In this document: piece after piece, positions 1 through 55,754 of the stretch
How positions within the stretch are numbered: position 1 is the first letter of the stretch
Layout of the letters: every line of letters starts with the position of its first letter
The notes under the pieces: model-generated
The model's database searches: none
Told to the model about the DNA's origin: nothing
The model's input: only the letters and a program-made list of their open reading frames with translations
Program-made: the position numbers and the translations under genes
Assembly: GCA_022784065.1 (NCBI GenBank)
Contig: JALFUO010000054.1
Location: 1 to 55,754, forward strand
Origin: Bacteroidales bacterium
Lineage (GTDB): Bacteria; Bacteroidota; Bacteroidia; Bacteroidales; Bacteroidaceae
Length of the DNA stretch: 55,754 bases
Direction: 5' to 3'

Positions 1-22
1 CGTTTTGCAAAACGCCCCTACT
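1..22. repeat. Palindromic GGGCGTTTTGCAAAACGCCC repeat, partial, at the window edge
   Basis: The window opens inside the small palindrome CGTTTTGCAAAACGCCCCTA, directly downstream of the prfC stop codon. Closely related copies occur near 14093, 21282, 21447, 21518, 35370 and 42590. The copy is cut by the window start, so its left half cannot be inspected. Confidence 0.7.
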
Positions 23-23
23 G

Positions 24-1592
24 CTAAAATTCATTCGTAAAATGGAAACGGATGTGCTCAAAGTCCTGCTGTGCCATTTGCAGCACGTAGCCCGAGTCAG
101 CGAGGAACACGTCGCGCCCGTCGCGGTCCTTGGCCATGTACTGGTATTTGCGCTTCTTGAAGAGTTCGAGCTGTGCCGCGTCGTCGCTTTCAATCCAGCA
201 GGCCTTGTAAAGGTGGACAGGCTCCCAGCGGCACTTGGCGTTGTATTCGTTCTCAAGGCGATACTGTATCACCTCAAACTGCAATTGGCCTACGGTGCCG
301 ATAATCTTGCGGCCGTTGAACTGATTGACAAACAACTGCGCCACGCCTTCGTCCATCAACTGCTCGATGCCTTTGTTGAGCTGCTTCGTCTTCATCGGGT
401 CGGCGTTTTCGATATACTTGAACATCTCGGGCGAGAATGAAGGCAGGCCTCTGAAATGGATAAGCTCGCCCTCGGTGAGCGTGTCGCCGATTTTGAACGT
501 GCCGTTGTCGGGCAGGCCCACGATGTCGCCCGGCCAAGCCTCGTCGATTGTGCTCTTGCGCTGTGCCATAAACTGTGTGGCGGCAGAGAAGCGGAGCGTC
601 TTGCCTTGGCGCACGTGCAGATAGGGCGCGTTGCGGCGGAAACGGCCTGAGCATACCTTGCAGAAAGCGATGCAGGAGCGGTGGTTGGGGTCGATATTGG
701 CTGTAATCTTGAAGATAAAACCCGTGAACTTTTCTTCCTCGGGACGCACCTCGCGCTCCTCGGCCTGCGTGGGGCGAGGGTAGGGGGCAATCTTCACAAA
801 GCAGTCGAGCAATTCCTGCACGCCGAAGTTGTTGAGCGCAGAGCCGAAGAATACGGGCGCAACCTTGGCATCGAGATAATCTTCTACGTTGAACGCCGGA
901 TAAACGCCGTCGACGAGTTCAAGGTCTTCGCGCAGTTTTGCCGCGTCCTGCTCGCCCACGCGCGCTTCCAGTTCTTCGCTGCCGATATCGACGGACACGT
1001 GCTCCGTGACTTTCTGCTTGTCGGGCGTGAAGAGGTTGAGATTTTGCTCATATATATTATATACGCCCTTAAATCTTGTGCCTTGGTTGATGGGCCACGA
1101 GAGCGGGCGCACGGAGATTTGCAACTCTTGCTCCAACTCGTCGAGGAGGTCGAAGGGGTCGCGCCCCTCGCGGTCGAGTTTATTGATGAACACGATGACC
1201 GGCGTCTTGCGCATACGGCACACCGTCATCAGTTTGCGCGTCTGCGCTTCCACGCCCTTCGCTCCGTCCACCACGATGATGGCGGAATCAACGGCCGTGA
1301 GCGTGCGAAAGGTGTCCTCGGCAAAGTCTTGGTGGCCCGGCGTGTCGAGAATGTTGATTTTATATCCGTCGTAGTCGAACTCCATCACGGAGGTCGTTAC
1401 CGAGATGCCGCGCTGCTTTTCGATTTCCATCCAGTCGCTGGTCGCGGTCTTCTTAATTTTGTTGTTCTTTACGGCGCCTGCCACTTGGATTTGCCCGCCG
1501 AAGAGCAGCAACTTTTCGGTCAGCGTGGTCTTACCGGCGTCGGGGTGAGAGATAATGGCAAAGGTGCGGCGGCGTTCTATTTCTTGGTTCAT
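24..1592 (-). CDS. prfC: Peptide chain release factor 3
   Basis: Translational GTPase RF3, which recycles RF1/RF2 from the ribosome after peptide release. The 522-residue length fits the family. The N-terminus [17 protein letters not shown] carries the G1 P-loop in the RF3/EF-G form. G3 (DTPGHQDF) and G4 (NKLD) follow near residues 85 and 138, then the beta-barrel and C-terminal RF3 domains. It is the last gene of a minus-strand run LysE-DUF4924-rfbD-prfC, starting 30 bp after the rfbD stop codon. A short palindromic repeat sits immediately after its stop. No anomalies are visible. Confidence 0.97.
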
Positions 1593-1622
1593 TGGCGTGG
1601 GGATATCAGAAAACGATTTTTT

Positions 1623-2483
1623 TTACAATAACTCTTTGAGGCATTTCTTCAAAGAGTCTTTCCACCAAGGGATTTCGATACCGTAGGTCTGCTTGATTTT
1701 CGTCTTGTCTAGCACAGAGTAGTGCGGACGTGCGGCAGGCGTGGGGTATTCCTCGGTGTGGAGCGGGCGGACATGGCATTTGTCGGAAAGACCGGCAAGT
1801 TCGTGAATGGCACGCGTGAAGTCGTACCACGAGCAAACGCCCTCGTCGGTAAAGTGATACACGCCGGGGCGCACGCCCTTATCGACGGCCGTCATGATAG
1901 CCTCCGCAAGGTCGCGGGCATAGGTCGGCGTGCCGATTTGGTCGAAAATCACGCCCAGTTCCTCGCGCTCCTTTCCGAGGCGCAGCATCGTCTTGACGAA
2001 GTTGTTGCCGAAGGTGGAGTAGAGCCACGCCGTGCGGATAACCATCGACCCCGGGCAGTTGCGGATCACAGCTTCCTCGCCGGCGAGCTTCGTGCGGCCG
2101 TAAACGGAGTTGGGGCAGGTGTCGTCGGTCTCGGTATAGGGGCGGCAGGCCGTGCCGTCGAATACGTAGTCAGTCGAAACCTGTATCATCGTTGCGCCGA
2201 CAGCCTCGGCAGCATCGGCGAGATATTCGGGCGCCGTATGGTTGAGCAGTTCGCAGAGTTCCGGCTCGCTCTCGGCCTTATCTACTGCGGTGAATGCGGC
2301 GCAGTTGATAATATGGCTGATGCCGTTCATTTCAACAAAAGAAAGCACGGCCTGACGGTCGGTGATGTCGAGTTCTTCCTTGTCGGTAAAGAAAAACTTG
2401 CAGGTATCTGCATATTGCGGCGCAAGCACTTGCAGCTCGTTGCCGAGCTGTCCTTTGCAACCTGTTACAAGAATGTGTTTCAT
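1623..2483 (-). CDS. rfbD: dTDP-4-dehydrorhamnose reductase
   Basis: Extended short-chain dehydrogenase that catalyses the last step of dTDP-L-rhamnose synthesis, NAD(P)H-dependent reduction of dTDP-4-dehydrorhamnose, in the cytoplasm. The 286-residue length is normal. The Rossmann motif VTGCKGQLG is at residues 6-14, the catalytic YxxxK appears as YGRTK near residue 128, and VSTDYVFDG is a family signature. No other rhamnose-pathway gene (rfbA, rfbB, rfbC) is adjacent. The gene lies between DUF4924 and prfC on the same strand with gaps of about 30 bp, suggesting co-transcription. Confidence 0.95.
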   Translation of the reverse strand: MKHILVTGCKGQLGNELQVLAPQYADTCKFFFTDKEELDITDRQAVLSFVEMNGISHIINCAAFTAVDKAESEPELCELLNHTAPEYLADAAEAVGATMIQVSTDYVFDGTACRPYTETDDTCPNSVYGRTKLAGEEAVIRNCPGSMVIRTAWLYSTFGNNFVKTMLRLGKEREELGVIFDQIGTPTYARDLAEAIMTAVDKGVRPGVYHFTDEGVCSWYDFTRAIHELAGLSDKCHVRPLHTEEYPTPAARPHYSVLDKTKIKQTYGIEIPWWKDSLKKCLKELL

Positions 2484-2514
2484 TGCGTGTATATATATAA
2501 TATTGTATGTTCTC

Positions 2515-3060
2515 TTAAAACTCCAAAGGTTCTTCCTTGTCTTTGAAATAATAGTCAGACAGGCGGGCGAGCAGCGCAGATATATCGGCGGCGGCCGTTG
2601 CCGTTTCGGGCGAGACGGGCCGCTTTTGCAGACGGAGCATCATCACGCCGTAGAGCAACTCGAAGCAAGTTTGCAATTCGGGCGTTTCGCTTTCGGCGTT
2701 CTTCTTGCGCAGTTCCACGATATAGGGCAGCACTTTCAGGTAAAGCGCCTGGTAGGAGGGAAACTTGGGACTATTGGTCAGCGCGGCGTGCAGTTCGCAG
2801 AGTTGTTGCAGCACGTTGCGGCTGATGGGCAGGTGCCCCTGCTTGCGCAGGCCTTCGGATTTCATAATGCTGCAAAAGTCGGCATACCAGTTTTCGGCGG
2901 CCTGCTTCTCAGCATCGTCTTTGAACGTGAAGCGGCTAAGATATTCCTTGCCGATACGCTCCGCATCGCAATCGTAGGCCCGCAGCAAGTCCTCCACCTG
3001 CCAGAGGTAGAGCAGATATTCGGCGCGGTTGCTTTTGCTAAGTTTTTCTGCAATAATCAT
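2515..3060 (-). CDS. DUF4924 family protein
   Basis: A 181-residue mostly helical cytoplasmic protein beginning MIIAEKLSKSNRAEYLLYLWQ, which I recognise as the Bacteroidetes DUF4924 family; its function is unknown. The ORF-track entry extends to 3480, but that upstream part is an out-of-frame shadow of the LysE gene. The ATG at 3058-3060 is two bases from the stop of the upstream exporter and gives the conserved family N-terminus. The tight spacing implies a transcript shared with the LysE gene and rfbD. Confidence 0.85.
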   Translation of the reverse strand: MIIAEKLSKSNRAEYLLYLWQVEDLLRAYDCDAERIGKEYLSRFTFKDDAEKQAAENWYADFCSIMKSEGLRKQGHLPISRNVLQQLCELHAALTNSPKFPSYQALYLKVLPYIVELRKKNAESETPELQTCFELLYGVMMLRLQKRPVSPETATAAADISALLARLSDYYFKDKEEPLEF

Positions 3061-3062
3061 AC

Positions 3063-3731
3063 TCAATAGATAGATAAGTGGAACAGCGTCATCACGGCGT
3101 AAACCACGGAAGCCAGGAGCACGATGGTGCCGATGGTGCGGTTGAGGCGCAAGATGCCGCGCACGCCGAAGTTTTGCTTCATGCGGTTGATCACGTAAGT
3201 CAGTCCGAGCCACCAGAGCATCGCGCCGCCCACAATGGAAATGTAGCCCACGCACTGCCCGAGGAAATTGCCGGGTATGACAAAGGTGAGCATGTTGTAG
3301 AGGGCGATGAAGAGGAAGATAATCAGCGGGTTGGAGAGCGTGACAAGAAACGCTGTCGAGAAGTTGTGCAGCAGCGTGCCCTTTTTCGTGGACACGGGGC
3401 GCAGGCACTTGCGCGGGTCGGTGCGGAAGAGATACAGACCGAAGATGAAGAGCATGATGCTGCCGATGAGTTTCAGCCAAAAGAGGTTGCGCTCATTGTC
3501 GATAAAGTCCATCACGAACGACATGCCGAGGCCCGTGACGAGGGCGTAGATGAAATCGCTCAATGCCGCGCCCGCGCCGGTGACGAGACCGTAGTTGCGC
3601 CCCTTTTGCATGGTGCGCTGTATGCACAGAATGCCCACGGGACCCATGGGGGCGGAGGCGATAATTCCTACTAACATGCCTTTGAAGGCGAGGAGGGGTA
3701 AACTGGCAAATTCCGCAAATATATTATTCAT
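3063..3731 (-). CDS. LysE/RhtB-family transporter
   Basis: A 222-residue integral membrane protein with about six hydrophobic segments. The first segment contains GIIASAPMGPVGILCIQRTM, matching the LysE/RhtB exporter pattern in which PxGP lies near residue 30. Family members export amino acids or related metabolites across the inner membrane; the substrate here cannot be read from sequence. It heads the run LysE-DUF4924-rfbD-prfC with a 2-bp gap to DUF4924. The S41 protease gene lies further downstream in this strand's numbering and ends 30 bp away, so the two may belong to one long transcript. Confidence 0.87.
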   Translation of the reverse strand: MNNIFAEFASLPLLAFKGMLVGIIASAPMGPVGILCIQRTMQKGRNYGLVTGAGAALSDFIYALVTGLGMSFVMDFIDNERNLFWLKLIGSIMLFIFGLYLFRTDPRKCLRPVSTKKGTLLHNFSTAFLVTLSNPLIIFLFIALYNMLTFVIPGNFLGQCVGYISIVGGAMLWWLGLTYVINRMKQNFGVRGILRLNRTIGTIVLLASVVYAVMTLFHLSIY

Positions 3732-3761
3732 CTTCTTATCGTTTGTATAAAATGTCCTGTT

Positions 3762-4817
3762 CTAATTTGTTGTTTGGCAACGCTCCCGCAGCAGTTTCCG
3801 TGCGGTTTCGATGATGGTGTCGCGGTTGCGGGCATAGTCTTCGGAGGTAATGTCTGCGTGTACGTCGGGTTCGATGCCGCTTTCGGTGCAAACCATGTTG
3901 ATGTCGTACATCGGGCACGCCGAGAAGCGCAGCGACCAGCCGTTGGGCAGTTCCGAGGAGAAGGGCAAGCCTGCGCCGCCGCCGGTCTTGTCGCCCACGA
4001 TGGTCACCTGCGGCAAATGCTTCACGAACATCACGAACGAGTTGGCCGCGCTGTATGTGCTGCGGTTGGTGAGCACAGCCACGGGCTTCTGCCAGCGCAG
4101 TCCCGGGAACGGATCAAGTGTCACGGCCTCCGGGGAAGAGAGGTCGGCGTGACCCGTGCCCGTCTTGTGGCTCATGTAGGCGATGGTCGTCGTGCTGTTG
4201 ATGAATATCGAGGCCAATTGCTGCGCGGTCGTCAGCAGTCCCCCGCCGTTGTTGCGCAGGTCCACTATAAGTGCGTCGCAGAGTGATAGTTCCCGCATCA
4301 CCTCGTTGAGGTTGCCGTCGCCGATGGCCGTGTTGAAGGATACGCAGCGTATGTAGCCGATGTTGTCGTCGAGCGTGCGGTATTTCAGTCCGCAGGTGTA
4401 GCGATAGTCTTCCGTGCGGCCGAGATAGACGCGCTCCAAGGAGTCGGAATAGTTCATTGGATAGTCGTCGAACCATTTGCCATAGCGTGCCACGTCGAAC
4501 GGAGCATAGAGATTGGTGTGCCCGTCGCGCAGTTCCGCAAGCATCTTTCCGTAAATCTCGAACTGCTGGCGGTCGGTCAGCCCGTTGTTCACGGCGGCAG
4601 AGTAACGCGCGTAGACTTCGTTCCAATCAAGCCCGTATTCGCTTTGCTTTTCCGCAAAGAAGCAGTAATGCTCGTCCACGATGCGCCAAAGCGCGTCGAA
4701 GTTGCCGCGTGCCGTGTTCTCTGCCACGTCCTCTTTGATGCAGCCCGCGCACAGCAGGCAAGCCGTTGCAAGGAGCGGCAGGAGGCGGAGCGATATGGAG
4801 CGAAGCAGGCGAGGCAT
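3762..4817 (-). CDS. S41 family peptidase, lipoprotein
   Basis: Tail-specific (C-terminal processing) type protease. The N-terminus has a signal peptide ending in LLCAGC, a lipobox, so it is predicted to be a membrane-anchored lipoprotein. The 351-residue protein has an N-terminal helical part (FDALWRIVDEHYCFF, typical of Bacteroidetes S41 proteins). The peptidase core contains IVDLRNNGGG, the serine region NRSTYSAANSFVMF and the downstream KTGGGAGLPFS. No clear PDZ domain is visible, so the substrate-recognition part looks short. Its neighbours are a DUF3316 envelope protein upstream and the LysE exporter downstream. Confidence 0.9.
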   Translation of the reverse strand: MPRLLRSISLRLLPLLATACLLCAGCIKEDVAENTARGNFDALWRIVDEHYCFFAEKQSEYGLDWNEVYARYSAAVNNGLTDRQQFEIYGKMLAELRDGHTNLYAPFDVARYGKWFDDYPMNYSDSLERVYLGRTEDYRYTCGLKYRTLDDNIGYIRCVSFNTAIGDGNLNEVMRELSLCDALIVDLRNNGGGLLTTAQQLASIFINSTTTIAYMSHKTGTGHADLSSPEAVTLDPFPGLRWQKPVAVLTNRSTYSAANSFVMFVKHLPQVTIVGDKTGGGAGLPFSSELPNGWSLRFSACPMYDINMVCTESGIEPDVHADITSEDYARNRDTIIETARKLLRERCQTTN

Positions 4818-4877
4818 GGGTTTGATGAAAACTATGGTATCTATAAAATCTATGGCGACTATATATATAAATATTGT

Positions 4878-5747
4878 CTATTTCTTCTTGGGACGGAAGA
4901 TTGCGACGCGGCGCACGTAGCCGATGACAAACTCATTGCGCCAAGCGTGGCGTTTGAGGTCGTTCACGTGGCTTTGCCTCACGTCAGCGAGATAGCCGAA
5001 CGTAAGTACCGAGCCGCCCAAGGGTATGTCCAAGGTAGCCGTCAGGCGCACCGAGGGCGCGTTGACGGGATAGGTGAAGCAGATGTTGTGGTCGCGATGA
5101 CCGAGCGAAAAGAGTTCGTAATACGACTGCCCGTAAGCAGGCGAGAACATCAGTCCTGCGAGCGGCACGTCTGCTCCGAGGCGGGCGCGCCATTCTCCGC
5201 GCTTCACGCGAAAGGAATATTCCGCGAAAGCAGATGCGGCGAGGTCGATGGCGGCGCGTCCCTGCGCGGGATTGTTGCCGTTGCGCGTGTTGTAGGTGAA
5301 ACCGCCCGTGAACTCTGCCAGTCCGCCCAAGGCGATGCGCCAATGCTTGGAGGGACGGAAATTGTAGTGCCAGCCGCCGGCGGCTGTGAAGTCGGCATCA
5401 AGTTCTTTCCCGTCGTCGGTGGGCGAGGAAGGGTAGTCCGCCTGTACGGAAAATAAGGCCATAGTGCTCACCTTGCCTTTGCCCCAGCGAGCCAGGCGGT
5501 CGCTGCGGTGCGTCAGGGAGAGCGCGGGACCGGTGTACTCGAGCGGCGAGAGGTACGTGTCGAGCACGTTTGCCTTGCCGAAGCCGAAGAGCCACGTGTG
5601 CTCGGTGATGCTCGGCGCGGTGCTTTCCGCGGTGCAAGGGGCAGGGGCTTTCGTGCTGTCGCTTGCGGCAACAGCGTGCGGCGTTGTTTCTGCCAAAGCG
5701 GCGCAAGGCAGCAGACACAAAATATATGTGAGCAGGCGGCGCGTCAC
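4878..5747 (-). CDS. DUF3316 family secreted protein
   Basis: A 289-residue protein with a Sec signal peptide (MTRRLLTYILCLLPCAALAE). The mature part alternates short aromatic-rich strands and has features of an outer-membrane barrel or barrel-like protein. Motifs such as ASAFAEYSF and NEFVIGYVRRVAIFRPKKK at the C-terminus match what I know of the Bacteroidetes DUF3316 family; no function is established. The start codon overlaps the DedA stop by four bases (ATGA), so the two are translationally coupled. The C-terminal KKK tail is unlike a canonical BAM beta-signal. Confidence 0.75.
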   Translation of the reverse strand: MTRRLLTYILCLLPCAALAETTPHAVAASDSTKAPAPCTAESTAPSITEHTWLFGFGKANVLDTYLSPLEYTGPALSLTHRSDRLARWGKGKVSTMALFSVQADYPSSPTDDGKELDADFTAAGGWHYNFRPSKHWRIALGGLAEFTGGFTYNTRNGNNPAQGRAAIDLAASAFAEYSFRVKRGEWRARLGADVPLAGLMFSPAYGQSYYELFSLGHRDHNICFTYPVNAPSVRLTATLDIPLGGSVLTFGYLADVRQSHVNDLKRHAWRNEFVIGYVRRVAIFRPKKK

Positions 5748-6379
5748 TTTTTCAGTCCTTTGTATATCAGCACGCCAATCACGGCGGCCACGATGATAAG
5801 GATGGCGTAGCCTATTTCATGGCTGTATGTCGAGGCGAGTAGGTAAACGTCCTCCGTGGTCTTTAAGTCGGTGTAGCGGTAAATGCCGTAGCCCATCAGT
5901 GCCAGCACCGTGTTCCAGAGCCCTGCGCCGAGCGTGGTGTAAAGCAAGAACGGCGCAATCTTCATGCCCGACAGGCCGGCGGGGATACTGATGAGTTGGC
6001 GCACGGCAGGCACGAGCCGCCCGAAGAACGTGGAGGCTGCGCCGTGGCGGCGGAAATACTCCTCGGCATTCTTCACCTTCTCCTCATCTATGAGGCATAT
6101 ATGCCCCAAGCGGCTGTTGGCGAATTTGTACACGATGGGACGGCCGAGCCAGCGCGAAAGGCCGTAGTTGACCAATGCGCCGAGGTCGGCGCCGACGGTG
6201 GCAAACACGATGACGAGGAAAATATTGAGGCTGTCGTCCGCCATGGCTTTCCACGCGGCGGGCGGCACTACCACCTCCGAGGGAAAGGGAATAAATGAAC
6301 TTTCGATGGCCATGAACAGGGTGACCACCCAATAGTTGAGGTTTTCAAGCACCCAACGAAACAGTTCTGCTGTATCCAT
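5744..6379 (-). CDS. DedA family membrane protein (VTT domain)
   Basis: A 211-residue inner-membrane protein of the DedA/SNARE-associated (VTT) family, now associated with lipid-carrier and phospholipid translocation. Family features are visible: an acidic/proline motif FIPFPSEVVVPPAAW around residue 30 and the conserved FFGRLVPAVRQLISIPAGLSGM around residue 120. At least four hydrophobic segments are present. It lies 18 bp after sufB, in the place where sufC is expected in many Bacteroidales, and overlaps the DUF3316 start by 4 bp. Confidence 0.92.
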   Translation of the reverse strand: MDTAELFRWVLENLNYWVVTLFMAIESSFIPFPSEVVVPPAAWKAMADDSLNIFLVIVFATVGADLGALVNYGLSRWLGRPIVYKFANSRLGHICLIDEEKVKNAEEYFRRHGAASTFFGRLVPAVRQLISIPAGLSGMKIAPFLLYTTLGAGLWNTVLALMGYGIYRYTDLKTTEDVYLLASTYSHEIGYAILIIVAAVIGVLIYKGLKK

Positions 6380-6397
6380 ATTATAATATTGTATATA

Positions 6398-7846
6398 TCA
6401 ACCTACCGAGCCTTCCAGCGAAACGCTCAGCAACTTTTGCGCTTCAACGGCAAACTCCATCGGAAGTTTGTTGATGACTTCCTTTGCATAGCCGCCCACA
6501 ATCAGTCCCACGGCATCTTCGGTGCTGATGCCGCGCTGGTTGCAGTAGAATAACTGATCTTCTGAAATTTTCGACGTTGTGGCTTCGTGCTCCACTATGG
6601 CATTGTTGTTGGCCACGTCGATGTAAGGGAACGTGTGCGCGCCGCATTTGCTGCCGAGCAGCAGCGAGTCGCACGAGGAATAGTTGCGGGCGTCAGTTGC
6701 CTTGCTGCCCACCTTCACCAGTCCGCGGTAAGAGTTTTGGCTGTGCCCTGCCGAGATGCCTTTCGATATGATGGTGGAGCGCGTGTTCTTGCCGAGGTGA
6801 ATCATCTTCGTGCCCGTGTCGGCCTCTTGGTAATGGTTCGTCACGGCCACGCTGTAAAATTCTGCCTGAGAGTTGTCGCCCGAAAGGATGCACGAGGGAT
6901 ATTTCCATGTAATGGCGGAGCCGGTTTCCACCTGCGTCCAAGAGAGTTTCGCACCCTTGCCGCGCAGATGCCCGCGCTTTGTCACGAGGTTGTACACGCC
7001 GCCGCGTCCCTGCTCATCGCCTGGATACCAGTTTTGCACGGTGGAATATTTTACCTCAGCATCTTCCATCACGACAATCTCCACTATGGCGGCGTGCAGC
7101 TGGTTCTCGTCGCGCATCGGCGCGGTGCAGCCTTCGAGATAACTCACGTACGCCCCGTCGTCGCACACGATGAGCGTGCGCTCAAACTGCCCCGTCTCGC
7201 GGGCATTGATGCGGAAATAGGTGGAAAGTTCCATGGGGCAGCGTACGCCCTTGGGGATATACACGAAGGAGCCGTCGGAGAACACGGCGGAGTTGAGCGC
7301 GGCGAAATAATTGTCGCGGTAGGGCACCACCGTACCGAGATACTTGCGCACCAAGTCGGGGTTTTCGCGCACGGCCTCGCTGATAGAACTAAAAATGATG
7401 CCTTTCTCTTGCAGCGTTTCCTTGAAAGTGGTCTTCACCGACACGGAGTCCATCACGGCGTCTACCGCCACGCCCGCCAAAGCCATGCGTTCTTCGAGGG
7501 GAATACCGAGTTTGTCGAACGTTTTCATCAGTTCGGGGTCGATTTCCTTTTCCCCGTCCTTATTCTTTGACTTCTGCGTGGGGTCGGCATAGTAAGAAAT
7601 GGCTTGGTAGTCTATTTCGGGCAGATGCACGTGCCCCCAAGTCGGCTGCTCCAAGGTTTGCCAGTAGCGGAAGGCTTTCAACCGAAAATCGAGCAGCCAT
7701 TCCGGCTCTCCTTTCTTTTGGGAGATGAGCCGGATAACGTCTTCGTTCAGACCTTTGTCAATGATTTCGGTCTGCACGTCGGTGGTAAAACCGTATTCGT
7801 ATTTTTTCTCGGCGGCTTCGCGCACGAGTTTGTTTTTTTCTTCCAT
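6398..7846 (-). CDS. sufB: Fe-S cluster assembly scaffold SufB
   Basis: Scaffold subunit of the SUF system (SufBC2D), on which iron-sulfur clusters are assembled in the cytoplasm. The 482-residue protein is complete and family-like: the N-terminal [26 protein letters not shown], then the beta-helix core with [14 protein letters not shown] and the C-terminal [22 protein letters not shown]. The ORF track starts at a TTG (7852); the ATG at 7844-7846 gives the usual MEEKNK start. It follows cvpA as in other Bacteroidales, but sufC, sufD and sufS do not follow; DedA does. No partner SUF gene is in the window. Confidence 0.95.
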
Positions 7847-7882
7847 AAGCAAAAATGCCTTGCTGGCTGTTGCCAGCGACAG

Positions 7883-8386
7883 TTATCGGTCAAACCGCAC
7901 CCACGTGGTGTCGGCTTTTTCTTCTTCAACTTCATCGTTGTTGAAAAAGGCTTTCACGATGCCGGCCGTAGGTTTGTAGAGTTTCGACTCTGCCGCTTTC
8001 TGCTTGTTCATGATATGGAGCGCGTCCATGGCGTTGAACACGCAACTAATGAGCAGCGCGTATTTCAAGATGCCCACTAATGCGCCGAGAATGCTGTTGG
8101 GCATACCCAGCTTTATGCCCTTCATTGCCTTTGTCAGCAGATTGGCAACGAAGCCGAGGGCAATGGGCACGATGATCCAAAGAATGAAAAACGCCACGAT
8201 GCTCGTGAACATATTGGTCTCCGTGCCGTCTACGCTGAGGTATTTGCCCAAAGTGGCGTAGCACGTGGCGGCAACGAACAGGCCGATCAGGAAACCGGCA
8301 GACGAGATTATTTCTTTGAGAAACCCGTTGCGCCAGCCGCTGAACGCCGCCCATAGAACGAGAATGATTACAAAGAGGTCAATCAT
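7883..8386 (-). CDS. cvpA: CvpA family protein
   Basis: A 167-residue inner-membrane protein with four hydrophobic segments and the opening MIDLFVIILVLWAAFSGWRNGFLKE, characteristic of the colicin-V-production (CvpA) family. The family is linked to envelope homeostasis; the molecular role is unclear. The charged C-terminus after residue 130 is cytoplasmic and disordered-looking. It lies between infB and sufB, the order I expect in Bacteroidales, but is separated from infB by a 400-bp gap carrying an inverted-repeat element. Confidence 0.88.
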   Translation of the reverse strand: MIDLFVIILVLWAAFSGWRNGFLKEIISSAGFLIGLFVAATCYATLGKYLSVDGTETNMFTSIVAFFILWIIVPIALGFVANLLTKAMKGIKLGMPNSILGALVGILKYALLISCVFNAMDALHIMNKQKAAESKLYKPTAGIVKAFFNNDEVEEEKADTTWVRFDR

Positions 8387-8445
8387 AGGGGAGGAGGATC
8401 GTTTCTATATAATATTATATAGTCTCAATGCGTTGGTTGCATTAA

Positions 8446-8688
8446 GTGTTAAGTGCCTGGAAGGCACTACTGAGCGAAGCGATGGTAACCGGGCACGAAG
8501 TGCTCGGAAAGAGTGGCAAGGGTGATGTGCCTGGAAGGCACTACGCCACAGGACATGCTCTTTAAACATTGCCACAGGCGTACTGCCTTCCAGGCAGAAT
8601 CATTGCAATAGCCTACACCGAGGACTTCGTCCCCGGTTACCATCGCTACGCTCTGTACTGCCTTCCAGGCAGTTAATTCCTTAATCAT
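8446..8688. repeat. Inverted-repeat element built on TGCCTGGAAGGCA palindromes
   Basis: Two imperfect arms of about 58 bp (8451-8508 and 8617-8674) are reverse complements: both read TGCCTGGAAGGCA, then GAGCG(A/T)AGCGATGGTAACC, then GACGAAG-type sequence. A second inner pair of TGCCTGGAAGGCA palindromes lies near 8527 and 8583, giving four palindromes in 240 bp. It occupies the cvpA-infB gap. The same palindrome recurs near 42634. It could fold as a long RNA hairpin between infB and cvpA. No ORF is credible here. Confidence 0.85.
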
Positions 8689-8732
8689 ATTGCTTATTAT
8701 TCAACCAACGGGTTAGTGGATATATTCGATAA

Positions 8733-8781
8733 ATCAAACCGGCAGGCAAGCAATCGGGCACACCCGCTTGCCTGTCTGCCG
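8733..8781 (-). terminator. Probable terminator after infB
   Basis: Just past the infB stop codon the arms GGCAGGCAAGC (8741-8751) and GCTTGCCTG...TGCC (8766-8780) form a strong hairpin. On the minus strand it is followed by GGTTTGATTTA, a weak U-rich run. It would separate infB from cvpA-sufB. Confidence 0.6.
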
Positions 8782-8794
8782 AGAGAGATGTTGC

Positions 8795-11701
8795 TTATGC
8801 GTTGAGCTTCTGCTTGACTTCTACTTCCTGGAAGGTTTCGATGATGTCGCCTTCCTTGATGTCGTTGCAGTTGGTCAGGCTGATACCGCACTCGAAGTTG
8901 GTGTTCACTTCCTTCACGTCGTCTTTGAAGCGTTTGAGCGCGTTGATTTCGCCCGTGAAGATTACGATGCCGTCGCGGATGAGGCGTGCCTTGTCGCTGC
9001 GCTTCACCTTGCCGTCTATCACGTAAGCACCGGCCACGTAACCCACCTTGGAGATGTGGTACACCTGACGCACTTCGATGTTGGCGGTAAGTTCTTCCTT
9101 GATGACGGGTTCGAGCATGCCTTCCATGGCTTCCTTAACGTCCTCGATAGCGTCGTAGATGACGGAGTACTGTCGGATTTCCACGCCGTCGCGGTCGGCC
9201 AGTTTCTTAGCCTGTTGCGAGGGACGCACTTGGAAACCTACAATCACGGCATCGGAAGCGGCGGCCAGCGTAACGTCGTTTTCGCTGATCTGGCCCACGC
9301 CCTTGTAAATCACCTTCACCACGATATTCTCCGTAGAGAGCTTGATGAACGAGTCGGCGAGTGCTTCCACCGAGCCGTCCACATCGGCCTTGACGATGAT
9401 ATTGAGTTCGTGGTAAGAGCCCATTTTGAGGCGCTTGCCAATCTTTTCGAGCGTGAGCACCTCTCGCGTGCGGAGGTCTTGCTCGCGTTGCAGCTGTTCG
9501 CGGCGGTTGGCAATCTCGCGTGCCTCCTGCTCCGTTTCCATCACGTGGAACTGGTCGCCGGCCTGCGGTGCGCCGTTGAAGCCGAGCAGCGTGGCGGCCA
9601 TGGCGGGTCCCACTTCGTTCACGCGCTGGTTGCGCTCGTTGAAAAGCGCCTTCACGCGGCCGAAGTTCGTGCCGGCCAGCACCACGTCGCCCTGCTTGAG
9701 CGTACCGTTGCTCACAAGCACCGTGGCCACGTAGCCGCGCCCCTTGTCGAGCGACGACTCGATGACCGTGCCCGTAGCCTTGCGGTTGGGGTTGGCTTTG
9801 AGTTCGAGCATGTCGGCTTCGAGCAGCACTTTCTCCAAAAGGTCGGAAACGCCGATGCCCTTTTTGGCGGAGATGTCCTGGCTCTGATACTTGCCGCCCC
9901 ATTCTTCCACGAGGAAGTTCATAGCGGCCAGTCCCTCCTTAATCTTGTCGGGGTTGGCGTGGGGTTTATCTATCTTGTTGATGGCGAAGACGATGGGCAC
10001 GTTGGCAGCCACGGCGTGGCTGATGGCTTCCTTCGTCTGCGGCATGATGTCGTCGTCGGCGGCGATGATGATGATGGCGATGTCCGTCACCTGTGCGCCG
10101 CGGGCACGCATGGCGGTAAATGCTTCGTGCCCCGGGGTGTCGAGGAAGGTGATGTGGCGGCCGCTCTCGAGCGTCACGTTGTACGCGCCGATGTGCTGCG
10201 TGATGCCGCCAGCTTCGCCGGCGATGACGTTCGACTTGCGGATATAGTCGAGCAAGGAGGTCTTACCGTGGTCCACGTGACCCATCACCGTAACGATCGG
10301 GGCGCGGGGTTCGAGGTCTTCCTCGTTGTCTGCCTCCTCGGCAATGGCTTCCTGCACGTCGGCGCTGACAAATTCGGTCTTAAAGCCAAACTCCTCTGCC
10401 ACGAGGTCGATGGTCTCGGCGTCCATGCGCTGGTTGATGCTCACCATGATGCCGATGCTCATGCACGTGCCGATGACCTTCGTCACAGGCACCTGCATCA
10501 TGTTGGCCAGTTCGTTGGCGGTTACAAACTCCGTGAGCTTGAGTATCTTACTCTCGGCCTTAGCTTCGAGACGCTCTTCCTCCTGCTGGGCACGCGCCTG
10601 TTCGCGCTTCTCTTTGCGGAACTTGGCACCCTTGTTGCCCTTCTGCTTGTTGGTGAGGCGTGCCAGGGTTTCCTTCACCTGCTTGGCTACGTCCTCTTCC
10701 GTCACTTCGGCCTTCACTTCCTTGGCCTTGCGGTTGCGCTCGCGCTGCTTCTTGCCGCTTTCCTTGCCGGCTGCGGCGGAGGCTGCTTTCTCGCCTTGGC
10801 GTTTGCGGTTGCCGCCTGTGCCAGCGGCAGCGGCCTGGTTGGCAGCAGCGTTCACGTCTACGCGCTCCTTGCCGATGCGCTGGCGTTTCTTCTTCTCGCC
10901 GGTGGCCTGTCCGTTCTTGGCTTCGCGCTCCTTGCGGCGCTCTTCTTTCGATTTCTTCTTAGGACGCGTGGTGGCGTTGATGCTGCTCAGGTCGATGGTG
11001 CCGAGCACCTTGGGTGCGGTGATTTCAGCCTGCGTGTGCAGTTTGAACACACCGTCGCTCTCTTCGCCGATGGCCTTTGCGCGTTCTTCCACAGAGGGGC
11101 GCGGCTTGCGCTCCTTGTGCGGCTTGGCAGTTTCGGCAGTTTCGGGCTGTGCCGGTGTGGTGGGCTTGGCGGGCGTTTCGGCGGGTTTCGGCTGCTCGGG
11201 AGCGGGAGCGGCGGGTTCTTCTGCCGGCTCTTCCTTGGCGGCAGGCTGCTCGGGGGCTTTCGGCTCTTCGGGTTGCTGCGGGGCAAGGGCTGCCTGCTCA
11301 GCGGCGGGTTCGGACTTGGCCGCGGGCTCGGACTTGGCAGCCGGCTCTTCCTTGGCGGCAGGTTGCGGGTTGCCGCCGAGATTGTCGAGGTCAATCTTGC
11401 CTTTCGTCACAATCTGCGGTTTCAGTTCTTCGGGCACGGTGGTTTCCACTACCTGCGGCTCGGGCTTCTGCTCCTTCACGGCCGGACGCTTGTCCTTCTG
11501 GCGGTTTTGCAGCAGTTCCTCGGCCTTGTTGCGCAGCATCTTGTCTGCGCCGAACTCCTCCTTGAGCAGTTCGTATTGCCTGTCGTCAATCTTTTCGCTG
11601 GGCACGGCGTTGATTTTGTGGCCCTTCTTGGCGAGGAAATCGACAATCGTTTGCAGACCGACGTTGAATTCTTTAATTGCTTTGTTTAATCTGATACTCA
11701 T
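8795..11701 (-). CDS. infB: Translation initiation factor IF-2
   Basis: GTPase that delivers initiator tRNA to the 30S subunit. It has 968 residues: an N-terminal IF2-N domain (residues 1-55), a long low-complexity linker rich in Ala, Glu, Pro and Lys (about 80-330), a second IF2-N-like segment ([18 protein letters not shown]), then the G domain with [23 protein letters not shown] and NKID, followed by domains II-IV. The linker contains tandem [12 protein letters not shown]-type repeats. The linker's base composition explains the equally long antisense ORF (8768-11689), a shadow. It lies in the rimP-nusA-infB order. Confidence 0.97.
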
Positions 11702-11705
11702 TTCG

Positions 11706-11822
11706 TATGTCAGTAGACGAGTTTACAAGTAAACAAGTATACGAGACAAGAATGTCTTGCCAAATATTTTTACATGAGTAACTTGTCTTGTTTACTCGTT
11801 TACTCGTTTACTTGTTTACTAA
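11706..11822. repeat. Inverted TTTACT(C/T)GT-rich arms in the nusA-infB gap
   Basis: The 143-bp gap between nusA and infB holds iterated GTTTACTCGTTTACTTG-type units (about 11785-11820). An imperfect reverse-complement arm (about 11708-11750) reads AGTTTACAAGTAAACAAG. The pair can form a long hairpin in the polycistronic RNA. A single related copy lies near 33090, between tolC and hlyD, and another near 42694. Confidence 0.65.
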
Positions 11823-11844
11823 AATTGTTTGCTTTTTCTAATCA

Positions 11845-13119
11845 CTATTCACTCTTATCGTCGTCTTCAAACTCGGCTCGGAGGATATTGAGCAGTTCGT
11901 CCACGGTGTCTTCTTCGAGGTCTGCCTTTTCGATGAGCATTTCGCGGGGAGCGTTGAGCACTTCCTTAGCCGTGGTGAGCCCAATCGCCTTGATGGCGTC
12001 GATGACCCACTGGTCCACCTCGTCGCTAAACTCATCGAGATAGATGTCTTCGGTCTCTTCGTTGTCTTCCACTTCGCGGAACACGTCGATGGTGTATTCC
12101 GTCAGCATGGAGGCGAGCTTGATGTTCATGCCGCCCTTGCCGATGGCGAGGCTCACCTCTTCGGGACGCAGGTACACCTCTGCCTTGTGCTCCTCTTCGT
12201 TGAGCGTGATGCTGGAAATCTGCGCGGGGTTGAGGGCGCGCTGAATGAAGAGCGAGGGATTGGCGGTGTAGTTGATCACGTCGATATTTTCATTGTGCAG
12301 CTCGCGCACGATGCCGTGGATACGGCTGCCCTTTACGCCCACGCAGGCACCTACGGGGTCGATGCGGTCGTCGTAGCTCTCAACGGCAATCTTGGCGCGC
12401 TCGCCCGGGATGCGAGCGATGCGGCAGAGGCGGATGAGGCCGTCGGCAATTTCGGGAATTTCCGTTTCCAGCAGGCGTTGCAGGAACATGGGAGAGGTGC
12501 GCGAGAGGTAAATCTTCGGGTTGCCGTTGGCATTGTCCACGCGGTCGATGACGGCGCGCACCGTGTCGCCCTTGTGGAAGAAGTCGCGGGGAATCTGCTG
12601 CGACTTCGGCAGGTAAAGCTCGTTGCCCTCGTCGTCCATGAGGAGCGTTTCGCTCTTCCATGTTTGGTACACCTCGGCAGCGATGATTTCGCCCACGCGA
12701 TCCTTATATTTATTGTATAAAGCGTCGTGTTCGAGTTCGAGGATTTTGCTGGCGAGCGTCTGGCGCAGCGTCAGGATGGCGCGGCGGCCGAAGTCGGCAA
12801 ACTGAATGGGTTCGCTCACGTCTTCGCCCTCTTCGTAGTCGGCGTCAATTTCGCGTGCCTCGCTCAGGGAGATTTCCTTGTTCTCGTCGGTCACCTCGCC
12901 GTCGGGCACCACCACGCGGTTGCGGTAGATTTCGCAGTCGCCCTTGTCGGGGTTCACGATTACGTCGAAGTTCTCGTCCGAGCCGAACAGCTTGGCGATC
13001 ACGCTGCGGAAACTCTCTTCGAGCACGCCCACCATCGTGGTACGGTCGATGTTTTTGGTCTCCTTAAATTCGGCAAAAGTTTCAATCAGGCTGATGCTCT
13101 CGTTCTTTTTTCTTGCCAT
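11845..13119 (-). CDS. nusA: Transcription termination/antitermination factor NusA
   Basis: RNA-polymerase-associated elongation factor. The 424-residue form has an N-terminal RNAP-binding domain (1-130), an S1 domain, then KH1 and KH2 (VGVKGSRIHGIVRELHNENIDVI and VSLAIGKGGMNIKLAS around residues 250 and 330). An acidic C-terminus (EEDTVDELLNILRAEFEDDDKSE) replaces the long AR repeats of Proteobacteria. The gene sits between rimP and infB as in most bacteria. Confidence 0.96.
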   Translation of the reverse strand: MARKKNESISLIETFAEFKETKNIDRTTMVGVLEESFRSVIAKLFGSDENFDVIVNPDKGDCEIYRNRVVVPDGEVTDENKEISLSEAREIDADYEEGEDVSEPIQFADFGRRAILTLRQTLASKILELEHDALYNKYKDRVGEIIAAEVYQTWKSETLLMDDEGNELYLPKSQQIPRDFFHKGDTVRAVIDRVDNANGNPKIYLSRTSPMFLQRLLETEIPEIADGLIRLCRIARIPGERAKIAVESYDDRIDPVGACVGVKGSRIHGIVRELHNENIDVINYTANPSLFIQRALNPAQISSITLNEEEHKAEVYLRPEEVSLAIGKGGMNIKLASMLTEYTIDVFREVEDNEETEDIYLDEFSDEVDQWVIDAIKAIGLTTAKEVLNAPREMLIEKADLEEDTVDELLNILRAEFEDDDKSE

Positions 13120-13276
13120 TGGAATGATAGAGTTTTTTAGAATTGCGGCAGCGGCGGCGCGGCCAACTGCGCAACTTGCTTATTTATATTATTGTGATTT
13201 ATTTCTAAAACAACACCAACCCGGCATTTTCTTTTCAGATGCTATTCGGGTTGGCGGTATGGGGCATTGACGATGG

Positions 13277-13744
13277 CTATTTGAAGTCGATGTAATATTT
13301 CGTCCACTTCACGTCGGCAAAGTTAAGGACTACGTCGCGTTCCTTCATTACGGGGCGCTTCTTGCCTTCTTCCTTTACCTTTTCAGTTACGGTGACGGTG
13401 AACGATTCGGGCTGCACGCCTGTGAGCGTGCCGATGAGTTTCTTGCCCTCTGCGGTAAGCACCTCCACGGTGTCGCCCTGATGGATTTCGTACTGCTTAT
13501 GCACCTTGAAGGGCTGCCCGATGCCCGCGCTTCCCACTTCCAGTTCAAAATCTTCTTCGTCGCGGTTGAGACCGTCCTCGATGAAGCGGCTCAGCGCCAC
13601 GCAGTCTTCAATCCACACGCCGTCCTTATGGTCGATTTCCACCACGATGCGGTCGTCGGTGCTAATGGTGAGGTCGGTCAGGAAGTAGTCTTTCCCTTCG
13701 AGCCACGTGTTTACCAATTTTTCTACAACGTTCTTATCAATCAT
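13277..13744 (-). CDS. rimP: Ribosome maturation factor RimP
   Basis: A 155-residue cytoplasmic factor for 30S maturation. The N-terminal domain carries LEVGSAGIGQPFK near residue 65, the equivalent of the family's VSSPGxxRPL motif, followed by an SH3-like C-terminal domain. It is the first gene of the rimP-nusA-infB transcript. A canonical Bacteroidetes promoter lies about 60 bp upstream, and a GAAGTGAGG/CCTCACTTC stem-loop lies in its leader. Confidence 0.93.
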   Translation of the reverse strand: MIDKNVVEKLVNTWLEGKDYFLTDLTISTDDRIVVEIDHKDGVWIEDCVALSRFIEDGLNRDEEDFELEVGSAGIGQPFKVHKQYEIHQGDTVEVLTAEGKKLIGTLTGVQPESFTVTVTEKVKEEGKKRPVMKERDVVLNFADVKWTKYYIDFK

Positions 13745-13762
13745 TGCTGTTATATTTAACGA

Positions 13763-13794
13763 GAAGTGAGGAACTTTTGAAAGCCCCTCACTTC
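13763..13794 (-). other. Stem-loop in the rimP leader
   Basis: Arms GAAGTGAGG and CCTCACTTC (9 bp) with a 14-nt loop lie between the rimP promoter and its start codon. There is no U-run, so this looks like an RNA structural element rather than a terminator. Its position in the nus operon leader suggests a regulatory role, but that is inference. Confidence 0.5.
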
Positions 13795-13803
13795 ATCTGC
13801 CTG

Positions 13804-13834
13804 CAAAGTTACGAACAAATCTTTGCTTTGCAAA
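13804..13834 (-). promoter_or_regulatory. Bacteroidetes-type promoter for rimP-nusA-infB
   Basis: On the minus strand, TTTG, a 19-nt spacer and TAACTTTG match the Bacteroidetes housekeeping consensus exactly. It lies 60 bp upstream of the rimP ATG. Confidence 0.85.
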
Positions 13835-13902
13835 CTTTTTCGCGCTTTTTATATAAGAAAAGCGCTGTTTTCAGCCATAAAATGGTTTTGTCCCTGCATG
13901 AC

Positions 13903-14245
13903 GAACGTTTTATTTGCCCACGAATTTCACGAATTTTCGTGCAAGCGAGTGCAGAGGGCAAGTTTACTTGGACTATGCCGAGCGCAGCCGAAAATGTCAA
14001 GAAATATACACGAATAAAAAAGCGTTGAGATAATGGCGACCTTGTAGGTCGCACGAATTTTCACTAATTCAATATTTTCGGCTGCGCTCGGCAGTAGGGG
14101 CGTTCTGCAGAACGCCCGCCCAAGTTCGGCTCTGCGCTCGCTTGCGCGAAAATTCGTGAGATTAGTGCGACCGACCAGGTCGCTATTCTACCCGTTGAAA
14201 GAGATTAGTGTAAATTCGTGAAATTCGTGGGCAAATAAAACGTTC
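13903..14245. repeat. 343-bp nested inverted-repeat element (MITE-like)
   Basis: Terminal arms are near-identical inverted copies of GAACGTTTTATTTGCCCACG extended by AATTTCACGAATTT. Inside lie an inverted pair GCGACCT(T/G)GT...GGTCGCAC, two copies of a module (CGTGCAAGCGAG ... GCCGAGCGCAGCCGAAAAT) in opposite orientation, and within one of them the palindrome GGGCGTTCTGCAGAACGCCC. No ORF is credible. It fills the gap between the divergent promoters of rimP and the amidase gene. No transposase is present, and no target-site duplication was obvious by eye. Confidence 0.85.
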
Positions 14246-14313
14246 TAAAATTCCGTTTCTGCGTTTTATTTTCCGCCTTTTCGTGTACTCTCTGCGCACG
14301 GAAAGGCGTTTTT

Positions 14314-14345
14314 TTTGCTTTTCACGTAGGAAACTTGTAACTTTG
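14314..14345 (+). promoter_or_regulatory. Bacteroidetes-type promoter for the amidase-mlaD pair
   Basis: TTTG, a 20-nt spacer and TAACTTTG end 18 bp before the amidase ATG at 14364. It fits the family consensus and excludes the upstream part of the ORF-track entry (14283) as coding sequence. Confidence 0.8.
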
Positions 14346-14363
14346 CCCGAGTTTAGAGATAAA

Positions 14364-15650
14364 ATGTACAAGTCTTTCCGCACATATCTGCTGCTGCTCT
14401 GTGCTTGCCTCGCCACCTCGCTCTTTGCAAACGGCGGCGGCGAGAAAAAGAAGTTCACGCTCGTCATCGACGCGGGTCACGGCGGGCACGACGCCGGCGC
14501 CTGCGGCAAGTACGGCAAGGAAAAGAATATCAACCTGAATGTCGCGCTCGCTTTCGGCAAACTCGTAGAAGCGAACTGCCCCGACGTGAAAGTGGTGTAC
14601 ACGCGCAAGAAGGATGTCTTCATTCCTTTGCAGCGCCGCGCCGACATCGCCAACAGCAACAAGGCCGACCTCTTCATTTCCATACACACCAACGCCCTGC
14701 CCAGCGGCAAGATCGCCTATGGCTCCGAGACCTACACGCTCGGTATCGCCCGCGCGGCCGCCAACCTCGAAGTAGCGAAACGAGAAAACTCGGTCATCAC
14801 CTACGAAAGCGACTATAAAACCACCTACGAGGGCTTCGACCCGAGCAAAGCCGAGAGTTACGTGATTTTCGAGTTTATGCAGGACCGCTACATGAAGCAG
14901 AGCGTGGAACTGGCGCGGCAAATCCAGAAGAACTACGCCGCAGCCGGAAGGCAGAACAAGGGCGTGCATCAGGCAGGCTTCCTCGTGCTGCGCAACACCA
15001 CGATGCCCGCCGTGCTCACCGAACTCGGTTTTATCAGCACGCCGCAAGAAGAGAACTACCTGACTTCCGACCGGGGCGTGCGCGAACTGAGCCGCAGCAT
15101 CTACAACGGCTTTATCGCCTACCGCAAGCAGCACGACAAGGCGGCCGCGCCCATGGCCCCTCTGCCCGCAGAACCCAAAGAGACCGCGCCGGTACGCGCC
15201 GAGGAAACGCCAAAACCAGCCGAACCAATAGCGCACCCCGTGCCCGCGCAGCCCGAAACCAAGCCTGCCGAAACGCCCGGCGCAACCCCTGCGCCGCAAG
15301 ACGGCGAACCGCAAGGGCAAACGTCCGAATCGGCTCCCGACACTGCGGCAACGCCTGCAAGCAACCCGGGAAGAGCCGCCGAGAACCGCCCCGTCTTCAA
15401 GGTGCAAATCCTCGTGTCGAGCACGAAAATACCCGCCGCCTCGCCGCGCTTCAAGAAGCAATCGCCGATAGACTGCTACCGCGACGGCACTCTATATAAA
15501 TACACCTGCGGCAGTTCCGCCAGCTATGCCGAGATGCGCAGCAAGCAAAAGGAACTCGCCACGCTCTTCCCCGGCTGCTTCATCGTGGCGTTCCTGGGTG
15601 GCGAGCGCATCGACCTCAACGCCGCACGAAACATGGCGAAAGGGAAATAA
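14364..15650 (+). CDS. N-acetylmuramoyl-L-alanine amidase with C-terminal SPOR-like region
   Basis: Secreted Zn-dependent peptidoglycan hydrolase (Amidase_3) that cleaves the bond between MurNAc and the stem peptide in the periplasm. The start at 14364 gives a signal peptide (MYKSFRTYLLLLCACLATSLFA). The catalytic domain shows VIDAGHGGHDAG, the KYGKEKNINL glutamate region and LFISIHTNA, the expected H-E-H zinc set. After about residue 270 comes a Pro/Ala/Glu-rich linker, then a roughly 90-residue C-terminal domain (RPVFKVQILVSSTKI ... CFIVAFLGGERI) that looks like a SPOR-type septal-peptidoglycan binding domain. mlaD follows 30 bp downstream. Confidence 0.92.
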   Translation: MYKSFRTYLLLLCACLATSLFANGGGEKKKFTLVIDAGHGGHDAGACGKYGKEKNINLNVALAFGKLVEANCPDVKVVYTRKKDVFIPLQRRADIANSNKADLFISIHTNALPSGKIAYGSETYTLGIARAAANLEVAKRENSVITYESDYKTTYEGFDPSKAESYVIFEFMQDRYMKQSVELARQIQKNYAAAGRQNKGVHQAGFLVLRNTTMPAVLTELGFISTPQEENYLTSDRGVRELSRSIYNGFIAYRKQHDKAAAPMAPLPAEPKETAPVRAEETPKPAEPIAHPVPAQPETKPAETPGATPAPQDGEPQGQTSESAPDTAATPASNPGRAAENRPVFKVQILVSSTKIPAASPRFKKQSPIDCYRDGTLYKYTCGSSASYAEMRSKQKELATLFPGCFIVAFLGGERIDLNAARNMAKGK

Positions 15651-15680
15651 CACAACAACAGCAACTCAATTTTGCAGATT

Positions 15681-16586
15681 ATGAAATACTTTACCAAAGA
15701 GGTGAAAATAGCCCTCACGGCCATCGTGGCAATCATTTTGCTCTTCATCGGCCTGAACTTCCTGAAAGGCATCAACGTGTTCCAAAGCACGCAGACCTAC
15801 TTCGTGAAGTTTAAGGACATCAATGGCCTCGTAGTGTCGAACTCCGTGTTTGCCAACGGCTATCCCGTGGGCATCGTGCGCACCATCGACTACGACTACG
15901 AGCGCGGCGAGCACGTGGTGGTGGGCATCGAGGTGGACGATGACATGCACATTCCCAACGGCACCCGCGCCGAGCTGGAAGCGGAACTGATGGGCGGCGT
16001 GCGCATGAACCTCGTGCTCGGTCCTAACCCCACGGACAACCTCACGCCCGGCGACACAATCAGCGGTGCCTTCAAGCAGGGACTGATGGCGAAGGCCGAA
16101 GACCTGCTGCCCGTCGTTGAGAAAATGCTGCCGAAGCTTGACTCCATCATGGACAACCTCAACCGCCTGACGGGCGACCCCGCTTTGCAGCACACACTCG
16201 CCAACGCCGAAGCCATGACGGGCGACCTGCGCAAAACGGCTGCGCGTCTCGACCAGATGATGCAGGGTGACATTCCGCAAATGCTCGGACGCTTCAACCG
16301 CGCCAGCGCGAACCTCGAAACGCTGTCTGCACGTCTGGCCGACGTAGACGTAGCAGCAACGATGAGCAGCGTGAACCAGACGCTTGACAGTGCACAGCAA
16401 CTCATCGGCAAGCTCGACACGAAGATGAGCAGCAAGGACAACACGCTCGGTCTCTTCCTCAACGACCGCAGCGTCTACGAAAATCTCGACGCCACCCTTG
16501 CCCACGCCGATTCTCTGATGATTGACCTCAAAGCGCACCCCAAGCGCTACGTTCATTTCTCCGTATTCGGGAAAAAGGATAAGTAA
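15681..16586 (+). CDS. MlaD/MCE family protein
   Basis: Inner-membrane-anchored MCE-domain protein of the lipid-transport type. A single TM helix (IALTAIVAIILLFIGLNFLKG, near residues 8-30) precedes the MCE domain (TYFVKFKDINGLVVSNSVFANGYPVGIV). A long helical, coiled-coil-prone region follows (MEKMLPKLDSIMDNLNRL, AMTGDLRKTAARLDQMMQ). The 301-residue length is typical of the Bacteroidetes MlaD-like protein found directly after the amidase. The ATG at 15681 is preferred over the TTG at 15672 used by the track. No mlaE or mlaF is adjacent. Confidence 0.9.
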   Translation: MKYFTKEVKIALTAIVAIILLFIGLNFLKGINVFQSTQTYFVKFKDINGLVVSNSVFANGYPVGIVRTIDYDYERGEHVVVGIEVDDDMHIPNGTRAELEAELMGGVRMNLVLGPNPTDNLTPGDTISGAFKQGLMAKAEDLLPVVEKMLPKLDSIMDNLNRLTGDPALQHTLANAEAMTGDLRKTAARLDQMMQGDIPQMLGRFNRASANLETLSARLADVDVAATMSSVNQTLDSAQQLIGKLDTKMSSKDNTLGLFLNDRSVYENLDATLAHADSLMIDLKAHPKRYVHFSVFGKKDK

Positions 16587-16644
16587 GAAAATTTTGTCAA
16601 AACACATTAGCGGGCATTTGCAACGCGTGCCCCTACCCCATTTC

Positions 16645-16682
16645 ACGAGGGTGTGCCATAATTGGCGCACCCTCGTTTGTTT
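16645..16682 (+). terminator. Rho-independent terminator after mlaD
   Basis: ACGAGGGTG(T)GCC and GGC(G)CACCCTCGT form an approximately 12-bp stem with a 6-nt loop, followed by TTGTTTTGG. It lies 60 bp downstream of the mlaD stop and directly before a repeat element. Confidence 0.8.
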
Positions 16683-16683
16683 T

Positions 16684-17006
16684 GGGCGGGCTGTAAGCCC
16701 AATTGTTGCCCTTAGCCCGGGGCAACGCCCCGGGGTTAGTATGCCGAGGACTATACATTTGGCATTTTTGCGCATGCAAAAATGCCACGCGCCTAAAGCG
16801 CGTAACCCTAAAACGCGACACGGGGCGTTGCCCCTCATAAAGCAGACTGCTCTTTTCATAATGTCGGCTGCACTCGGTGATTTCAAGCAAGCTTGATTAC
16901 CCTCGTTTGCACGACATTTCAGAGCGTGACACTTTTATCAATGCAACATCGTCCCCCCAGGGCGTTGCCCTGGGCTATGGGCAGCAATTGGGCTTTCAGC
17001 CCGCCC
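16684..17006. repeat. GGCGGGCTGAAA inverted-repeat element, copy A (reverse orientation)
   Basis: A 323-bp element with about 50-bp imperfect terminal inverted repeats that begin GGGCGGGCTG(T/A)AAGCCCAATTG. Read on the minus strand it aligns with copy C (41844-42174) through GACGATGTTGCATTGAT, GAGGGGCAACGCCCCGTGT and GGCGCGTGGCATTTTTGC. It differs by carrying an extra hairpin module (AAATGTCGTGCAAACGAGGG ... GCAGCCGACATTATG) at the GCTCTG site. No ORF is credible. It fills the mlaD-argR gap. Confidence 0.88.
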
Positions 17007-17146
17007 CTAACCTGCTAACCACACTTATAGCAAGGTTCTTCATGTATTCTATCCAGCCTTCATTTTCACCAAGATATTTTTTATTTCCTCCGAGAAAATT
17101 TTTCCTATCCGCCTTATATTTTTCACTGTCTGCGCAGAAAAAGTTT

Positions 17147-17227
17147 GTTACAAAGTTTGTAATATGTATTACAAAGTTTCTAACATGTGTTACAAAGTTT
17201 GTAACGCTTGTTACAAACTTTGTAACA
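17147..17227. repeat. Four-unit GTTACAAA palindrome array, copy A
   Basis: Four palindromes of the form (G/A)TTACAAA(G/C)TTTGTAA(C/T) repeat every 20-22 bp; the second has TTTCTAA in place of TTTGTAA. The flanks carry TGCGCAGA on the left and ACTTTCAAGGAGAAAGGAAA on the right. Copies B (37338-37417) and C (42389-42468) have the same order and the same deviating unit. The array lies about 160 bp upstream of argR, between two repeats and the argR promoter. Confidence 0.88.
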
Positions 17228-17389
17228 AAAACTTTCTTATAGGATAATGAAAACTTTCAAGGAGAAAGGAAAAAATAGCTCCTTGAAAGCAAAAAATTGC
17301 TACTTTGAAATTTTCCGTATATGCGCATTTAATTGGAACAAAATTGTATATTTGCATTTCCATAACCAAGACAACCATCATCTAATACC

Positions 17390-17875
17390 ATGAGCAAACG
17401 AAACCAACGCTTAGAGCTGTTGCGCGTCATACTGGAAAATCAGGCATTGGCCGGTCAGGAGGAGATCTTGGCAGAACTCCGCAAGCACGGCGTCGAAGTG
17501 ACGCAGGCCACCCTCTCGCGAGATTTGACCAAACTCCATGCCGTGAAGACGCTCGACCGCAACGGTTACCGCTATGTGCTGCCGCAGAGCACGCTTTATA
17601 GCCATGTAGTGGAGCCGAAAATCATTCCCGAATTCCTGCGCAACAGCGGATTTACGCAAATCACCTTTTCAGGCTCGCTCGCCGTGCTCCACACGCGATC
17701 GGGCTATGCAGCCGGCCTTGCCTCCGACATCGACAGCCACCATTTGCCCAGTGTGGCGGGCACCATTGCCGGCGACGACACCATTCTGCTCGTAACCTCC
17801 GAGGGCAGCACCCGCCAGCAACTCATCGACGAACTGGCCACGATTATCCCCGCCGTCAAGAGCGTTTTGCTATAA
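17390..17875 (+). CDS. argR: Arginine repressor ArgR
   Basis: Hexameric arginine-responsive transcription factor. Its 161 residues contain an N-terminal winged helix ([21 protein letters not shown] ... [10 protein letters not shown]) and a C-terminal ligand and oligomerisation domain with [18 protein letters not shown], which includes the GTIAGDDT arginine-binding motif. A TATATTTG -7 element lies at 17347-17354, but no clean TTTG is placed upstream of it. No arg biosynthesis gene is adjacent; a PspC-domain gene follows 17 bp downstream, probably in the same transcript. Confidence 0.94.
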
Positions 17876-17892
17876 ACCAAAAAATAACTACC

Positions 17893-18096
17893 ATGACCGT
17901 TCAGAAAAGACTTTACCGCAGCGCAACCGACCGCAAGATCTTCGGGATTTGCGGCGGAGTGGCAGAATATTTCGACATCGACCCAACCATTGTGCGCCTC
18001 GCGCTGGTGCTGCTCTGCTTCATCACGGCCTTTATCCCCGTGACGCTGGGGTATGTCATCTCCGCCCTAATCGTGCCCGATGCGCCCCGCAGCTAA
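17893..18096 (+). CDS. PspC domain-containing small membrane protein
   Basis: A 67-residue protein consisting of one PspC domain: KRLYRSATDRKIFGICGGVAEYFDIDPTIVRL followed by a hydrophobic stretch (ALVLLCFITAFIPVTLGYVISALI). PspC domains are found in envelope-stress proteins; stand-alone short versions are common and functionally undefined. It follows argR closely and precedes tRNA-Gln, which has its own promoter. Confidence 0.88.
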   Translation: MTVQKRLYRSATDRKIFGICGGVAEYFDIDPTIVRLALVLLCFITAFIPVTLGYVISALIVPDAPRS

Positions 18097-18161
18097 CGGA
18101 GCAGGAATAGAAGGAAAAACTGCTTTTGTGCGAGGAATTTCTAAAAAAATCGCAGAAAGGC

Positions 18162-18192
18162 TTTGCTGTTTCAGAAAACTGCCGTAAATTTG
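18162..18192 (+). promoter_or_regulatory. Bacteroidetes-type promoter for tRNA-Gln
   Basis: TTTG, 19 nt and TAAATTTG end 47 bp before the tRNA 5' end. An exact consensus match. Confidence 0.82.
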
Positions 18193-18239
18193 CAGTCGAA
18201 AATCAGAACGGGGTGCGTTCTGATAGAAATTTGAAAGTT

Positions 18240-18311
18240 TGGGGTATGGTGTAATTGGCAACACTACAGATTCTGGTCCTGTCTTTCCTGGTTCGAGTCC
18301 GGGTACCCCAA
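18240..18311 (+). tRNA. tRNA-Gln (anticodon CUG)
   Basis: Complete cloverleaf: the 7-bp acceptor stem TGGGGTA/TACCCCA, D arm GTGT-AATTGGCA-ACAC, anticodon loop TTCTGGT giving CTG, and T arm CCTGG/TTCGAGT/CCGGG with one wobble-type imperfection. The anticodon stem ACAGA/CCTGT has an A-C mismatch next to the loop. The 3' CCA is not encoded, so it needs the CCA-adding enzyme encoded at 47441-48919. A terminator follows within 5 bp. Confidence 0.93.
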
Positions 18312-18315
18312 CAAG

Positions 18316-18349
18316 AAAAAGGTTTGCAACTTTCGGTGCAAACCTTTTT
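18316..18349. terminator. Bidirectional terminator between tRNA-Gln and dnaA
   Basis: The 13-bp arms AAAAAGGTTTGCA and TGCAAACCTTTTT enclose an 8-nt loop, giving a T-run on both strands. It serves the tRNA on the plus strand and the convergent dnaA on the minus strand. Confidence 0.9.
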
Positions 18350-18374
18350 CTTTTATCTATGTCCGAGAGAGCGT

Positions 18375-19742
18375 CTATCGCTTCAGTTTTGCCTCAATTT
18401 CTTCCAAGGTTCGGCGATAGTCCTTCACGGTAGAGAGGTCCTTGGTCACTTGATTGCAAGAATAAATAATGGTGGAATGGTCGCGCCCGCCAAACCGTTG
18501 CCCGATTTGCAGGTAGGGCATGTCGGTATATTTGTGGCAAAGGAAAATGGCCAGCTGGCGGGCGCGCACAATCGCCTGCTTGCGGCTCTTGGAGATAAGG
18601 TCCTTCGCTTTGAGCGAGAAGTGCTGCGCCACGGTCTGTATGATGTCGTCGGCCGTAAGCTGCTTCTTTTCCAGATTGACGGCTCGTGCCACCACCCGCT
18701 CGGCTAAGGCGAGGTCTATGTCGCAGTTGTCCACCACGGAATAGGCCATGATGGAATTGACGATGCCTTCCAGTTCGCGCACGCTGCTCTCCACATTCTT
18801 GGCAATGAACGAAACCACGTTTTCGGGGAAAGTCAGTCCGTCGCGCTTGATTTTGGAGCGCAAGATGTCGCGGCGCAACTTCACGTCGGGGCGTTCCATC
18901 TCTGCCACCATGCCCCATTTGAAACGTGTGAGCATACGCTCCTCGATGCCCTCGAAGAGCACGGGCGGGCGGTCGCAGGTGATGACGATTTGCCGGCTGT
19001 TCTGCTGCAAATGGTTGAAGATGTGGAAAAATGCGAGCTGCGTCTTGGCCGTCGTGATTTCCTGAATGTCGTCGATAATCAAGACATCGATGGTCTGATA
19101 GAAGTTGATGAAATCGTTTTGCGTGTTTTTGCGCACCGACTCCGTGTATTGCGTCTTGAACACGTGCGCCGAGACGAAGAGCACGCGCATTTCGGGGTGC
19201 AGCTGCTTGGTGCGCACGCCTATGGCGTTGGCGAGGTGTGTCTTTCCCACGCCCGAAGGTCCGTAAAGGAAGAAGGGGTTGAAGCTGCCGCGGCCGGGAT
19301 TGTCTGAAATATTAAGCCCCACGGAGCGAGAAAGGCGGTTGGCCTCGCCTTCAAGGAAGTTGTCGAACGTGTAAGAGGGGTTGAGGTTCGGGTCGAGGGG
19401 CAGTACGCGGCGCGTCTGCGGCGTGATGACCTCCTGCTTATTTTCTCGCGCTTGCAGTTCACGTTCGCGTTCGGAGTTGCCGCCGGCTTCGGGGTTCACA
19501 ACTTGATAGTGCAGCCGCGCCGACGGGCCGTAAGCCTGCGCCAAGGCGCTTTTTAACTCGCGAGCAAAGCGCTGTTCTATAATTTCAGGGAAGAAGCGAT
19601 TAGGCACACCGACAAACAGTTCGCCATTGGCGAACCGTATCATCTTCAAAACGCTGAACCAAGTGCTGAAATCTTGCGGCGACACTTGGTTGCGTAGGCA
19701 GTCCAGAAACAGCTGCCATGTAGGATCGGGTGTGTCGGCCAT
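18375..19742 (-). CDS. dnaA: Chromosomal replication initiator DnaA
   Basis: Origin-binding AAA+ ATPase. The 455 residues comprise domain I (1-85), a short linker, the AAA+ core with Walker A GPSGVGKTHLANAIG and Walker B LIIDDIQ, and the domain IV signature FGGRDHSTIIYSCNQV near the C-terminus. The usual partner dnaN is not adjacent. I saw no cluster of TTATNCACA boxes in the 325 bp upstream, so the origin is probably elsewhere. The gene is convergent with tRNA-Gln. Confidence 0.97.
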   Translation of the reverse strand: MADTPDPTWQLFLDCLRNQVSPQDFSTWFSVLKMIRFANGELFVGVPNRFFPEIIEQRFARELKSALAQAYGPSARLHYQVVNPEAGGNSERERELQARENKQEVITPQTRRVLPLDPNLNPSYTFDNFLEGEANRLSRSVGLNISDNPGRGSFNPFFLYGPSGVGKTHLANAIGVRTKQLHPEMRVLFVSAHVFKTQYTESVRKNTQNDFINFYQTIDVLIIDDIQEITTAKTQLAFFHIFNHLQQNSRQIVITCDRPPVLFEGIEERMLTRFKWGMVAEMERPDVKLRRDILRSKIKRDGLTFPENVVSFIAKNVESSVRELEGIVNSIMAYSVVDNCDIDLALAERVVARAVNLEKKQLTADDIIQTVAQHFSLKAKDLISKSRKQAIVRARQLAIFLCHKYTDMPYLQIGQRFGGRDHSTIIYSCNQVTKDLSTVKDYRRTLEEIEAKLKR

Positions 19743-20016
19743 CGAAAAATATTATAGGTTAACTGCAAAGAGTGTGTGCTATTGGGAATGCAAATTTCCA
19801 TTTTTTTTTTGATATTTCCAATATTTGCAGTTCCAAAATCTGCCCCTTTCTTAGCAGCAAATAGGCGAAACGGACAGGAAAGCCCTTTCAACGCTCACGG
19901 GATGAGGAGATTGTAAAAAGGATTTTTATTAAAATATTTTTTGAGTTCCGAGCGGTCCCCATAGAAACGGATGGCGGGCGAAAACGGCGTGTTTCACATA
20001 AGACGCGCCGCCCGCG
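19743..20016. other. Intergenic region upstream of dnaA, no gene seen
   Basis: About 270 bp of AT-rich sequence between divergent dnaA and the DUF1573 gene. It contains a T-run near 19798-19810 and a short GC-rich inverted stretch near 19976-20012 (GGCGGGCGAAAACGGCG ... CGCGCCGCCCGC). I found no DnaA-box cluster, RNA gene or credible ORF. Confidence 0.6.
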
Positions 20017-20048
20017 TTTGGGCATTTGAGGCGTAATTATTAAATTTG
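20017..20048 (+). promoter_or_regulatory. Bacteroidetes-type promoter for the DUF1573 gene
   Basis: TTTG, 20 nt and TAAATTTG. The -7 element ends 19 bp before the first ATG (20068) and 46 bp before the second (20095). Confidence 0.8.
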
Positions 20049-20067
20049 CACCTAAGATAATGATATT

Positions 20068-21198
20068 ATGCCATTCTGCAAAAGATACAATCCCATGCGA
20101 AGCTTCATCATATTCCTTTCAGCCTTCCTTTGCTCCACATTATATATATATGCGCAACCGCAAGTGGAGTTCGCTCCAGGCACGCGGCAGGAACTCGGCA
20201 CGCTGCTCTGGCACACGCCGCGCGAGGCCGTGTTCACGCTGACCAACAAGAGCACGCGCCCGCTCGTCATCACCGATGTTCACCCCGACTGCGGCTGCAC
20301 CGACGCGCAGTGGACAACATCGACCATCAACCCCGGCGCGACGGGCACGATTACCCTGCGTTATGACGCGGAACTCCTGGGCCATTTCAACAAAAACGTG
20401 GCCGTCACGGCGCGCTTCGCCGAGGCAGGCGAAGAGCCCGGCGCCGACGAAATGGAGCGGACGTATTACGTGACCATTGGCGGAGAGGTATCGATGACCA
20501 AAGGCGCAGACGTTTCGGCAGACTATCCTTACCAGATAGGAGATATTTACCTGAGCACCGACGATGTAGAGTTCGACGACGTGCATCGCGGCGAGTTACC
20601 CGAGAAGACACTTTACGTGTATAACAACAGCAAAAAATCGTACGCCCCCTCCCTGATGCACCTGCCGCGCTACCTCATCGCCGAAGCATCGCCGCAAGTG
20701 ATACGCCCCGGGCGCACGGGACGCGTGGTGCTGAAACTCAACAGCGACTTGCTGCCCGCCATGGGACTGACGCAAACCAGCATCTACCTCTCGCTATTTC
20801 CCGGCGACCGCGTAAAGCGCGAAAACGAAATCAACGTAAGCGCCACGTTGTTGCCCGAGTTTATCGACACGCCCTCCTCCGGGAAACTTGCGCCCGTATG
20901 CCGTTTAGACTCTACGCACATCACGCTGCCGCCCTTGGGCAAGAAGAAACGCGTGACGGGACAGCTCACCCTGCGCAACGACGGCAAGACCCCGCTGCTT
21001 ATCAGTGCCCTGCAAGTATATAATCCGGGATTGAGCGTGAGCCTTGGCAAGCAGAAAATCATGCCGGGCGAAAGCGAGAAACTCAAAATCACGGTAAATG
21101 CCAACAGCCACTACTTCAAGGGTCGCCGCCGCGTGCTCCTCATTACGAACGACCCCGCGCAACCCAAAACCGTGATAGACGTGATTGTCGGCAAATGA
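20068..21198 (+). CDS. DUF1573 domain-containing secreted protein
   Basis: Exported protein with DUF1573, an Ig-like (ASPM-SPD-2-Hydin type) domain widespread in Bacteroidetes. The hallmark VHPDCGCTDAQW lies near residue 70, and a second Ig-like segment covers the C-terminal third (GQLTLRNDGKTPLLISALQV). The signal peptide is MRSFIIFLSAFLCSTLYIYA. Two starts are possible: 20068 (376 aa) or 20095 (367 aa). The latter begins exactly at the signal peptide and leaves a more typical leader, so it may be the true one. A tRNA-Pro gene with its own promoter follows. Confidence 0.85.
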   Translation: MPFCKRYNPMRSFIIFLSAFLCSTLYIYAQPQVEFAPGTRQELGTLLWHTPREAVFTLTNKSTRPLVITDVHPDCGCTDAQWTTSTINPGATGTITLRYDAELLGHFNKNVAVTARFAEAGEEPGADEMERTYYVTIGGEVSMTKGADVSADYPYQIGDIYLSTDDVEFDDVHRGELPEKTLYVYNNSKKSYAPSLMHLPRYLIAEASPQVIRPGRTGRVVLKLNSDLLPAMGLTQTSIYLSLFPGDRVKRENEINVSATLLPEFIDTPSSGKLAPVCRLDSTHITLPPLGKKKRVTGQLTLRNDGKTPLLISALQVYNPGLSVSLGKQKIMPGESEKLKITVNANSHYFKGRRRVLLITNDPAQPKTVIDVIVGK

Positions 21199-21214
21199 AA
21201 TTTCTGCGCTTATA

Positions 21215-21246
21215 TTTGGCAAGAAAAGAAAAAAGAAGTAATTTTG
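21215..21246 (+). promoter_or_regulatory. Bacteroidetes-type promoter upstream of tRNA-Pro
   Basis: TTTG, 20 nt and TAATTTTG, ending 75 bp before the tRNA. A palindromic repeat lies between promoter and tRNA (see the repeat at 21272-21299), so the precursor leader would contain it. Confidence 0.7.
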
Positions 21247-21271
21247 CAGCGCAAAAGCAAAGGTCTCACGA

Positions 21272-21299
21272 GTAGAGGCGTTATGCAAAACGCCCGCCA
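21272..21299. repeat. GGCGTTATGCAAAACGCCC palindrome in the tRNA-Pro leader
   Basis: A variant copy of the small dispersed palindrome (GTAGAGGCGTTATGCAAAACGCCC), placed between the apparent tRNA-Pro promoter and the tRNA 5' end. Confidence 0.7.
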
Positions 21300-21321
21300 C
21301 AGGAGATTTTGCTATATTTAT

Positions 21322-21394
21322 CGGAAAGTAGCGCAGTTGGTAGCGCACTACGTTCGGGACGTAGGGGTCGGGCGTTCGAGTCGCCTCTTTCCGA
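21322..21394 (+). tRNA. tRNA-Pro (anticodon CGG)
   Basis: Full cloverleaf: acceptor CGGAAAG/CTTTCCG, D arm GCGC-AGTTGGTA-GCGC, anticodon stem CTACG/CGTAG with loop TTCGGGA giving CGG, and T arm GGGCG-TTCGAGT-CGCCT. The discriminator is A and no CCA is encoded. The terminator starts 2 bp downstream. Confidence 0.94.
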
Positions 21395-21395
21395 C

Positions 21396-21438
21396 AAGCC
21401 GGTCGATAGACAGTAATGTTTATCGACCGGCTTTTTTT
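21396..21438 (+). terminator. Rho-independent terminator of tRNA-Pro
   Basis: AAGCCGGTCGATA and TATCGACCGGCTT form a 13-bp stem, then TTTTTTT. A strong intrinsic terminator. Confidence 0.93.
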
Positions 21439-21446
21439 GTGTTGAC

Positions 21447-21541
21447 AGTAGGGGCGTTTTGCAAAACGCCAGGAAAAAGGTTGATTGCTTTATTCTTGCT
21501 CCTTTCGGTGCACACGACGGGCGTTTTGCAAAACGCCCCTA
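21447..21541. repeat. Two GGGCGTTTTGCAAAACGCC palindromes downstream of tRNA-Pro
   Basis: Copies at about 21447-21471 (AGTAGGGGCGTTTTGCAAAA) and 21518-21541 (GGGCGTTTTGCAAAACGCCC, then CTACT) lie in opposite orientation about 50 bp apart, between the tRNA-Pro terminator and the end of the GH127-like gene. Together they form a larger inverted pair. Confidence 0.8.
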
Positions 21542-22714
21542 CTTGCATTCCCGCCACCACGCCGTGCCGCCCGCCGTGCTGCAAAGCATATAAGGCACGG
21601 CAATCACAGGCACTGGGCGAGCAGAAGCATCGGCAGGCACATCTTTCGCATCGTAAAGGTTAAAACTCAGATACGGCACGCCATAGTCGTTAAACTTCCC
21701 CACGATGCGAGCGGCTTCGCTTTCAGAGAAATATGCCGTACCGTGTTTCTCGGGACACACATAGACCAAAGGCCCCACCTGCAAAGCCACCTCGCCGCGC
21801 TGTGCCTTGCCTTTGGCATCGAGGCGGCGCAGCAGCTGCACATCAAGCGGGAAATCCACAAACACCTCGTCGCCGCTGCGCCATTCGCGCTCAATCACCA
21901 AATATCCGCGCTCAATCGTCGGTTGCTCCCACTCATGCCCGTTTACGTAGACCGTAGGGGCGGGGCGCTCCTTCCCCACGTAGCAAAAATTCAGTCCGTC
22001 GCCTGGCCGGCGCGTTGCCCACATAGGCATACGCAAGCGGAACTTAAACGGCAAATGCTTCTTGCTAAGTCCGAGGAAACGGAATTTCACGCGTTCGCCG
22101 TAGGGCATCTCCGTGTTTTGATCCACAATCATACTGAACTGATCGGTAACGATGCGCGTTGTGCTATTCAGAAAGAAGTTGGCGTAGATGCCTTCCTTGT
22201 CAGTGCAGTACATCATGCCCGGCGCAGAGAGCAAAGCCTCGCTGGCCATACGCCTGTCCTGCGTGCCGCGCGGGTGAATGGTGTCGGCCACGGTGTGCAG
22301 CAGGGCGTTGAACACGAGGCGTTCCATATCGTCGGCACGGCGGGCGTCGCCGGTCATGAGCAGCAACGAGGCATTCTGGTAAAGCGCCACGGCAGCTGCC
22401 GCCCCCTGCGGAATGGCAAAGGGGTCGTCTGCGCCGCCCACGATGTTGAAACGTTTGGCCGCCGTTTCCTTAAAATTATTCACAGCCACATCGAAATTCT
22501 TCCATTGCGACTTAGTCGCCTCTACCGTTCTCGGCGTAGCATCAACGAGCATCGACATGGCAGCGCCGCGCAGGTTGGTGAGGTCTTGCCCCCAAATCAC
22601 CACGCTGTCGGGCGACACGAAATGCAGCGGCGCTTTCAGCCGCGTCTGCGTCAAAGCACATTGCGGCATGGAGGCGAGGAGGAAAAGCAAAAAGAGGATA
22701 AAGCGGATTGGCAT
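21539..22714 (-). CDS. Secreted GH127/DUF1680-like protein, catalytic part divergent
   Basis: A 391-residue protein with a signal peptide (MPIRFILFLLFLLASMPQCALTQ). The second half resembles the C-terminal part of GH127/DUF1680 beta-L-arabinofuranosidase-like proteins: FRLRMPMWA, a NG.....GYLVIEREWRSGDEVFVDFPL stretch, and VALQVGPLVYVCPE. The middle piece MTGDARRADDMERLVFNALL matches the family's helical-barrel segment. Usual family members exceed 600 residues, so the (alpha/alpha)6 barrel is shortened. The Glu/Cys catalytic set is not recognisable; only MMYCTDKEGIYANFF occupies the corresponding place. It may be inactive or act on a different substrate. Two palindromic repeats follow its stop codon. 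Confidence 0.6.
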   Translation of the reverse strand: MPIRFILFLLFLLASMPQCALTQTRLKAPLHFVSPDSVVIWGQDLTNLRGAAMSMLVDATPRTVEATKSQWKNFDVAVNNFKETAAKRFNIVGGADDPFAIPQGAAAAVALYQNASLLLMTGDARRADDMERLVFNALLHTVADTIHPRGTQDRRMASEALLSAPGMMYCTDKEGIYANFFLNSTTRIVTDQFSMIVDQNTEMPYGERVKFRFLGLSKKHLPFKFRLRMPMWATRRPGDGLNFCYVGKERPAPTVYVNGHEWEQPTIERGYLVIEREWRSGDEVFVDFPLDVQLLRRLDAKGKAQRGEVALQVGPLVYVCPEKHGTAYFSESEAARIVGKFNDYGVPYLSFNLYDAKDVPADASARPVPVIAVPYMLCSTAGGTAWWRECK

Positions 22715-22866
22715 AGCGGCAATAGTAATATGTTATTGCTGCAAAATTATAGAAATATGCGGTATGCGCAGCGTTTGCAGGCAATATATTATATAGCAGG
22801 CAAGAAAATCAGGAGGCTTATAAAGCAAAAGAATGGGCAAACGCCCCGTCTTTCCATGTAGTTTTG

Positions 22867-22906
22867 CAAAAATAGCTCCGTAGCGCCGGGTGTGCGCTGC
22901 GGAGCT
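22867..22906 (-). terminator. Rho-independent terminator of the TonB-linked barrel gene
   Basis: Arms AGCTCCG(T)AGCGC and GCGCT(G)CGGAGCT form a 13-bp stem. Read on the minus strand it is followed by ATTTTTG. It lies 47 bp past the stop codon of the barrel gene. Confidence 0.85.
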
Positions 22907-22952
22907 TGCTGTTTAATTAAAGGTATATGATGAAGTATAGTTGGGAAATGGA

Positions 22953-25331
22953 TTAGTTCTTTTTGCTGCCCGAGGAGAGGCGCTGTATCTCGCCGCTGCC
23001 TGCGCCCTGTCCGCGATAGCGGCTGTGGGAGGCGTTAAATCGCCATTGCAGGGTTACGCCCAGCATGCGGCCTTCGCTGATGGTGGACTGGTTCATTTGC
23101 GTGAGATTGGTATAAATCGTGTTATCCCATTGGTTTTTGTTGAGCAAGTTGTAGCCGCGCACGGTGAGCGTGAGCTGATCCTTGAGCCACGACTTGCGCA
23201 GGCCGAGGCTCAGTTGGAAGTGGTCGCGGCGGGTGAGGCGGGCGTTCTGATAGTTACCGGCTGAGGAGTAGCTCATGTCGAGCATCACGGTGTACTTTTT
23301 CGGCAACTCGAAGCTGTTGCTCCATGAACCGTTGAATATGGGGTTTTTCGACTTCACCGTGCCCAGTCCGTCCATCGACATCTCAAACCACTGCTTCATG
23401 AGGTAGAGCGTCCACGTGGGGTGCCATATTTTCTTGATGACGGGCGATGCCGAAACGGAGGCGCTCAGCGTGGGAAAGGACTTGTTGATGTTGGAAATCT
23501 TTACCGCAGAACTGTTGCCCGGCACACGCTCAGCCCACATGATGACAGCATCTTTCACCTGCTGGAACGTGACGTTTGCTTGCAGGAACTTCCACACCGA
23601 CACCGCCGAGACGCTGTGCGTGAACGAGGGGCGCAGATAGGGATTGCCGCCCTGCATCACGTAGCGGTTGGCATAGGTCACGTTGTTCGAGAGGTCGTTG
23701 TAAGACGGACGCTGGGTGGTGGAACTATACGAAAGCATGAGCTGTGTTTTCCCCACAGGGCCGGCGAGGCTTAGTTTCGGGAAGAAATTGTCGTAGGTGC
23801 GGCACTGTCCGGGCTGCTTCACGTTGTTGGCGAAATAGTCGAACGACACGTGCTCGAAGCGCAGTCCTGCCGAGAAGTTCCACTTCTTGATGTTGCGGGC
23901 GTATTCGGCATAGCCTGCCACGGCCTGCTGGCGCAGTTCCGTGCTGGAGCTTTGCACGCCCCACGCTGCTGTTTCTTCCGTGGCGTTTTTCACGATGTAG
24001 TCGTCCGTGCGGTCAGTGAGGCTCGCCTGCACGCCTACGCCGAACTTGCCTCCGCCAAGCGGTACGCCGTAATGGATTTTGGCTGCGCCCGTTATGCTTT
24101 TGATGGGGTTGTCGGTATCAACCTTGCGGTCGTCGGCAGTTTGGCTCTGCTCGTCGCTCGTTTGCGACTGGTTGGCGCGCTGCATGTAGAAGTCGGCGTC
24201 GATGTTGAGTTCCTGCTTGCCAAACTTGCCGTAGTAGTAGGCATTGAGTTGATGCGTGGGCTCTGCTTCGTGGTTCATCAATATTTCAGAGCGCAGCACG
24301 TCGCTCGCCGCTCCGTCCTCGAACACCTGGCTGTTCAGGCTGCCCGAAGCCTTAAAGGGCAACTGGCGGTCGTAAGCGTAGCGCATGCCGAGCGAGCTTT
24401 CGCCTTTGAGGTCGAGGTTGAAGCCGGCGGTAGCATTCACGCGCTTATAGTCGAAGGAGATGCGCTGCGTGAAGTCCTGTTGCCATGTGTGGTCGCTGAA
24501 AATCGTTTGCACCGTCTGGGAGGTCGATTTCATTTTCCACTGCGTGAAATTTCCCTCAGCGAAGAGTTCCAGCCCTTTATGGCGATAGCGCATATTGAGC
24601 TGTCCCGACTCTTTGGGGTAGAAAGCCTGATAGAAATTGGCGATGGCATCTACTCCGAAGCCGTCGCCGGCTCGTTTCACGGTGCGAATGCGAACCACCG
24701 CGCCGACGCTCGAGTCGTAGCGCGCTCCGGGGTTTTGGATCACCTCTACGCTCTTGATGTCCTCCGAGCGCAGGCGTTCCAGTTCCTTCGGGTCGCGCAT
24801 TTCGCGCCCGTTGATGTAGAAGAGCGGCGTGCCTTTGCCGAGTACCTCGATGTTGTCGTCGCTCGTCTTGTTGAGGCCGGGCACTCGCGAAAGCAAATCT
24901 TTTGCGTTTCCCGACTTAGAGAGCACGGTGTTCTCGACCGTCGTGATGATAGCGCCCGCTTCGAGGCGCGAGATGGGGCGGCGTGCCGATACCACGGCTT
25001 CGCCCAGCAGCGAGTCGGTGCTTTCGAGCAGCAGGCGCGGGCTGTGGAGCAGCGTGTCGGCGGGCAGCGTGAGCGTGCGGTAGCCCAGGGAGGTGAGGCG
25101 CACGAGGCATGGCTTTTGGGGCAGGCTGATGCTGAATGTGCCGTCCTCTTTGGCAGTTACGCCGGTGATGATGGTGGAGTCGGCCTTTGTGAGGAGCACG
25201 ATGTTGGCAAAGGCTATGGGTTGGTCCTTTATGTCGGCCACGGTGCCGCCGCCCGTCTTTTGGGCAAAGGCTGCCGCTGCCGGGAGGAGCAAGAGACAGT
25301 GTGCCGCGAGTTTTTTCAGAAATAAGTTCAT
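22953..25331 (-). CDS. TonB-dependent receptor-like outer membrane barrel (OMP_b-brl_3)
   Basis: A 792-residue outer-membrane protein. A signal peptide (to about residue 23) is followed by a carboxypeptidase-regulatory-like beta-sandwich (GGTVADIKDQPIAFANIVLL), a TonB plug-like domain (SKSGNAKDLLSRVPGLN ... YINGREMRDPKELERLRSEDIKSVEVIQNPGARYD) and a C-terminal barrel of the Bacteroidetes outer-membrane beta-barrel family. The end is charged (SSGSKKN) rather than aromatic. It has no SusD partner, unlike SusC, so a metal, peptide or unknown cargo is as likely as a glycan. The upstream gap carries an approximately 380-bp repeat element. Confidence 0.88.
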   Translation of the reverse strand: MNLFLKKLAAHCLLLLPAAAAFAQKTGGGTVADIKDQPIAFANIVLLTKADSTIITGVTAKEDGTFSISLPQKPCLVRLTSLGYRTLTLPADTLLHSPRLLLESTDSLLGEAVVSARRPISRLEAGAIITTVENTVLSKSGNAKDLLSRVPGLNKTSDDNIEVLGKGTPLFYINGREMRDPKELERLRSEDIKSVEVIQNPGARYDSSVGAVVRIRTVKRAGDGFGVDAIANFYQAFYPKESGQLNMRYRHKGLELFAEGNFTQWKMKSTSQTVQTIFSDHTWQQDFTQRISFDYKRVNATAGFNLDLKGESSLGMRYAYDRQLPFKASGSLNSQVFEDGAASDVLRSEILMNHEAEPTHQLNAYYYGKFGKQELNIDADFYMQRANQSQTSDEQSQTADDRKVDTDNPIKSITGAAKIHYGVPLGGGKFGVGVQASLTDRTDDYIVKNATEETAAWGVQSSSTELRQQAVAGYAEYARNIKKWNFSAGLRFEHVSFDYFANNVKQPGQCRTYDNFFPKLSLAGPVGKTQLMLSYSSTTQRPSYNDLSNNVTYANRYVMQGGNPYLRPSFTHSVSAVSVWKFLQANVTFQQVKDAVIMWAERVPGNSSAVKISNINKSFPTLSASVSASPVIKKIWHPTWTLYLMKQWFEMSMDGLGTVKSKNPIFNGSWSNSFELPKKYTVMLDMSYSSAGNYQNARLTRRDHFQLSLGLRKSWLKDQLTLTVRGYNLLNKNQWDNTIYTNLTQMNQSTISEGRMLGVTLQWRFNASHSRYRGQGAGSGEIQRLSSGSKKN

Positions 25332-25390
25332 AGGGATATTATAGATTGTTATTGGTGAATTTGCGTTGGGGCAAATTGGTCGTTGGATTT

Positions 25391-25762
25391 GACAAAAACA
25401 TCCAAAACCGCTTGCGCCGTTTGAAGCCCGAGGGCACGCCGCCGGTCTTAACGCCGAGCCTGTGAGCCTCGCGGCTCACGCTCGTCCTTAATCCCTGCGG
25501 CTGCGGTCGGTTCCCGCCCGCTTCAAAAGCCGCAAGCAAAAAACAGAAAAAAGTGGACGTCTACTTTTTTGCTGTAATAGTAAAGAATATATGCTTTACT
25601 TTATTCTGTTTTTTGCTTGTCCTGTGTGGGCGGGCGGGAACCGACCGCAGCCTTAGCAGATTAAGTAACAGACAAAAGTCGGCAGACTTTTAGGCTGGGG
25701 CTTAATCGGATAAGGCGAGTCGTTAGGCCCACACAGGGCAAGCGGTTTTGACTGTTTTTGTC
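25391..25762. repeat. Approximately 380-bp inverted-repeat element, copy 1
   Basis: A whole-element inverted repeat. Ends are GACAAAAACATCCAAAACCG(CTTGC) and its approximate complement (GCAAGCGG)TTTTGACTGTTTTTGTC. Inside, GCTGCGGTCGGTTCCCGCCC (25499) pairs with its exact complement at 25630. The centre is a palindromic AAGCAAAAAACAG...CTGTTTTTTGCTT. Each half has its own hairpin (GAGC..GTGAGC/GCTCAC..GCTC; CCTTA..ATTAAG/CTTAAT..ATAAGG). Copy 2 is at 47068-47455. There is no ORF. It lies between the barrel gene and the GntR operon. Confidence 0.87.
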
Positions 25763-25806
25763 TCATTTGAACCAACTTATAAAAGGTTGAGGCTTGAATT
25801 TTGTTG

Positions 25807-26169
25807 CTATTCCGCCCCGCATTGGCGCATTGCTTCAGCTACGTCTGCTACTTTGACGCGCAAAAGCTGCATTTGCTTCACGAGTTCTGGAATTTTTTTC
25901 TGCAAAAGTTCGTCGCGGCGTTCTTCGAGGATGTGCTGCGCCGCCCCTTCGCTCACAAAATAGCCCATGCCGCGCTTCATCAGCAGCACGCCGCGCGAGG
26001 AGAGCAGGTCGTAGGCTTTCACCGTAGTGTTCACGTTTACCTCGAGCAGCACGGAATATTCCCTTACGCTTGGCACGCGCTCGCCTTCTGCGTAGTTGCC
26101 GGCCAGTATCTCGTCGGAAAGCCGCTCGGCTATCTGTACAAATATCGGTATGTTTTCTGAAAATATCAT
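25807..26169 (-). CDS. GntR-family transcriptional regulator (YtrA type)
   Basis: A 120-residue repressor with an N-terminal winged helix (IFVQIAERLSDEILAGNYAEGERVPSVREYSVLLEVNVNTTVKAYDLL) followed by a short helical tail without an effector domain, the YtrA subfamily layout. Such regulators usually repress the ABC operon they belong to. Its start overlaps the permease stop by 4 bp (ATGA), so it is the third gene of ATPase-permease-GntR. An operator-like palindrome overlaps the start site of that operon at 27915-27936, suggesting autoregulation. Confidence 0.92.
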   Translation of the reverse strand: MIFSENIPIFVQIAERLSDEILAGNYAEGERVPSVREYSVLLEVNVNTTVKAYDLLSSRGVLLMKRGMGYFVSEGAAQHILEERRDELLQKKIPELVKQMQLLRVKVADVAEAMRQCGAE

Positions 26170-26972
26170 TTTCCAAAAAGTTTAGGTACAACAACTTGCA
26201 TGCGGCAGAAGAGTTTGTAGGAGGCAAATACGAGGCCTGCCGCGCCGGCAAACATCAGAACGATGAAGAGGATACCTGTAAAGTCTTCGCCAATCTTTAA
26301 TTGGAATTCGCGCGTGCCGACGCTGAGCAATATGTATCCGCTCAGTATGTTAGCAGCGAAGAGCACCACGCTCGTGAGAATGAACGCCCGCTTGCGGAAC
26401 ACAGCGCTGCCGAAAATGTAGACGGCATAGGTGAGCGTACTGGTGGCGATGATGGACCACAGCACGTAATAGGCCCTATCGCCGATTTGGATGGACGTGC
26501 TGTTGAGGAAGTCGCCGATGTCGGTCAGTTCCTGCCACAGTACGGGCGCGATCCACTGCCCATTGCCGCCAATCACCTCGGTTGTGAGCATTTGCGCCGC
26601 GTCGGCCGCGAGGAACACGGGGACGTAGAGCACCCAGTAGACGGGCAGGCAGAGCGTGAGGCGCACGAGGAATTTCTCCAAGTTGGTGGCGGGCAGCATC
26701 AGGGCGGTGATACGGGCGGTCTTGGAGTCGAGGTGGCCCAGGACCGCGCTACCGAAAACCAGGCAGCCCAGTATGAACACGCAGAAGGTTAGGGCCACGC
26801 CGTTTTGCGTATAATCTTGCAACGGGTTGAAGCGCGTGCCGATGCTTATGCACATAAAGGTGAGGAACAAGCCGAGAAACACGCCGGCGTAGGAGGTAAG
26901 GAAGCGCTTGCGGCCCTGAATGACGTTTTGCTTGAGTACGAGCCAATATCTTTTGCAATTAAAGTTTTTCAT
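26166..26972 (-). CDS. ABC transporter membrane subunit-like protein
   Basis: A 268-residue membrane protein with about six hydrophobic segments (for example YAGVFLGLFLTFMCISIG, FCVFILGCLVFGSAVLG, LLFAANILSGYILLSVG-like). No strong family motif is visible. Its role as the permease of an ABC-2 type system is inferred from its place 25 bp after the ATPase gene and its 4-bp overlap with a YtrA-type regulator. The substrate is unknown. Confidence 0.75.
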   Translation of the reverse strand: MKNFNCKRYWLVLKQNVIQGRKRFLTSYAGVFLGLFLTFMCISIGTRFNPLQDYTQNGVALTFCVFILGCLVFGSAVLGHLDSKTARITALMLPATNLEKFLVRLTLCLPVYWVLYVPVFLAADAAQMLTTEVIGGNGQWIAPVLWQELTDIGDFLNSTSIQIGDRAYYVLWSIIATSTLTYAVYIFGSAVFRKRAFILTSVVLFAANILSGYILLSVGTREFQLKIGEDFTGILFIVLMFAGAAGLVFASYKLFCRMQVVVPKLFGK

Positions 26973-26996
26973 AATTCGGCTATGTTTTGAGGTTGT

Positions 26997-27845
26997 TTAT
27001 TTATTATTGCCATTTCCTCCCATCAGTTTTTCCGCCGGCACGGTCTGCAAGGCGTTGAACAGGAGTTCGAGGTCGATGGGCGTTTCGTCGTTGCCGCTGT
27101 TCGGGCAGATAAGTTCGATGCCGCGCATGGTCTGCTGCACGAACAGCGCGTCGGAGAGGTCGGAGCCTACGGCACGCTGCTCGAAGCGCAAGCGGGTTTC
27201 TATTTCGGCCGTCGAGGTGTTGAGCAGCACCGTGCCCTCGTTCACGATGACCACGTGGTCGATGAGTTGCTCCACGTCGCGCACTTGGTGGGTAGAGATA
27301 ATCATCACGCGCTCCTCTGTCATTTCGCGGGCAATCACCTCTCGAAACACCTTCTTCGAAGGAATGTCCAGCCCGTTGGTCGGCTCGTCCATGAGGAGGT
27401 ACTTTGTGCCGGCGGCGAGGGCGAAACTGATATACACCTTCTTTTTCTGTCCCATAGAAAGGCGACCGATGTTGAGGTCGTCGCCCAGTTCGAAACTTTT
27501 CAGGCAGCGCGCGAGAATGTCCTCGCGGAAAGTGGGGTAGAAAGGCGCATTAAGTTGCACGTAGGTGCGCAGCGACACTTCGGGAAGGTCGAACTCCTCG
27601 GGCACGAGAAATAGCTCGCGCAGCGTTTCCGGGCGGCGGCTTTGCGTGGGCACGCCCTCCGCCGTCACGTTGCCGCCTTTGGGGCGCAGCATTCCGGCGG
27701 CGAGATAGAGCATCGTGGACTTGCCGGTGCCGTTCTTGCCCAAAATTCCATAGATGCCGTTTTCCTCGAAATCGAGGCTGAGGCCGCTGAGCACTTCCTT
27801 GCCCCGGCGACCGTAGGTGAATGATACATTGCTGAATGATAACAT
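26997..27845 (-). CDS. ABC transporter ATP-binding protein of the GntR-linked operon
   Basis: A 282-residue ATPase: Walker A GKNGTGKST near residue 38, signature LSMGQKKKVY, Walker B YLLMDEPTNGLD and H-loop IISTHQ. The closest general relatives are the YtrB/CcmA-type ATPases of GntR-controlled exporters. A C-terminal region of about 70 residues after the core is typical of these. The track's TTG start at 27854 is replaced by the ATG at 27843-27845. It is the first gene of the operon, with a clear promoter and operator about 70 bp upstream. Confidence 0.93.
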   Translation of the reverse strand: MLSFSNVSFTYGRRGKEVLSGLSLDFEENGIYGILGKNGTGKSTMLYLAAGMLRPKGGNVTAEGVPTQSRRPETLRELFLVPEEFDLPEVSLRTYVQLNAPFYPTFREDILARCLKSFELGDDLNIGRLSMGQKKKVYISFALAAGTKYLLMDEPTNGLDIPSKKVFREVIAREMTEERVMIISTHQVRDVEQLIDHVVIVNEGTVLLNTSTAEIETRLRFEQRAVGSDLSDALFVQQTMRGIELICPNSGNDETPIDLELLFNALQTVPAEKLMGGNGNNK

Positions 27846-27914
27846 GGCTTTCAAAATTTAGGTTCAACCCGCTCTGCTGCGTGACCGGTATGGAGTTTCG
27901 CGGGCTTTGTTTTA

Positions 27915-27936
27915 GTGTAATAGTGTACTATGACAC
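27915..27936. promoter_or_regulatory. Operator-like palindrome at the ABC-GntR promoter
   Basis: GTGTAATAGTGTACTATGAC (plus AC) is an imperfect 22-bp dyad with a perfect TAGTGTACTA core. It lies 2 bp downstream of the -7 element on the minus strand, so it covers the likely transcription start. Position and form fit a YtrA-type repressor site; assigning it to the GntR protein encoded in the operon is inference. Confidence 0.65.
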
Positions 27937-27938
27937 CG

Positions 27939-27969
27939 CAAATATAAGGCGGAAAATTGAAACGCCAAA
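27939..27969 (-). promoter_or_regulatory. Bacteroidetes-type promoter of the ABC-GntR operon
   Basis: On the minus strand TTTG, 19 nt and TATATTTG, an exact consensus match. The transcript would start inside the palindrome at 27915-27936. Confidence 0.85.
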
Positions 27970-27991
27970 ATTTTCAGGCATTTTTTTATAG

Positions 27992-28044
27992 GAAAAAACA
28001 ATCCGGCGCACATCAATCGGTTTTTCCTGATTGGTGTGCGCCGG
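27992..28044 (-). terminator. Rho-independent terminator of the efflux operon
   Basis: A 16-bp stem CCGGCGCACA.CAATC/GATTG.TGTGCGCCGG with a 10-nt loop (28003-28044). On the minus strand it is followed by ATTGTTTTTTCC. It ends the seven-gene efflux cluster 20 bp after the last permease. Confidence 0.9.
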
Positions 28045-28063
28045 TTAAGCGTCATATAAAACC

Positions 28064-29215
28064 TTATCTTTTCCTGTAACTCCCCACTGCCCAAAGCCCG
28101 AGCAGGCAGCCGGCGGCAAGGAGGGCGGCGAAGTGGGGCAGGAGGTCTGCGAGGCGGCTGCCTTTGAGGAAAATCATGCGTGCGGCCTCTACGAAATAGC
28201 GCAGGGGATTGGCCAGCGAGAGTGCCTGAGCCCACTCGGGCATGCTGCGCACCGGCGTGAGCAGCCCCGACATCAGAATGAAGATTACGAGGAAGAAGAA
28301 CATCGTGAGCGCGGCCTGGCGCGTGGTGTCCGAGTAGTTCGACACGATAAGCCCTCCCGCCGACATCACGGCGATAAAAGGCACCGCTATCAGCAGCAAG
28401 TGCCACACGCTGCCCGCCGGCGCAAAGCCGTAAACAAGGCGCACCAGTGCCAGGGAGTAGAAAATCAGCGCGATGCCCACCGTCCAATAGGGTAGGAGCT
28501 TGGCAAAGATGAGGGGATACTTGCCAACGGGCGTCACGTTCATTTGTTCTATCGTGCCGTGCTCCTTTTCGAGCACGATGTTGAGGGCGGGCAGAAATCC
28601 CACGGTGAGAATGAGCAGCATGCCGATGAGTGCGGGAATCATGTAGCGCTTGTAGTCGAGCGTGGCGTTGAAGAGGTAGCGTTCGTTGATGCTTGCGCCC
28701 GGCCGCGCCGTGGCTGTGCCGCCGCTTTCGGCAGTGAGTTCTTCGGCAAATGCCATTGCGATTTGCGTGAGATAGTTTGTGCCGAGCGTTCCCTTGATGC
28801 CATTCACGGCGTTGCCGCGCACGCTGATGTTGGCCTGCGCGTTCCGTTGCAGGTCTTTGGCGAAGCCGCGCGGAATTTCAAGTATCACGTCGGCCCTTCC
28901 TGCTTCAATCATCGCCATGGCCTCGTCGTCGTCGGCTGCCAGTGTGGCGAGGTGGAAGCAGTCGGCGGCTGCGGTTTTCTCAATGAGGCGGCGGGAGAGC
29001 GCGGAGCGGTCGTTGTCGATGGCGCAAAAGTTGAGGTTGCTGATTTCCTGCGTTGCCACGAGCGGCACCACGAGGGTGAGCACGATGGGTAAGATGATAA
29101 ACACGCGGGGCAGGAGCCTGTTGCGCATCATCTGCCTGAACTCCTTTTCCAGCAAGAAGCGGAAAGCGTGCAGGCCCGGCATGGCGACTATATTATTATA
29201 TGTATCCCTTTTCAT
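28064..29215 (-). CDS. ABC-2 type permease (YbhR/YbhS-like), second
   Basis: A 383-residue permease with a TM segment near the N-terminus (LLPRVFIILPIVLTLVVPLV), a large periplasmic domain (about residues 55-190) and five C-terminal TM segments including EKEHGTIEQMNVTPV, the cytoplasmic coupling motif of the family. The track ORF extends to 30010, but that part is a shadow of the next permease. The ATG at 29213-29215 overlaps the upstream stop as ATGA. Only the second half of the family's usual signature NYSDTTRQA is strong. It is the last gene of the CecR-YbhGFSR-like cluster. Confidence 0.92.
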   Translation of the reverse strand: MKRDTYNNIVAMPGLHAFRFLLEKEFRQMMRNRLLPRVFIILPIVLTLVVPLVATQEISNLNFCAIDNDRSALSRRLIEKTAAADCFHLATLAADDDEAMAMIEAGRADVILEIPRGFAKDLQRNAQANISVRGNAVNGIKGTLGTNYLTQIAMAFAEELTAESGGTATARPGASINERYLFNATLDYKRYMIPALIGMLLILTVGFLPALNIVLEKEHGTIEQMNVTPVGKYPLIFAKLLPYWTVGIALIFYSLALVRLVYGFAPAGSVWHLLLIAVPFIAVMSAGGLIVSNYSDTTRQAALTMFFFLVIFILMSGLLTPVRSMPEWAQALSLANPLRYFVEAARMIFLKGSRLADLLPHFAALLAAGCLLGLWAVGSYRKR

Positions 29216-30339
29216 TCCAGTCTTCTTTTGAATTTCACCAGGGAGAGAGCGAGCAGCACCGCCGCCATAAGGGCGAGTATCAGCGTTTCCCTCACCACGA
29301 AACCGGGCGCGACGCCCTGTATCATCAGTTTGCGCGCCGCCTCCACGAACCACCGCGCCGGCACGATGCCCGAGATGTATTGCAGCACCGTGGGCATGGA
29401 TTCTATCGGGAAGGCCAGTCCTGAAAAATAGATGGAAGGCACGATGAGCAGCAGGGAAATGAGCATTGCCGCCAACTGAGTGGCCGCCACGGTGGACACG
29501 AGCAGGCCGAGCAGCAGGCACACGAAGATGTAGAGCAGCGAAATGCCCAGGAACACCGCCAGGCTGCCGGCCATCGGCAAGCCCAGGAGAAAAGTGGACA
29601 GCGAGAGGACGGTGAGGAGGTTGATGATGGAAATCAGCAGGTAGGGCATGAGCTTTGCTCCCACGATGGCGGCTGGCGGCACGGGCGATGCGAGGAGCAC
29701 CTCCATTGTGCCGAGTTCTTTTTCGCGTACAATGCTGATGCTCGTCATCATGGCGCAGATGAGCATAAAGATGAGGCCCATCACGCCCGGCACAAAGTTG
29801 TATTCGCTCTTTTGCGCGGGGTTGTAGAGCAGGCGCACGCTGGGCGTCACGGCATAGCGTTGGACCGGGGCCGTGGCAGCGGCTTGCATCGCGGCGGCAT
29901 CGGGGCTTGCCAGCAGGCTCTTGATGAGCGTGGCGGCGTAGGCGGTGCGCACGGACGCTTGGTTGGGCTCCGAGCCGTCGGCGAGCAGTTGCACCGTCGC
30001 GCCGCCGCATCGGCGCAGGCGGTCGGAAAAGCCATTTTCCAGCACGATGGCCATGTCAGCCTTGCCGCTACGCATCATTTCCTCCGCTTCGACTGCCGTG
30101 TGGGTTATTTTTACCACCGTGAAATAGCGGTTGGCGTTGAACGCCTCTTGCCAGTGCGGCACGCAGGCATCGCCGCCTTCGTCGACGATGACGAGCGCCG
30201 TGCCGCGCACCTCCGTGGTCACGGCGTAACCGAAGAGCACGATGAGCACGATGGGCATCACGAGCAGGATGAGCACCGTGCGGCTATCGCGGAAAATCTG
30301 TAAAAACTCTTTCTTTACGAATGATAGAAACGTGTGCAT
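29212..30339 (-). CDS. ABC-2 type permease (YbhR/YbhS-like), first
   Basis: A 375-residue inner-membrane permease. It opens MHTFLSFVKKEFLQIFRDSR and has TM1 (LILLVMPIVLIVLFGYA), a periplasmic domain of about 140 residues, then REKELGTMEVLLASPV and five TM segments, matching the ABC2_membrane_3 layout. It is translationally coupled to the second permease (ATGA) and starts 2 bp after the ATPase gene at 30342. The two permeases probably form the heterodimeric channel. Confidence 0.93.
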   Translation of the reverse strand: MHTFLSFVKKEFLQIFRDSRTVLILLVMPIVLIVLFGYAVTTEVRGTALVIVDEGGDACVPHWQEAFNANRYFTVVKITHTAVEAEEMMRSGKADMAIVLENGFSDRLRRCGGATVQLLADGSEPNQASVRTAYAATLIKSLLASPDAAAMQAAATAPVQRYAVTPSVRLLYNPAQKSEYNFVPGVMGLIFMLICAMMTSISIVREKELGTMEVLLASPVPPAAIVGAKLMPYLLISIINLLTVLSLSTFLLGLPMAGSLAVFLGISLLYIFVCLLLGLLVSTVAATQLAAMLISLLLIVPSIYFSGLAFPIESMPTVLQYISGIVPARWFVEAARKLMIQGVAPGFVVRETLILALMAAVLLALSLVKFKRRLE

Positions 30340-30341
30340 GG

Positions 30342-31091
30342 CTAACTTCTTTTTGCGGTGCGGGCCAAGGCGTGGAACACGTCGTACATGCTTGCTCCGC
30401 CAAACTGCCTGCGGAGCGCGGCGGGCGTGTCGAGGGCGCGTATCTGCCCGTCAACCATGATGCTCACGCGGTTGCAATATTCTGCCTCGTCCATATAATG
30501 CGTCGTCACGAACACAGTGATGCCTCTGTCGGCCGCCTGGTATATTAGTTCCCAGAAGCGTCGCCGCGTAACGGGGTCGACGCCGCCTGTCGGCTCGTCG
30601 AGAAACACGATCTCGGGCTCATGGAAGATGCTCAGCGAGAAAGCCAGCTTTTGCTTCCAGCCAAGGGGCAGGCGTTCCACGATGGTGCGGCGTTCGTTCT
30701 CGAACCCCAGTTGGGCGAGCAGCGTGCGCGTCTTTTGCTCGATGTCGCTCGCCGCCATGCCGTAGATGCCGCCGAAGAGGCGCAGGTTTTCGCCCACGGT
30801 AAGGTCGTTGTAGAGGGCGAAGCGCTGGCTCATGTAGCCGATGTGCCTTTTCACGTCGTCGGGGTGGGCGGCCACGTCGAAGCCTGCTACCTCGGCGCGT
30901 CCTGAGGTCGGCGTGGAGAGTCCGCAGAGTATCTTCATCGCCGTTGTCTTGCCTGCGCCGTTTGCGCCGAGAAAGCCGAAGATTTCTCCTCGCCGCACCG
31001 CAAAGCTGATGCCGTCCACGGCGGTGAAGTCGCCGAAGCGTTTCGTGAGGCGTTCGGCAAGGATAACGGTCTCGTTGTTGGGGGAGGGCAT
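30342..31091 (-). CDS. ABC transporter ATP-binding protein (YbhF second-half-like)
   Basis: A 249-residue ATPase: Walker A GANGAGKTTAMK, Q-loop YMSQRFALYNDLT, a LPLGWKQKLAFSLSIF signature (LSGGQ position altered to LPLGW), Walker B IVFLDEPTGGVDP and H-loop FVTTHYMDEAEYC. The LPLGW form of the signature is characteristic of the second ATPase of YbhF-type tandem proteins. In E. coli YbhF both ATPases are fused; here they are separate genes (30342 and 31154). Confidence 0.94.
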   Translation of the reverse strand: MPSPNNETVILAERLTKRFGDFTAVDGISFAVRRGEIFGFLGANGAGKTTAMKILCGLSTPTSGRAEVAGFDVAAHPDDVKRHIGYMSQRFALYNDLTVGENLRLFGGIYGMAASDIEQKTRTLLAQLGFENERRTIVERLPLGWKQKLAFSLSIFHEPEIVFLDEPTGGVDPVTRRRFWELIYQAADRGITVFVTTHYMDEAEYCNRVSIMVDGQIRALDTPAALRRQFGGASMYDVFHALARTAKRS

Positions 31092-31153
31092 AATCGTGAG
31101 GGGATTTGTGGGAGATAGATACTATGGATGCAATAATTCTATTTTAGAAAAAA

Positions 31154-32083
31154 TCATTTAGCGGCGAGCGCCATGAAGCAGTCTTCGATGTCGGGCTTGG
31201 CGGCTTGCGCCTCGGCGTCTGCGTAGCCGAGGCTGCGCAGTGCTTGCTGCAGGGCGGCGGCATCGGTGTCGGGGCTGATGCGCACGTGGTGGGTGCTGCC
31301 GAAGGCAAAAGCCGACTTCACGCCGGGCAGACCGCGCACGTCGCGCAGCAGCCCGTGCATGTCGCTGCCGCTCACGGCTACATAGGCATCGGGGCAGGAA
31401 CTGACGATGCCTTGCGGCGTGTCGGTGAGCAGCACGCGCCCGTCGTCCATCAGCGCGATGCGGTCGCAGCAACTTGCCTCGTCCATATAGGGCGTAGATA
31501 CCAGTATCGTCTGGCCGCCTTCTGCGCGCAGGTTTTGCAGCATGCCCCAGAACTCTTTGCGGCTCACGGGGTCAACGCCCGTGGTCGGCTCGTCGAGCAG
31601 CAGTACCTGCGGCTTGTGGATAAGGGCGCAGCAGAGCGCGAGCTTTTGCTTCATACCGCCCGAGAGCGCGCCGGCACGGCGGTCTTCGAAGCGGGCTATC
31701 TGGCAATAAATGTCTTCTACAAGATGCCTGTTTGCTTCAAAGGCGGTGCCGAAGGCCGCGGCGAAGAAGTTCAGGTTCTCCCGCACCGTTAGGTCGGCGT
31801 AGAGCGAGAAGCGGCCGGGCATATAGCCGATGAGTCGGCGCACTTTGCGGTAGTCGCGTGTCACGTCGAGCCCGCACAGCCTCACCTGCCCGGCGAATGG
31901 GAGCAGCAGGGAAGCGATGAGCCGGAAGAGCGTCGTCTTGCCTGCGCCGTCGGGGCCGATGAGCCCGAAGATTTCTCCGGGCCTTACCTGCAGGCTCACG
32001 TCGCGCAGCGCCTCGACTTTGCCGAAACGCTTGCATACGCCGGCGGCTTCGAGCGCGAAAGTTTCAGAAATCAACGTCGCCAT
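31154..32083 (-). CDS. ABC transporter ATP-binding protein (YbhF first-half-like)
   Basis: ATPase of 309 residues from the ATG at 32083 (an ATG at 32107 would give 317). It has Walker A GPDGAGKTTLFR, YMPGRFSLYADLTVRENL, signature LSGGMKQKLALCCALI, Walker B VLLLDEPTTGVDP and switch VSTPYMDEASCCD. The D in GPDGAGKTT and the STPYMDEA form match the first half of YbhF-type proteins. A C-terminal domain of about 90 residues follows. It overlaps the HlyD gene end by 20 bp, and the second ATPase gene starts 62 bp downstream. Confidence 0.94.
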   Translation of the reverse strand: MATLISETFALEAAGVCKRFGKVEALRDVSLQVRPGEIFGLIGPDGAGKTTLFRLIASLLLPFAGQVRLCGLDVTRDYRKVRRLIGYMPGRFSLYADLTVRENLNFFAAAFGTAFEANRHLVEDIYCQIARFEDRRAGALSGGMKQKLALCCALIHKPQVLLLDEPTTGVDPVSRKEFWGMLQNLRAEGGQTILVSTPYMDEASCCDRIALMDDGRVLLTDTPQGIVSSCPDAYVAVSGSDMHGLLRDVRGLPGVKSAFAFGSTHHVRISPDTDAAALQQALRSLGYADAEAQAAKPDIEDCFMALAAK

Positions 32084-32957
32084 ACATTCCGCGCTTAATG
32101 AACCCATCGTTTGCCACGGCTATCTTCACGGCATACACAAGGTTGGCGCGCTCGTCCTTGGTCTGAATGGTTTTTGGCGTAAATTCCGCCTTGTCTGAAA
32201 TCCATTCCACGCGTCCTTCGTACTGGCGTTCCGCCTCGCCGCCGCAGTCGGAAACCACGCGCACCTTTTGTCCTATTTTGAGGTTGGCGAATTGCTCCGC
32301 CGTGACGTAGGCCCGCAGTTTCATCTGCCGCAGGTCGGCGATTTTGAAGAGCGGCCGTCCCGGCGTGACGTATTCTCCCGCTTCGACATACTTTTCTAAA
32401 ACCGTGCCGCCCGTGGGGGCGATGATGCGGCTTTGGGCAATCTGCTCCTCCACTTGCGCCAACTGGGCGAGGATTGCGCTCTCGCGCTCCGTGGCGCTCC
32501 TGTTGGCCGATGCGATTTTCTCTTCCGTGGCTGCGAGCTGGCTTGTCAGCACGTCGAGCTGGCTTTGCCATTGATCGGCCTGCTGCCTGGTGCCGGCTTT
32601 GGCGGCTGTCAGTTGCTGCGCTCTCGCGAGTTCCTGCTGCGCATGCTCTATTTGCCGGCGCAGGTGTGCCGACTGGCGGCTCACGTCGAGCACGGTGCTG
32701 GCGGCGCTGCCGGCGGAGGCTTTCAGTTCGCTGCGGCGCAGGCTGAGCAGCACGGTGTCCACGCTGCCCACTTCTGCTCCGCCTTTCAAGTCGGTGCCTT
32801 CCTCTGCATTGAAGGCGGTAAGCAGTCCGGCGGTGCGTGCCGACACTACGGTTTCGGTCGTTTCAAACACGCCGGAGGCCGCGTGCCCGTCGCCCTTGCC
32901 AGAGCAGGCGGCCAGGAGCGCGGGGCAAAGAATTACGGATAAGGTTTTGATATTCAT
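32064..32957 (-). CDS. HlyD family periplasmic adaptor, lipoprotein (YbhG-like)
   Basis: Membrane fusion protein linking the inner-membrane ABC pump to the TolC channel. From the ATG at 32957 it has a lipobox signal (LCPALLAAC, Cys about residue 16), so it should be lipid-anchored. A first lipoyl half (ETTETVVSARTAGLLTAF) is followed by a long coiled coil (about 80-160, rich in Gln/Ala/Arg) and the second lipoyl half with the beta-barrel (RIIAPTGGTVLEKYVEAGEYVTPGRPLFKIADL). The end INGMYGDVDF-type (KRGMYGDVDF) matches YbhG/YiaV-type adaptors. It is 297 residues long. Confidence 0.93.
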   Translation of the reverse strand: MNIKTLSVILCPALLAACSGKGDGHAASGVFETTETVVSARTAGLLTAFNAEEGTDLKGGAEVGSVDTVLLSLRRSELKASAGSAASTVLDVSRQSAHLRRQIEHAQQELARAQQLTAAKAGTRQQADQWQSQLDVLTSQLAATEEKIASANRSATERESAILAQLAQVEEQIAQSRIIAPTGGTVLEKYVEAGEYVTPGRPLFKIADLRQMKLRAYVTAEQFANLKIGQKVRVVSDCGGEAERQYEGRVEWISDKAEFTPKTIQTKDERANLVYAVKIAVANDGFIKRGMYGDVDF

Positions 32958-33123
32958 TGCGGGGTGAGATTTTCTTAATTTGACGACCACTTGAACAACT
33001 TCCCGACATTTGCATTTGCCGTTCTGAGCGGTAGGCGTACATAATACGCCCCGTTGGCTTTTGTTGTCTCTGTTGTCGTTTTTTGTTTTACTCGTCTACT
33101 TGTAAACTTGTTTGCTAAGATAA

Positions 33124-34395
33124 TTATTGATTTCGGGTATATTTCAGATTATATATGGTTTGCAGGAGTTGCAGCTCGTGGTATGCCTTTTCGAGCCTTG
33201 CAGCCTGTTCGTCGTTCATGTCGCGCATAAGGTCGGTTGCCGTGGCAGCGCCGAGCTCGAGCTTGTCGGCGCGTGCCTTCGTGAGGTCGGCGCGGAGGCG
33301 GATAATGCGGTCGTCGTAAGTGATTTGGTCGGAAATGCGCTTCATTGCGCTTCGGTGGTTTGCTGCGTCGATGTCATTGTTGAGCAGGAAGGTTTCTCGG
33401 TCGGCAGCCACGTTCTCGCGCTGTATTTCGAGCAGGCGGCGGTCGGTTCGGCGTGTGTAAAGCGGCGAGAAGTTCCACGTGAGGCGTGCGCCTATCACGC
33501 CGTAAAATCCGAAGTCGCGCTCAAAGATGTTTAGCCCCGGCCTGCCGTAACTTCCCGAGGCGAAGAGGCCGAGCTTGGGGCGCAACGCCGTGTCGAGCTG
33601 CTTTTGCCGCACGTCGATGTGCGCCTCGCGGGCCTGGAAGAGCGAGAGTTCAGGGCGGAAGTTGCCTGCCGTTTCTGAGAAGTCCGCTTTCGGGCGTGCC
33701 AGTTCCGCTTCCGCGCCCAGGGCCTTGCCGATGAGCAGCGAGAGCATCTGCATGTAGGCCGCCCTCCTGCCTTTCAGTTCCACTTGCGTGCGCTCCGCCG
33801 AGGCTTGCTCCGCTTCCACCGCCCACGCGTCGCTTTCCACCGCCGTGCCGTGCTGCACGCAGGCGGCGATGCGCTCGGCAGCCAGCCTCAGGTTGTCCAT
33901 ATAATAATGATGGAGCCGCAACCTTTCGTCAACGAGCAGGATGCTGAAGAAAAGTTCGTTGACCCTTCCGCGCAGCGCGTAGAGATTGACTTCCGTCTCC
34001 CCGCGTTCCACGTCGGCCTGCTTTCCCGCGAGGTCCTTGCTGCTGCTAATGGCGCCGCCGTCGTAGATGGTTTGGTTGAGATCGAGGCTCAGGGCATACT
34101 GTTCCTTGTTGGGCGTGGGTATGTCTATGTTGCCCAGCCCGAGTTGCTTGAAGTCGAATGGCAGTTGCGTCACGTCGCTTTGCACCTGCGCCTTGCCCGT
34201 GAGCGCGAGTTGCGGCAGCCAGCCTTTTGCGGCGTTGGCGAGGTTGCAGTCGCGGGTGCGTTCTATGAGTTGCAGTCGGCGCACTTGCGGAAAATTGGCA
34301 CGCGCCAGCTCATAGCATTCTTCCAGCGTCAGCGTCTGTGCCTGCCCTAAGGCGCACAGTGCAGAGAGGAGCGTGATCAGAATGGATTTTTTCAT
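33124..34395 (-). CDS. TolC family outer membrane efflux protein
   Basis: A 423-residue outer-membrane channel subunit. The signal peptide (MKKSILITLLSALCALGQAQ) precedes the typical LTLEECYELARANFPQVRRL helix. Two internal homologous halves of coiled coils follow, with the second-half entry SLFQAREAHIDVRQKQLDTALRPKLGLFASGSYG. It is placed between the TetR regulator and the HlyD adaptor, so it is the dedicated exit duct of this pump. The 166-bp gap to HlyD contains only a TTTACTCGTCTACTTG-type repeat. Confidence 0.94.
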   Translation of the reverse strand: MKKSILITLLSALCALGQAQTLTLEECYELARANFPQVRRLQLIERTRDCNLANAAKGWLPQLALTGKAQVQSDVTQLPFDFKQLGLGNIDIPTPNKEQYALSLDLNQTIYDGGAISSSKDLAGKQADVERGETEVNLYALRGRVNELFFSILLVDERLRLHHYYMDNLRLAAERIAACVQHGTAVESDAWAVEAEQASAERTQVELKGRRAAYMQMLSLLIGKALGAEAELARPKADFSETAGNFRPELSLFQAREAHIDVRQKQLDTALRPKLGLFASGSYGRPGLNIFERDFGFYGVIGARLTWNFSPLYTRRTDRRLLEIQRENVAADRETFLLNNDIDAANHRSAMKRISDQITYDDRIIRLRADLTKARADKLELGAATATDLMRDMNDEQAARLEKAYHELQLLQTIYNLKYTRNQ

Positions 34396-34453
34396 TGAGC
34401 GTATATATATAATATTGTATGGTATAATATTATATGGTAGGGAATGGGAGCGA

Positions 34454-35278
34454 TTACGGTCTTAGCCTGCGGCGCAGCGTTTCGGCGATTTCCTGCTTGC
34501 GCCGTTCGAGAAAACTTTCGGGCGTTGTGGCGTACAGTTCTTTCAACGTCTCGGCGGCGGGCTTTATGAGGAAGGCAAACACGTTGAGCGAGGCAATGTC
34601 GAGAAGGAGGTCGGTGATTTTTACGCTTGCTATTTCTCCACGCTCCGCCAATTCGTCTGCCTGTTGCTGCAGGTCGCTGACTGTACTGCTGTAAAATTGT
34701 TTGAAGTACATTCCTATCATTGCCGAGCGCAAGGGGTGTCCCAAAATGTCGCGCATCACAAACGCAGGCAGCCTCGGGTTCTCTTTCAAGAAGTCGAAGT
34801 GACGCTGCGCTCCGCTCACGATGCGCTCTACGAAGGGCAGATTGCTGTTGCCGAAAGCGTTTTGCAGCGAGGCAATCAACTCTGCCAATTTCTGCTGAAA
34901 AATGTGTTTGAAAAGATTTTCCTTAGTGTTGAAATAATAGTGCAGCATGGCGTGCGTCACGCCCGCGCTCTTGGCAATGGCGGAAGTGGTGGCGGCGGCA
35001 AACCCGTCGCGCAGGAACACCTCTTCAGCGGCTTTCAGAATGAGTTGGGCGGTGGAACTGGCATTTCCCTTACCGCCGACAGCAAAATCAGAGGAACTTT
35101 GTTCCACTTTACTGGTAGAAACGACCAGTTTTTCCTTGGGAAAAATTGACTTTTCCTTATGCGAAACGCGCTTTTTCGGTTCAAAATCATCATTTGCCGC
35201 CTTTCCGAAAATCAGTTCCTTGAATAGTTCAACTTTCTCATTATAAGAAAGTTCATCTTTGCTTATTTCGTTCGGCAT
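34454..35278 (-). CDS. TetR/AcrR family regulator with a long N-terminal extension
   Basis: A 274-residue repressor. The HTH (LILKAAEEVFLRDGFAAATTSAIAKSAGVTHAMLHYYFNTKENLF) starts only near residue 78. The preceding stretch of about 75 residues is lysine- and serine-rich, without an evident fold, and unusual for the family. The C-terminal ligand domain follows. By position it corresponds to E. coli CecR (YbiH), which controls YbhGFSR. A dyad CTTTGTTAATTACAAAG lies 14-30 bp upstream of its start (35292-35308), suggesting autoregulation. The ATG at 35278 is the only start that includes the extension; internal starts are rare. Confidence 0.88.
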   Translation of the reverse strand: MPNEISKDELSYNEKVELFKELIFGKAANDDFEPKKRVSHKEKSIFPKEKLVVSTSKVEQSSSDFAVGGKGNASSTAQLILKAAEEVFLRDGFAAATTSAIAKSAGVTHAMLHYYFNTKENLFKHIFQQKLAELIASLQNAFGNSNLPFVERIVSGAQRHFDFLKENPRLPAFVMRDILGHPLRSAMIGMYFKQFYSSTVSDLQQQADELAERGEIASVKITDLLLDIASLNVFAFLIKPAAETLKELYATTPESFLERRKQEIAETLRRRLRP

Positions 35279-35291
35279 AGGCGTTTAACTG

Positions 35292-35308
35292 CTTTGTTAA
35301 TTACAAAG
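35292..35308. promoter_or_regulatory. Operator-like dyad upstream of the TetR-efflux operon
   Basis: A 17-bp dyad CTTTGT-TAATT-ACAAAG close to the start of the TetR gene. The form fits a TetR half-site pair; the binding protein is inferred from location. No exact TAnnTTTG element was found next to it. Confidence 0.45.
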
Positions 35309-35332
35309 TAAGAAAATTCTTTTGAAAGCGCA

Positions 35333-35417
35333 AAATGTCGTGCAAACGAGCGCAAAGCCGAACTCGGGCGGGCGTTTTGCAAAACGCCCCTACTGCCGAG
35401 TGCCGCCATTATGTAAA
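35333..35417. repeat. Hairpin module with an embedded GGGCGTTTTGCAAAACGCCC palindrome
   Basis: Outer arms AAATGTCGTGCAAACGAGCG (left) and TGCCGAGTGCCGCCATTATG (right) are those of the module found at the ends of the GGCGGGCTGAAA elements. The inner loop is replaced by the palindrome GGGCGTTTTGCAAAACGCCC. A near-identical composite occurs inverted inside the 13903-14245 element. Confidence 0.82.
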
Positions 35418-35437
35418 TATCGGATTCTGGTTGAAGG

Positions 35438-35470
35438 CAGCAAAAACTCCCCGCCAAACGGCGGGGAGTT
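35438..35470 (-). terminator. Rho-independent terminator downstream of the 245-aa envelope gene
   Basis: AACTCCCCGCC/GGCGGGGAGTT (11 bp, 4-nt loop). On the minus strand it is followed by TTTGCTGCC. It lies 27 bp after the stop codon at 35497. Confidence 0.85.
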
Positions 35471-35496
35471 GAGGGACAGCGCGTTCCGAAACGCCG

Positions 35497-36234
35497 TCAG
35501 AAAATATCGAACTTCAAGCCTAATGCCAGCGAGAGCACGTCGCCGGGTTTCACGCGCTTGTTGGGGATCGACGAGATGATGTAAAGGTCGGTAGTGCCCA
35601 GTTCGTAGAAGGCCGTGACTGCCTTGGCGCGGCGGCGCAGGCGGCTCGGGATATCATAGCGAAGGCGGCCGCCGAGCCAGATGCCGATGCGCACGCGCGA
35701 GGAAAAGCCATAGTAGTTTTTCGGATACTTGTCCGGCTGCTTTCGCCAGAAGTCCTCGCCCGATATTGTGTTGAAATAGATGCCCGTCTGCAAGGGCTCG
35801 ATTACCCAGCGGCTACTCACGCGTAGGTGAAACGGCACATAGCGTTCCTTAACCGTGGCGGTGAACTTGGCGCACTCCGAGTTGTATTTCGGCACAAAGC
35901 CAAAGAGCACGTCCGTCTCCCAGGAGTCGCGCTTGCCGTAGTGCCAGCCGAAGCCCACGCTTGCCAGCCCGATGCTGCCAGCGTATTGGAAGGTGAACTG
36001 GTTGGGAATCAGTTTCGCCCATCGCCGCTGCCGCTTCTCGAGCGTGCGCTCATAGTATTCGCTCCCATAGTGCTTGCGCTTTGTCTTGACGGTTGCAGCC
36101 GTGTCGGGCGGCAGGCTGTCGGCGGGCAGCGCGTAGGCGGGCGGCACCGTGTCGGCAGCGAGGATTTCCGTGGCCGCCCCCATTGCGGGCAGCGCCGCGA
36201 ATAGGGCAAAAAGGCTAATATTCCACCACTTCAT
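35497..36234 (-). CDS. Hypothetical envelope protein with signal peptide
   Basis: A 245-residue protein I cannot assign to a named family. It has a signal peptide (MKWWNISLFALFAALPAMGAA), a Pro/Ala-rich stretch, a basic segment (KTKRKHYGSEYYERTLEKRQRRWAKLIPNQ), then alternating aromatic/hydrophobic strands (FTFQYAGSIGLASVGFGWHYGKR ... DVLSLALGLKFDIF) ending in an aromatic residue, as barrel proteins do. An outer-membrane location is likely. Its start lies inside the end of the metallophosphoesterase gene (20-bp overlap), so the two are coupled. Confidence 0.7.
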   Translation of the reverse strand: MKWWNISLFALFAALPAMGAATEILAADTVPPAYALPADSLPPDTAATVKTKRKHYGSEYYERTLEKRQRRWAKLIPNQFTFQYAGSIGLASVGFGWHYGKRDSWETDVLFGFVPKYNSECAKFTATVKERYVPFHLRVSSRWVIEPLQTGIYFNTISGEDFWRKQPDKYPKNYYGFSSRVRIGIWLGGRLRYDIPSRLRRRAKAVTAFYELGTTDLYIISSIPNKRVKPGDVLSLALGLKFDIF

Positions 36235-37036
36235 AGCTGTATCCTCCGTCGTCGTTAAGGGTAAACACTACGTATTCTCTGAATTTCGCGCTGCCGCATT
36301 CGTAATAAAGCACGCCGTCGCCGTAGAGGTCGTTCGCCTGCGTGTGATGGCCGTGGCCGCACATACAGAAGGCGAGGCCCGGAAACAGTTTGATTTTTTC
36401 CTGGAACACGTCCGACACGTTATTGTTAAACTGTTCCGACGTGGGCTGCGCGTGCATCGCCACGATGGTGCGGCGCACCGTGGAGGGCAGCGCGGCGAGG
36501 TCGGTCTTGATAAAGTTGAAATCGGGCACCGCCACCGAGTAGTCGTACTCGAAGGCGTTGGTGTTGAGGCAGAGAAAGTGCGTGTCGCCGGCGTTGAACG
36601 AGAAGTCCGGCAGGCCATACATCTTGCGAAACACGTCCGCGCCCGTGCCGAGGCAGTCGTGGTTGCCGAGCAGGCATACGTAGGGCATAGTGAGGCGTTC
36701 CAGCTCGTCCCGCATCCATTCAAACTCTTTCGTTGCGCCGAAGTCCGTGAGGTCGCCGCAGTGCACCACGAAATCCACGTCGCCCCGCGCGTTGATGGCA
36801 TCGACGCAGGCATGCGTCTCGTCGTACCACCGCTGCGTGTCGCTAATCAGCACGAAACGCAGGCTCGTGCGCCCTGCACAGTTCGCCTCTATCCGGGCCA
36901 CGTTGCGCGCATTGATGCCGGTCGCGCCGTCGAAGCGCGTGTCGTAGGGGTGGTAATCTATGACGCTGCACCCCGAGAGCAACAGTGCGAGGCCGATGGC
37001 CGTGGCCGTCATGATAAGCTTTCGGATTGTCTTCAT
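36215..37036 (-). CDS. Calcineurin-like metallophosphoesterase, lipoprotein
   Basis: A 273-residue envelope phosphoesterase. The signal ends in LLLSGC (lipobox). Metal-binding motifs occur in order: SDTQRW in place of the usual DxH, HCGDLTD, GNHDC, MHAQPTSEQ and CGHGHH. The first motif has Gln instead of His (DTQ), a common variation in some purple-acid-like and Bacteroidetes members. The substrate is not predictable. It is followed with a 20-bp overlap by the 245-residue envelope gene. Its upstream region is a long repeat-rich gap. Confidence 0.88.
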   Translation of the reverse strand: MKTIRKLIMTATAIGLALLLSGCSVIDYHPYDTRFDGATGINARNVARIEANCAGRTSLRFVLISDTQRWYDETHACVDAINARGDVDFVVHCGDLTDFGATKEFEWMRDELERLTMPYVCLLGNHDCLGTGADVFRKMYGLPDFSFNAGDTHFLCLNTNAFEYDYSVAVPDFNFIKTDLAALPSTVRRTIVAMHAQPTSEQFNNNVSDVFQEKIKLFPGLAFCMCGHGHHTQANDLYGDGVLYYECGSAKFREYVVFTLNDDGGYSYEVVEY

Positions 37037-37337
37037 TTTGATAGAGGGCGCGAGCGTGCGCCCGCGCGAAAAGTAAAGTTGCGTTTAGAATGTGATGGCA
37101 AAATTAGATATATGGAAAATATTGTGAGGAACGCTTTTCACGCATAAAGTTGCCATTTTTGCGCAAATGTCGCGGCAGCCGTCCGCGTTCCCGCCGCGTC
37201 TGCTTCCATTTACGGCCGTGTCTGCTTCCATTTCCCGCCGTGCGCATAGCGATTATCCCCGAGAAGTTTTTCCCTGTCTGCGCAGATAATTGTTAGGAGC
37301 TTGCTGATATTTTTTCCTTTCCTATAAGATGGTTTTT

Positions 37338-37417
37338 ATTACAAAGTTTGTAACGCGCGTTACAAACTTTGTAACATGTATTAGAAACTTTGTAATATGC
37401 GTTACAAACTTTGTAAT
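37338..37417. repeat. Four-unit GTTACAAA palindrome array, copy B
   Basis: Reverse orientation relative to copy A. It has four palindromes (ATTACAAAGTTTGTAAC, GTTACAAACTTTGTAAC, then TATTAGAAACTTTGTAAT with the same deviating base as copy A, then GTTACAAACTTTGTAAT) with 3-4 bp spacers. TCCTATAAGAT precedes it and TGCGCAGA follows. Confidence 0.88.
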
Positions 37418-37427
37418 AAACTTTTTC

Positions 37428-37520
37428 TGCGCAGAGAGTGAAAACTTTCAAGGGGAAAGGAAAAAATGTCTGCGCAGATAGTGAAAACTTTCAAGGAGAA
37501 AGGAAAAAATGTCTGCGCAG
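37428..37520. repeat. 43-bp tandem repeat, two copies plus a partial third
   Basis: Units begin TGCGCAGA(G/T)AGTGAAAACT and end GGAAAAAATGTC. Starts at 37428, 37471 and 37514 show an exact 43-bp period. The same sequence flanks array copy A once, so the duplication is local to copy B. Confidence 0.9.
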
Positions 37521-37560
37521 AGCGGTAAAAATAATTCATATAAAACCAACGTTTGTGCAA

Positions 37561-37600
37561 GGCTCGGCAGAGTCCAAGCGAGCTTGGACTCTGCCGAGCC
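37561..37600. repeat. Near-perfect 40-bp palindrome
   Basis: The left arm GGCTCGGCAGAGTCCAAGC and its exact reverse complement are separated by GA (19+2+19 bp). The sequence CTTGGACT.TGCCGAGC is shared with the module in the 13903-14245 element, so it looks like a streamlined version of the same module. Confidence 0.88.
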
Positions 37601-37708
37601 GCCGCCAAAGGTGCATTTTATATAGACCAATTGGTTGAATTGTGCGTTAAGTGCCTATTGCAAAAGGCGGTACATGCGCCGTGTTCACTGTGCTGGTTGC
37701 ACAAGTGG

Positions 37709-38105
37709 GGCGGGCTGAAATGCCGTGCAAACGAGGGCAATAGAGCTTGCTCGTATTGCCGAGTGCAGCCGACATTATGCAAAGCCCAAATGTTGCACAT
37801 AGCCCCGGGCAACGCCCGGGGGAGCGATGTTGCATTGATTAAAGTGTTGCGCTCTGTAAGAGCAGCCTGCATTATGAGGGGCAACGCCCCGTGTGGCGTT
37901 AAGGGCATTAATGGGTTACGCGCTTTCGGCGCGTGGCATTTTTGTGCCGTCGGCGCAAAAATGCCGATTGTATCAATCGCTGCCTTCGTTTCCCCAGGGC
38001 GTTGCCCTGGGCTATTGGCAACAACTGGGCTTTTCATAATGTCGGCTGCACTCGGCAATTTGAGCAAGCTCAATTGCCCTCGTTTGCACGACATTTCAGC
38101 CCGCC
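37709..38105. repeat. GGCGGGCTGAAA inverted-repeat element, copy B
   Basis: A 397-bp element, the longest of the three. Both ends carry the hairpin module (GGCGGGCTGAAATG(C/T)CGTGC ... GCAGCCGACATTATG) in inverted orientation, giving terminal arms of about 80 bp. The interior follows copy C (TGTTGCATTGATTAAAGTG, GGGGCAACGCCCCGTGTGGC, GGTTACGCGCTTTCGGCGCG). About 38 bp of left flank (TACATGCGCCGTGTTCACTG...) is also shared with copy C, so the conserved unit begins near 37671. Confidence 0.9.
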
Positions 38106-38198
38106 TCAATTAAAGTCCCTGCGGCACACCCTAGCCGTGCAGTCTGATTATCTGCGCCCCTACTCGTGGGACCTTATTTTTTTGAACTTTCACACATT

Positions 38199-38237
38199 GA
38201 AAGCCCCAACGCAGAGGCAAATTGCGTTGGGGCTTTC
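38199..38237 (-). terminator. Strong hairpin after the small-protein gene
   Basis: A perfect 15-bp stem GAAAGCCCCAACGCA/TGCGTTGGGGCTTTC with a 9-nt loop, 33 bp past the stop of the 56-aa gene on the minus strand. The U-run is poor (AATGTGTGAAAG), so function as an intrinsic terminator is likely but not certain. Confidence 0.65.
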
Positions 38238-38269
38238 TTCCACTTTTAAAAATCTACCGGGCTGTGGCT

Positions 38270-38440
38270 TTATTCCCAGTAGCCGTCTGGTTCGTTCCAA
38301 TCGGAGCCGCTCCATTCTTTTTCGTTAGAGAGTTGCTCGCTGCCGGACTCTGTTCCGATTTGAAGAGAATCGGCTATCATCCCTTCTGTTTCGACATGCA
38401 CAACGGTCATGTCGGGAGAAATATATTTTTTCTTGTTCAT
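38270..38440 (-). CDS. Small protein of 56 residues downstream of the secreted T9SS-type protein
   Basis: Absent from the ORF track because of its size. From the ATG at 38438-38440 it reads MNKKKYISPDMTVVHVETEG, then MIADSLQIGTESGSEQ and an acidic tryptophan-containing end (WNEPDGYWE). The KYISP..TVV.VE.E.MIA pattern is one I associate with a large group of small Bacteroidales proteins of unknown function that start K.Y.SP. It has no signal peptide. It begins 36 bp after the 963-residue gene's stop codon and is followed by a strong hairpin, so it is probably the last gene of that transcript. Confidence 0.75.
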   Translation of the reverse strand: MNKKKYISPDMTVVHVETEGMIADSLQIGTESGSEQLSNEKEWSGSDWNEPDGYWE

Positions 38441-38476
38441 ACTGTTCTATTGTTAGCTGATGATTAGTCGATTGGT

Positions 38477-41368
38477 TTATTTCAAGATGACTTTCTTGCC
38501 GTTCACGATGTAAAGGCCCTTCTGTGCCTTGTTCACGCGACGGCCGCTGAGGTCGTAGATCGCCTGCGTTCCCGGCGTTTCGGTTTCGAGCGCATTGATT
38601 CCGGTCGTGGTGCCGTCTTCTTCAAAGAGGAAGCCGCGCACGGGGTTCGTGCCCGTAGTCATGTAAGCCTTGAAGCCGTTGAGGTTCGTGCCGTTGTAAG
38701 GATAGAAACCGATACCCGTTGCGGGGTTGTTTTGCAGCGTGTAGGGGTTGGTTATGCCGGAGGCAACCACGGTGTTCACCTGGCCAGAGAGCGCATTGAC
38801 TTCAATGGGATCCACGTCGGCGGCGGTGGCGAAGCTAAGGCTGCCTGCCGTTTTCACGGCATCGGTATATTTCAGTACCACAGCCGTGCCGGCGGGTATC
38901 GTGCCGCTCACGGGGTTGAGGTGGAGATATTCGCCGTTGATAGTGCCCGTATAAACATCCACGCCTTCAGCGGGAACGGCAAGGGCAACGGGCGTGAAGA
39001 GCGTGCCGTAGTTCACGGCGGAGCTAACGTTTACGGGCAGGGAGGTCACTTCCTCGATTTCCCAGTCGTAGCCTGTGTCACCTACTGCGGGTGCAGAACC
39101 GCCGGCATCGAGTTTGCTTTCACCATTTTCACCATAGATATAGCGCGAACCGCAGCTGATGTGATAGCGGGGAGCGGGAGCGCCCTGACCATCGGTAAAT
39201 GCCACAGTATTGCCTGTGCCGCCCACAGCTTGGAAGCCGTAATTTCCAGCGCCGCTGAAGTTTTGGGTAAAGAGACCATTGGAGTAAGCCACGAGCTTGC
39301 TCTCATTGTCAAGGTAGAAAATCGTAGTGGCGTCAGTGCCTTCGGTCGACATCGTCATTCTGTGGTCGGTGCCCGTGGTTGTGTTCAGCGTGGAGCACAG
39401 ATACTTTGTGCCATTCTTGAAACGATAGAACTTGTCGCGCGCGGGCTGGTTGATAGTAAAGGTGGCCGCGTTTAAAGCAGTTGCAATATCTTTATTTTCA
39501 TTGATGGTTTGCACAGCGGTTTCGTTCGTGATTCCGTTATAGAAAGTGTTAAGGTCATTCACCGAGGTAACATACCCTTCAATGTTTGCAGAGTACTTGT
39601 TCAAACCCTCTCCTACGTATTCAAAGCCATTGTTCAGAACTGCCAATTTTTCTTTCAGAGCGATAGTCGCTTCTGCAAAATCCTTGACTGCGTCGGCATC
39701 TGCGAAATCGCCGGCTTCCTCAATCTGCAGCCGGTTGCCGTCGTCGGCGTTGTTCCAACCCGTCACGGCATTACCCGTGCTCACGTTGTTGTTTTCTTCA
39801 TCTAAATAGCCCGTCGAGATGTTGAGCATTTCCGAGCCCTTGAATTTGATAAAGAAATATCCCTCAATATCTGATTTTTCGACTGTCACGTAATCGGTAG
39901 GCTTATGCACAGGTGCAGCTTTATAGGAAGTCGATTCTGTGATAAATTTCCGCAGTCCCACGCTGTACAAATAAGTATTGCCGTTGCTGAGGGTGACGAA
40001 GGCAAACTGCTGGGCAGTGTTGTTGGGGTCGATTGCGATGTCCTTGTGCACGGCGTTGCCGAGTGTGCCGCCGCACGCGTCGAGGAAGTCCACACCGGTG
40101 GGAGCGTAGAGTGCGCCGCGGGCAACTTCCTTAGGCTTGACCGTGTAAACCTTGGTTGCGAGTATTGGCAGTTCTTCGGGCGTGGACTCTACATAAGTAA
40201 AGACTATTGTCGATCCGTCGTCACCAACCGATGATGAGCTATTCCAAAAACCGAGTTTGCTGCTTCGACTATTCATGTACCACGTGCCCGTGTTGCCTTG
40301 GCGCAGCCAAAAGCCTGTGGTGGGGTGAGCACCGATAGACCATTTGCCATTAGGAGAAGCCTCGGTGGGAATGGGGTCGGTATCGGAGCTTACAGGGTTA
40401 TTGTCATAAACCACTTTTCCGGCACCGACAGCCTTATTATATATATTCAGGCCTTCAAGTACAGGGTCGCCCGTAAAGGCGAAAAGATATGGGGCAGAAT
40501 TGTCGGACGACGCTGCCGATGCATCAAAATAATCATTGGCGCTGTTGTAAGCGGCAAATTTTGTCTTAAGCGTAAACTTATACCACTTTGTGCCCGCAAC
40601 AAACTTTCCTCCCGAAATCGCACCCGGCACAATGGGGAAACTGGACGACAGAGCGACATTAACGTCAAAGGTTTCGGCAGCCGAAACTGTGCCTGTGGGG
40701 AAATCGAAATCAAGCAGCGAGGGGTCTACGTAGGAAGAGAGCAGGCTGCCGACAGGCTTTGTTTGTGGATAGCTGTCACCGACGGCGAGGTTGAACGTTT
40801 CCGAGCCGATTTGAGTATCGTTGTATTTGTAGTTATAGGTAATCGCCACAGTGGAGATTACTTCGATATTGGCCTCGTAAATATGCATTGTGCGGGAACC
40901 TGAAACTCCGCCGCTCCATGTGCAGAGGCTTTTGCCAGACCAACCTGCGTCGATATACTGGTTAGATGCGTTTTTTAAGCCCACGCCCGTGCCCGACACG
41001 TCGAGCGTAATACTTGTGCCTGCATCGGTGAGCGTTACTCTACCGTCGTTGCCTGTGCTTTCAAACGTCAACTGCTTGTTTGTCTTGGCATTGGTGATTT
41101 TCCACTTATCGCCTTCTTGCGTGAAGAGCCACACGAACCTCATGCCGTCAGCGCCAGTGGTGTAAGCAGTCTCGGCCGAAGCCGCCCCTGTTGCGCTGGC
41201 GCATAAATAAGCATTTTGACTGGCCTGCCCTTGGGTCTTGATTACATACTTGCTTCCACTCACGGGTGAAGTGATGGCCGTAGACCCTATGCCTGAAAGC
41301 GTTTCGGTCTGCGCCGCTCCTCCCAGCACGCCGCAAAGCGCGCATAAAAAGAGAAAGAACTTTTTCAT
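38477..41368 (-). CDS. Large secreted protein with Por/T9SS-like C-terminal tail
   Basis: A 963-residue exported protein: signal peptide MKKFFLFLCALCGVLGGAAQ, a long mostly beta body rich in Thr, Gly, Asn and Ser, and a C-terminal IYDLSGRRVNKAQKGLYIVN segment typical of Prevotella-type sorting tails. Several segments resemble one another (YVIKTQGQASQNAYLCA; FAFVTLSNGNTYLYSVGLRKF; FYRFKNGTKYLCSTLN), suggesting repeated lectin-like or ricin-like units. That is inference from shape only. No catalytic motif was seen. It has its own exact promoter and is followed by the 56-residue gene. Confidence 0.8.
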   Translation of the reverse strand: MKKFFLFLCALCGVLGGAAQTETLSGIGSTAITSPVSGSKYVIKTQGQASQNAYLCASATGAASAETAYTTGADGMRFVWLFTQEGDKWKITNAKTNKQLTFESTGNDGRVTLTDAGTSITLDVSGTGVGLKNASNQYIDAGWSGKSLCTWSGGVSGSRTMHIYEANIEVISTVAITYNYKYNDTQIGSETFNLAVGDSYPQTKPVGSLLSSYVDPSLLDFDFPTGTVSAAETFDVNVALSSSFPIVPGAISGGKFVAGTKWYKFTLKTKFAAYNSANDYFDASAASSDNSAPYLFAFTGDPVLEGLNIYNKAVGAGKVVYDNNPVSSDTDPIPTEASPNGKWSIGAHPTTGFWLRQGNTGTWYMNSRSSKLGFWNSSSSVGDDGSTIVFTYVESTPEELPILATKVYTVKPKEVARGALYAPTGVDFLDACGGTLGNAVHKDIAIDPNNTAQQFAFVTLSNGNTYLYSVGLRKFITESTSYKAAPVHKPTDYVTVEKSDIEGYFFIKFKGSEMLNISTGYLDEENNNVSTGNAVTGWNNADDGNRLQIEEAGDFADADAVKDFAEATIALKEKLAVLNNGFEYVGEGLNKYSANIEGYVTSVNDLNTFYNGITNETAVQTINENKDIATALNAATFTINQPARDKFYRFKNGTKYLCSTLNTTTGTDHRMTMSTEGTDATTIFYLDNESKLVAYSNGLFTQNFSGAGNYGFQAVGGTGNTVAFTDGQGAPAPRYHISCGSRYIYGENGESKLDAGGSAPAVGDTGYDWEIEEVTSLPVNVSSAVNYGTLFTPVALAVPAEGVDVYTGTINGEYLHLNPVSGTIPAGTAVVLKYTDAVKTAGSLSFATAADVDPIEVNALSGQVNTVVASGITNPYTLQNNPATGIGFYPYNGTNLNGFKAYMTTGTNPVRGFLFEEDGTTTGINALETETPGTQAIYDLSGRRVNKAQKGLYIVNGKKVILK

Positions 41369-41424
41369 GGTTTTTGATGAAATGATTTAAAGATATAAAG
41401 AATGTTATAACAATTATTACGGGG

Positions 41425-41456
41425 CAAAAGTACAACTTAAATAAGAAACTGGCAAA
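41425..41456 (-). promoter_or_regulatory. Bacteroidetes-type promoter of the 963-aa secreted protein gene
   Basis: On the minus strand TTTG, 20 nt and TACTTTTG, 57 bp upstream of the ATG. A second TAATTTTG lies about 45 bp further upstream. Confidence 0.8.
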
Positions 41457-41775
41457 AATTATTGGCAAAATTATAATGCAACCCAATTTATTCCACTATT
41501 GACAAAAGAAAAATTATGCAGGCAGATGGACGCAACTAACTTATATAATGGTTGGGGCGGGCTTGGTGTGGGTTAGGGCGTACATGATTTTGACAAGTTC
41601 GCGTGCTCTTTCCACAGTAATGTATGATTGCGTTAGGCCGCGCCTTGGGTAAGACCGAAATATGTTTCCTCGCGCGCGCGTTACGCATTATTTTCCCCGA
41701 AAAACCATTCAACCCAGCACTAATTCGCATAACCTCCTGTAATCAAATGGGTTGCAAGTGTATGGTTTGCACCTC

Positions 41776-41802
41776 AAACCCGTCACTTATGACGGGTTTT
41801 TC
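41776..41802 (+). terminator. Orphan intrinsic-terminator hairpin
   Basis: AAACCCGTC/GACGGGTTT with a 6-nt loop, then TTCTTG on the plus strand. No gene on the plus strand ends here within 300 bp that I can support. It may belong to an unrecognised RNA or be part of the flanking repeat region. Confidence 0.55.
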
Positions 41803-41843
41803 TTGTACATGCGCCGTGTTCACTGTGCTGGCTGCACAAGTGT

Positions 41844-42174
41844 GGCGGGCTGAAAGCCCAATTGCTGCACTCAGCCCAGGGCAGCGCCCTGGGTCAACGA
41901 TGTTGCATTGATTAAAGTGTCGCGCTCTGTAAGAGCAACCTGCTTTATGAGGGGCAACGCCCCGTGTGGCGTTAAGGGCGTAATGGGTTACGCGCTTTCG
42001 GCGCGTGGCATTTTTGCGCCGATGCAAAAATGCCGAATGTATCAATCGCGGCCTACGTTCCCCCAGGGCGCTGCCCTGGGCTATGGGCAACATTTGGGCT
42101 TTGCATAATGTCGGCTGCACTCGGCAATACGAGCAAGCTCAATTGCCCTCGTTTGCACGGCATTTCAGCCCGCC
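41844..42174. repeat. GGCGGGCTGAAA inverted-repeat element, copy C
   Basis: A 331-bp element. It starts GGCGGGCTGAAAGCCCAATT and ends with the hairpin module and CATTTCAGCCCGCC. Copy A (reversed) aligns along its length, except that copy A carries the module internally instead of at the right end. The left flank, GTACATGCGCCGTGTTCACT and on, is shared with copy B. No ORF is credible in it. Confidence 0.9.
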
Positions 42175-42284
42175 CCAATCATTTACCGGGCGTTTGTGCA
42201 AATTTGTTCGTATACATGCTCCTTTTCTTGACATTTTCTTTGACATTTTCGGATGCGCTCGGCATAGCCCGTTCCAAGCATCAC

Positions 42285-42368
42285 TATCCGCAAGATAATT
42301 TTCATTATCCGCAAGATATTTTTCATTATCCGCAAGATAATTTTCATTATCCGCAAGATAATTTTTCC
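42285..42368. repeat. 21-bp tandem repeat, four copies
   Basis: Unit TATCCGCAAGATAATTTTCA repeats with an exact 21-bp period (unit starts at 42285, 42306, 42327 and 42348). Each unit contains a TATC...GATA dyad. It joins element copy C to the GTTACAAA array copy C. Confidence 0.92.
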
Positions 42369-42388
42369 GCTCATATAAGGTAGTTTTT

Positions 42389-42468
42389 GTTACAAACTTT
42401 GTAACATATATTACAAACTTGCTAACATGCGTTACAAAGTTTGTAACATGTATTAGAAACTTTGTAAC
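42389..42468. repeat. Four-unit GTTACAAA palindrome array, copy C
   Basis: Palindromes GTTACAAACTTTGTAAC, TATTACAAACTTGCTAAC, GTTACAAAGTTTGTAAC and TATTAGAAACTTTGTAAC with 3-4 bp spacers. It is in the same orientation as copy B and is likewise followed by TGCGCAGA. Confidence 0.88.
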
Positions 42469-42587
42469 AAACTTTCTCTGCGCAGATGGTGAAAAATAGT
42501 CAGGAGCAAATAAAAAATATCTCCGTGAAAGGAAATTATTTCACGGAGATAATGCGAACGGTGTGCTATGAAAATTGAACGAAAATG

Positions 42588-42693
42588 GAGGCGTTTTCAA
42601 AACGCCCATACTCGGATGAGCAGGGGCGTTAAGTGCCTTCCAGGCACTTGACACTAATGCATAAGTTATTGTTCGGTAGTGTCAAGTGCCTGG
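42588..42693. repeat. Palindrome cluster downstream of the GH89 gene
   Basis: It contains GGCGTTTTCAAAACGCC (about 42590), AAGTGCCTTCCAGGCACTT (42631-42649) and a perfect 17-bp inverted repeat CCAGGCACTTGACACTA (42640-42656) whose complement is at 42677-42693 with a 20-nt loop. The last could act as a terminator for the GH89 gene on the minus strand, but there is no U-run next to it. Confidence 0.8.
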
Positions 42694-42728
42694 TTTACTT
42701 GTTTACTGGACCATTATTATCATCACTA

Positions 42729-45700
42729 CTACTTCCGCAACACCTTGCGGGTGGCGTTGCCGGTCTTCTCGATATAGACGCCGGGAGGCAGGGAGTTATC
42801 TGCCGCGTCTTGTAGATTTCCTCTTAGGTCGTACACTTTTGGAGTGCCCTGCGCTATTTGCAGGGTCTTTTTTTTTATGTCCGAGCCTGTGTCCTTGGCG
42901 AAGTTGGCGGTAAAGGTGCCAGTCTCGACAGGGATGAAGGAGTAGTTGGCCTCGCGGCTGACGATGCGGCCGTACTGGTCGGTCCAAGTATCGAGGCGAT
43001 AGCCGTCGTTGGGCTGAGCCTGCAAGATGATGCGCTCGCCGGGGCGCACGGTGGCGGGGTTGTCGAGGCCGCTAATCGCTACCGTACCCATGGCTGCATC
43101 GCTGCTCACAACGGTAACGGTGGGCGCAAGGGCGGGGAGCTCGGTGACGTTCACCACAACGTCGTAGACTGGGCGTCCTGCCTCAGCGGTGGCGGGCTTG
43201 GCATCGGTGACGGAGTCCCAGCCGCCGCTCCATGCGCCGTCGAAGCGCAGGCGCACGTGGGTGATGCCGAGCGGCATGTCGTAGGGCAATACGATTTGCA
43301 GCGTGCCGACAGAAACTGTGGCGTTGCCTGCCTGATTCTTATTGCCGCGCACTTCAAGGAACTCGCCCTCGTCGGTGAAGTCGCCGTCGGCATTGAGGTC
43401 GATGTAGGCCGAGAGGCGGCAGTATGACAGTCCTCGGCGGTCGCTGTCGCTCCACGAAAGGGTGAAGCTCGAGCCACGCGGGGCGTTGACGGCCGCCGGC
43501 ACCACGTTGAAGAGCGTTTCGGGCATCTGCGCGGTGGAATAAATCTGCACGGGCGAGCCGCCGTTTTGCGAGACAGACATCTGCACGAGGTACTGCTCAT
43601 AGTTTTGAATGTCGTTGCGGTCGGCCCAGTTCTCGGTCACGGTGCCCCACTTGTTGACCGCAAAGTGCGCGGTGAACTGCGCCGCCTCCTTGCCGTAGTA
43701 AGTATAGGGGTTTTGCGAGGTGACGACATTGCCTGCGGCATCTGTCCATTGCAGGAAGTCGTAGCCCGTGGCCGGCGTGGCCTTGATGGTGACGGCATCG
43801 GCGGAGTTTACGGTCAGTTCCGATGCGCCCTCAATGGCAACCGTGCCTTGGGCGACATCGGCCGTGGCAACGGACACTTGGCGCGGGGCGGTGATGTCGT
43901 CGCGCAGGAGAAGGGCGAGGGTGAGCTGCGTGCCGTCGGTCAGCGCGATTTGCGCTTTCACCGCGCCCGTGGCAGAGGCGGCGGGAATGTCGAAGGCGGC
44001 AGAAGCAACGGTTTCGTCGGCGGCTATCATGCCGTCGCCGTTGAGGTCGATGCCGAAGGAAGCGATTTGCGCGGCGATGTTTTCAGAGAAAACGGGGGCG
44101 AAGCGCTCGCCTCGGTAGGCCGTGAGGGTGGTTTCGGAAGAAAGGTCGGTGGCAAGCCCGAGCGGCAAGTGGAAGACAGTGCCTGCGGCATCGGCAATCG
44201 TGCCGAAATATTTTGCAAAGAGTTCGGGAGCCACGGCGAGGGCATCGCCTTCCGGCTCGGCGGCATACTGCTGCGCATAGTTTTCGGTCCATGCTTCCTC
44301 AAAGGCAAACCATTCGGAGGCGGAGGGCACTGCCTTGCCTGCAACGAGGGCATCGAAGAACTTTTGCCAGCGTGCATAATGGAAGTCTTTGAGCAGGCCG
44401 GCCCACTCGCGGTTGGAGTAGTCGTGCAGGCCGCCCCAGTTGGCAGCGGCTTCCGTGCCCCAAACGGTAATCTGCGTGCGGGCGTTCCATTCCATCCAGT
44501 TGCAATCGGCTGCCGCGCTCCCCTGCCCTGCTTCGGCGGGCACGCGGCGTGCCATCTGCGTCCAGCGGCCGAGACGGAAGCCGCTATCAGTAGCAAGCAG
44601 GCGGTCTTGGTCGAGGATAAGGTTGAGGAAGAGGTCTTTCAGACGCGTGAAGCGTTCGGTGTCCTTAGCGTCGTAGGCGCTGCGGATTTGCTTGAGGAGG
44701 AGGTTGGCCACGTCGGTGAGGCTCTGGCGCGTCACGTCCACGAGGTCGTAGCGCAGATTGTCCGCGCCGGCGGCATTGCTGCCTAATTCTGAGGAAGCGG
44801 CGATGAGCGCGGCGGCGGCGCGGCGCACGTCGTACACATTATAATATATAGCACTCGTGCTCCACGTGGAAACGGAATTGACGGTGAGCGCGGGGCGGGC
44901 GCAAATCACGGGTTCGGAAGTGCCCTGCTGCGAGGTGGGACAGTCGTAGACCGACTGCGCTAACTTTTGCCACGCCTCGGCGGCATCGGCATTGGCTGCG
45001 CCGTAACGCGCTGTGGCATAGCCGTTGAGCCACTCGGCCGAAGAAGCCACCGTGGTCCAAGGCAGTTCAAAGAGCGCGTCGTAAAGCATGGGGTTGGTCT
45101 CGATGCCCTCGGGCGTTGCGCCCACGCCTTTGAGGTTTTGCGGATAGAGGCGCAGGGCATCGTAGTAACCTTGCGTCATCGTCTTCAAACGTCCGTGCAG
45201 GCCTACGCGTCCGCCGAAGTTGTGGAGCATGCAGTAGACCATTTCGTGGCCTCCGTAGCCGTTCCAGTCTTTCCAGCGGGGCACGGCCTCGGAGAAGAGG
45301 TCGAGCACCACGAGCTTGCCTTTCTTGATCGTGTTGAGACATTCCGAGCGCGGGTTCTCGTTCCAACTCTGAATGACCCACTTGGCATCGGGATTTACCT
45401 TATCCATAGCCGTCTGTATGGCGGTGTAGGCGGCAGGCAAGTCCACGCCGCTCGTGTTGCCGCCCTCGTGGAAGGGGTCCATGCTGTAATAAATAGACGT
45501 GCCCATCACCTTCTCAAGCTCTTGATAGTAGAGCGCGGCCATTTCGGCGAAATGGCTGTCGGTGGGGAGCAGGAAGCCGGGGCGTTGGAACTGGCACCAG
45601 CGACCGGGGTCGGCAATGGTCCAGCCTTTCTTGGCGGTGATGTCGTGGGGCACCATGCCGCTGTAACCGGGCAGCACGGGCGTCATGCCTAGTTCGCGCA

Positions 45701-46385
45701 TACGGGCGAGGATATTCTTGGAAAGCGTTTCCTGCCGCGTGTACCACCAGTCTTTGTTCGGTCCGCCCCAACCTTCGAGGTTGTTCATCAGCCACCAGGC
45801 CTGGAAGCCCGGGCCGGCGATGAAGGCATTGATTTCAGAGAGGGAGTAGCCGAGTTTTTCGAGCACGTTTTTCCACACCACGTCGGCTCCGACAAGGGCG
45901 AGCGGCATGTTGATGCCGTGGAGCGCCATCCAGTCAATTTCTTGCTGCCAGCGTTCCCACGTCCAAAAGGCCATGGAATAAGAGAATGTGCAGTAGTTGA
46001 GGTAATAGCGGTAGTCGGCCGTGCAGGCGTGCCGCTCTTCTGCACCAGGCACGGGGAGCGTAGCGGCGGAGAGGTCGGCCGTGAGTCGGTTCCAGGCGAG
46101 ATTGACGTGGGCATAATGGTTGAGATACCAGTTGATGCCGGTTGTAACGGCCGAGATGCTATTGCCCTGAATGCAGGGCTTGCCGTCGCGGGCGGTAATC
46201 ACGAATACGTCTTTGCCGTCGGCAGAAAGCGCAGCGTCGACTTCGGTCACGAAGCGTGCCGACGTGCCTGCGCCGCCGATGCGGTCGAGCAGCGCGCTGA
46301 CGGCTGCTGGATTGATTTCTTTGGCAGATGCCGCAAAGAGGGCGCAAAGCCAAAAGGCGAAGAGGAAAAGGATTTTTGCTTTCAT
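42729..46385 (-). CDS. Alpha-N-acetylglucosaminidase (GH89) with GEVED and sorting tail
   Basis: A 1218-residue secreted glycosidase predicted to release terminal alpha-linked GlcNAc, for example from mucin glycans. Order: signal peptide (MKAKILFLFAFWLCALFAASA), NAGLU N-terminal domain (about 22-110), TIM barrel (FWTWERWQQEIDWMALHGIN, GYSGMVPHDI, YYSMDPFHEGGNTSG, FSEAVPRWKDW), helical C-terminal domain (to about 730), an InlB-like repeat (GYDFLQWTDAAGNVV), a GEVED domain (CRLSAYIDLNADGDFTDEGE), a second InlB-like repeat (GYRLDTWTDQYGRIV), and the tail VYDLRGNLQDAADNSLPPGV. The catalytic glutamate of DPFHEGG is present. The HD gene lies 6 bp upstream. Confidence 0.92.
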   Translation of the reverse strand: MKAKILFLFAFWLCALFAASAKEINPAAVSALLDRIGGAGTSARFVTEVDAALSADGKDVFVITARDGKPCIQGNSISAVTTGINWYLNHYAHVNLAWNRLTADLSAATLPVPGAEERHACTADYRYYLNYCTFSYSMAFWTWERWQQEIDWMALHGINMPLALVGADVVWKNVLEKLGYSLSEINAFIAGPGFQAWWLMNNLEGWGGPNKDWWYTRQETLSKNILARMRELGMTPVLPGYSGMVPHDITAKKGWTIADPGRWCQFQRPGFLLPTDSHFAEMAALYYQELEKVMGTSIYYSMDPFHEGGNTSGVDLPAAYTAIQTAMDKVNPDAKWVIQSWNENPRSECLNTIKKGKLVVLDLFSEAVPRWKDWNGYGGHEMVYCMLHNFGGRVGLHGRLKTMTQGYYDALRLYPQNLKGVGATPEGIETNPMLYDALFELPWTTVASSAEWLNGYATARYGAANADAAEAWQKLAQSVYDCPTSQQGTSEPVICARPALTVNSVSTWSTSAIYYNVYDVRRAAAALIAASSELGSNAAGADNLRYDLVDVTRQSLTDVANLLLKQIRSAYDAKDTERFTRLKDLFLNLILDQDRLLATDSGFRLGRWTQMARRVPAEAGQGSAAADCNWMEWNARTQITVWGTEAAANWGGLHDYSNREWAGLLKDFHYARWQKFFDALVAGKAVPSASEWFAFEEAWTENYAQQYAAEPEGDALAVAPELFAKYFGTIADAAGTVFHLPLGLATDLSSETTLTAYRGERFAPVFSENIAAQIASFGIDLNGDGMIAADETVASAAFDIPAASATGAVKAQIALTDGTQLTLALLLRDDITAPRQVSVATADVAQGTVAIEGASELTVNSADAVTIKATPATGYDFLQWTDAAGNVVTSQNPYTYYGKEAAQFTAHFAVNKWGTVTENWADRNDIQNYEQYLVQMSVSQNGGSPVQIYSTAQMPETLFNVVPAAVNAPRGSSFTLSWSDSDRRGLSYCRLSAYIDLNADGDFTDEGEFLEVRGNKNQAGNATVSVGTLQIVLPYDMPLGITHVRLRFDGAWSGGWDSVTDAKPATAEAGRPVYDVVVNVTELPALAPTVTVVSSDAAMGTVAISGLDNPATVRPGERIILQAQPNDGYRLDTWTDQYGRIVSREANYSFIPVETGTFTANFAKDTGSDIKKKTLQIAQGTPKVYDLRGNLQDAADNSLPPGVYIEKTGNATRKVLRK

Positions 46386-46391
46386 AGTATC

Positions 46392-47027
46392 TTAATGTTC
46401 AGTTGTTTTCTCTACTAAGTTGGACACAAGGAAGTCGGCGGAGTGGACAATGCTGACGAGCGGCGACTTATCTACGGCGGCGCGGAAGGAGAAACTCATG
46501 CTCGACCCGTTGCCCGCCATGTCGAACATGCCCATGTGCCAGCGAATGGCTAAGAGTTCCTCGGGCTCGAGGCGCATGTACCAGCTCACCATGAGGCAGG
46601 ACTTTTCGCCGTGGCCGAAGGGGAAGGCGTCTTTCACCTCGTAGCCGGGATAAGTGACCCAACGCCCGGTCTCGTCTTTCTTGAAGCGCTGCGTCTCGTG
46701 GTAGAAGTTGATTTTGCAAAGGTCGTGGAAGAGCGTGGCGATGGCAATGCTCTCGCGCGAAATCTCGTGGGTAAAGGGAGAATTGCCGGACTTGATTTGC
46801 GGCAGATAGATGTGGTCGTAAATATTGCAGGCCGCCTCGAACACGTTGAGCGAATGGCGGCAAAGGCCGCCCGCCTCGTTGAGGTGGAAATTCGAAGAAC
46901 TGGGTGCGATGAAGAAATCCGACTTTTCGAGATAGTCTAAAAGGCGTTCCAGTCCGTCGCGGTGTATCTCGCGGCGGCAAGTATCGAGATAGAGTTGCTT
47001 GTTCTGTTCTAATTCTGCGGCGTTCAT
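46392..47027 (-). CDS. HD domain-containing protein
   Basis: A 211-residue cytoplasmic protein of the HD phosphohydrolase superfamily. The metal-site residues are visible as HS (LCRHSLNVFEAA), FHDLCKINFYH and a downstream H in IRWHMGMFD, with a final HSADF. Homologues are common in Bacteroidetes and Firmicutes without a defined substrate. It ends 6 bp before the GH89 start, an adjacency that may reflect co-transcription rather than shared function. Its own upstream region is the right flank of repeat element copy 2. Confidence 0.85.
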   Translation of the reverse strand: MNAAELEQNKQLYLDTCRREIHRDGLERLLDYLEKSDFFIAPSSSNFHLNEAGGLCRHSLNVFEAACNIYDHIYLPQIKSGNSPFTHEISRESIAIATLFHDLCKINFYHETQRFKKDETGRWVTYPGYEVKDAFPFGHGEKSCLMVSWYMRLEPEELLAIRWHMGMFDMAGNGSSMSFSFRAAVDKSPLVSIVHSADFLVSNLVEKTTEH

Positions 47028-47067
47028 AGTATCTTAAAGATTAAAGGGATTTGGGTATTTATATTTG

Positions 47068-47455
47068 GATAAAAACCTTAAAAAACAGCTTGCGTGTCAA
47101 AGCCCTCTCGGGTTCGCCGCAGGTATTAACGCCGAGCATTAAAGCCTTGCGGCTTATGCTCGTCCTTAATCCCTTCGGCTACGGCCGTTTAGCAACGGCC
47201 GCTTTGACCCACAAGGTAAAAACCAAGAAAAACCCGTGAGACCTTAATTGCTGCCCAAGAGTAATAATCATTGGTTTTCATTGCAATGTGTTTTTATTGG
47301 TTTTTCCCTTGTTCTGTGTGGGGCGGTCGGTTTCCGACCGCAGCCTTATCGGATAAAGCACGAGACAAAAGCCGACAGGCTTTCAGGCTCGGGGTTTATG
47401 CGATAAGGCGAGCCGACAGGCCACACAGAACAAGCGGTTTTTACTGGTTTTTATC
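47068..47455. repeat. Approximately 380-bp inverted-repeat element, copy 2
   Basis: Ends (G)GATAAAAACCTTAAAAAACA(GCTTG) and (CAAGCGG)TTTTTACTGGTTTTTATC. It shares with copy 1 the interior motifs TTAACGCCGAGC, GCTCGTCCTTAATCCC, CCGACCGCAGCCTTA, AAGCCGACAGGCTTT and GGCCACACAG. The right end overlaps the 3' end of the CCA-adding enzyme gene (stop at 47441) by 15 bp. Confidence 0.87.
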
Positions 47456-48919
47456 AGACTCTTTTACTATCGTATTATCGGCAGGCGTTTGCGGCGTTTC
47501 CAGTCCCATTTCTTTGGCTTTATTCAAGACGAACTGCCAGGCGGCATCGCGCTCATTTGGCACAACGCCGTCTAGGATGGCATCTTTGAGCGCGGTTTTC
47601 AACACGCCGATTTCGCGACAGGGCGGCAGGTGGAAGACCTGCATGATGTCGTCGCCGGTGACGGGCGGCTGGAAGTTGCGGATACGGTCTTTTTCCTCGA
47701 TATCAACGAGTTTCTGGCGCACGATTTTGAAGTTTTGCAGGAAATTCTTCTTGCGCTGCTCGTTCTTGCTCGTGATATCGGCCTCGCAAAGGAGCATCAG
47801 GTCGTCGATGTCGTCGCCCGCCTCGAAGAGCAGGCGGCGCACCGCGCTGTCGGTCACCTCGTCGTCGGCAATGGCAATGGGGCGCATGTGCAGCCCCACG
47901 AGTTTCTTGACGTACTTCATGCGTTCGTCGAGCGGCAGTTTCAGCCGCTTGAACAGCGCGGGAATCATCTTTTCACCCAAATAGTTATGATTGTGGAACG
48001 TCCAGCCCACGGCAGCGTCCCACTGCTTGCTGCGCGGCTTGCCGATGTCGTGCAAAAGCGCCGCCCAGCGCAGATAAAGGTTGTCGCTCTTGGCCGCCAC
48101 GTTGTCGAGCACTTCGAGCGTGTGGTAGAAGTTGTTCTTATGCGCCCGCCCGTTGCGCGTTTCTACGCAGTCGAGGGCTGCCAGTTCGGGCAGGATTACG
48201 GAAAGCAGTCCGCTGCGATGCAGTTCGACGAAGCCGTAAGAGGGCGCGGCGGTCTCCATTATCTTATTAAGTTCCACGATGATACGCTCCGCGCTGACGA
48301 TGCGCAGCCGCTCGGCATTGCGCCCGAGTGCGTCGAAGGTTTCTTCTTCGATTACGAAGCGCAACTGCGCGGCGAAGCGGACGCAGCGCATCATGCGCAG
48401 GGGGTCGTCGCTGAAGGTGATATCGGGGTCGAGCGGCGTGCGGATAATGCCGTCTTCAAGGTCGAGCACTCCCTCAAAGGGGTCTACCAGTTCGCCGAGC
48501 CGGGCGGCATTGAGGCAGACGGCCATGGCGTTGATTGTAAAGTCGCGGCGGTTTTGGTCGTCCTCCAACGTGCCGTCTTCAACGATTGGCTTGCGGGAAT
48601 CGTGGGAATAACTTTCGCGGCGCGCCCCCACAAATTCCACTTCGTGGCTGTGCCATTTCACCTGCGCCGTGCCGAAATTGGCAAACACGCTGACCGCCGC
48701 CTTGCCTTTGAGCCGCGCCGCGAATGCCTTTGCCATTGCAATGCCGCTGCCCACGACAACAACGTCGATGTCGTTGGTGGGGCGCTGGAGGAAAAGGTCA
48801 CGCACGTAGCCGCCCACGAGGTAGCACTCCATTCCCAGGTCGTCGGCGGTGGCCGTAAGGGCGTGGAACAGAGGGCTGTCGATCTTCTGCCTTATTTCTT
48901 CTGTGGTAAGGATTTTCAT
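47441..48919 (-). CDS. cca: CCA tRNA nucleotidyltransferase (HD-containing)
   Basis: Class II nucleotidyltransferase that adds or repairs the 3' CCA of tRNAs. It is needed here since both tRNAs in the window lack encoded CCA. Of 492 residues, the head domain shows LVGGYVRDLFL and NDIDVVVVG, the neck shows RRDFTINAMAV and EDGIIRTPLDPDITFSDDPLRMMRCVRFAAQL, and the HD domain includes LLHDIGKPR. The last codons (DKNQ stop) lie inside repeat copy 2, so the insertion probably created the present C-terminus. YgbA_NO follows upstream by 3 bp. Confidence 0.95.
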   Translation of the reverse strand: MKILTTEEIRQKIDSPLFHALTATADDLGMECYLVGGYVRDLFLQRPTNDIDVVVVGSGIAMAKAFAARLKGKAAVSVFANFGTAQVKWHSHEVEFVGARRESYSHDSRKPIVEDGTLEDDQNRRDFTINAMAVCLNAARLGELVDPFEGVLDLEDGIIRTPLDPDITFSDDPLRMMRCVRFAAQLRFVIEEETFDALGRNAERLRIVSAERIIVELNKIMETAAPSYGFVELHRSGLLSVILPELAALDCVETRNGRAHKNNFYHTLEVLDNVAAKSDNLYLRWAALLHDIGKPRSKQWDAAVGWTFHNHNYLGEKMIPALFKRLKLPLDERMKYVKKLVGLHMRPIAIADDEVTDSAVRRLLFEAGDDIDDLMLLCEADITSKNEQRKKNFLQNFKIVRQKLVDIEEKDRIRNFQPPVTGDDIMQVFHLPPCREIGVLKTALKDAILDGVVPNERDAAWQFVLNKAKEMGLETPQTPADNTIVKESDKNQ

Positions 48920-48922
48920 TAT

Positions 48923-49225
48923 CTATCTGATATAATGGCGCAAGGTGATGAGGGGGTGATACAGCAACATTCTCGGGCCGCACCAGCGCATCACGCGGCG
49001 CATCTGCTCGCGCATATCTTTGCGGTAGCAATGCACGGGACAACGCTTGCAGGTAGGCTTTTCCTCGCCGAAGCGGCAGCGGGCAAGCCTTTGCCGCGCG
49101 TATGCCAACAGGTCTTCGCACTCGGGCGTGAGGCAACTGGCATGGAGTTTCTTGCGGCAATAGAGCCTTATCATGATTTCAATAATCTGTTGCTCCTTTT
49201 CTATGCGTGTCATCGCGCACGCCAT
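48923..49225 (-). CDS. Nitrous-oxide-stimulated promoter family protein (YgbA_NO)
   Basis: A 100-residue cysteine-rich protein of the YgbA/PF11756 type: TRIEKEQQIIEIMIRLYCRKKLH, then CLTPECEDLLAYARQRL and FGEEKPTCKRCPVHCYRKDMR, with six conserved-looking cysteines arranged as probable metal ligands. Members are induced by reactive nitrogen species in other bacteria; the activity is unclear. The track starts at 49273, inside the mnmA end. The ATGs at 49225 or 49213 lie just after the mnmA stop and give the family N-terminus. Confidence 0.87.
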   Translation of the reverse strand: MACAMTRIEKEQQIIEIMIRLYCRKKLHASCLTPECEDLLAYARQRLARCRFGEEKPTCKRCPVHCYRKDMREQMRRVMRWCGPRMLLYHPLITLRHYIR

Positions 49226-49236
49226 TTTGTTTATAT

Positions 49237-50313
49237 TTACTCCATCCACGCAATCTCGCCCGAACCGTAGCATTTGTGGTGGTCTTCGTCGTAAACCACG
49301 CAGAATTGCCCCGGCGCCACGCCGTGGATTGGTGCGGAGGAATGTATCATGTATGCGCCGCCGCCCAAAGGTTCGGCGGTCGCCGTGTGTATCTCGGGCG
49401 TGTGGCGTATTTTGAAGGTGATGCGCTCCGGCAACTCGGGGAGCGTGAGGAAATGGAAATCGTGGACGGGAAAGTCCTGGCGATAAGCATTCTCGGGGTT
49501 GTAGCCATTGGCAACGAAGAGGACGTTACGCTTGACGTCTTTCTTGACCACAAACCACGGGCCGCCGCCAAAGCCCAAGCCTTTGCGCTGGCCGATGGTG
49601 TAGAACCAATGTCCGCGATGGCTGCCGATGCGCTTGCCGGTGCCCACTTCGATAACGTCGCCGGGCTGGTCGCCGAGATAGCGGCGCAGATAGTCGTTGT
49701 AGTTGATTTGGCCGAGGAAGCAGATGCCTTGCGAGTCTTTACGCTTCGCGTTAATCAGGTGCTCCTGCTCGGCGATGCGGCGCACCTCGTCCTTGTGCAT
49801 GCCGCCGATGGGGAAGATGGCTTTCTGCAACTGCCAGTCATAGATTTGCGCCAGGAAGTCCGTTTGGTCTTTCACGGGGTCGGGGCTGGTGGTGAGCCAT
49901 TTGCGTCCATCGATAATTTCGGTCTGCGCATAGTGGCCCGTGGCGATGAGGTCGTAGTCGCGGCCGCGCTTTTCGTGAAATGCGCCAAACTTGATCAGGC
50001 GGTTGCACATCACGTCGGGATTTGGCGTAAAGCCGGCCCGCACCTTGTCCATCGTGTATTTGGTGACTTGCTCCCAATATTCCTTGTGGCAGTCGATTAC
50101 TTCGAGGCGGCAGCCGTAGCGGCGCGACACGGCGGTGGCCATTTCGAGGTCCTCCTCCGACGTGCAGTTCCACTCCTCGGTTTCTTCCGGACCAATCTTA
50201 ATGTAAAAGCAATCGGGCTTAAGTCCCTGCTGCACAAGTTGATAAAGCACGACAGAGCTGTCAACGCCGCCGGAGAGCAAAACCGCAATATTTCTATTTC
50301 GAAGTTCTTCCAT
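49237..50313 (-). CDS. mnmA: tRNA-specific 2-thiouridylase MnmA
   Basis: PP-loop enzyme that 2-thiolates U34 of tRNA Lys, Glu and Gln. From the ATG at 50313 (358 aa) it opens MEELRNRNIAVLLSGGVDSS, with the PP-loop near residue 14. It has NPDVMCNRLIKF (first catalytic Cys) and SQGICFLGQ (second catalytic Cys), and a C-terminal beta-barrel (PIHGVAPGQFCVVYDEDH). The 368-residue track version adds ten unlikely residues. Only 30 bp separate it from the GNAT gene; its stop is 12 bp from the YgbA_NO start. Confidence 0.95.
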   Translation of the reverse strand: MEELRNRNIAVLLSGGVDSSVVLYQLVQQGLKPDCFYIKIGPEETEEWNCTSEEDLEMATAVSRRYGCRLEVIDCHKEYWEQVTKYTMDKVRAGFTPNPDVMCNRLIKFGAFHEKRGRDYDLIATGHYAQTEIIDGRKWLTTSPDPVKDQTDFLAQIYDWQLQKAIFPIGGMHKDEVRRIAEQEHLINAKRKDSQGICFLGQINYNDYLRRYLGDQPGDVIEVGTGKRIGSHRGHWFYTIGQRKGLGFGGGPWFVVKKDVKRNVLFVANGYNPENAYRQDFPVHDFHFLTLPELPERITFKIRHTPEIHTATAEPLGGGAYMIHSSAPIHGVAPGQFCVVYDEDHHKCYGSGEIAWME

Positions 50314-50343
50314 TGTCAAAAAATTGTTGTGCCTTTTAATCAC

Positions 50344-50883
50344 TTACTGCGCAGCAACGCCGTAAACACGGCGATAAATCTCTTTACAAACCGCCTCGTG
50401 GTTGGCGCAAAGCCAATCGCCCCGCGTACTCATCAGATTTAGCGCAATGGCAGCACCCTCGGGGCGATAAGGCGGCTGCATATATGAAAGGGGCGAAAGC
50501 ACGAAACCCTGACGCTCGTAGAAGGCAATGCGGCGGTCGGCCATCGGCGTTGCGCCTCTCGGCTCAACTTCAAGGACCACAGGCACTTGCGCATTTTCTA
50601 AGAACTTCTGCAAAGCCCGTGCGCCCAATCCGCCGCCGCGCATTTCGGGCGAAACGGCAAAATGCTCCACATAGGCAAACTCTCCGAACTGCCACACCGT
50701 GAGCATACCCGCCGCCACGCCGTCTGCCTCAATCACGTTCAGGCAAAAGGCCGCGTCGCGCCCGGGCATTTCCAGCCAGTCGCGCGTCGGGCGGCGCTCT
50801 TCTTCGGGAAAAGAGTGCTCGTAAAGGTCGATGAGGAAAGGCTTATCGGAAGGGAGAAAAGGGCGGAGGGCGAGAGAGGTCAT
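50344..50883 (-). CDS. GNAT family N-acetyltransferase
   Basis: A 179-residue acetyltransferase. The acetyl-CoA-binding motif A appears as VSPEMRGGGLGARALQKFL, preceded by AYVEHFAV and followed by the late strand FYERQGFVL, so the fold is complete. The acceptor substrate is unknown. It is joined to the YigZ-family gene by a 1-bp overlap and lies upstream of mnmA in a compact run of small housekeeping genes. Confidence 0.9.
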   Translation of the reverse strand: MTSLALRPFLPSDKPFLIDLYEHSFPEEERRPTRDWLEMPGRDAAFCLNVIEADGVAAGMLTVWQFGEFAYVEHFAVSPEMRGGGLGARALQKFLENAQVPVVLEVEPRGATPMADRRIAFYERQGFVLSPLSYMQPPYRPEGAAIALNLMSTRGDWLCANHEAVCKEIYRRVYGVAAQ

Positions 50884-51506
50884 CAGTCGTCGGATTTAAT
50901 AAATTTCAAAGAAAGGATTTGCGCGAGCCTCGTGCGCAGGGCTGCTTCGCCGGTGAGGCGGATGCTGATGGCGGCGATAAGGCCCTTGTCGGTATAGTTG
51001 CGCTCCACGATGTCGGCATCGGCCTCTTTCACGAAACGCTGCATCACGTCGGCATCGGCGTAGGGCACTTCCACCTGAAACCGCGCCTTGACGATGCACT
51101 CCTTCACGGTGGCGGCGGCAAGGGCATCGGCGGCGGCGGTCTTGTAGGCAACCGCCAGTCCGCCCGTTCCGAGCTTCACGCCGCCGAAGTAGCGCACCAC
51201 GATGACAAGCGCGTAAGTGAGCCCGGCTGCACGCAGCCTGCCGAGAATGGGCACGCCTGCCGAACCCGAGGGCTCGCCGTCGTCGTTGGAGCGGGTGCGC
51301 TCGCCGTGGTCGCCGATGACGTAGGCGTAGCACACATGGCGCGCATCGTAATACTTCTTCTTGTATTGCGCCACCACGGCCTTGGCTTCCTCCTCGCTGT
51401 CCACGTGCATGGCAAAAGCGGGGAAGCGGCTGCGCTTCTCCGTGAGGTAACCCTCGCCGGGCTGGTCGAGCGTCAAGTAAGTGTCGGTCGGTAAAGCCTC
51501 CGGCAT
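50883..51506 (-). CDS. YigZ/IMPACT family protein
   Basis: A 207-residue protein of the UPF0029/IMPACT type. The N-terminal domain shows KKKYYDARHVCYAYVIG, GEPSGSAGVPIL and VVRYFGGVKLGTGGL; the DUF1949-like C-terminal domain follows (EVPYADADVMQRFV). Members have been linked to translation and nutrient-stress responses; the precise function is open. It is translationally linked to the GNAT gene. Confidence 0.92.
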   Translation of the reverse strand: MPEALPTDTYLTLDQPGEGYLTEKRSRFPAFAMHVDSEEEAKAVVAQYKKKYYDARHVCYAYVIGDHGERTRSNDDGEPSGSAGVPILGRLRAAGLTYALVIVVRYFGGVKLGTGGLAVAYKTAAADALAAATVKECIVKARFQVEVPYADADVMQRFVKEADADIVERNYTDKGLIAAISIRLTGEAALRTRLAQILSLKFIKSDD

Positions 51507-51513
51507 TTACAGA

Positions 51514-51975
51514 TTAGTTGAAATGATACAGGAAGGTGGCGATGCCCGTGAGCGCCGGCTTGCGCTGGTCCTTGATTTCGATGGTAAAGTCGATCTCGGC
51601 CTTGCAGATACCGCGCAGGTTGGCGATGCTCTTCATCTTCGTGACGAGGCGCACGCTCTGACCGCTCAGTACGGCCTGTCCGAAGCGCATCTTATCCATA
51701 CCGTAGTTCACCATCATCTTGAGGTTGTTCACCTGAATGATTTGGTTCCACATGTGCGGCAGGAGCGAGAGCGTGAGGTAGCCGTGGGCGATGGTCTGCC
51801 CGAAGGGACCGGCGGCGGCGCGCTCCTGGTCAACATGGATCCACTGATGGTCGAGCGTGGCATCGGCAAACATATTGATGCGCTCTTGCGGCACTTCGAC
51901 CCATTCGGACGTGCCGATTACTTTGCCTTCAAAGGCGGCGAACTCTTCGTAAGAATTGACAATTACTTTTTCCAT
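51514..51975 (-). CDS. MaoC family dehydratase
   Basis: A 153-residue hot-dog-fold protein with the hydratase-2 motif in DATLDHQWIHVDQERA and GQTIAHGYLTLSLLP. The Asp/His pair of (R)-specific enoyl-CoA hydratases is present. Its presumed role is 2-enoyl-CoA hydration in fatty-acid metabolism, but no other fatty-acid gene is nearby. It lies between the YigZ gene (8 bp away) and the membrane-anchored protein. Confidence 0.9.
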   Translation of the reverse strand: MEKVIVNSYEEFAAFEGKVIGTSEWVEVPQERINMFADATLDHQWIHVDQERAAAGPFGQTIAHGYLTLSLLPHMWNQIIQVNNLKMMVNYGMDKMRFGQAVLSGQSVRLVTKMKSIANLRGICKAEIDFTIEIKDQRKPALTGIATFLYHFN

Positions 51976-52005
51976 AATGTATAGACAATATTATAATATG
52001 TATCC

Positions 52006-52905
52006 TCATCTCCTCGACACCTCTTCGAGCGTGAGCGAGGTGATGAGCAGGTTTTTGTCAAGCACGGCGGTGGCGCGGTACGAGCCGAAGGTCTTGCCCT
52101 CGTTGTCGCGCTGAATGTTCTGATCTACGGAGAAGCGGGCGGTGTAGACAGGGTCGGGCCCGGTGCTGCGCGTGATTTCAAAGTCGCGGTTGAGGGTGAA
52201 GGTGCAGCTTTCGATATGCTCGTTGAACATGCCGTTGATGATTTGCATCACGTCGGCCTTCGTTGCCTTTTGCTTGGTGAGGAAGCGATCCATGACGGTG
52301 GGGATATTCTGGCACACGCGGTCGAAATCGCGTTCGGCAAAACCCGCGAAAAACTCCTCGCAAGCATGCTGGATAAGCGCCTGCATCTCTGCGGGCACCT
52401 CGCTGTCGCGCAGGGTGCCCTGCGCCACGGAAGCCTCTGAGGCATAAGTGCCCTCGGGGTGTTCGGCGAGATAACGCTCGTAGGCCTCGGCCGTGTTTTC
52501 GCGCTGTGCTGCTATCCAGTCGAGCGAGTCGAGCTTCAAGTCGCAGAGTTTGGCGTAATTAGCATTGGCATACATCTCCTTGAAGCGCAAGAAGTCGGCC
52601 TTGTTGCCGCTATTGGCGATATTGCTCCAGTCGAAGAGCATCTGGTTGAGGAGTTTCAGTCGTTTCTGCACCTCGAAAGCGTAAGCACTGTTGGGATAAT
52701 CGGCGAGAAACTGCTCGTAATCGGCAGGATTATCGTTGTCCTCCAAAAGCGCGTAAGCAGTTTCCTCCTCGCCCTTGTTGCCAGTAAGCATCAATGCGCC
52801 ACCCACTGCGCCGCCCACGACAAGCAGGGCAATAATAATGCCGATGATGAGTCTTTTCTTCGATTTCGTGGCCTGCGGCTCGTTTTGTACGTTGTTTTCT
52901 GTCAT
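52006..52905 (-). CDS. Membrane-anchored protein with TPR-like periplasmic domain
   Basis: A 299-residue protein with one N-terminal TM helix (RLIIGIIIALLVVGGAVGGALML, residues 19-41) and a soluble domain, predicted inside-out with the bulk in the periplasm. Repeated EQFLADYPNSAYAFEVQKRL / YERYLAEHPEGTYASEASVA segments look like tetratricopeptide units. The C-terminal half has an NTF2/DUF4878-like look (EEFFAGFAERDFDRVCQNIP) but cannot be assigned firmly. Function unknown. A TAACTTTG element lies upstream on the minus strand. Confidence 0.72.
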   Translation of the reverse strand: MTENNVQNEPQATKSKKRLIIGIIIALLVVGGAVGGALMLTGNKGEEETAYALLEDNDNPADYEQFLADYPNSAYAFEVQKRLKLLNQMLFDWSNIANSGNKADFLRFKEMYANANYAKLCDLKLDSLDWIAAQRENTAEAYERYLAEHPEGTYASEASVAQGTLRDSEVPAEMQALIQHACEEFFAGFAERDFDRVCQNIPTVMDRFLTKQKATKADVMQIINGMFNEHIESCTFTLNRDFEITRSTGPDPVYTARFSVDQNIQRDNEGKTFGSYRATAVLDKNLLITSLTLEEVSRR

Positions 52906-53060
52906 AAAAAAATGTGATTATTGCAATTATCTTACTGCAAAGTTACGCTTTTTTATGTAAAGTCAGAACAAAGCAGGCGCAATATGATAGAATGATTGCG
53001 CCCCGCGCCGGCTTCGCGCCGCCACGCTCCTTGACAGCCGGCGGCACAGTATGGCAGATT

Positions 53061-53091
53061 TTTGGGGAAAGGGATAAAAGGCTTATCTTTG
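53061..53091 (+). promoter_or_regulatory. Orphan Bacteroidetes-type promoter
   Basis: TTTG, 19 nt and TATCTTTG, an exact consensus match. No credible protein gene lies downstream on this strand before oxyR's convergent 3' end; a hairpin terminator follows within about 40 bp. Confidence 0.75.
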
Positions 53092-53097
53092 CACAAG

Positions 53098-53142
53098 CAG
53101 GAAGAGGAAGGGCGCAAGCGCTTCCTCTTTTCGTGTTTTTTG
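53098..53142 (+). ncRNA. Possible very short transcript ending at a hairpin terminator
   Basis: Expected start about 7 nt after TATCTTTG. GAGGAAG/CTTCCTC arms (with an inner CGC/GCG) form a hairpin at about 53104-53128, followed by TTTCGTGTTTTTT. Promoter plus terminator would give a transcript of about 45 nt with no ORF. It might instead be a leader attenuator of something longer. No known RNA family is recognised. Confidence 0.4.
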
Positions 53143-53516
53143 GGGCAAACTATCCTATATGAACGGAAAAATTATCTTATATGACCGTGAAAATTATAAG
53201 CAAGACCGTAAAAATTTGCTCCTTGATAATTTACACTAAGTGCTTTATCCGAGAAATCTTCTTCAAAATCGTCAGAATGATTACGGAGCAAATTTCCTTT
53301 TTCTTAATTATCCCTAAAATTTTGTCCGGAATGGTCTTAACGATTGCAAACGCCAAAAGTAAGTCTCTGCGCAGGACGGAGCTCGGCATTAACAAGTTTT
53401 TGTTATCTATTTCGGAAACCACGAAACGTCTCATCATGCTCTTCAACGCGCGGGGGTGCAGCTGTTGGAAACGTACTATTTCCCGATTCGGCCAATGCAT
53501 ATAATATATCACAAGG

Positions 53517-53551
53517 ACACCGGGCAAAGGGTCAAATCCTTTGCTCGGTGT
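53517..53551 (-). terminator. Hairpin enclosing the oxyR stop codon
   Basis: Arms ACACCG(A/G)GCAAAGG and its complement form a 14-bp stem whose loop contains the oxyR TGA. There is no strong U-run on the minus strand. It could protect the 3' end or act in both directions. Confidence 0.6.
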
Positions 53552-54458
53552 TGTTCATTTTAAGCATTTCCTGGGGCACCGCCTTTCGCACGCTCTCGGC
53601 TAGGAGGCTGCGCAGGGCATAACGGACAAAGCCGGGTGCCGTGAGCAGCTGGATTTCGCGGGTGGGGATAGGTATGGCGAAGGGACGGACAAGCTGACGC
53701 TGGTCGGCAGTGAGCTGCAGCAATGCCAGTTCGGGGATAAACGTGACGCCCTGACCGCTCTCAACCATGCGCATAAAGGTTTCGATGCTGCCGAGGGTGT
53801 AGGCGCGCTTGCTCTGCCGGGCGGACTTGAGGTTGCAAAACTTGACGAGCTGGTCGCGGAAGCAGTGTCCCTCGTCCAAGAGCCACAGAGGCTCGTCCAC
53901 GAGGTCGGACGTCTTGATGCTGCTATGGTCGAAAAGCTGGTCGCCGCGCGAAACGTACGCCATGAACTGCTCGTAATAGAGCGTTTCGGCATCGAAGCCG
54001 GCGAGGTCGCCCGTTGCCACGAGTATGGCGGCATCGATTTTATGGCCAGCAAGGGCTTCTTTGAGCTGGACGGTTTTTAGTTCCGTGACACGCAGGTCGA
54101 GTTCGGGGTGGGTGGCGCAGAGTTTCGGGAAGAAGCGCGGCAACAGGTAAGGGGCAATAGTGGGAAGGATGCCCAGGCGGAACGTACCGCCCATTTCGCT
54201 GCGCTCCTCTGCCACGATGTGCCTGATGCTATCGGCGGCTAAAAGCGTTTCGCGCGCTTTGGCCACGATTTTCTTCCCCAGCTCGGTCGTGCTGACGGCG
54301 TGGGCGGTGCGCTCGAAAATCTTTGCGCCCAATTCCGTTTCGAGTTTCTGCACCATGGCACTGAGCGTAGGCTGCGACACGCGGCACTCGTCGGCCGCGC
54401 GCCCGAAGTGCTTGCATCTATCCACGGCAAGCACGTATTCAAGTTGCTGTAAAGTCAT
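53532..54458 (-). CDS. oxyR: OxyR, hydrogen-peroxide-responsive LysR-type regulator
   Basis: A 308-residue LysR-type transcription factor. HTH: HFGRAADECRVSQPTLSAMVQKLE (residues 17-40). The sensing pair is in place: GHCFRDQLVKFC puts cysteines at residues 199 and 208, identical to the E. coli numbering, with GHC-RDQ conserved. So it should be a thiol-disulfide peroxide sensor. No katA, ahpC or dps is adjacent; the divergent gene is the PTPS-like protein. The promoter on the minus strand is TTTG-N21-TAACTTTG. It is divergent, with 178 bp to 54637. Confidence 0.95.
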   Translation of the reverse strand: MTLQQLEYVLAVDRCKHFGRAADECRVSQPTLSAMVQKLETELGAKIFERTAHAVSTTELGKKIVAKARETLLAADSIRHIVAEERSEMGGTFRLGILPTIAPYLLPRFFPKLCATHPELDLRVTELKTVQLKEALAGHKIDAAILVATGDLAGFDAETLYYEQFMAYVSRGDQLFDHSSIKTSDLVDEPLWLLDEGHCFRDQLVKFCNLKSARQSKRAYTLGSIETFMRMVESGQGVTFIPELALLQLTADQRQLVRPFAIPIPTREIQLLTAPGFVRYALRSLLAESVRKAVPQEMLKMNNTEQRI

Positions 54459-54480
54459 ATATTATCTGTATCAACTTTGG

Positions 54481-54513
54481 CAAAGTTAGGCATTATCTTA
54501 TAAGCAAGACAAA
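54481..54513 (-). promoter_or_regulatory. Bacteroidetes-type promoter of oxyR
   Basis: TTTG, 21 nt and TAACTTTG on the minus strand, 23 bp upstream of the ATG. The spacer is one base longer than usual. Confidence 0.7.
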
Positions 54514-54554
54514 CGTATTATTGAAAATATCTATCATGGCATATAATTTTTCTG

Positions 54555-54585
54555 TTGTAAGACAATTAAAGGATAAATATCTTTG
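54555..54585 (+). promoter_or_regulatory. Bacteroidetes-type promoter of the PTPS-like gene
   Basis: GTTG at the -33 position, 20 nt and TATCTTTG, 51 bp before the ATG. The oxyR promoter is about 40 bp away in the opposite direction, so an OxyR site could affect both. Confidence 0.7.
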
Positions 54586-54636
54586 CATCGGAAAAGAACA
54601 AAAGCAAGTTATTAACCCCTCAAAAAAACAACAGAC

Positions 54637-55203
54637 ATGAGAAGCATCACAACATTCGACATCCAGTACGCCCACCGCTTTTACGGCTTTAAGGGCGAAG
54701 CGCAGTACCTGCACGGACACACGGGCGTGCTGACGCTTGAAGTGGAAGACAGCGTAGAACCTGGCGTGAACATGGTTTACCCCTGCAACGAAATCCAAAA
54801 GGTGGCTTGGAGCGTGCTCAAAAACTTTGACCACGCGCTCGTGCTCCGCCAAGACGACCCGCTGCTGCCCGCAATCCTCGACGTTTACGAGAAGCAAGGC
54901 ATCAAGAACGGACACCCGCAGAACACGATGAAAGGCGAGGCTTTCAAAACAGAGCTTTGCACGGCTTATCCCGACTGCCGCCTTGTGGTGACTAAGGAAA
55001 CGATGACGGTGGAAGGCATGATAAAGATGGTTTACGACCTTCTGAAAGACAAACTCAACATCGCCAAGATTACGTTTACGAGCGGCGTGAACGCTGCCAC
55101 GGCAGAATTCCCCGTAACCAAGAGTATCGATCGCTGCCCGCTCTGCGGCATCGCCCTCAACGAAGACGGCGTTTGCCCGAAATGCGGTTACAAAAAGCAC
55201 TAA
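54637..55203 (+). CDS. 6-pyruvoyl/6-carboxy-tetrahydropterin synthase-like protein with C-terminal zinc ribbon
   Basis: A 188-residue protein of the PTPS/QueD superfamily. The zinc histidines are visible: H13 (YAHRF) and H26/H28 (LHGHTG). FDHALVL (residues 64-70) and TVEGM near residue 134 correspond to the family's DHxxL and PTxEN elements. Two oddities occur. The residue four before HGH, Cys in QueD (CGRLHGH), is Ala22 here. The end carries C167-x2-C170 and C180-x2-C183, a zinc ribbon. The length exceeds typical QueD (about 120 aa). Calling it a queuosine enzyme is not safe. A hairpin (55224-55250) follows. Confidence 0.75.
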   Translation: MRSITTFDIQYAHRFYGFKGEAQYLHGHTGVLTLEVEDSVEPGVNMVYPCNEIQKVAWSVLKNFDHALVLRQDDPLLPAILDVYEKQGIKNGHPQNTMKGEAFKTELCTAYPDCRLVVTKETMTVEGMIKMVYDLLKDKLNIAKITFTSGVNAATAEFPVTKSIDRCPLCGIALNEDGVCPKCGYKKH

Positions 55204-55223
55204 TCGCAACGACTTGCAAACTT

Positions 55224-55256
55224 ATGGGATGCTCCAAACGGGCATCCCATATTTAT
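55224..55256 (+). terminator. Hairpin downstream of the PTPS-like gene
   Basis: ATGGGATGC/GCATCCCAT with a 9-nt loop, then ATTTATAATA. It has a short stem and a weak U-run; a probable terminator. Confidence 0.65.
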
Positions 55257-55303
55257 AATAGTGGATTTTCTTACGAGATAAATCAAAAAACAGCCCGCAA
55301 AAG

Positions 55304-55334
55304 TTGAGTTTCTCCCTAATGTTGCATAATTTTG
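55304..55334 (+). promoter_or_regulatory. Bacteroidetes-type promoter of nagA
   Basis: TTG at the -33 position, 20 nt and TAATTTTG, 40 bp before the ATG. Confidence 0.7.
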
Positions 55335-55374
55335 CAGTAAATGCACTTTGCACGTAAACTTCAAACTAAATACT

Positions 55375-55754
55375 ATGTTCAAACAAATCATCAATGGCCG
55401 CATTCTCACGCCCCAAGGTTGGCTTGAAGGCGGCTCGGTTATCGTGGAAGACGGCAAAATCGCCGAAGTTAGCAACAATAACTTCGCTATCGAGGGAGCA
55501 GAAATCATTGACGCAAAAGGCTGCGACATCGTGCCGGGCGGCATCGAAATGCACGTGCACGGCGGCGGCGGACGCGACTTTATGGAAGGCGAAGAAGAGG
55601 CTTTCCGCGTAGCAGTAGATGCGCACATGCAATACGGCACGACGAGCATCTTCCCCACCCTCTCTTCCTCCACAGTGCCTATGATTGAGAAGGCTTGCGA
55701 AACCTGCACGAAACTGATGGCAGAGCCTAACAGCCCTATACTCGGTCTGCACCT
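55375..55754 (+). CDS. nagA: N-acetylglucosamine-6-phosphate deacetylase, 5' part
   Basis: The first 126 codons, open at the window end and therefore absent from the ORF track. The N-terminus MFKQIINGRILTPQGWLEGG, then IVPGGIEMHVHGGGGRDFMEG (metal motif HVHG) and YGTTSIFPTLSS are typical NagA. The enzyme deacetylates GlcNAc-6-phosphate in amino-sugar catabolism, which would use GlcNAc freed by enzymes like the GH89 protein encoded 9 kb upstream. That link is inference. Confidence 0.93.
   Translation, partial: MFKQIINGRILTPQGWLEGGSVIVEDGKIAEVSNNNFAIEGAEIIDAKGCDIVPGGIEMHVHGGGGRDFMEGEEEAFRVAVDAHMQYGTTSIFPTLSSSTVPMIEKACETCTKLMAEPNSPILGLH

Follow-up and report, generated by a model that had tools for sequence, protein, structure and literature searches.

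The window analysed here is a 55,754-nt stretch of contig JALFUO010000054.1 from a Bacteroidales bacterium (assembly GCA_022784065.1), whose draft genome has an estimated completeness of 85%. Near the end of the window lies a 370-bp intergenic element that opens with a promoter and a hairpin and continues into a short tandem array and a tail (Table 1); a transcript running on past the element would next meet oxyR, from its 3' end. The sequence TTTG-N19-TATCTTTG (53061-53091) agrees at every defined position with TTTG / TAnnTTTG, the sigma-ABfr consensus reported for Bacteroides, whose boxes lie near -33 and -7 (PMC7366714). The hairpin begins only 6 nt past the -7 box, and GTTTTTT stands directly 3' of it, such that a GC-containing hairpin is followed at once by a T-run, the arrangement of an intrinsic terminator. 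Transcription is predicted to start 3' of the -7 box, at about 53095-53098. A sequence-only reading of the window had described an exact promoter at 53061-53091 with a hairpin terminator within 10 bp, and both features lie where it placed them; it did not mention that the site is part of a dispersed repeat.

Table 1. Features of the element in the window (positions in the window)
Feature	Position	Strand	Remarks
Whole interspersed element, window copy	53031-53400	+	370 bp; other full copies 367-369 bp
Conserved upstream block TTGaCAGCCnGcGGCACA...	53031-53057	+	5' edge of homology in all copies
-33 promoter box TTTG	53061-53064	+	box columns 96% identical in 9 copies
-7 promoter box TATCTTTG	53084-53091	+	19 nt after TTTG; box columns 96% identical
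Terminator hairpin	53097-53134	+	17 pairing positions; arms 53097-53113 / 53118-53134, loop 53114-53117
T-run of intrinsic terminator	53136-53141	+	T-run columns 96% identical
22-bp tandem array, unit AACTATCYTATATGAGCGGAAA	53147-53197	+	TRF period 22; degenerate third unit follows
Tail inverted repeat AAATTTGCTCC / GGAGCAAATTT	53212-53222 / 53285-53295	+	11 pairs formed in 7 or more of the 8 copies; double changes absent
Tail block CTTAATTATCCCTAAA	53303-53318	+	direct half-sites YTTAA-N5-CCTAAA
Tail block CTTAACGATTGCAAA	53336-53350	+	exactly 8 places in the genome, all full copies, no mismatches
Tail palindrome block CTCTGCGCAG	53365-53374	+	from the alignment of full copies

The RNA of 53096-53144 folds at -22.4 kcal/mol (z = -3.6), a value that none of 200 shuffles equalled. 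Both strands of the window together hold nine exact matches to TTTG-N19..21-TAnnTTTG versus 0.55 expected, and the promoter at 53061 is the only one of the nine with a terminator within 25 nt, a distance at which one was found for 41 of 3000 random window positions (1.4%). A generic sigma-70 and terminator scan of the window, the scope of which excludes Bacteroidota promoters, gave a terminator count equal to chance. Beyond the element, a strong terminator-like hairpin of 17 pairs at 53516-53552 overlaps the stop codon of oxyR and is predicted to stop both oxyR transcripts and any + strand RNA from the element.

An interspersed repeat in the window's genome

Searching the genome with 53040-53160 returned seven more places at 77-82% identity, and a search with another copy as query returned eight full copies and one partial. 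The full copies lie on contigs C34 (the window copy), C4, C61, C67, C97, C9, C32 and C71, and a leader-only copy that ends inside its first 22-bp unit lies on contig C84; all are intergenic. These counts are drawn from searches of the genome and from retrieved segments of it. The window copy is 74-79% identical to the other full copies, which align with sharp edges and a constant length of 367-370 bp, any pair differing by about 73 substitutions and only 1.7 indels. Across the nine leaders, identity is 96% in the -33 and -7 boxes as against 58% in the spacer between them (permutation p < 5e-5), 84-91% in the hairpin arms and 96% in the T-run; 94% of the hairpin pair cells are formed, with the loop and its adjoining nucleotides varying freely. 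Within these copies alone, three cells show a change in both partners, a number that shuffles also give; thus, the structural claim for the hairpin rests on the Segatella buccae copies described below. The upstream block at 53031-53057 may serve as an operator or UP region.

The conservation of array and tail is as strong as that of the leader. In the window copy, two full 22-bp units sit between leader and tail, and the array core motif AANTNTCNTATANGA matches 94 places in the genome versus 0 for a reversed control, most of them in other intergenic arrays. When the whole element was examined for a long-range RNA fold, the pairing of AAATTTGCTCC with GGAGCAAATTT and short chance helices were all that recurred beyond the terminator hairpin, and no clear compensatory support was found for such a fold outside the terminator. 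A 53-codon frame (MSGKIILYERENYKQ...) on the 22-bp repeat was considered as a small protein and rejected: it is open in four of eight copies, the other half showing loss of the start, a frameshift or a stop, and its synonymous fraction of 0.202 versus 0.197 expected indicates no codon-level selection. A known RNA family was likewise rejected, as Rfam gave no match at gathering score.

Terminal inverted repeats were not above shuffles in five of the eight full copies and gave only marginal scores in three, no target-site duplications were seen at the edges of the full copies, and neither an empty site nor a transposase came to light. Since neither terminal inverted repeats nor a transposase were found, it is the dispersal of the copies by itself that suggests mobility. 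A near-identical pair of copies in one genome of the same genus (G041) shares its flanking DNA too, as a segmental duplication would.

Recurrence of the leader in other genomes

A covariance model built from the nine leaders of the window's genome (R1) gave weak matches in 33 other genomes of the family, several of which consist of a promoter and then a hairpin; one of these genomes, G252, which we took as Segatella buccae ATCC 33574, had seven. A search with one S. buccae copy returned some 40 copies, and 42 S. buccae leaders align without gaps as TGTCA-N6-TTTC-N7-ATTTGCATT-N16-TATCTTTGCATNNGC-AAGGGAAGCRC-NNNN-GYGYTTCCCTTTTTT. Their hairpin has double changes in 7 of 11 stem pairs with 99.1% of cells paired, which 0 of 500 shuffles reach; this shuffle control is inflated by the kinship of the copies, but slid structures pair only 40-71% of cells. 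With genes called by simple ORF rules, 7 of 20 S. buccae copies have a downstream neighbour in the orientation of the leader, and 9 of the 20 lie between convergent genes, the 3' sides of genes being preferred. The S. buccae leaders (L187-L224) also carry the boxes TGTCA and TTTC at fixed spacing, about 46 and 36 nt upstream of the -7 box, and these possibly form an activator site.

A second model (R2), built solely from the 42 S. buccae leaders, recovered eight of the nine copies in the window's genome, among them the one in the window itself (53056-53133, E = 1.8e-3); in the same-genus genomes G003, G006, G041 and G047 it gave at least 12 matches apiece. On 295 sampled genomes of the order, it gave two single matches besides those in the window's genome. 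Counts of a leader-promoter pattern were 86 in G006, 36 in G041, 27 in G047, 14 in G003 and 5 in G043, with 0-1 in the remaining genomes of the genus and 0 everywhere for the reversed pattern; the window's own genome scores 0 because its -33 region reads TTTTGG. Altogether, 49 of 58 genomes of the genus had no match to the pattern, and as most species of the genus are without the leader, any function would be dispensable or clade-specific.

To avoid selection for hairpins, 40 loci were picked by the promoter pattern alone, 38 of which had enough downstream sequence. A strict terminator test was passed by 31 of these 38, as against 1.4% of random window positions, and most of the loci that failed show an evident but imperfect hairpin. 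The sequence of the hairpin differs between species, and the promoter is common to species whose arrays share nothing. The arrays that follow the terminator are palindromic and of species-specific sequence in all six species, with a period of 21 in G003, G006, G041 and G047 and of 22 or 44 in S. buccae and the window's genome, 21-22 bp being two helical turns. Bipartite tail blocks similar to CTTAATTATCCCTAAA occupy the same place in G047 (GTTAAACTTTCCTAAA), G003 (CTTAAATAAACTTAAA) and G006 (GTTAAATATGTTAAA). A full-length DNA match to the element was found in 0 of 57 genomes of the genus, and the exact hairpin pattern had no match in 84,980 species genomes or in viral contigs. A plasmid or phage origin was considered and dropped, there being no match among plasmids or phages. 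Several contigs of G006 break within or just after an element copy (L294, L295, L303 and L304), which is expected because an interspersed repeat defeats short-read assembly.

At the level of sequence, the comparisons demonstrate a repeat family, the conservation of its promoter and hairpin and its recurrence in other species; actual transcription, the efficiency of termination, protein binding and mobility we infer. We consider it probable that the site is the leader of a non-coding, MITE-like repeat with an internal minisatellite, in which the order of promoter, terminator, array and tail is kept by selection. A housekeeping-type Bacteroidota promoter would fire into an intrinsic terminator, and because the stem begins a few nucleotides past the start site, the product would be about 40-46 nt of RNA folded into a stable hairpin, with little or no transcription into the element or its neighbours. 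The very small RNA that the sequence-only reading had offered as one of two possibilities would fit such a promoter aimed into a terminator, both being conserved in nine copies here and dozens elsewhere. Since the hairpin, loop and array differ while promoter and termination persist, the selected trait would be initiation followed by immediate termination and not a particular RNA sequence. The array of 21-22-bp period would most likely provide binding sites for a DNA-binding protein, its A-rich spacers and boxes at every second helical turn resembling such sites. Selection would thus hold the architecture while the sequences of hairpin and array turn over between species, a turnover to be expected if the element is dispersed and lineage-specific and a host or transposition protein that recognises it evolves along with it; a binding protein evolving in this way would account for the species-specific arrays.

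The same conservation of promoter, start region and intrinsic terminator could mark a multicopy gene family of a trans-acting small RNA that base-pairs with mRNAs, as could the covarying hairpin of S. buccae and the dozens of copies in some species. We regard this as unlikely, however, because hardly any unpaired RNA is conserved given the variable loop and flanking nucleotides, because only the ability to terminate and not the hairpin sequence is kept across species, and because array and tail are as strongly conserved as the leader. Still less credible is an element acting purely as DNA, in which palindrome and array serve protein binding or transposition and the resemblance to a promoter is a by-product; the palindromic arrays with their period of two helical turns, and the preference for gene 3' sides with 9 of 20 S. 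buccae copies between convergent genes, agree with it, but the best conserved part is a pair of fixed-spacing -33 and -7 boxes around a drifting spacer, the T-run is kept on one side only, and species with unrelated arrays have the promoter in common. A regulated leader in which stress lifts termination and transcription continues into oxyR antisense, the other possibility put forward in the sequence-only reading, or into a downstream gene, is very improbable: oxyR is indeed the next gene along the promoter direction in the window copy, but the same leader adjoins unrelated genes in the eight other copies, the terminator is precisely what persists, its sequence altered by compensatory substitutions, no anti-terminator alternative fold is conserved, and another hairpin of terminator type, at 53516-53552, sits at the oxyR 3' end. 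With downstream genes co-oriented in just 7 of 20 S. buccae copies and convergent neighbours in 9 of 20, read-through regulation is unlikely as a general role.

Known elements and leaderless arrays

We would tentatively propose, as a possibility short of even chances, an undescribed class of interspersed Bacteroidaceae/Prevotellaceae elements that are set by their architecture and not by their sequence: a conserved promoter-terminator giving a tiny hairpin RNA at tens of loci, a species-renewed 21-22-bp palindromic array and a bipartite tail. Such a class would call for a protein, as yet unknown, that binds DNA or acts in transposition and evolves fast; the tiny RNA, or else the non-productive transcription itself, would have a part in the life cycle of the element. 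Decay of an old transposon does not readily explain a promoter that meets a terminator within about 40 nt and is retained in several species, in dozens of copies per genome, even as the sequence around it turns over. The element offers a direct test of whether mobile repeats in Bacteroidota of the gut and mouth depend on non-productive transcription or on a tiny RNA, and would explain repeated noncoding signals in these genomes that lie outside all Rfam families. A search of open-access papers on the theme found no description of a promoter-to-terminator leader.

Among described elements the closest is BrickBuilt of Porphyromonas gingivalis, an intergenic element made of a leader, 23-nt tandem repeats and a tail, with promoter activity in leader and tail (PMC4596501). 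Compared by description and not by direct sequence comparison, the two share a leader, tandem repeats of about 22-23 nt and a tail, a strictly intergenic position, confinement to one species group and a copy number of about 10-20. BrickBuilt differs in its organism, its longer arrays, its repeat of 23 nt as against 22 here, its 12-nt IS5-like terminal inverted repeats, which the present element is without, and a leader whose description mentions no promoter directed into a terminator; membership in BrickBuilt is thus matched by the leader-array-tail order and contradicted by the terminal inverted repeats and repeat length.

REP and REPIN elements with their RAYT transposases are likewise palindromic, short intergenic repeats of species-specific sequence, and BOX elements are built of modular repeat units. 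A link to a RAYT was rejected: the sole Y1_Tnp gene of the window's genome lies on contig C18, which has no copy of the element. Correia elements, which carry promoters, SPRITE elements, which have terminator-like hairpins, and BOX elements are likewise dispersed non-autonomous repeats, but a review of them (PMC10969869) describes none as a promoter directly paired with a terminator before a 21-22-bp array. Canonical intergenic small RNA genes of Bacteroides such as GibS also place a non-coding transcript between a promoter and an intrinsic terminator; GibS has a length of about 145 nt, a conserved 5' part and seed regions (PMC7366714), whereas the RNA predicted here is about 40-46 nt, nearly all hairpin and multicopy in a repeat.

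The 22-bp unit of the element is nearly absent from most other genomes of the genus, and is carried between other flanks by G009, G053 and G057 (20, 87 and 41 motif matches; loci L010, L019, L022 and L024 in G009, and L026-L043 mostly in G053), with TTGATAATCAGCAGTATA, for example, adjoining the G053 arrays. The window itself has further intergenic arrays without the promoter-terminator leader at 17140-17310, 37320-37522 and 42281-42469. These are of a different class, in which 21-bp palindromic units GTTACAAAGTTTGTAAC-N4 are joined to 21-22-bp units with the core TCTGCGCAGA, ATCTTGCGGATAATG or ATCTTATAGGA, and the window's genome holds dozens of such leaderless arrays.
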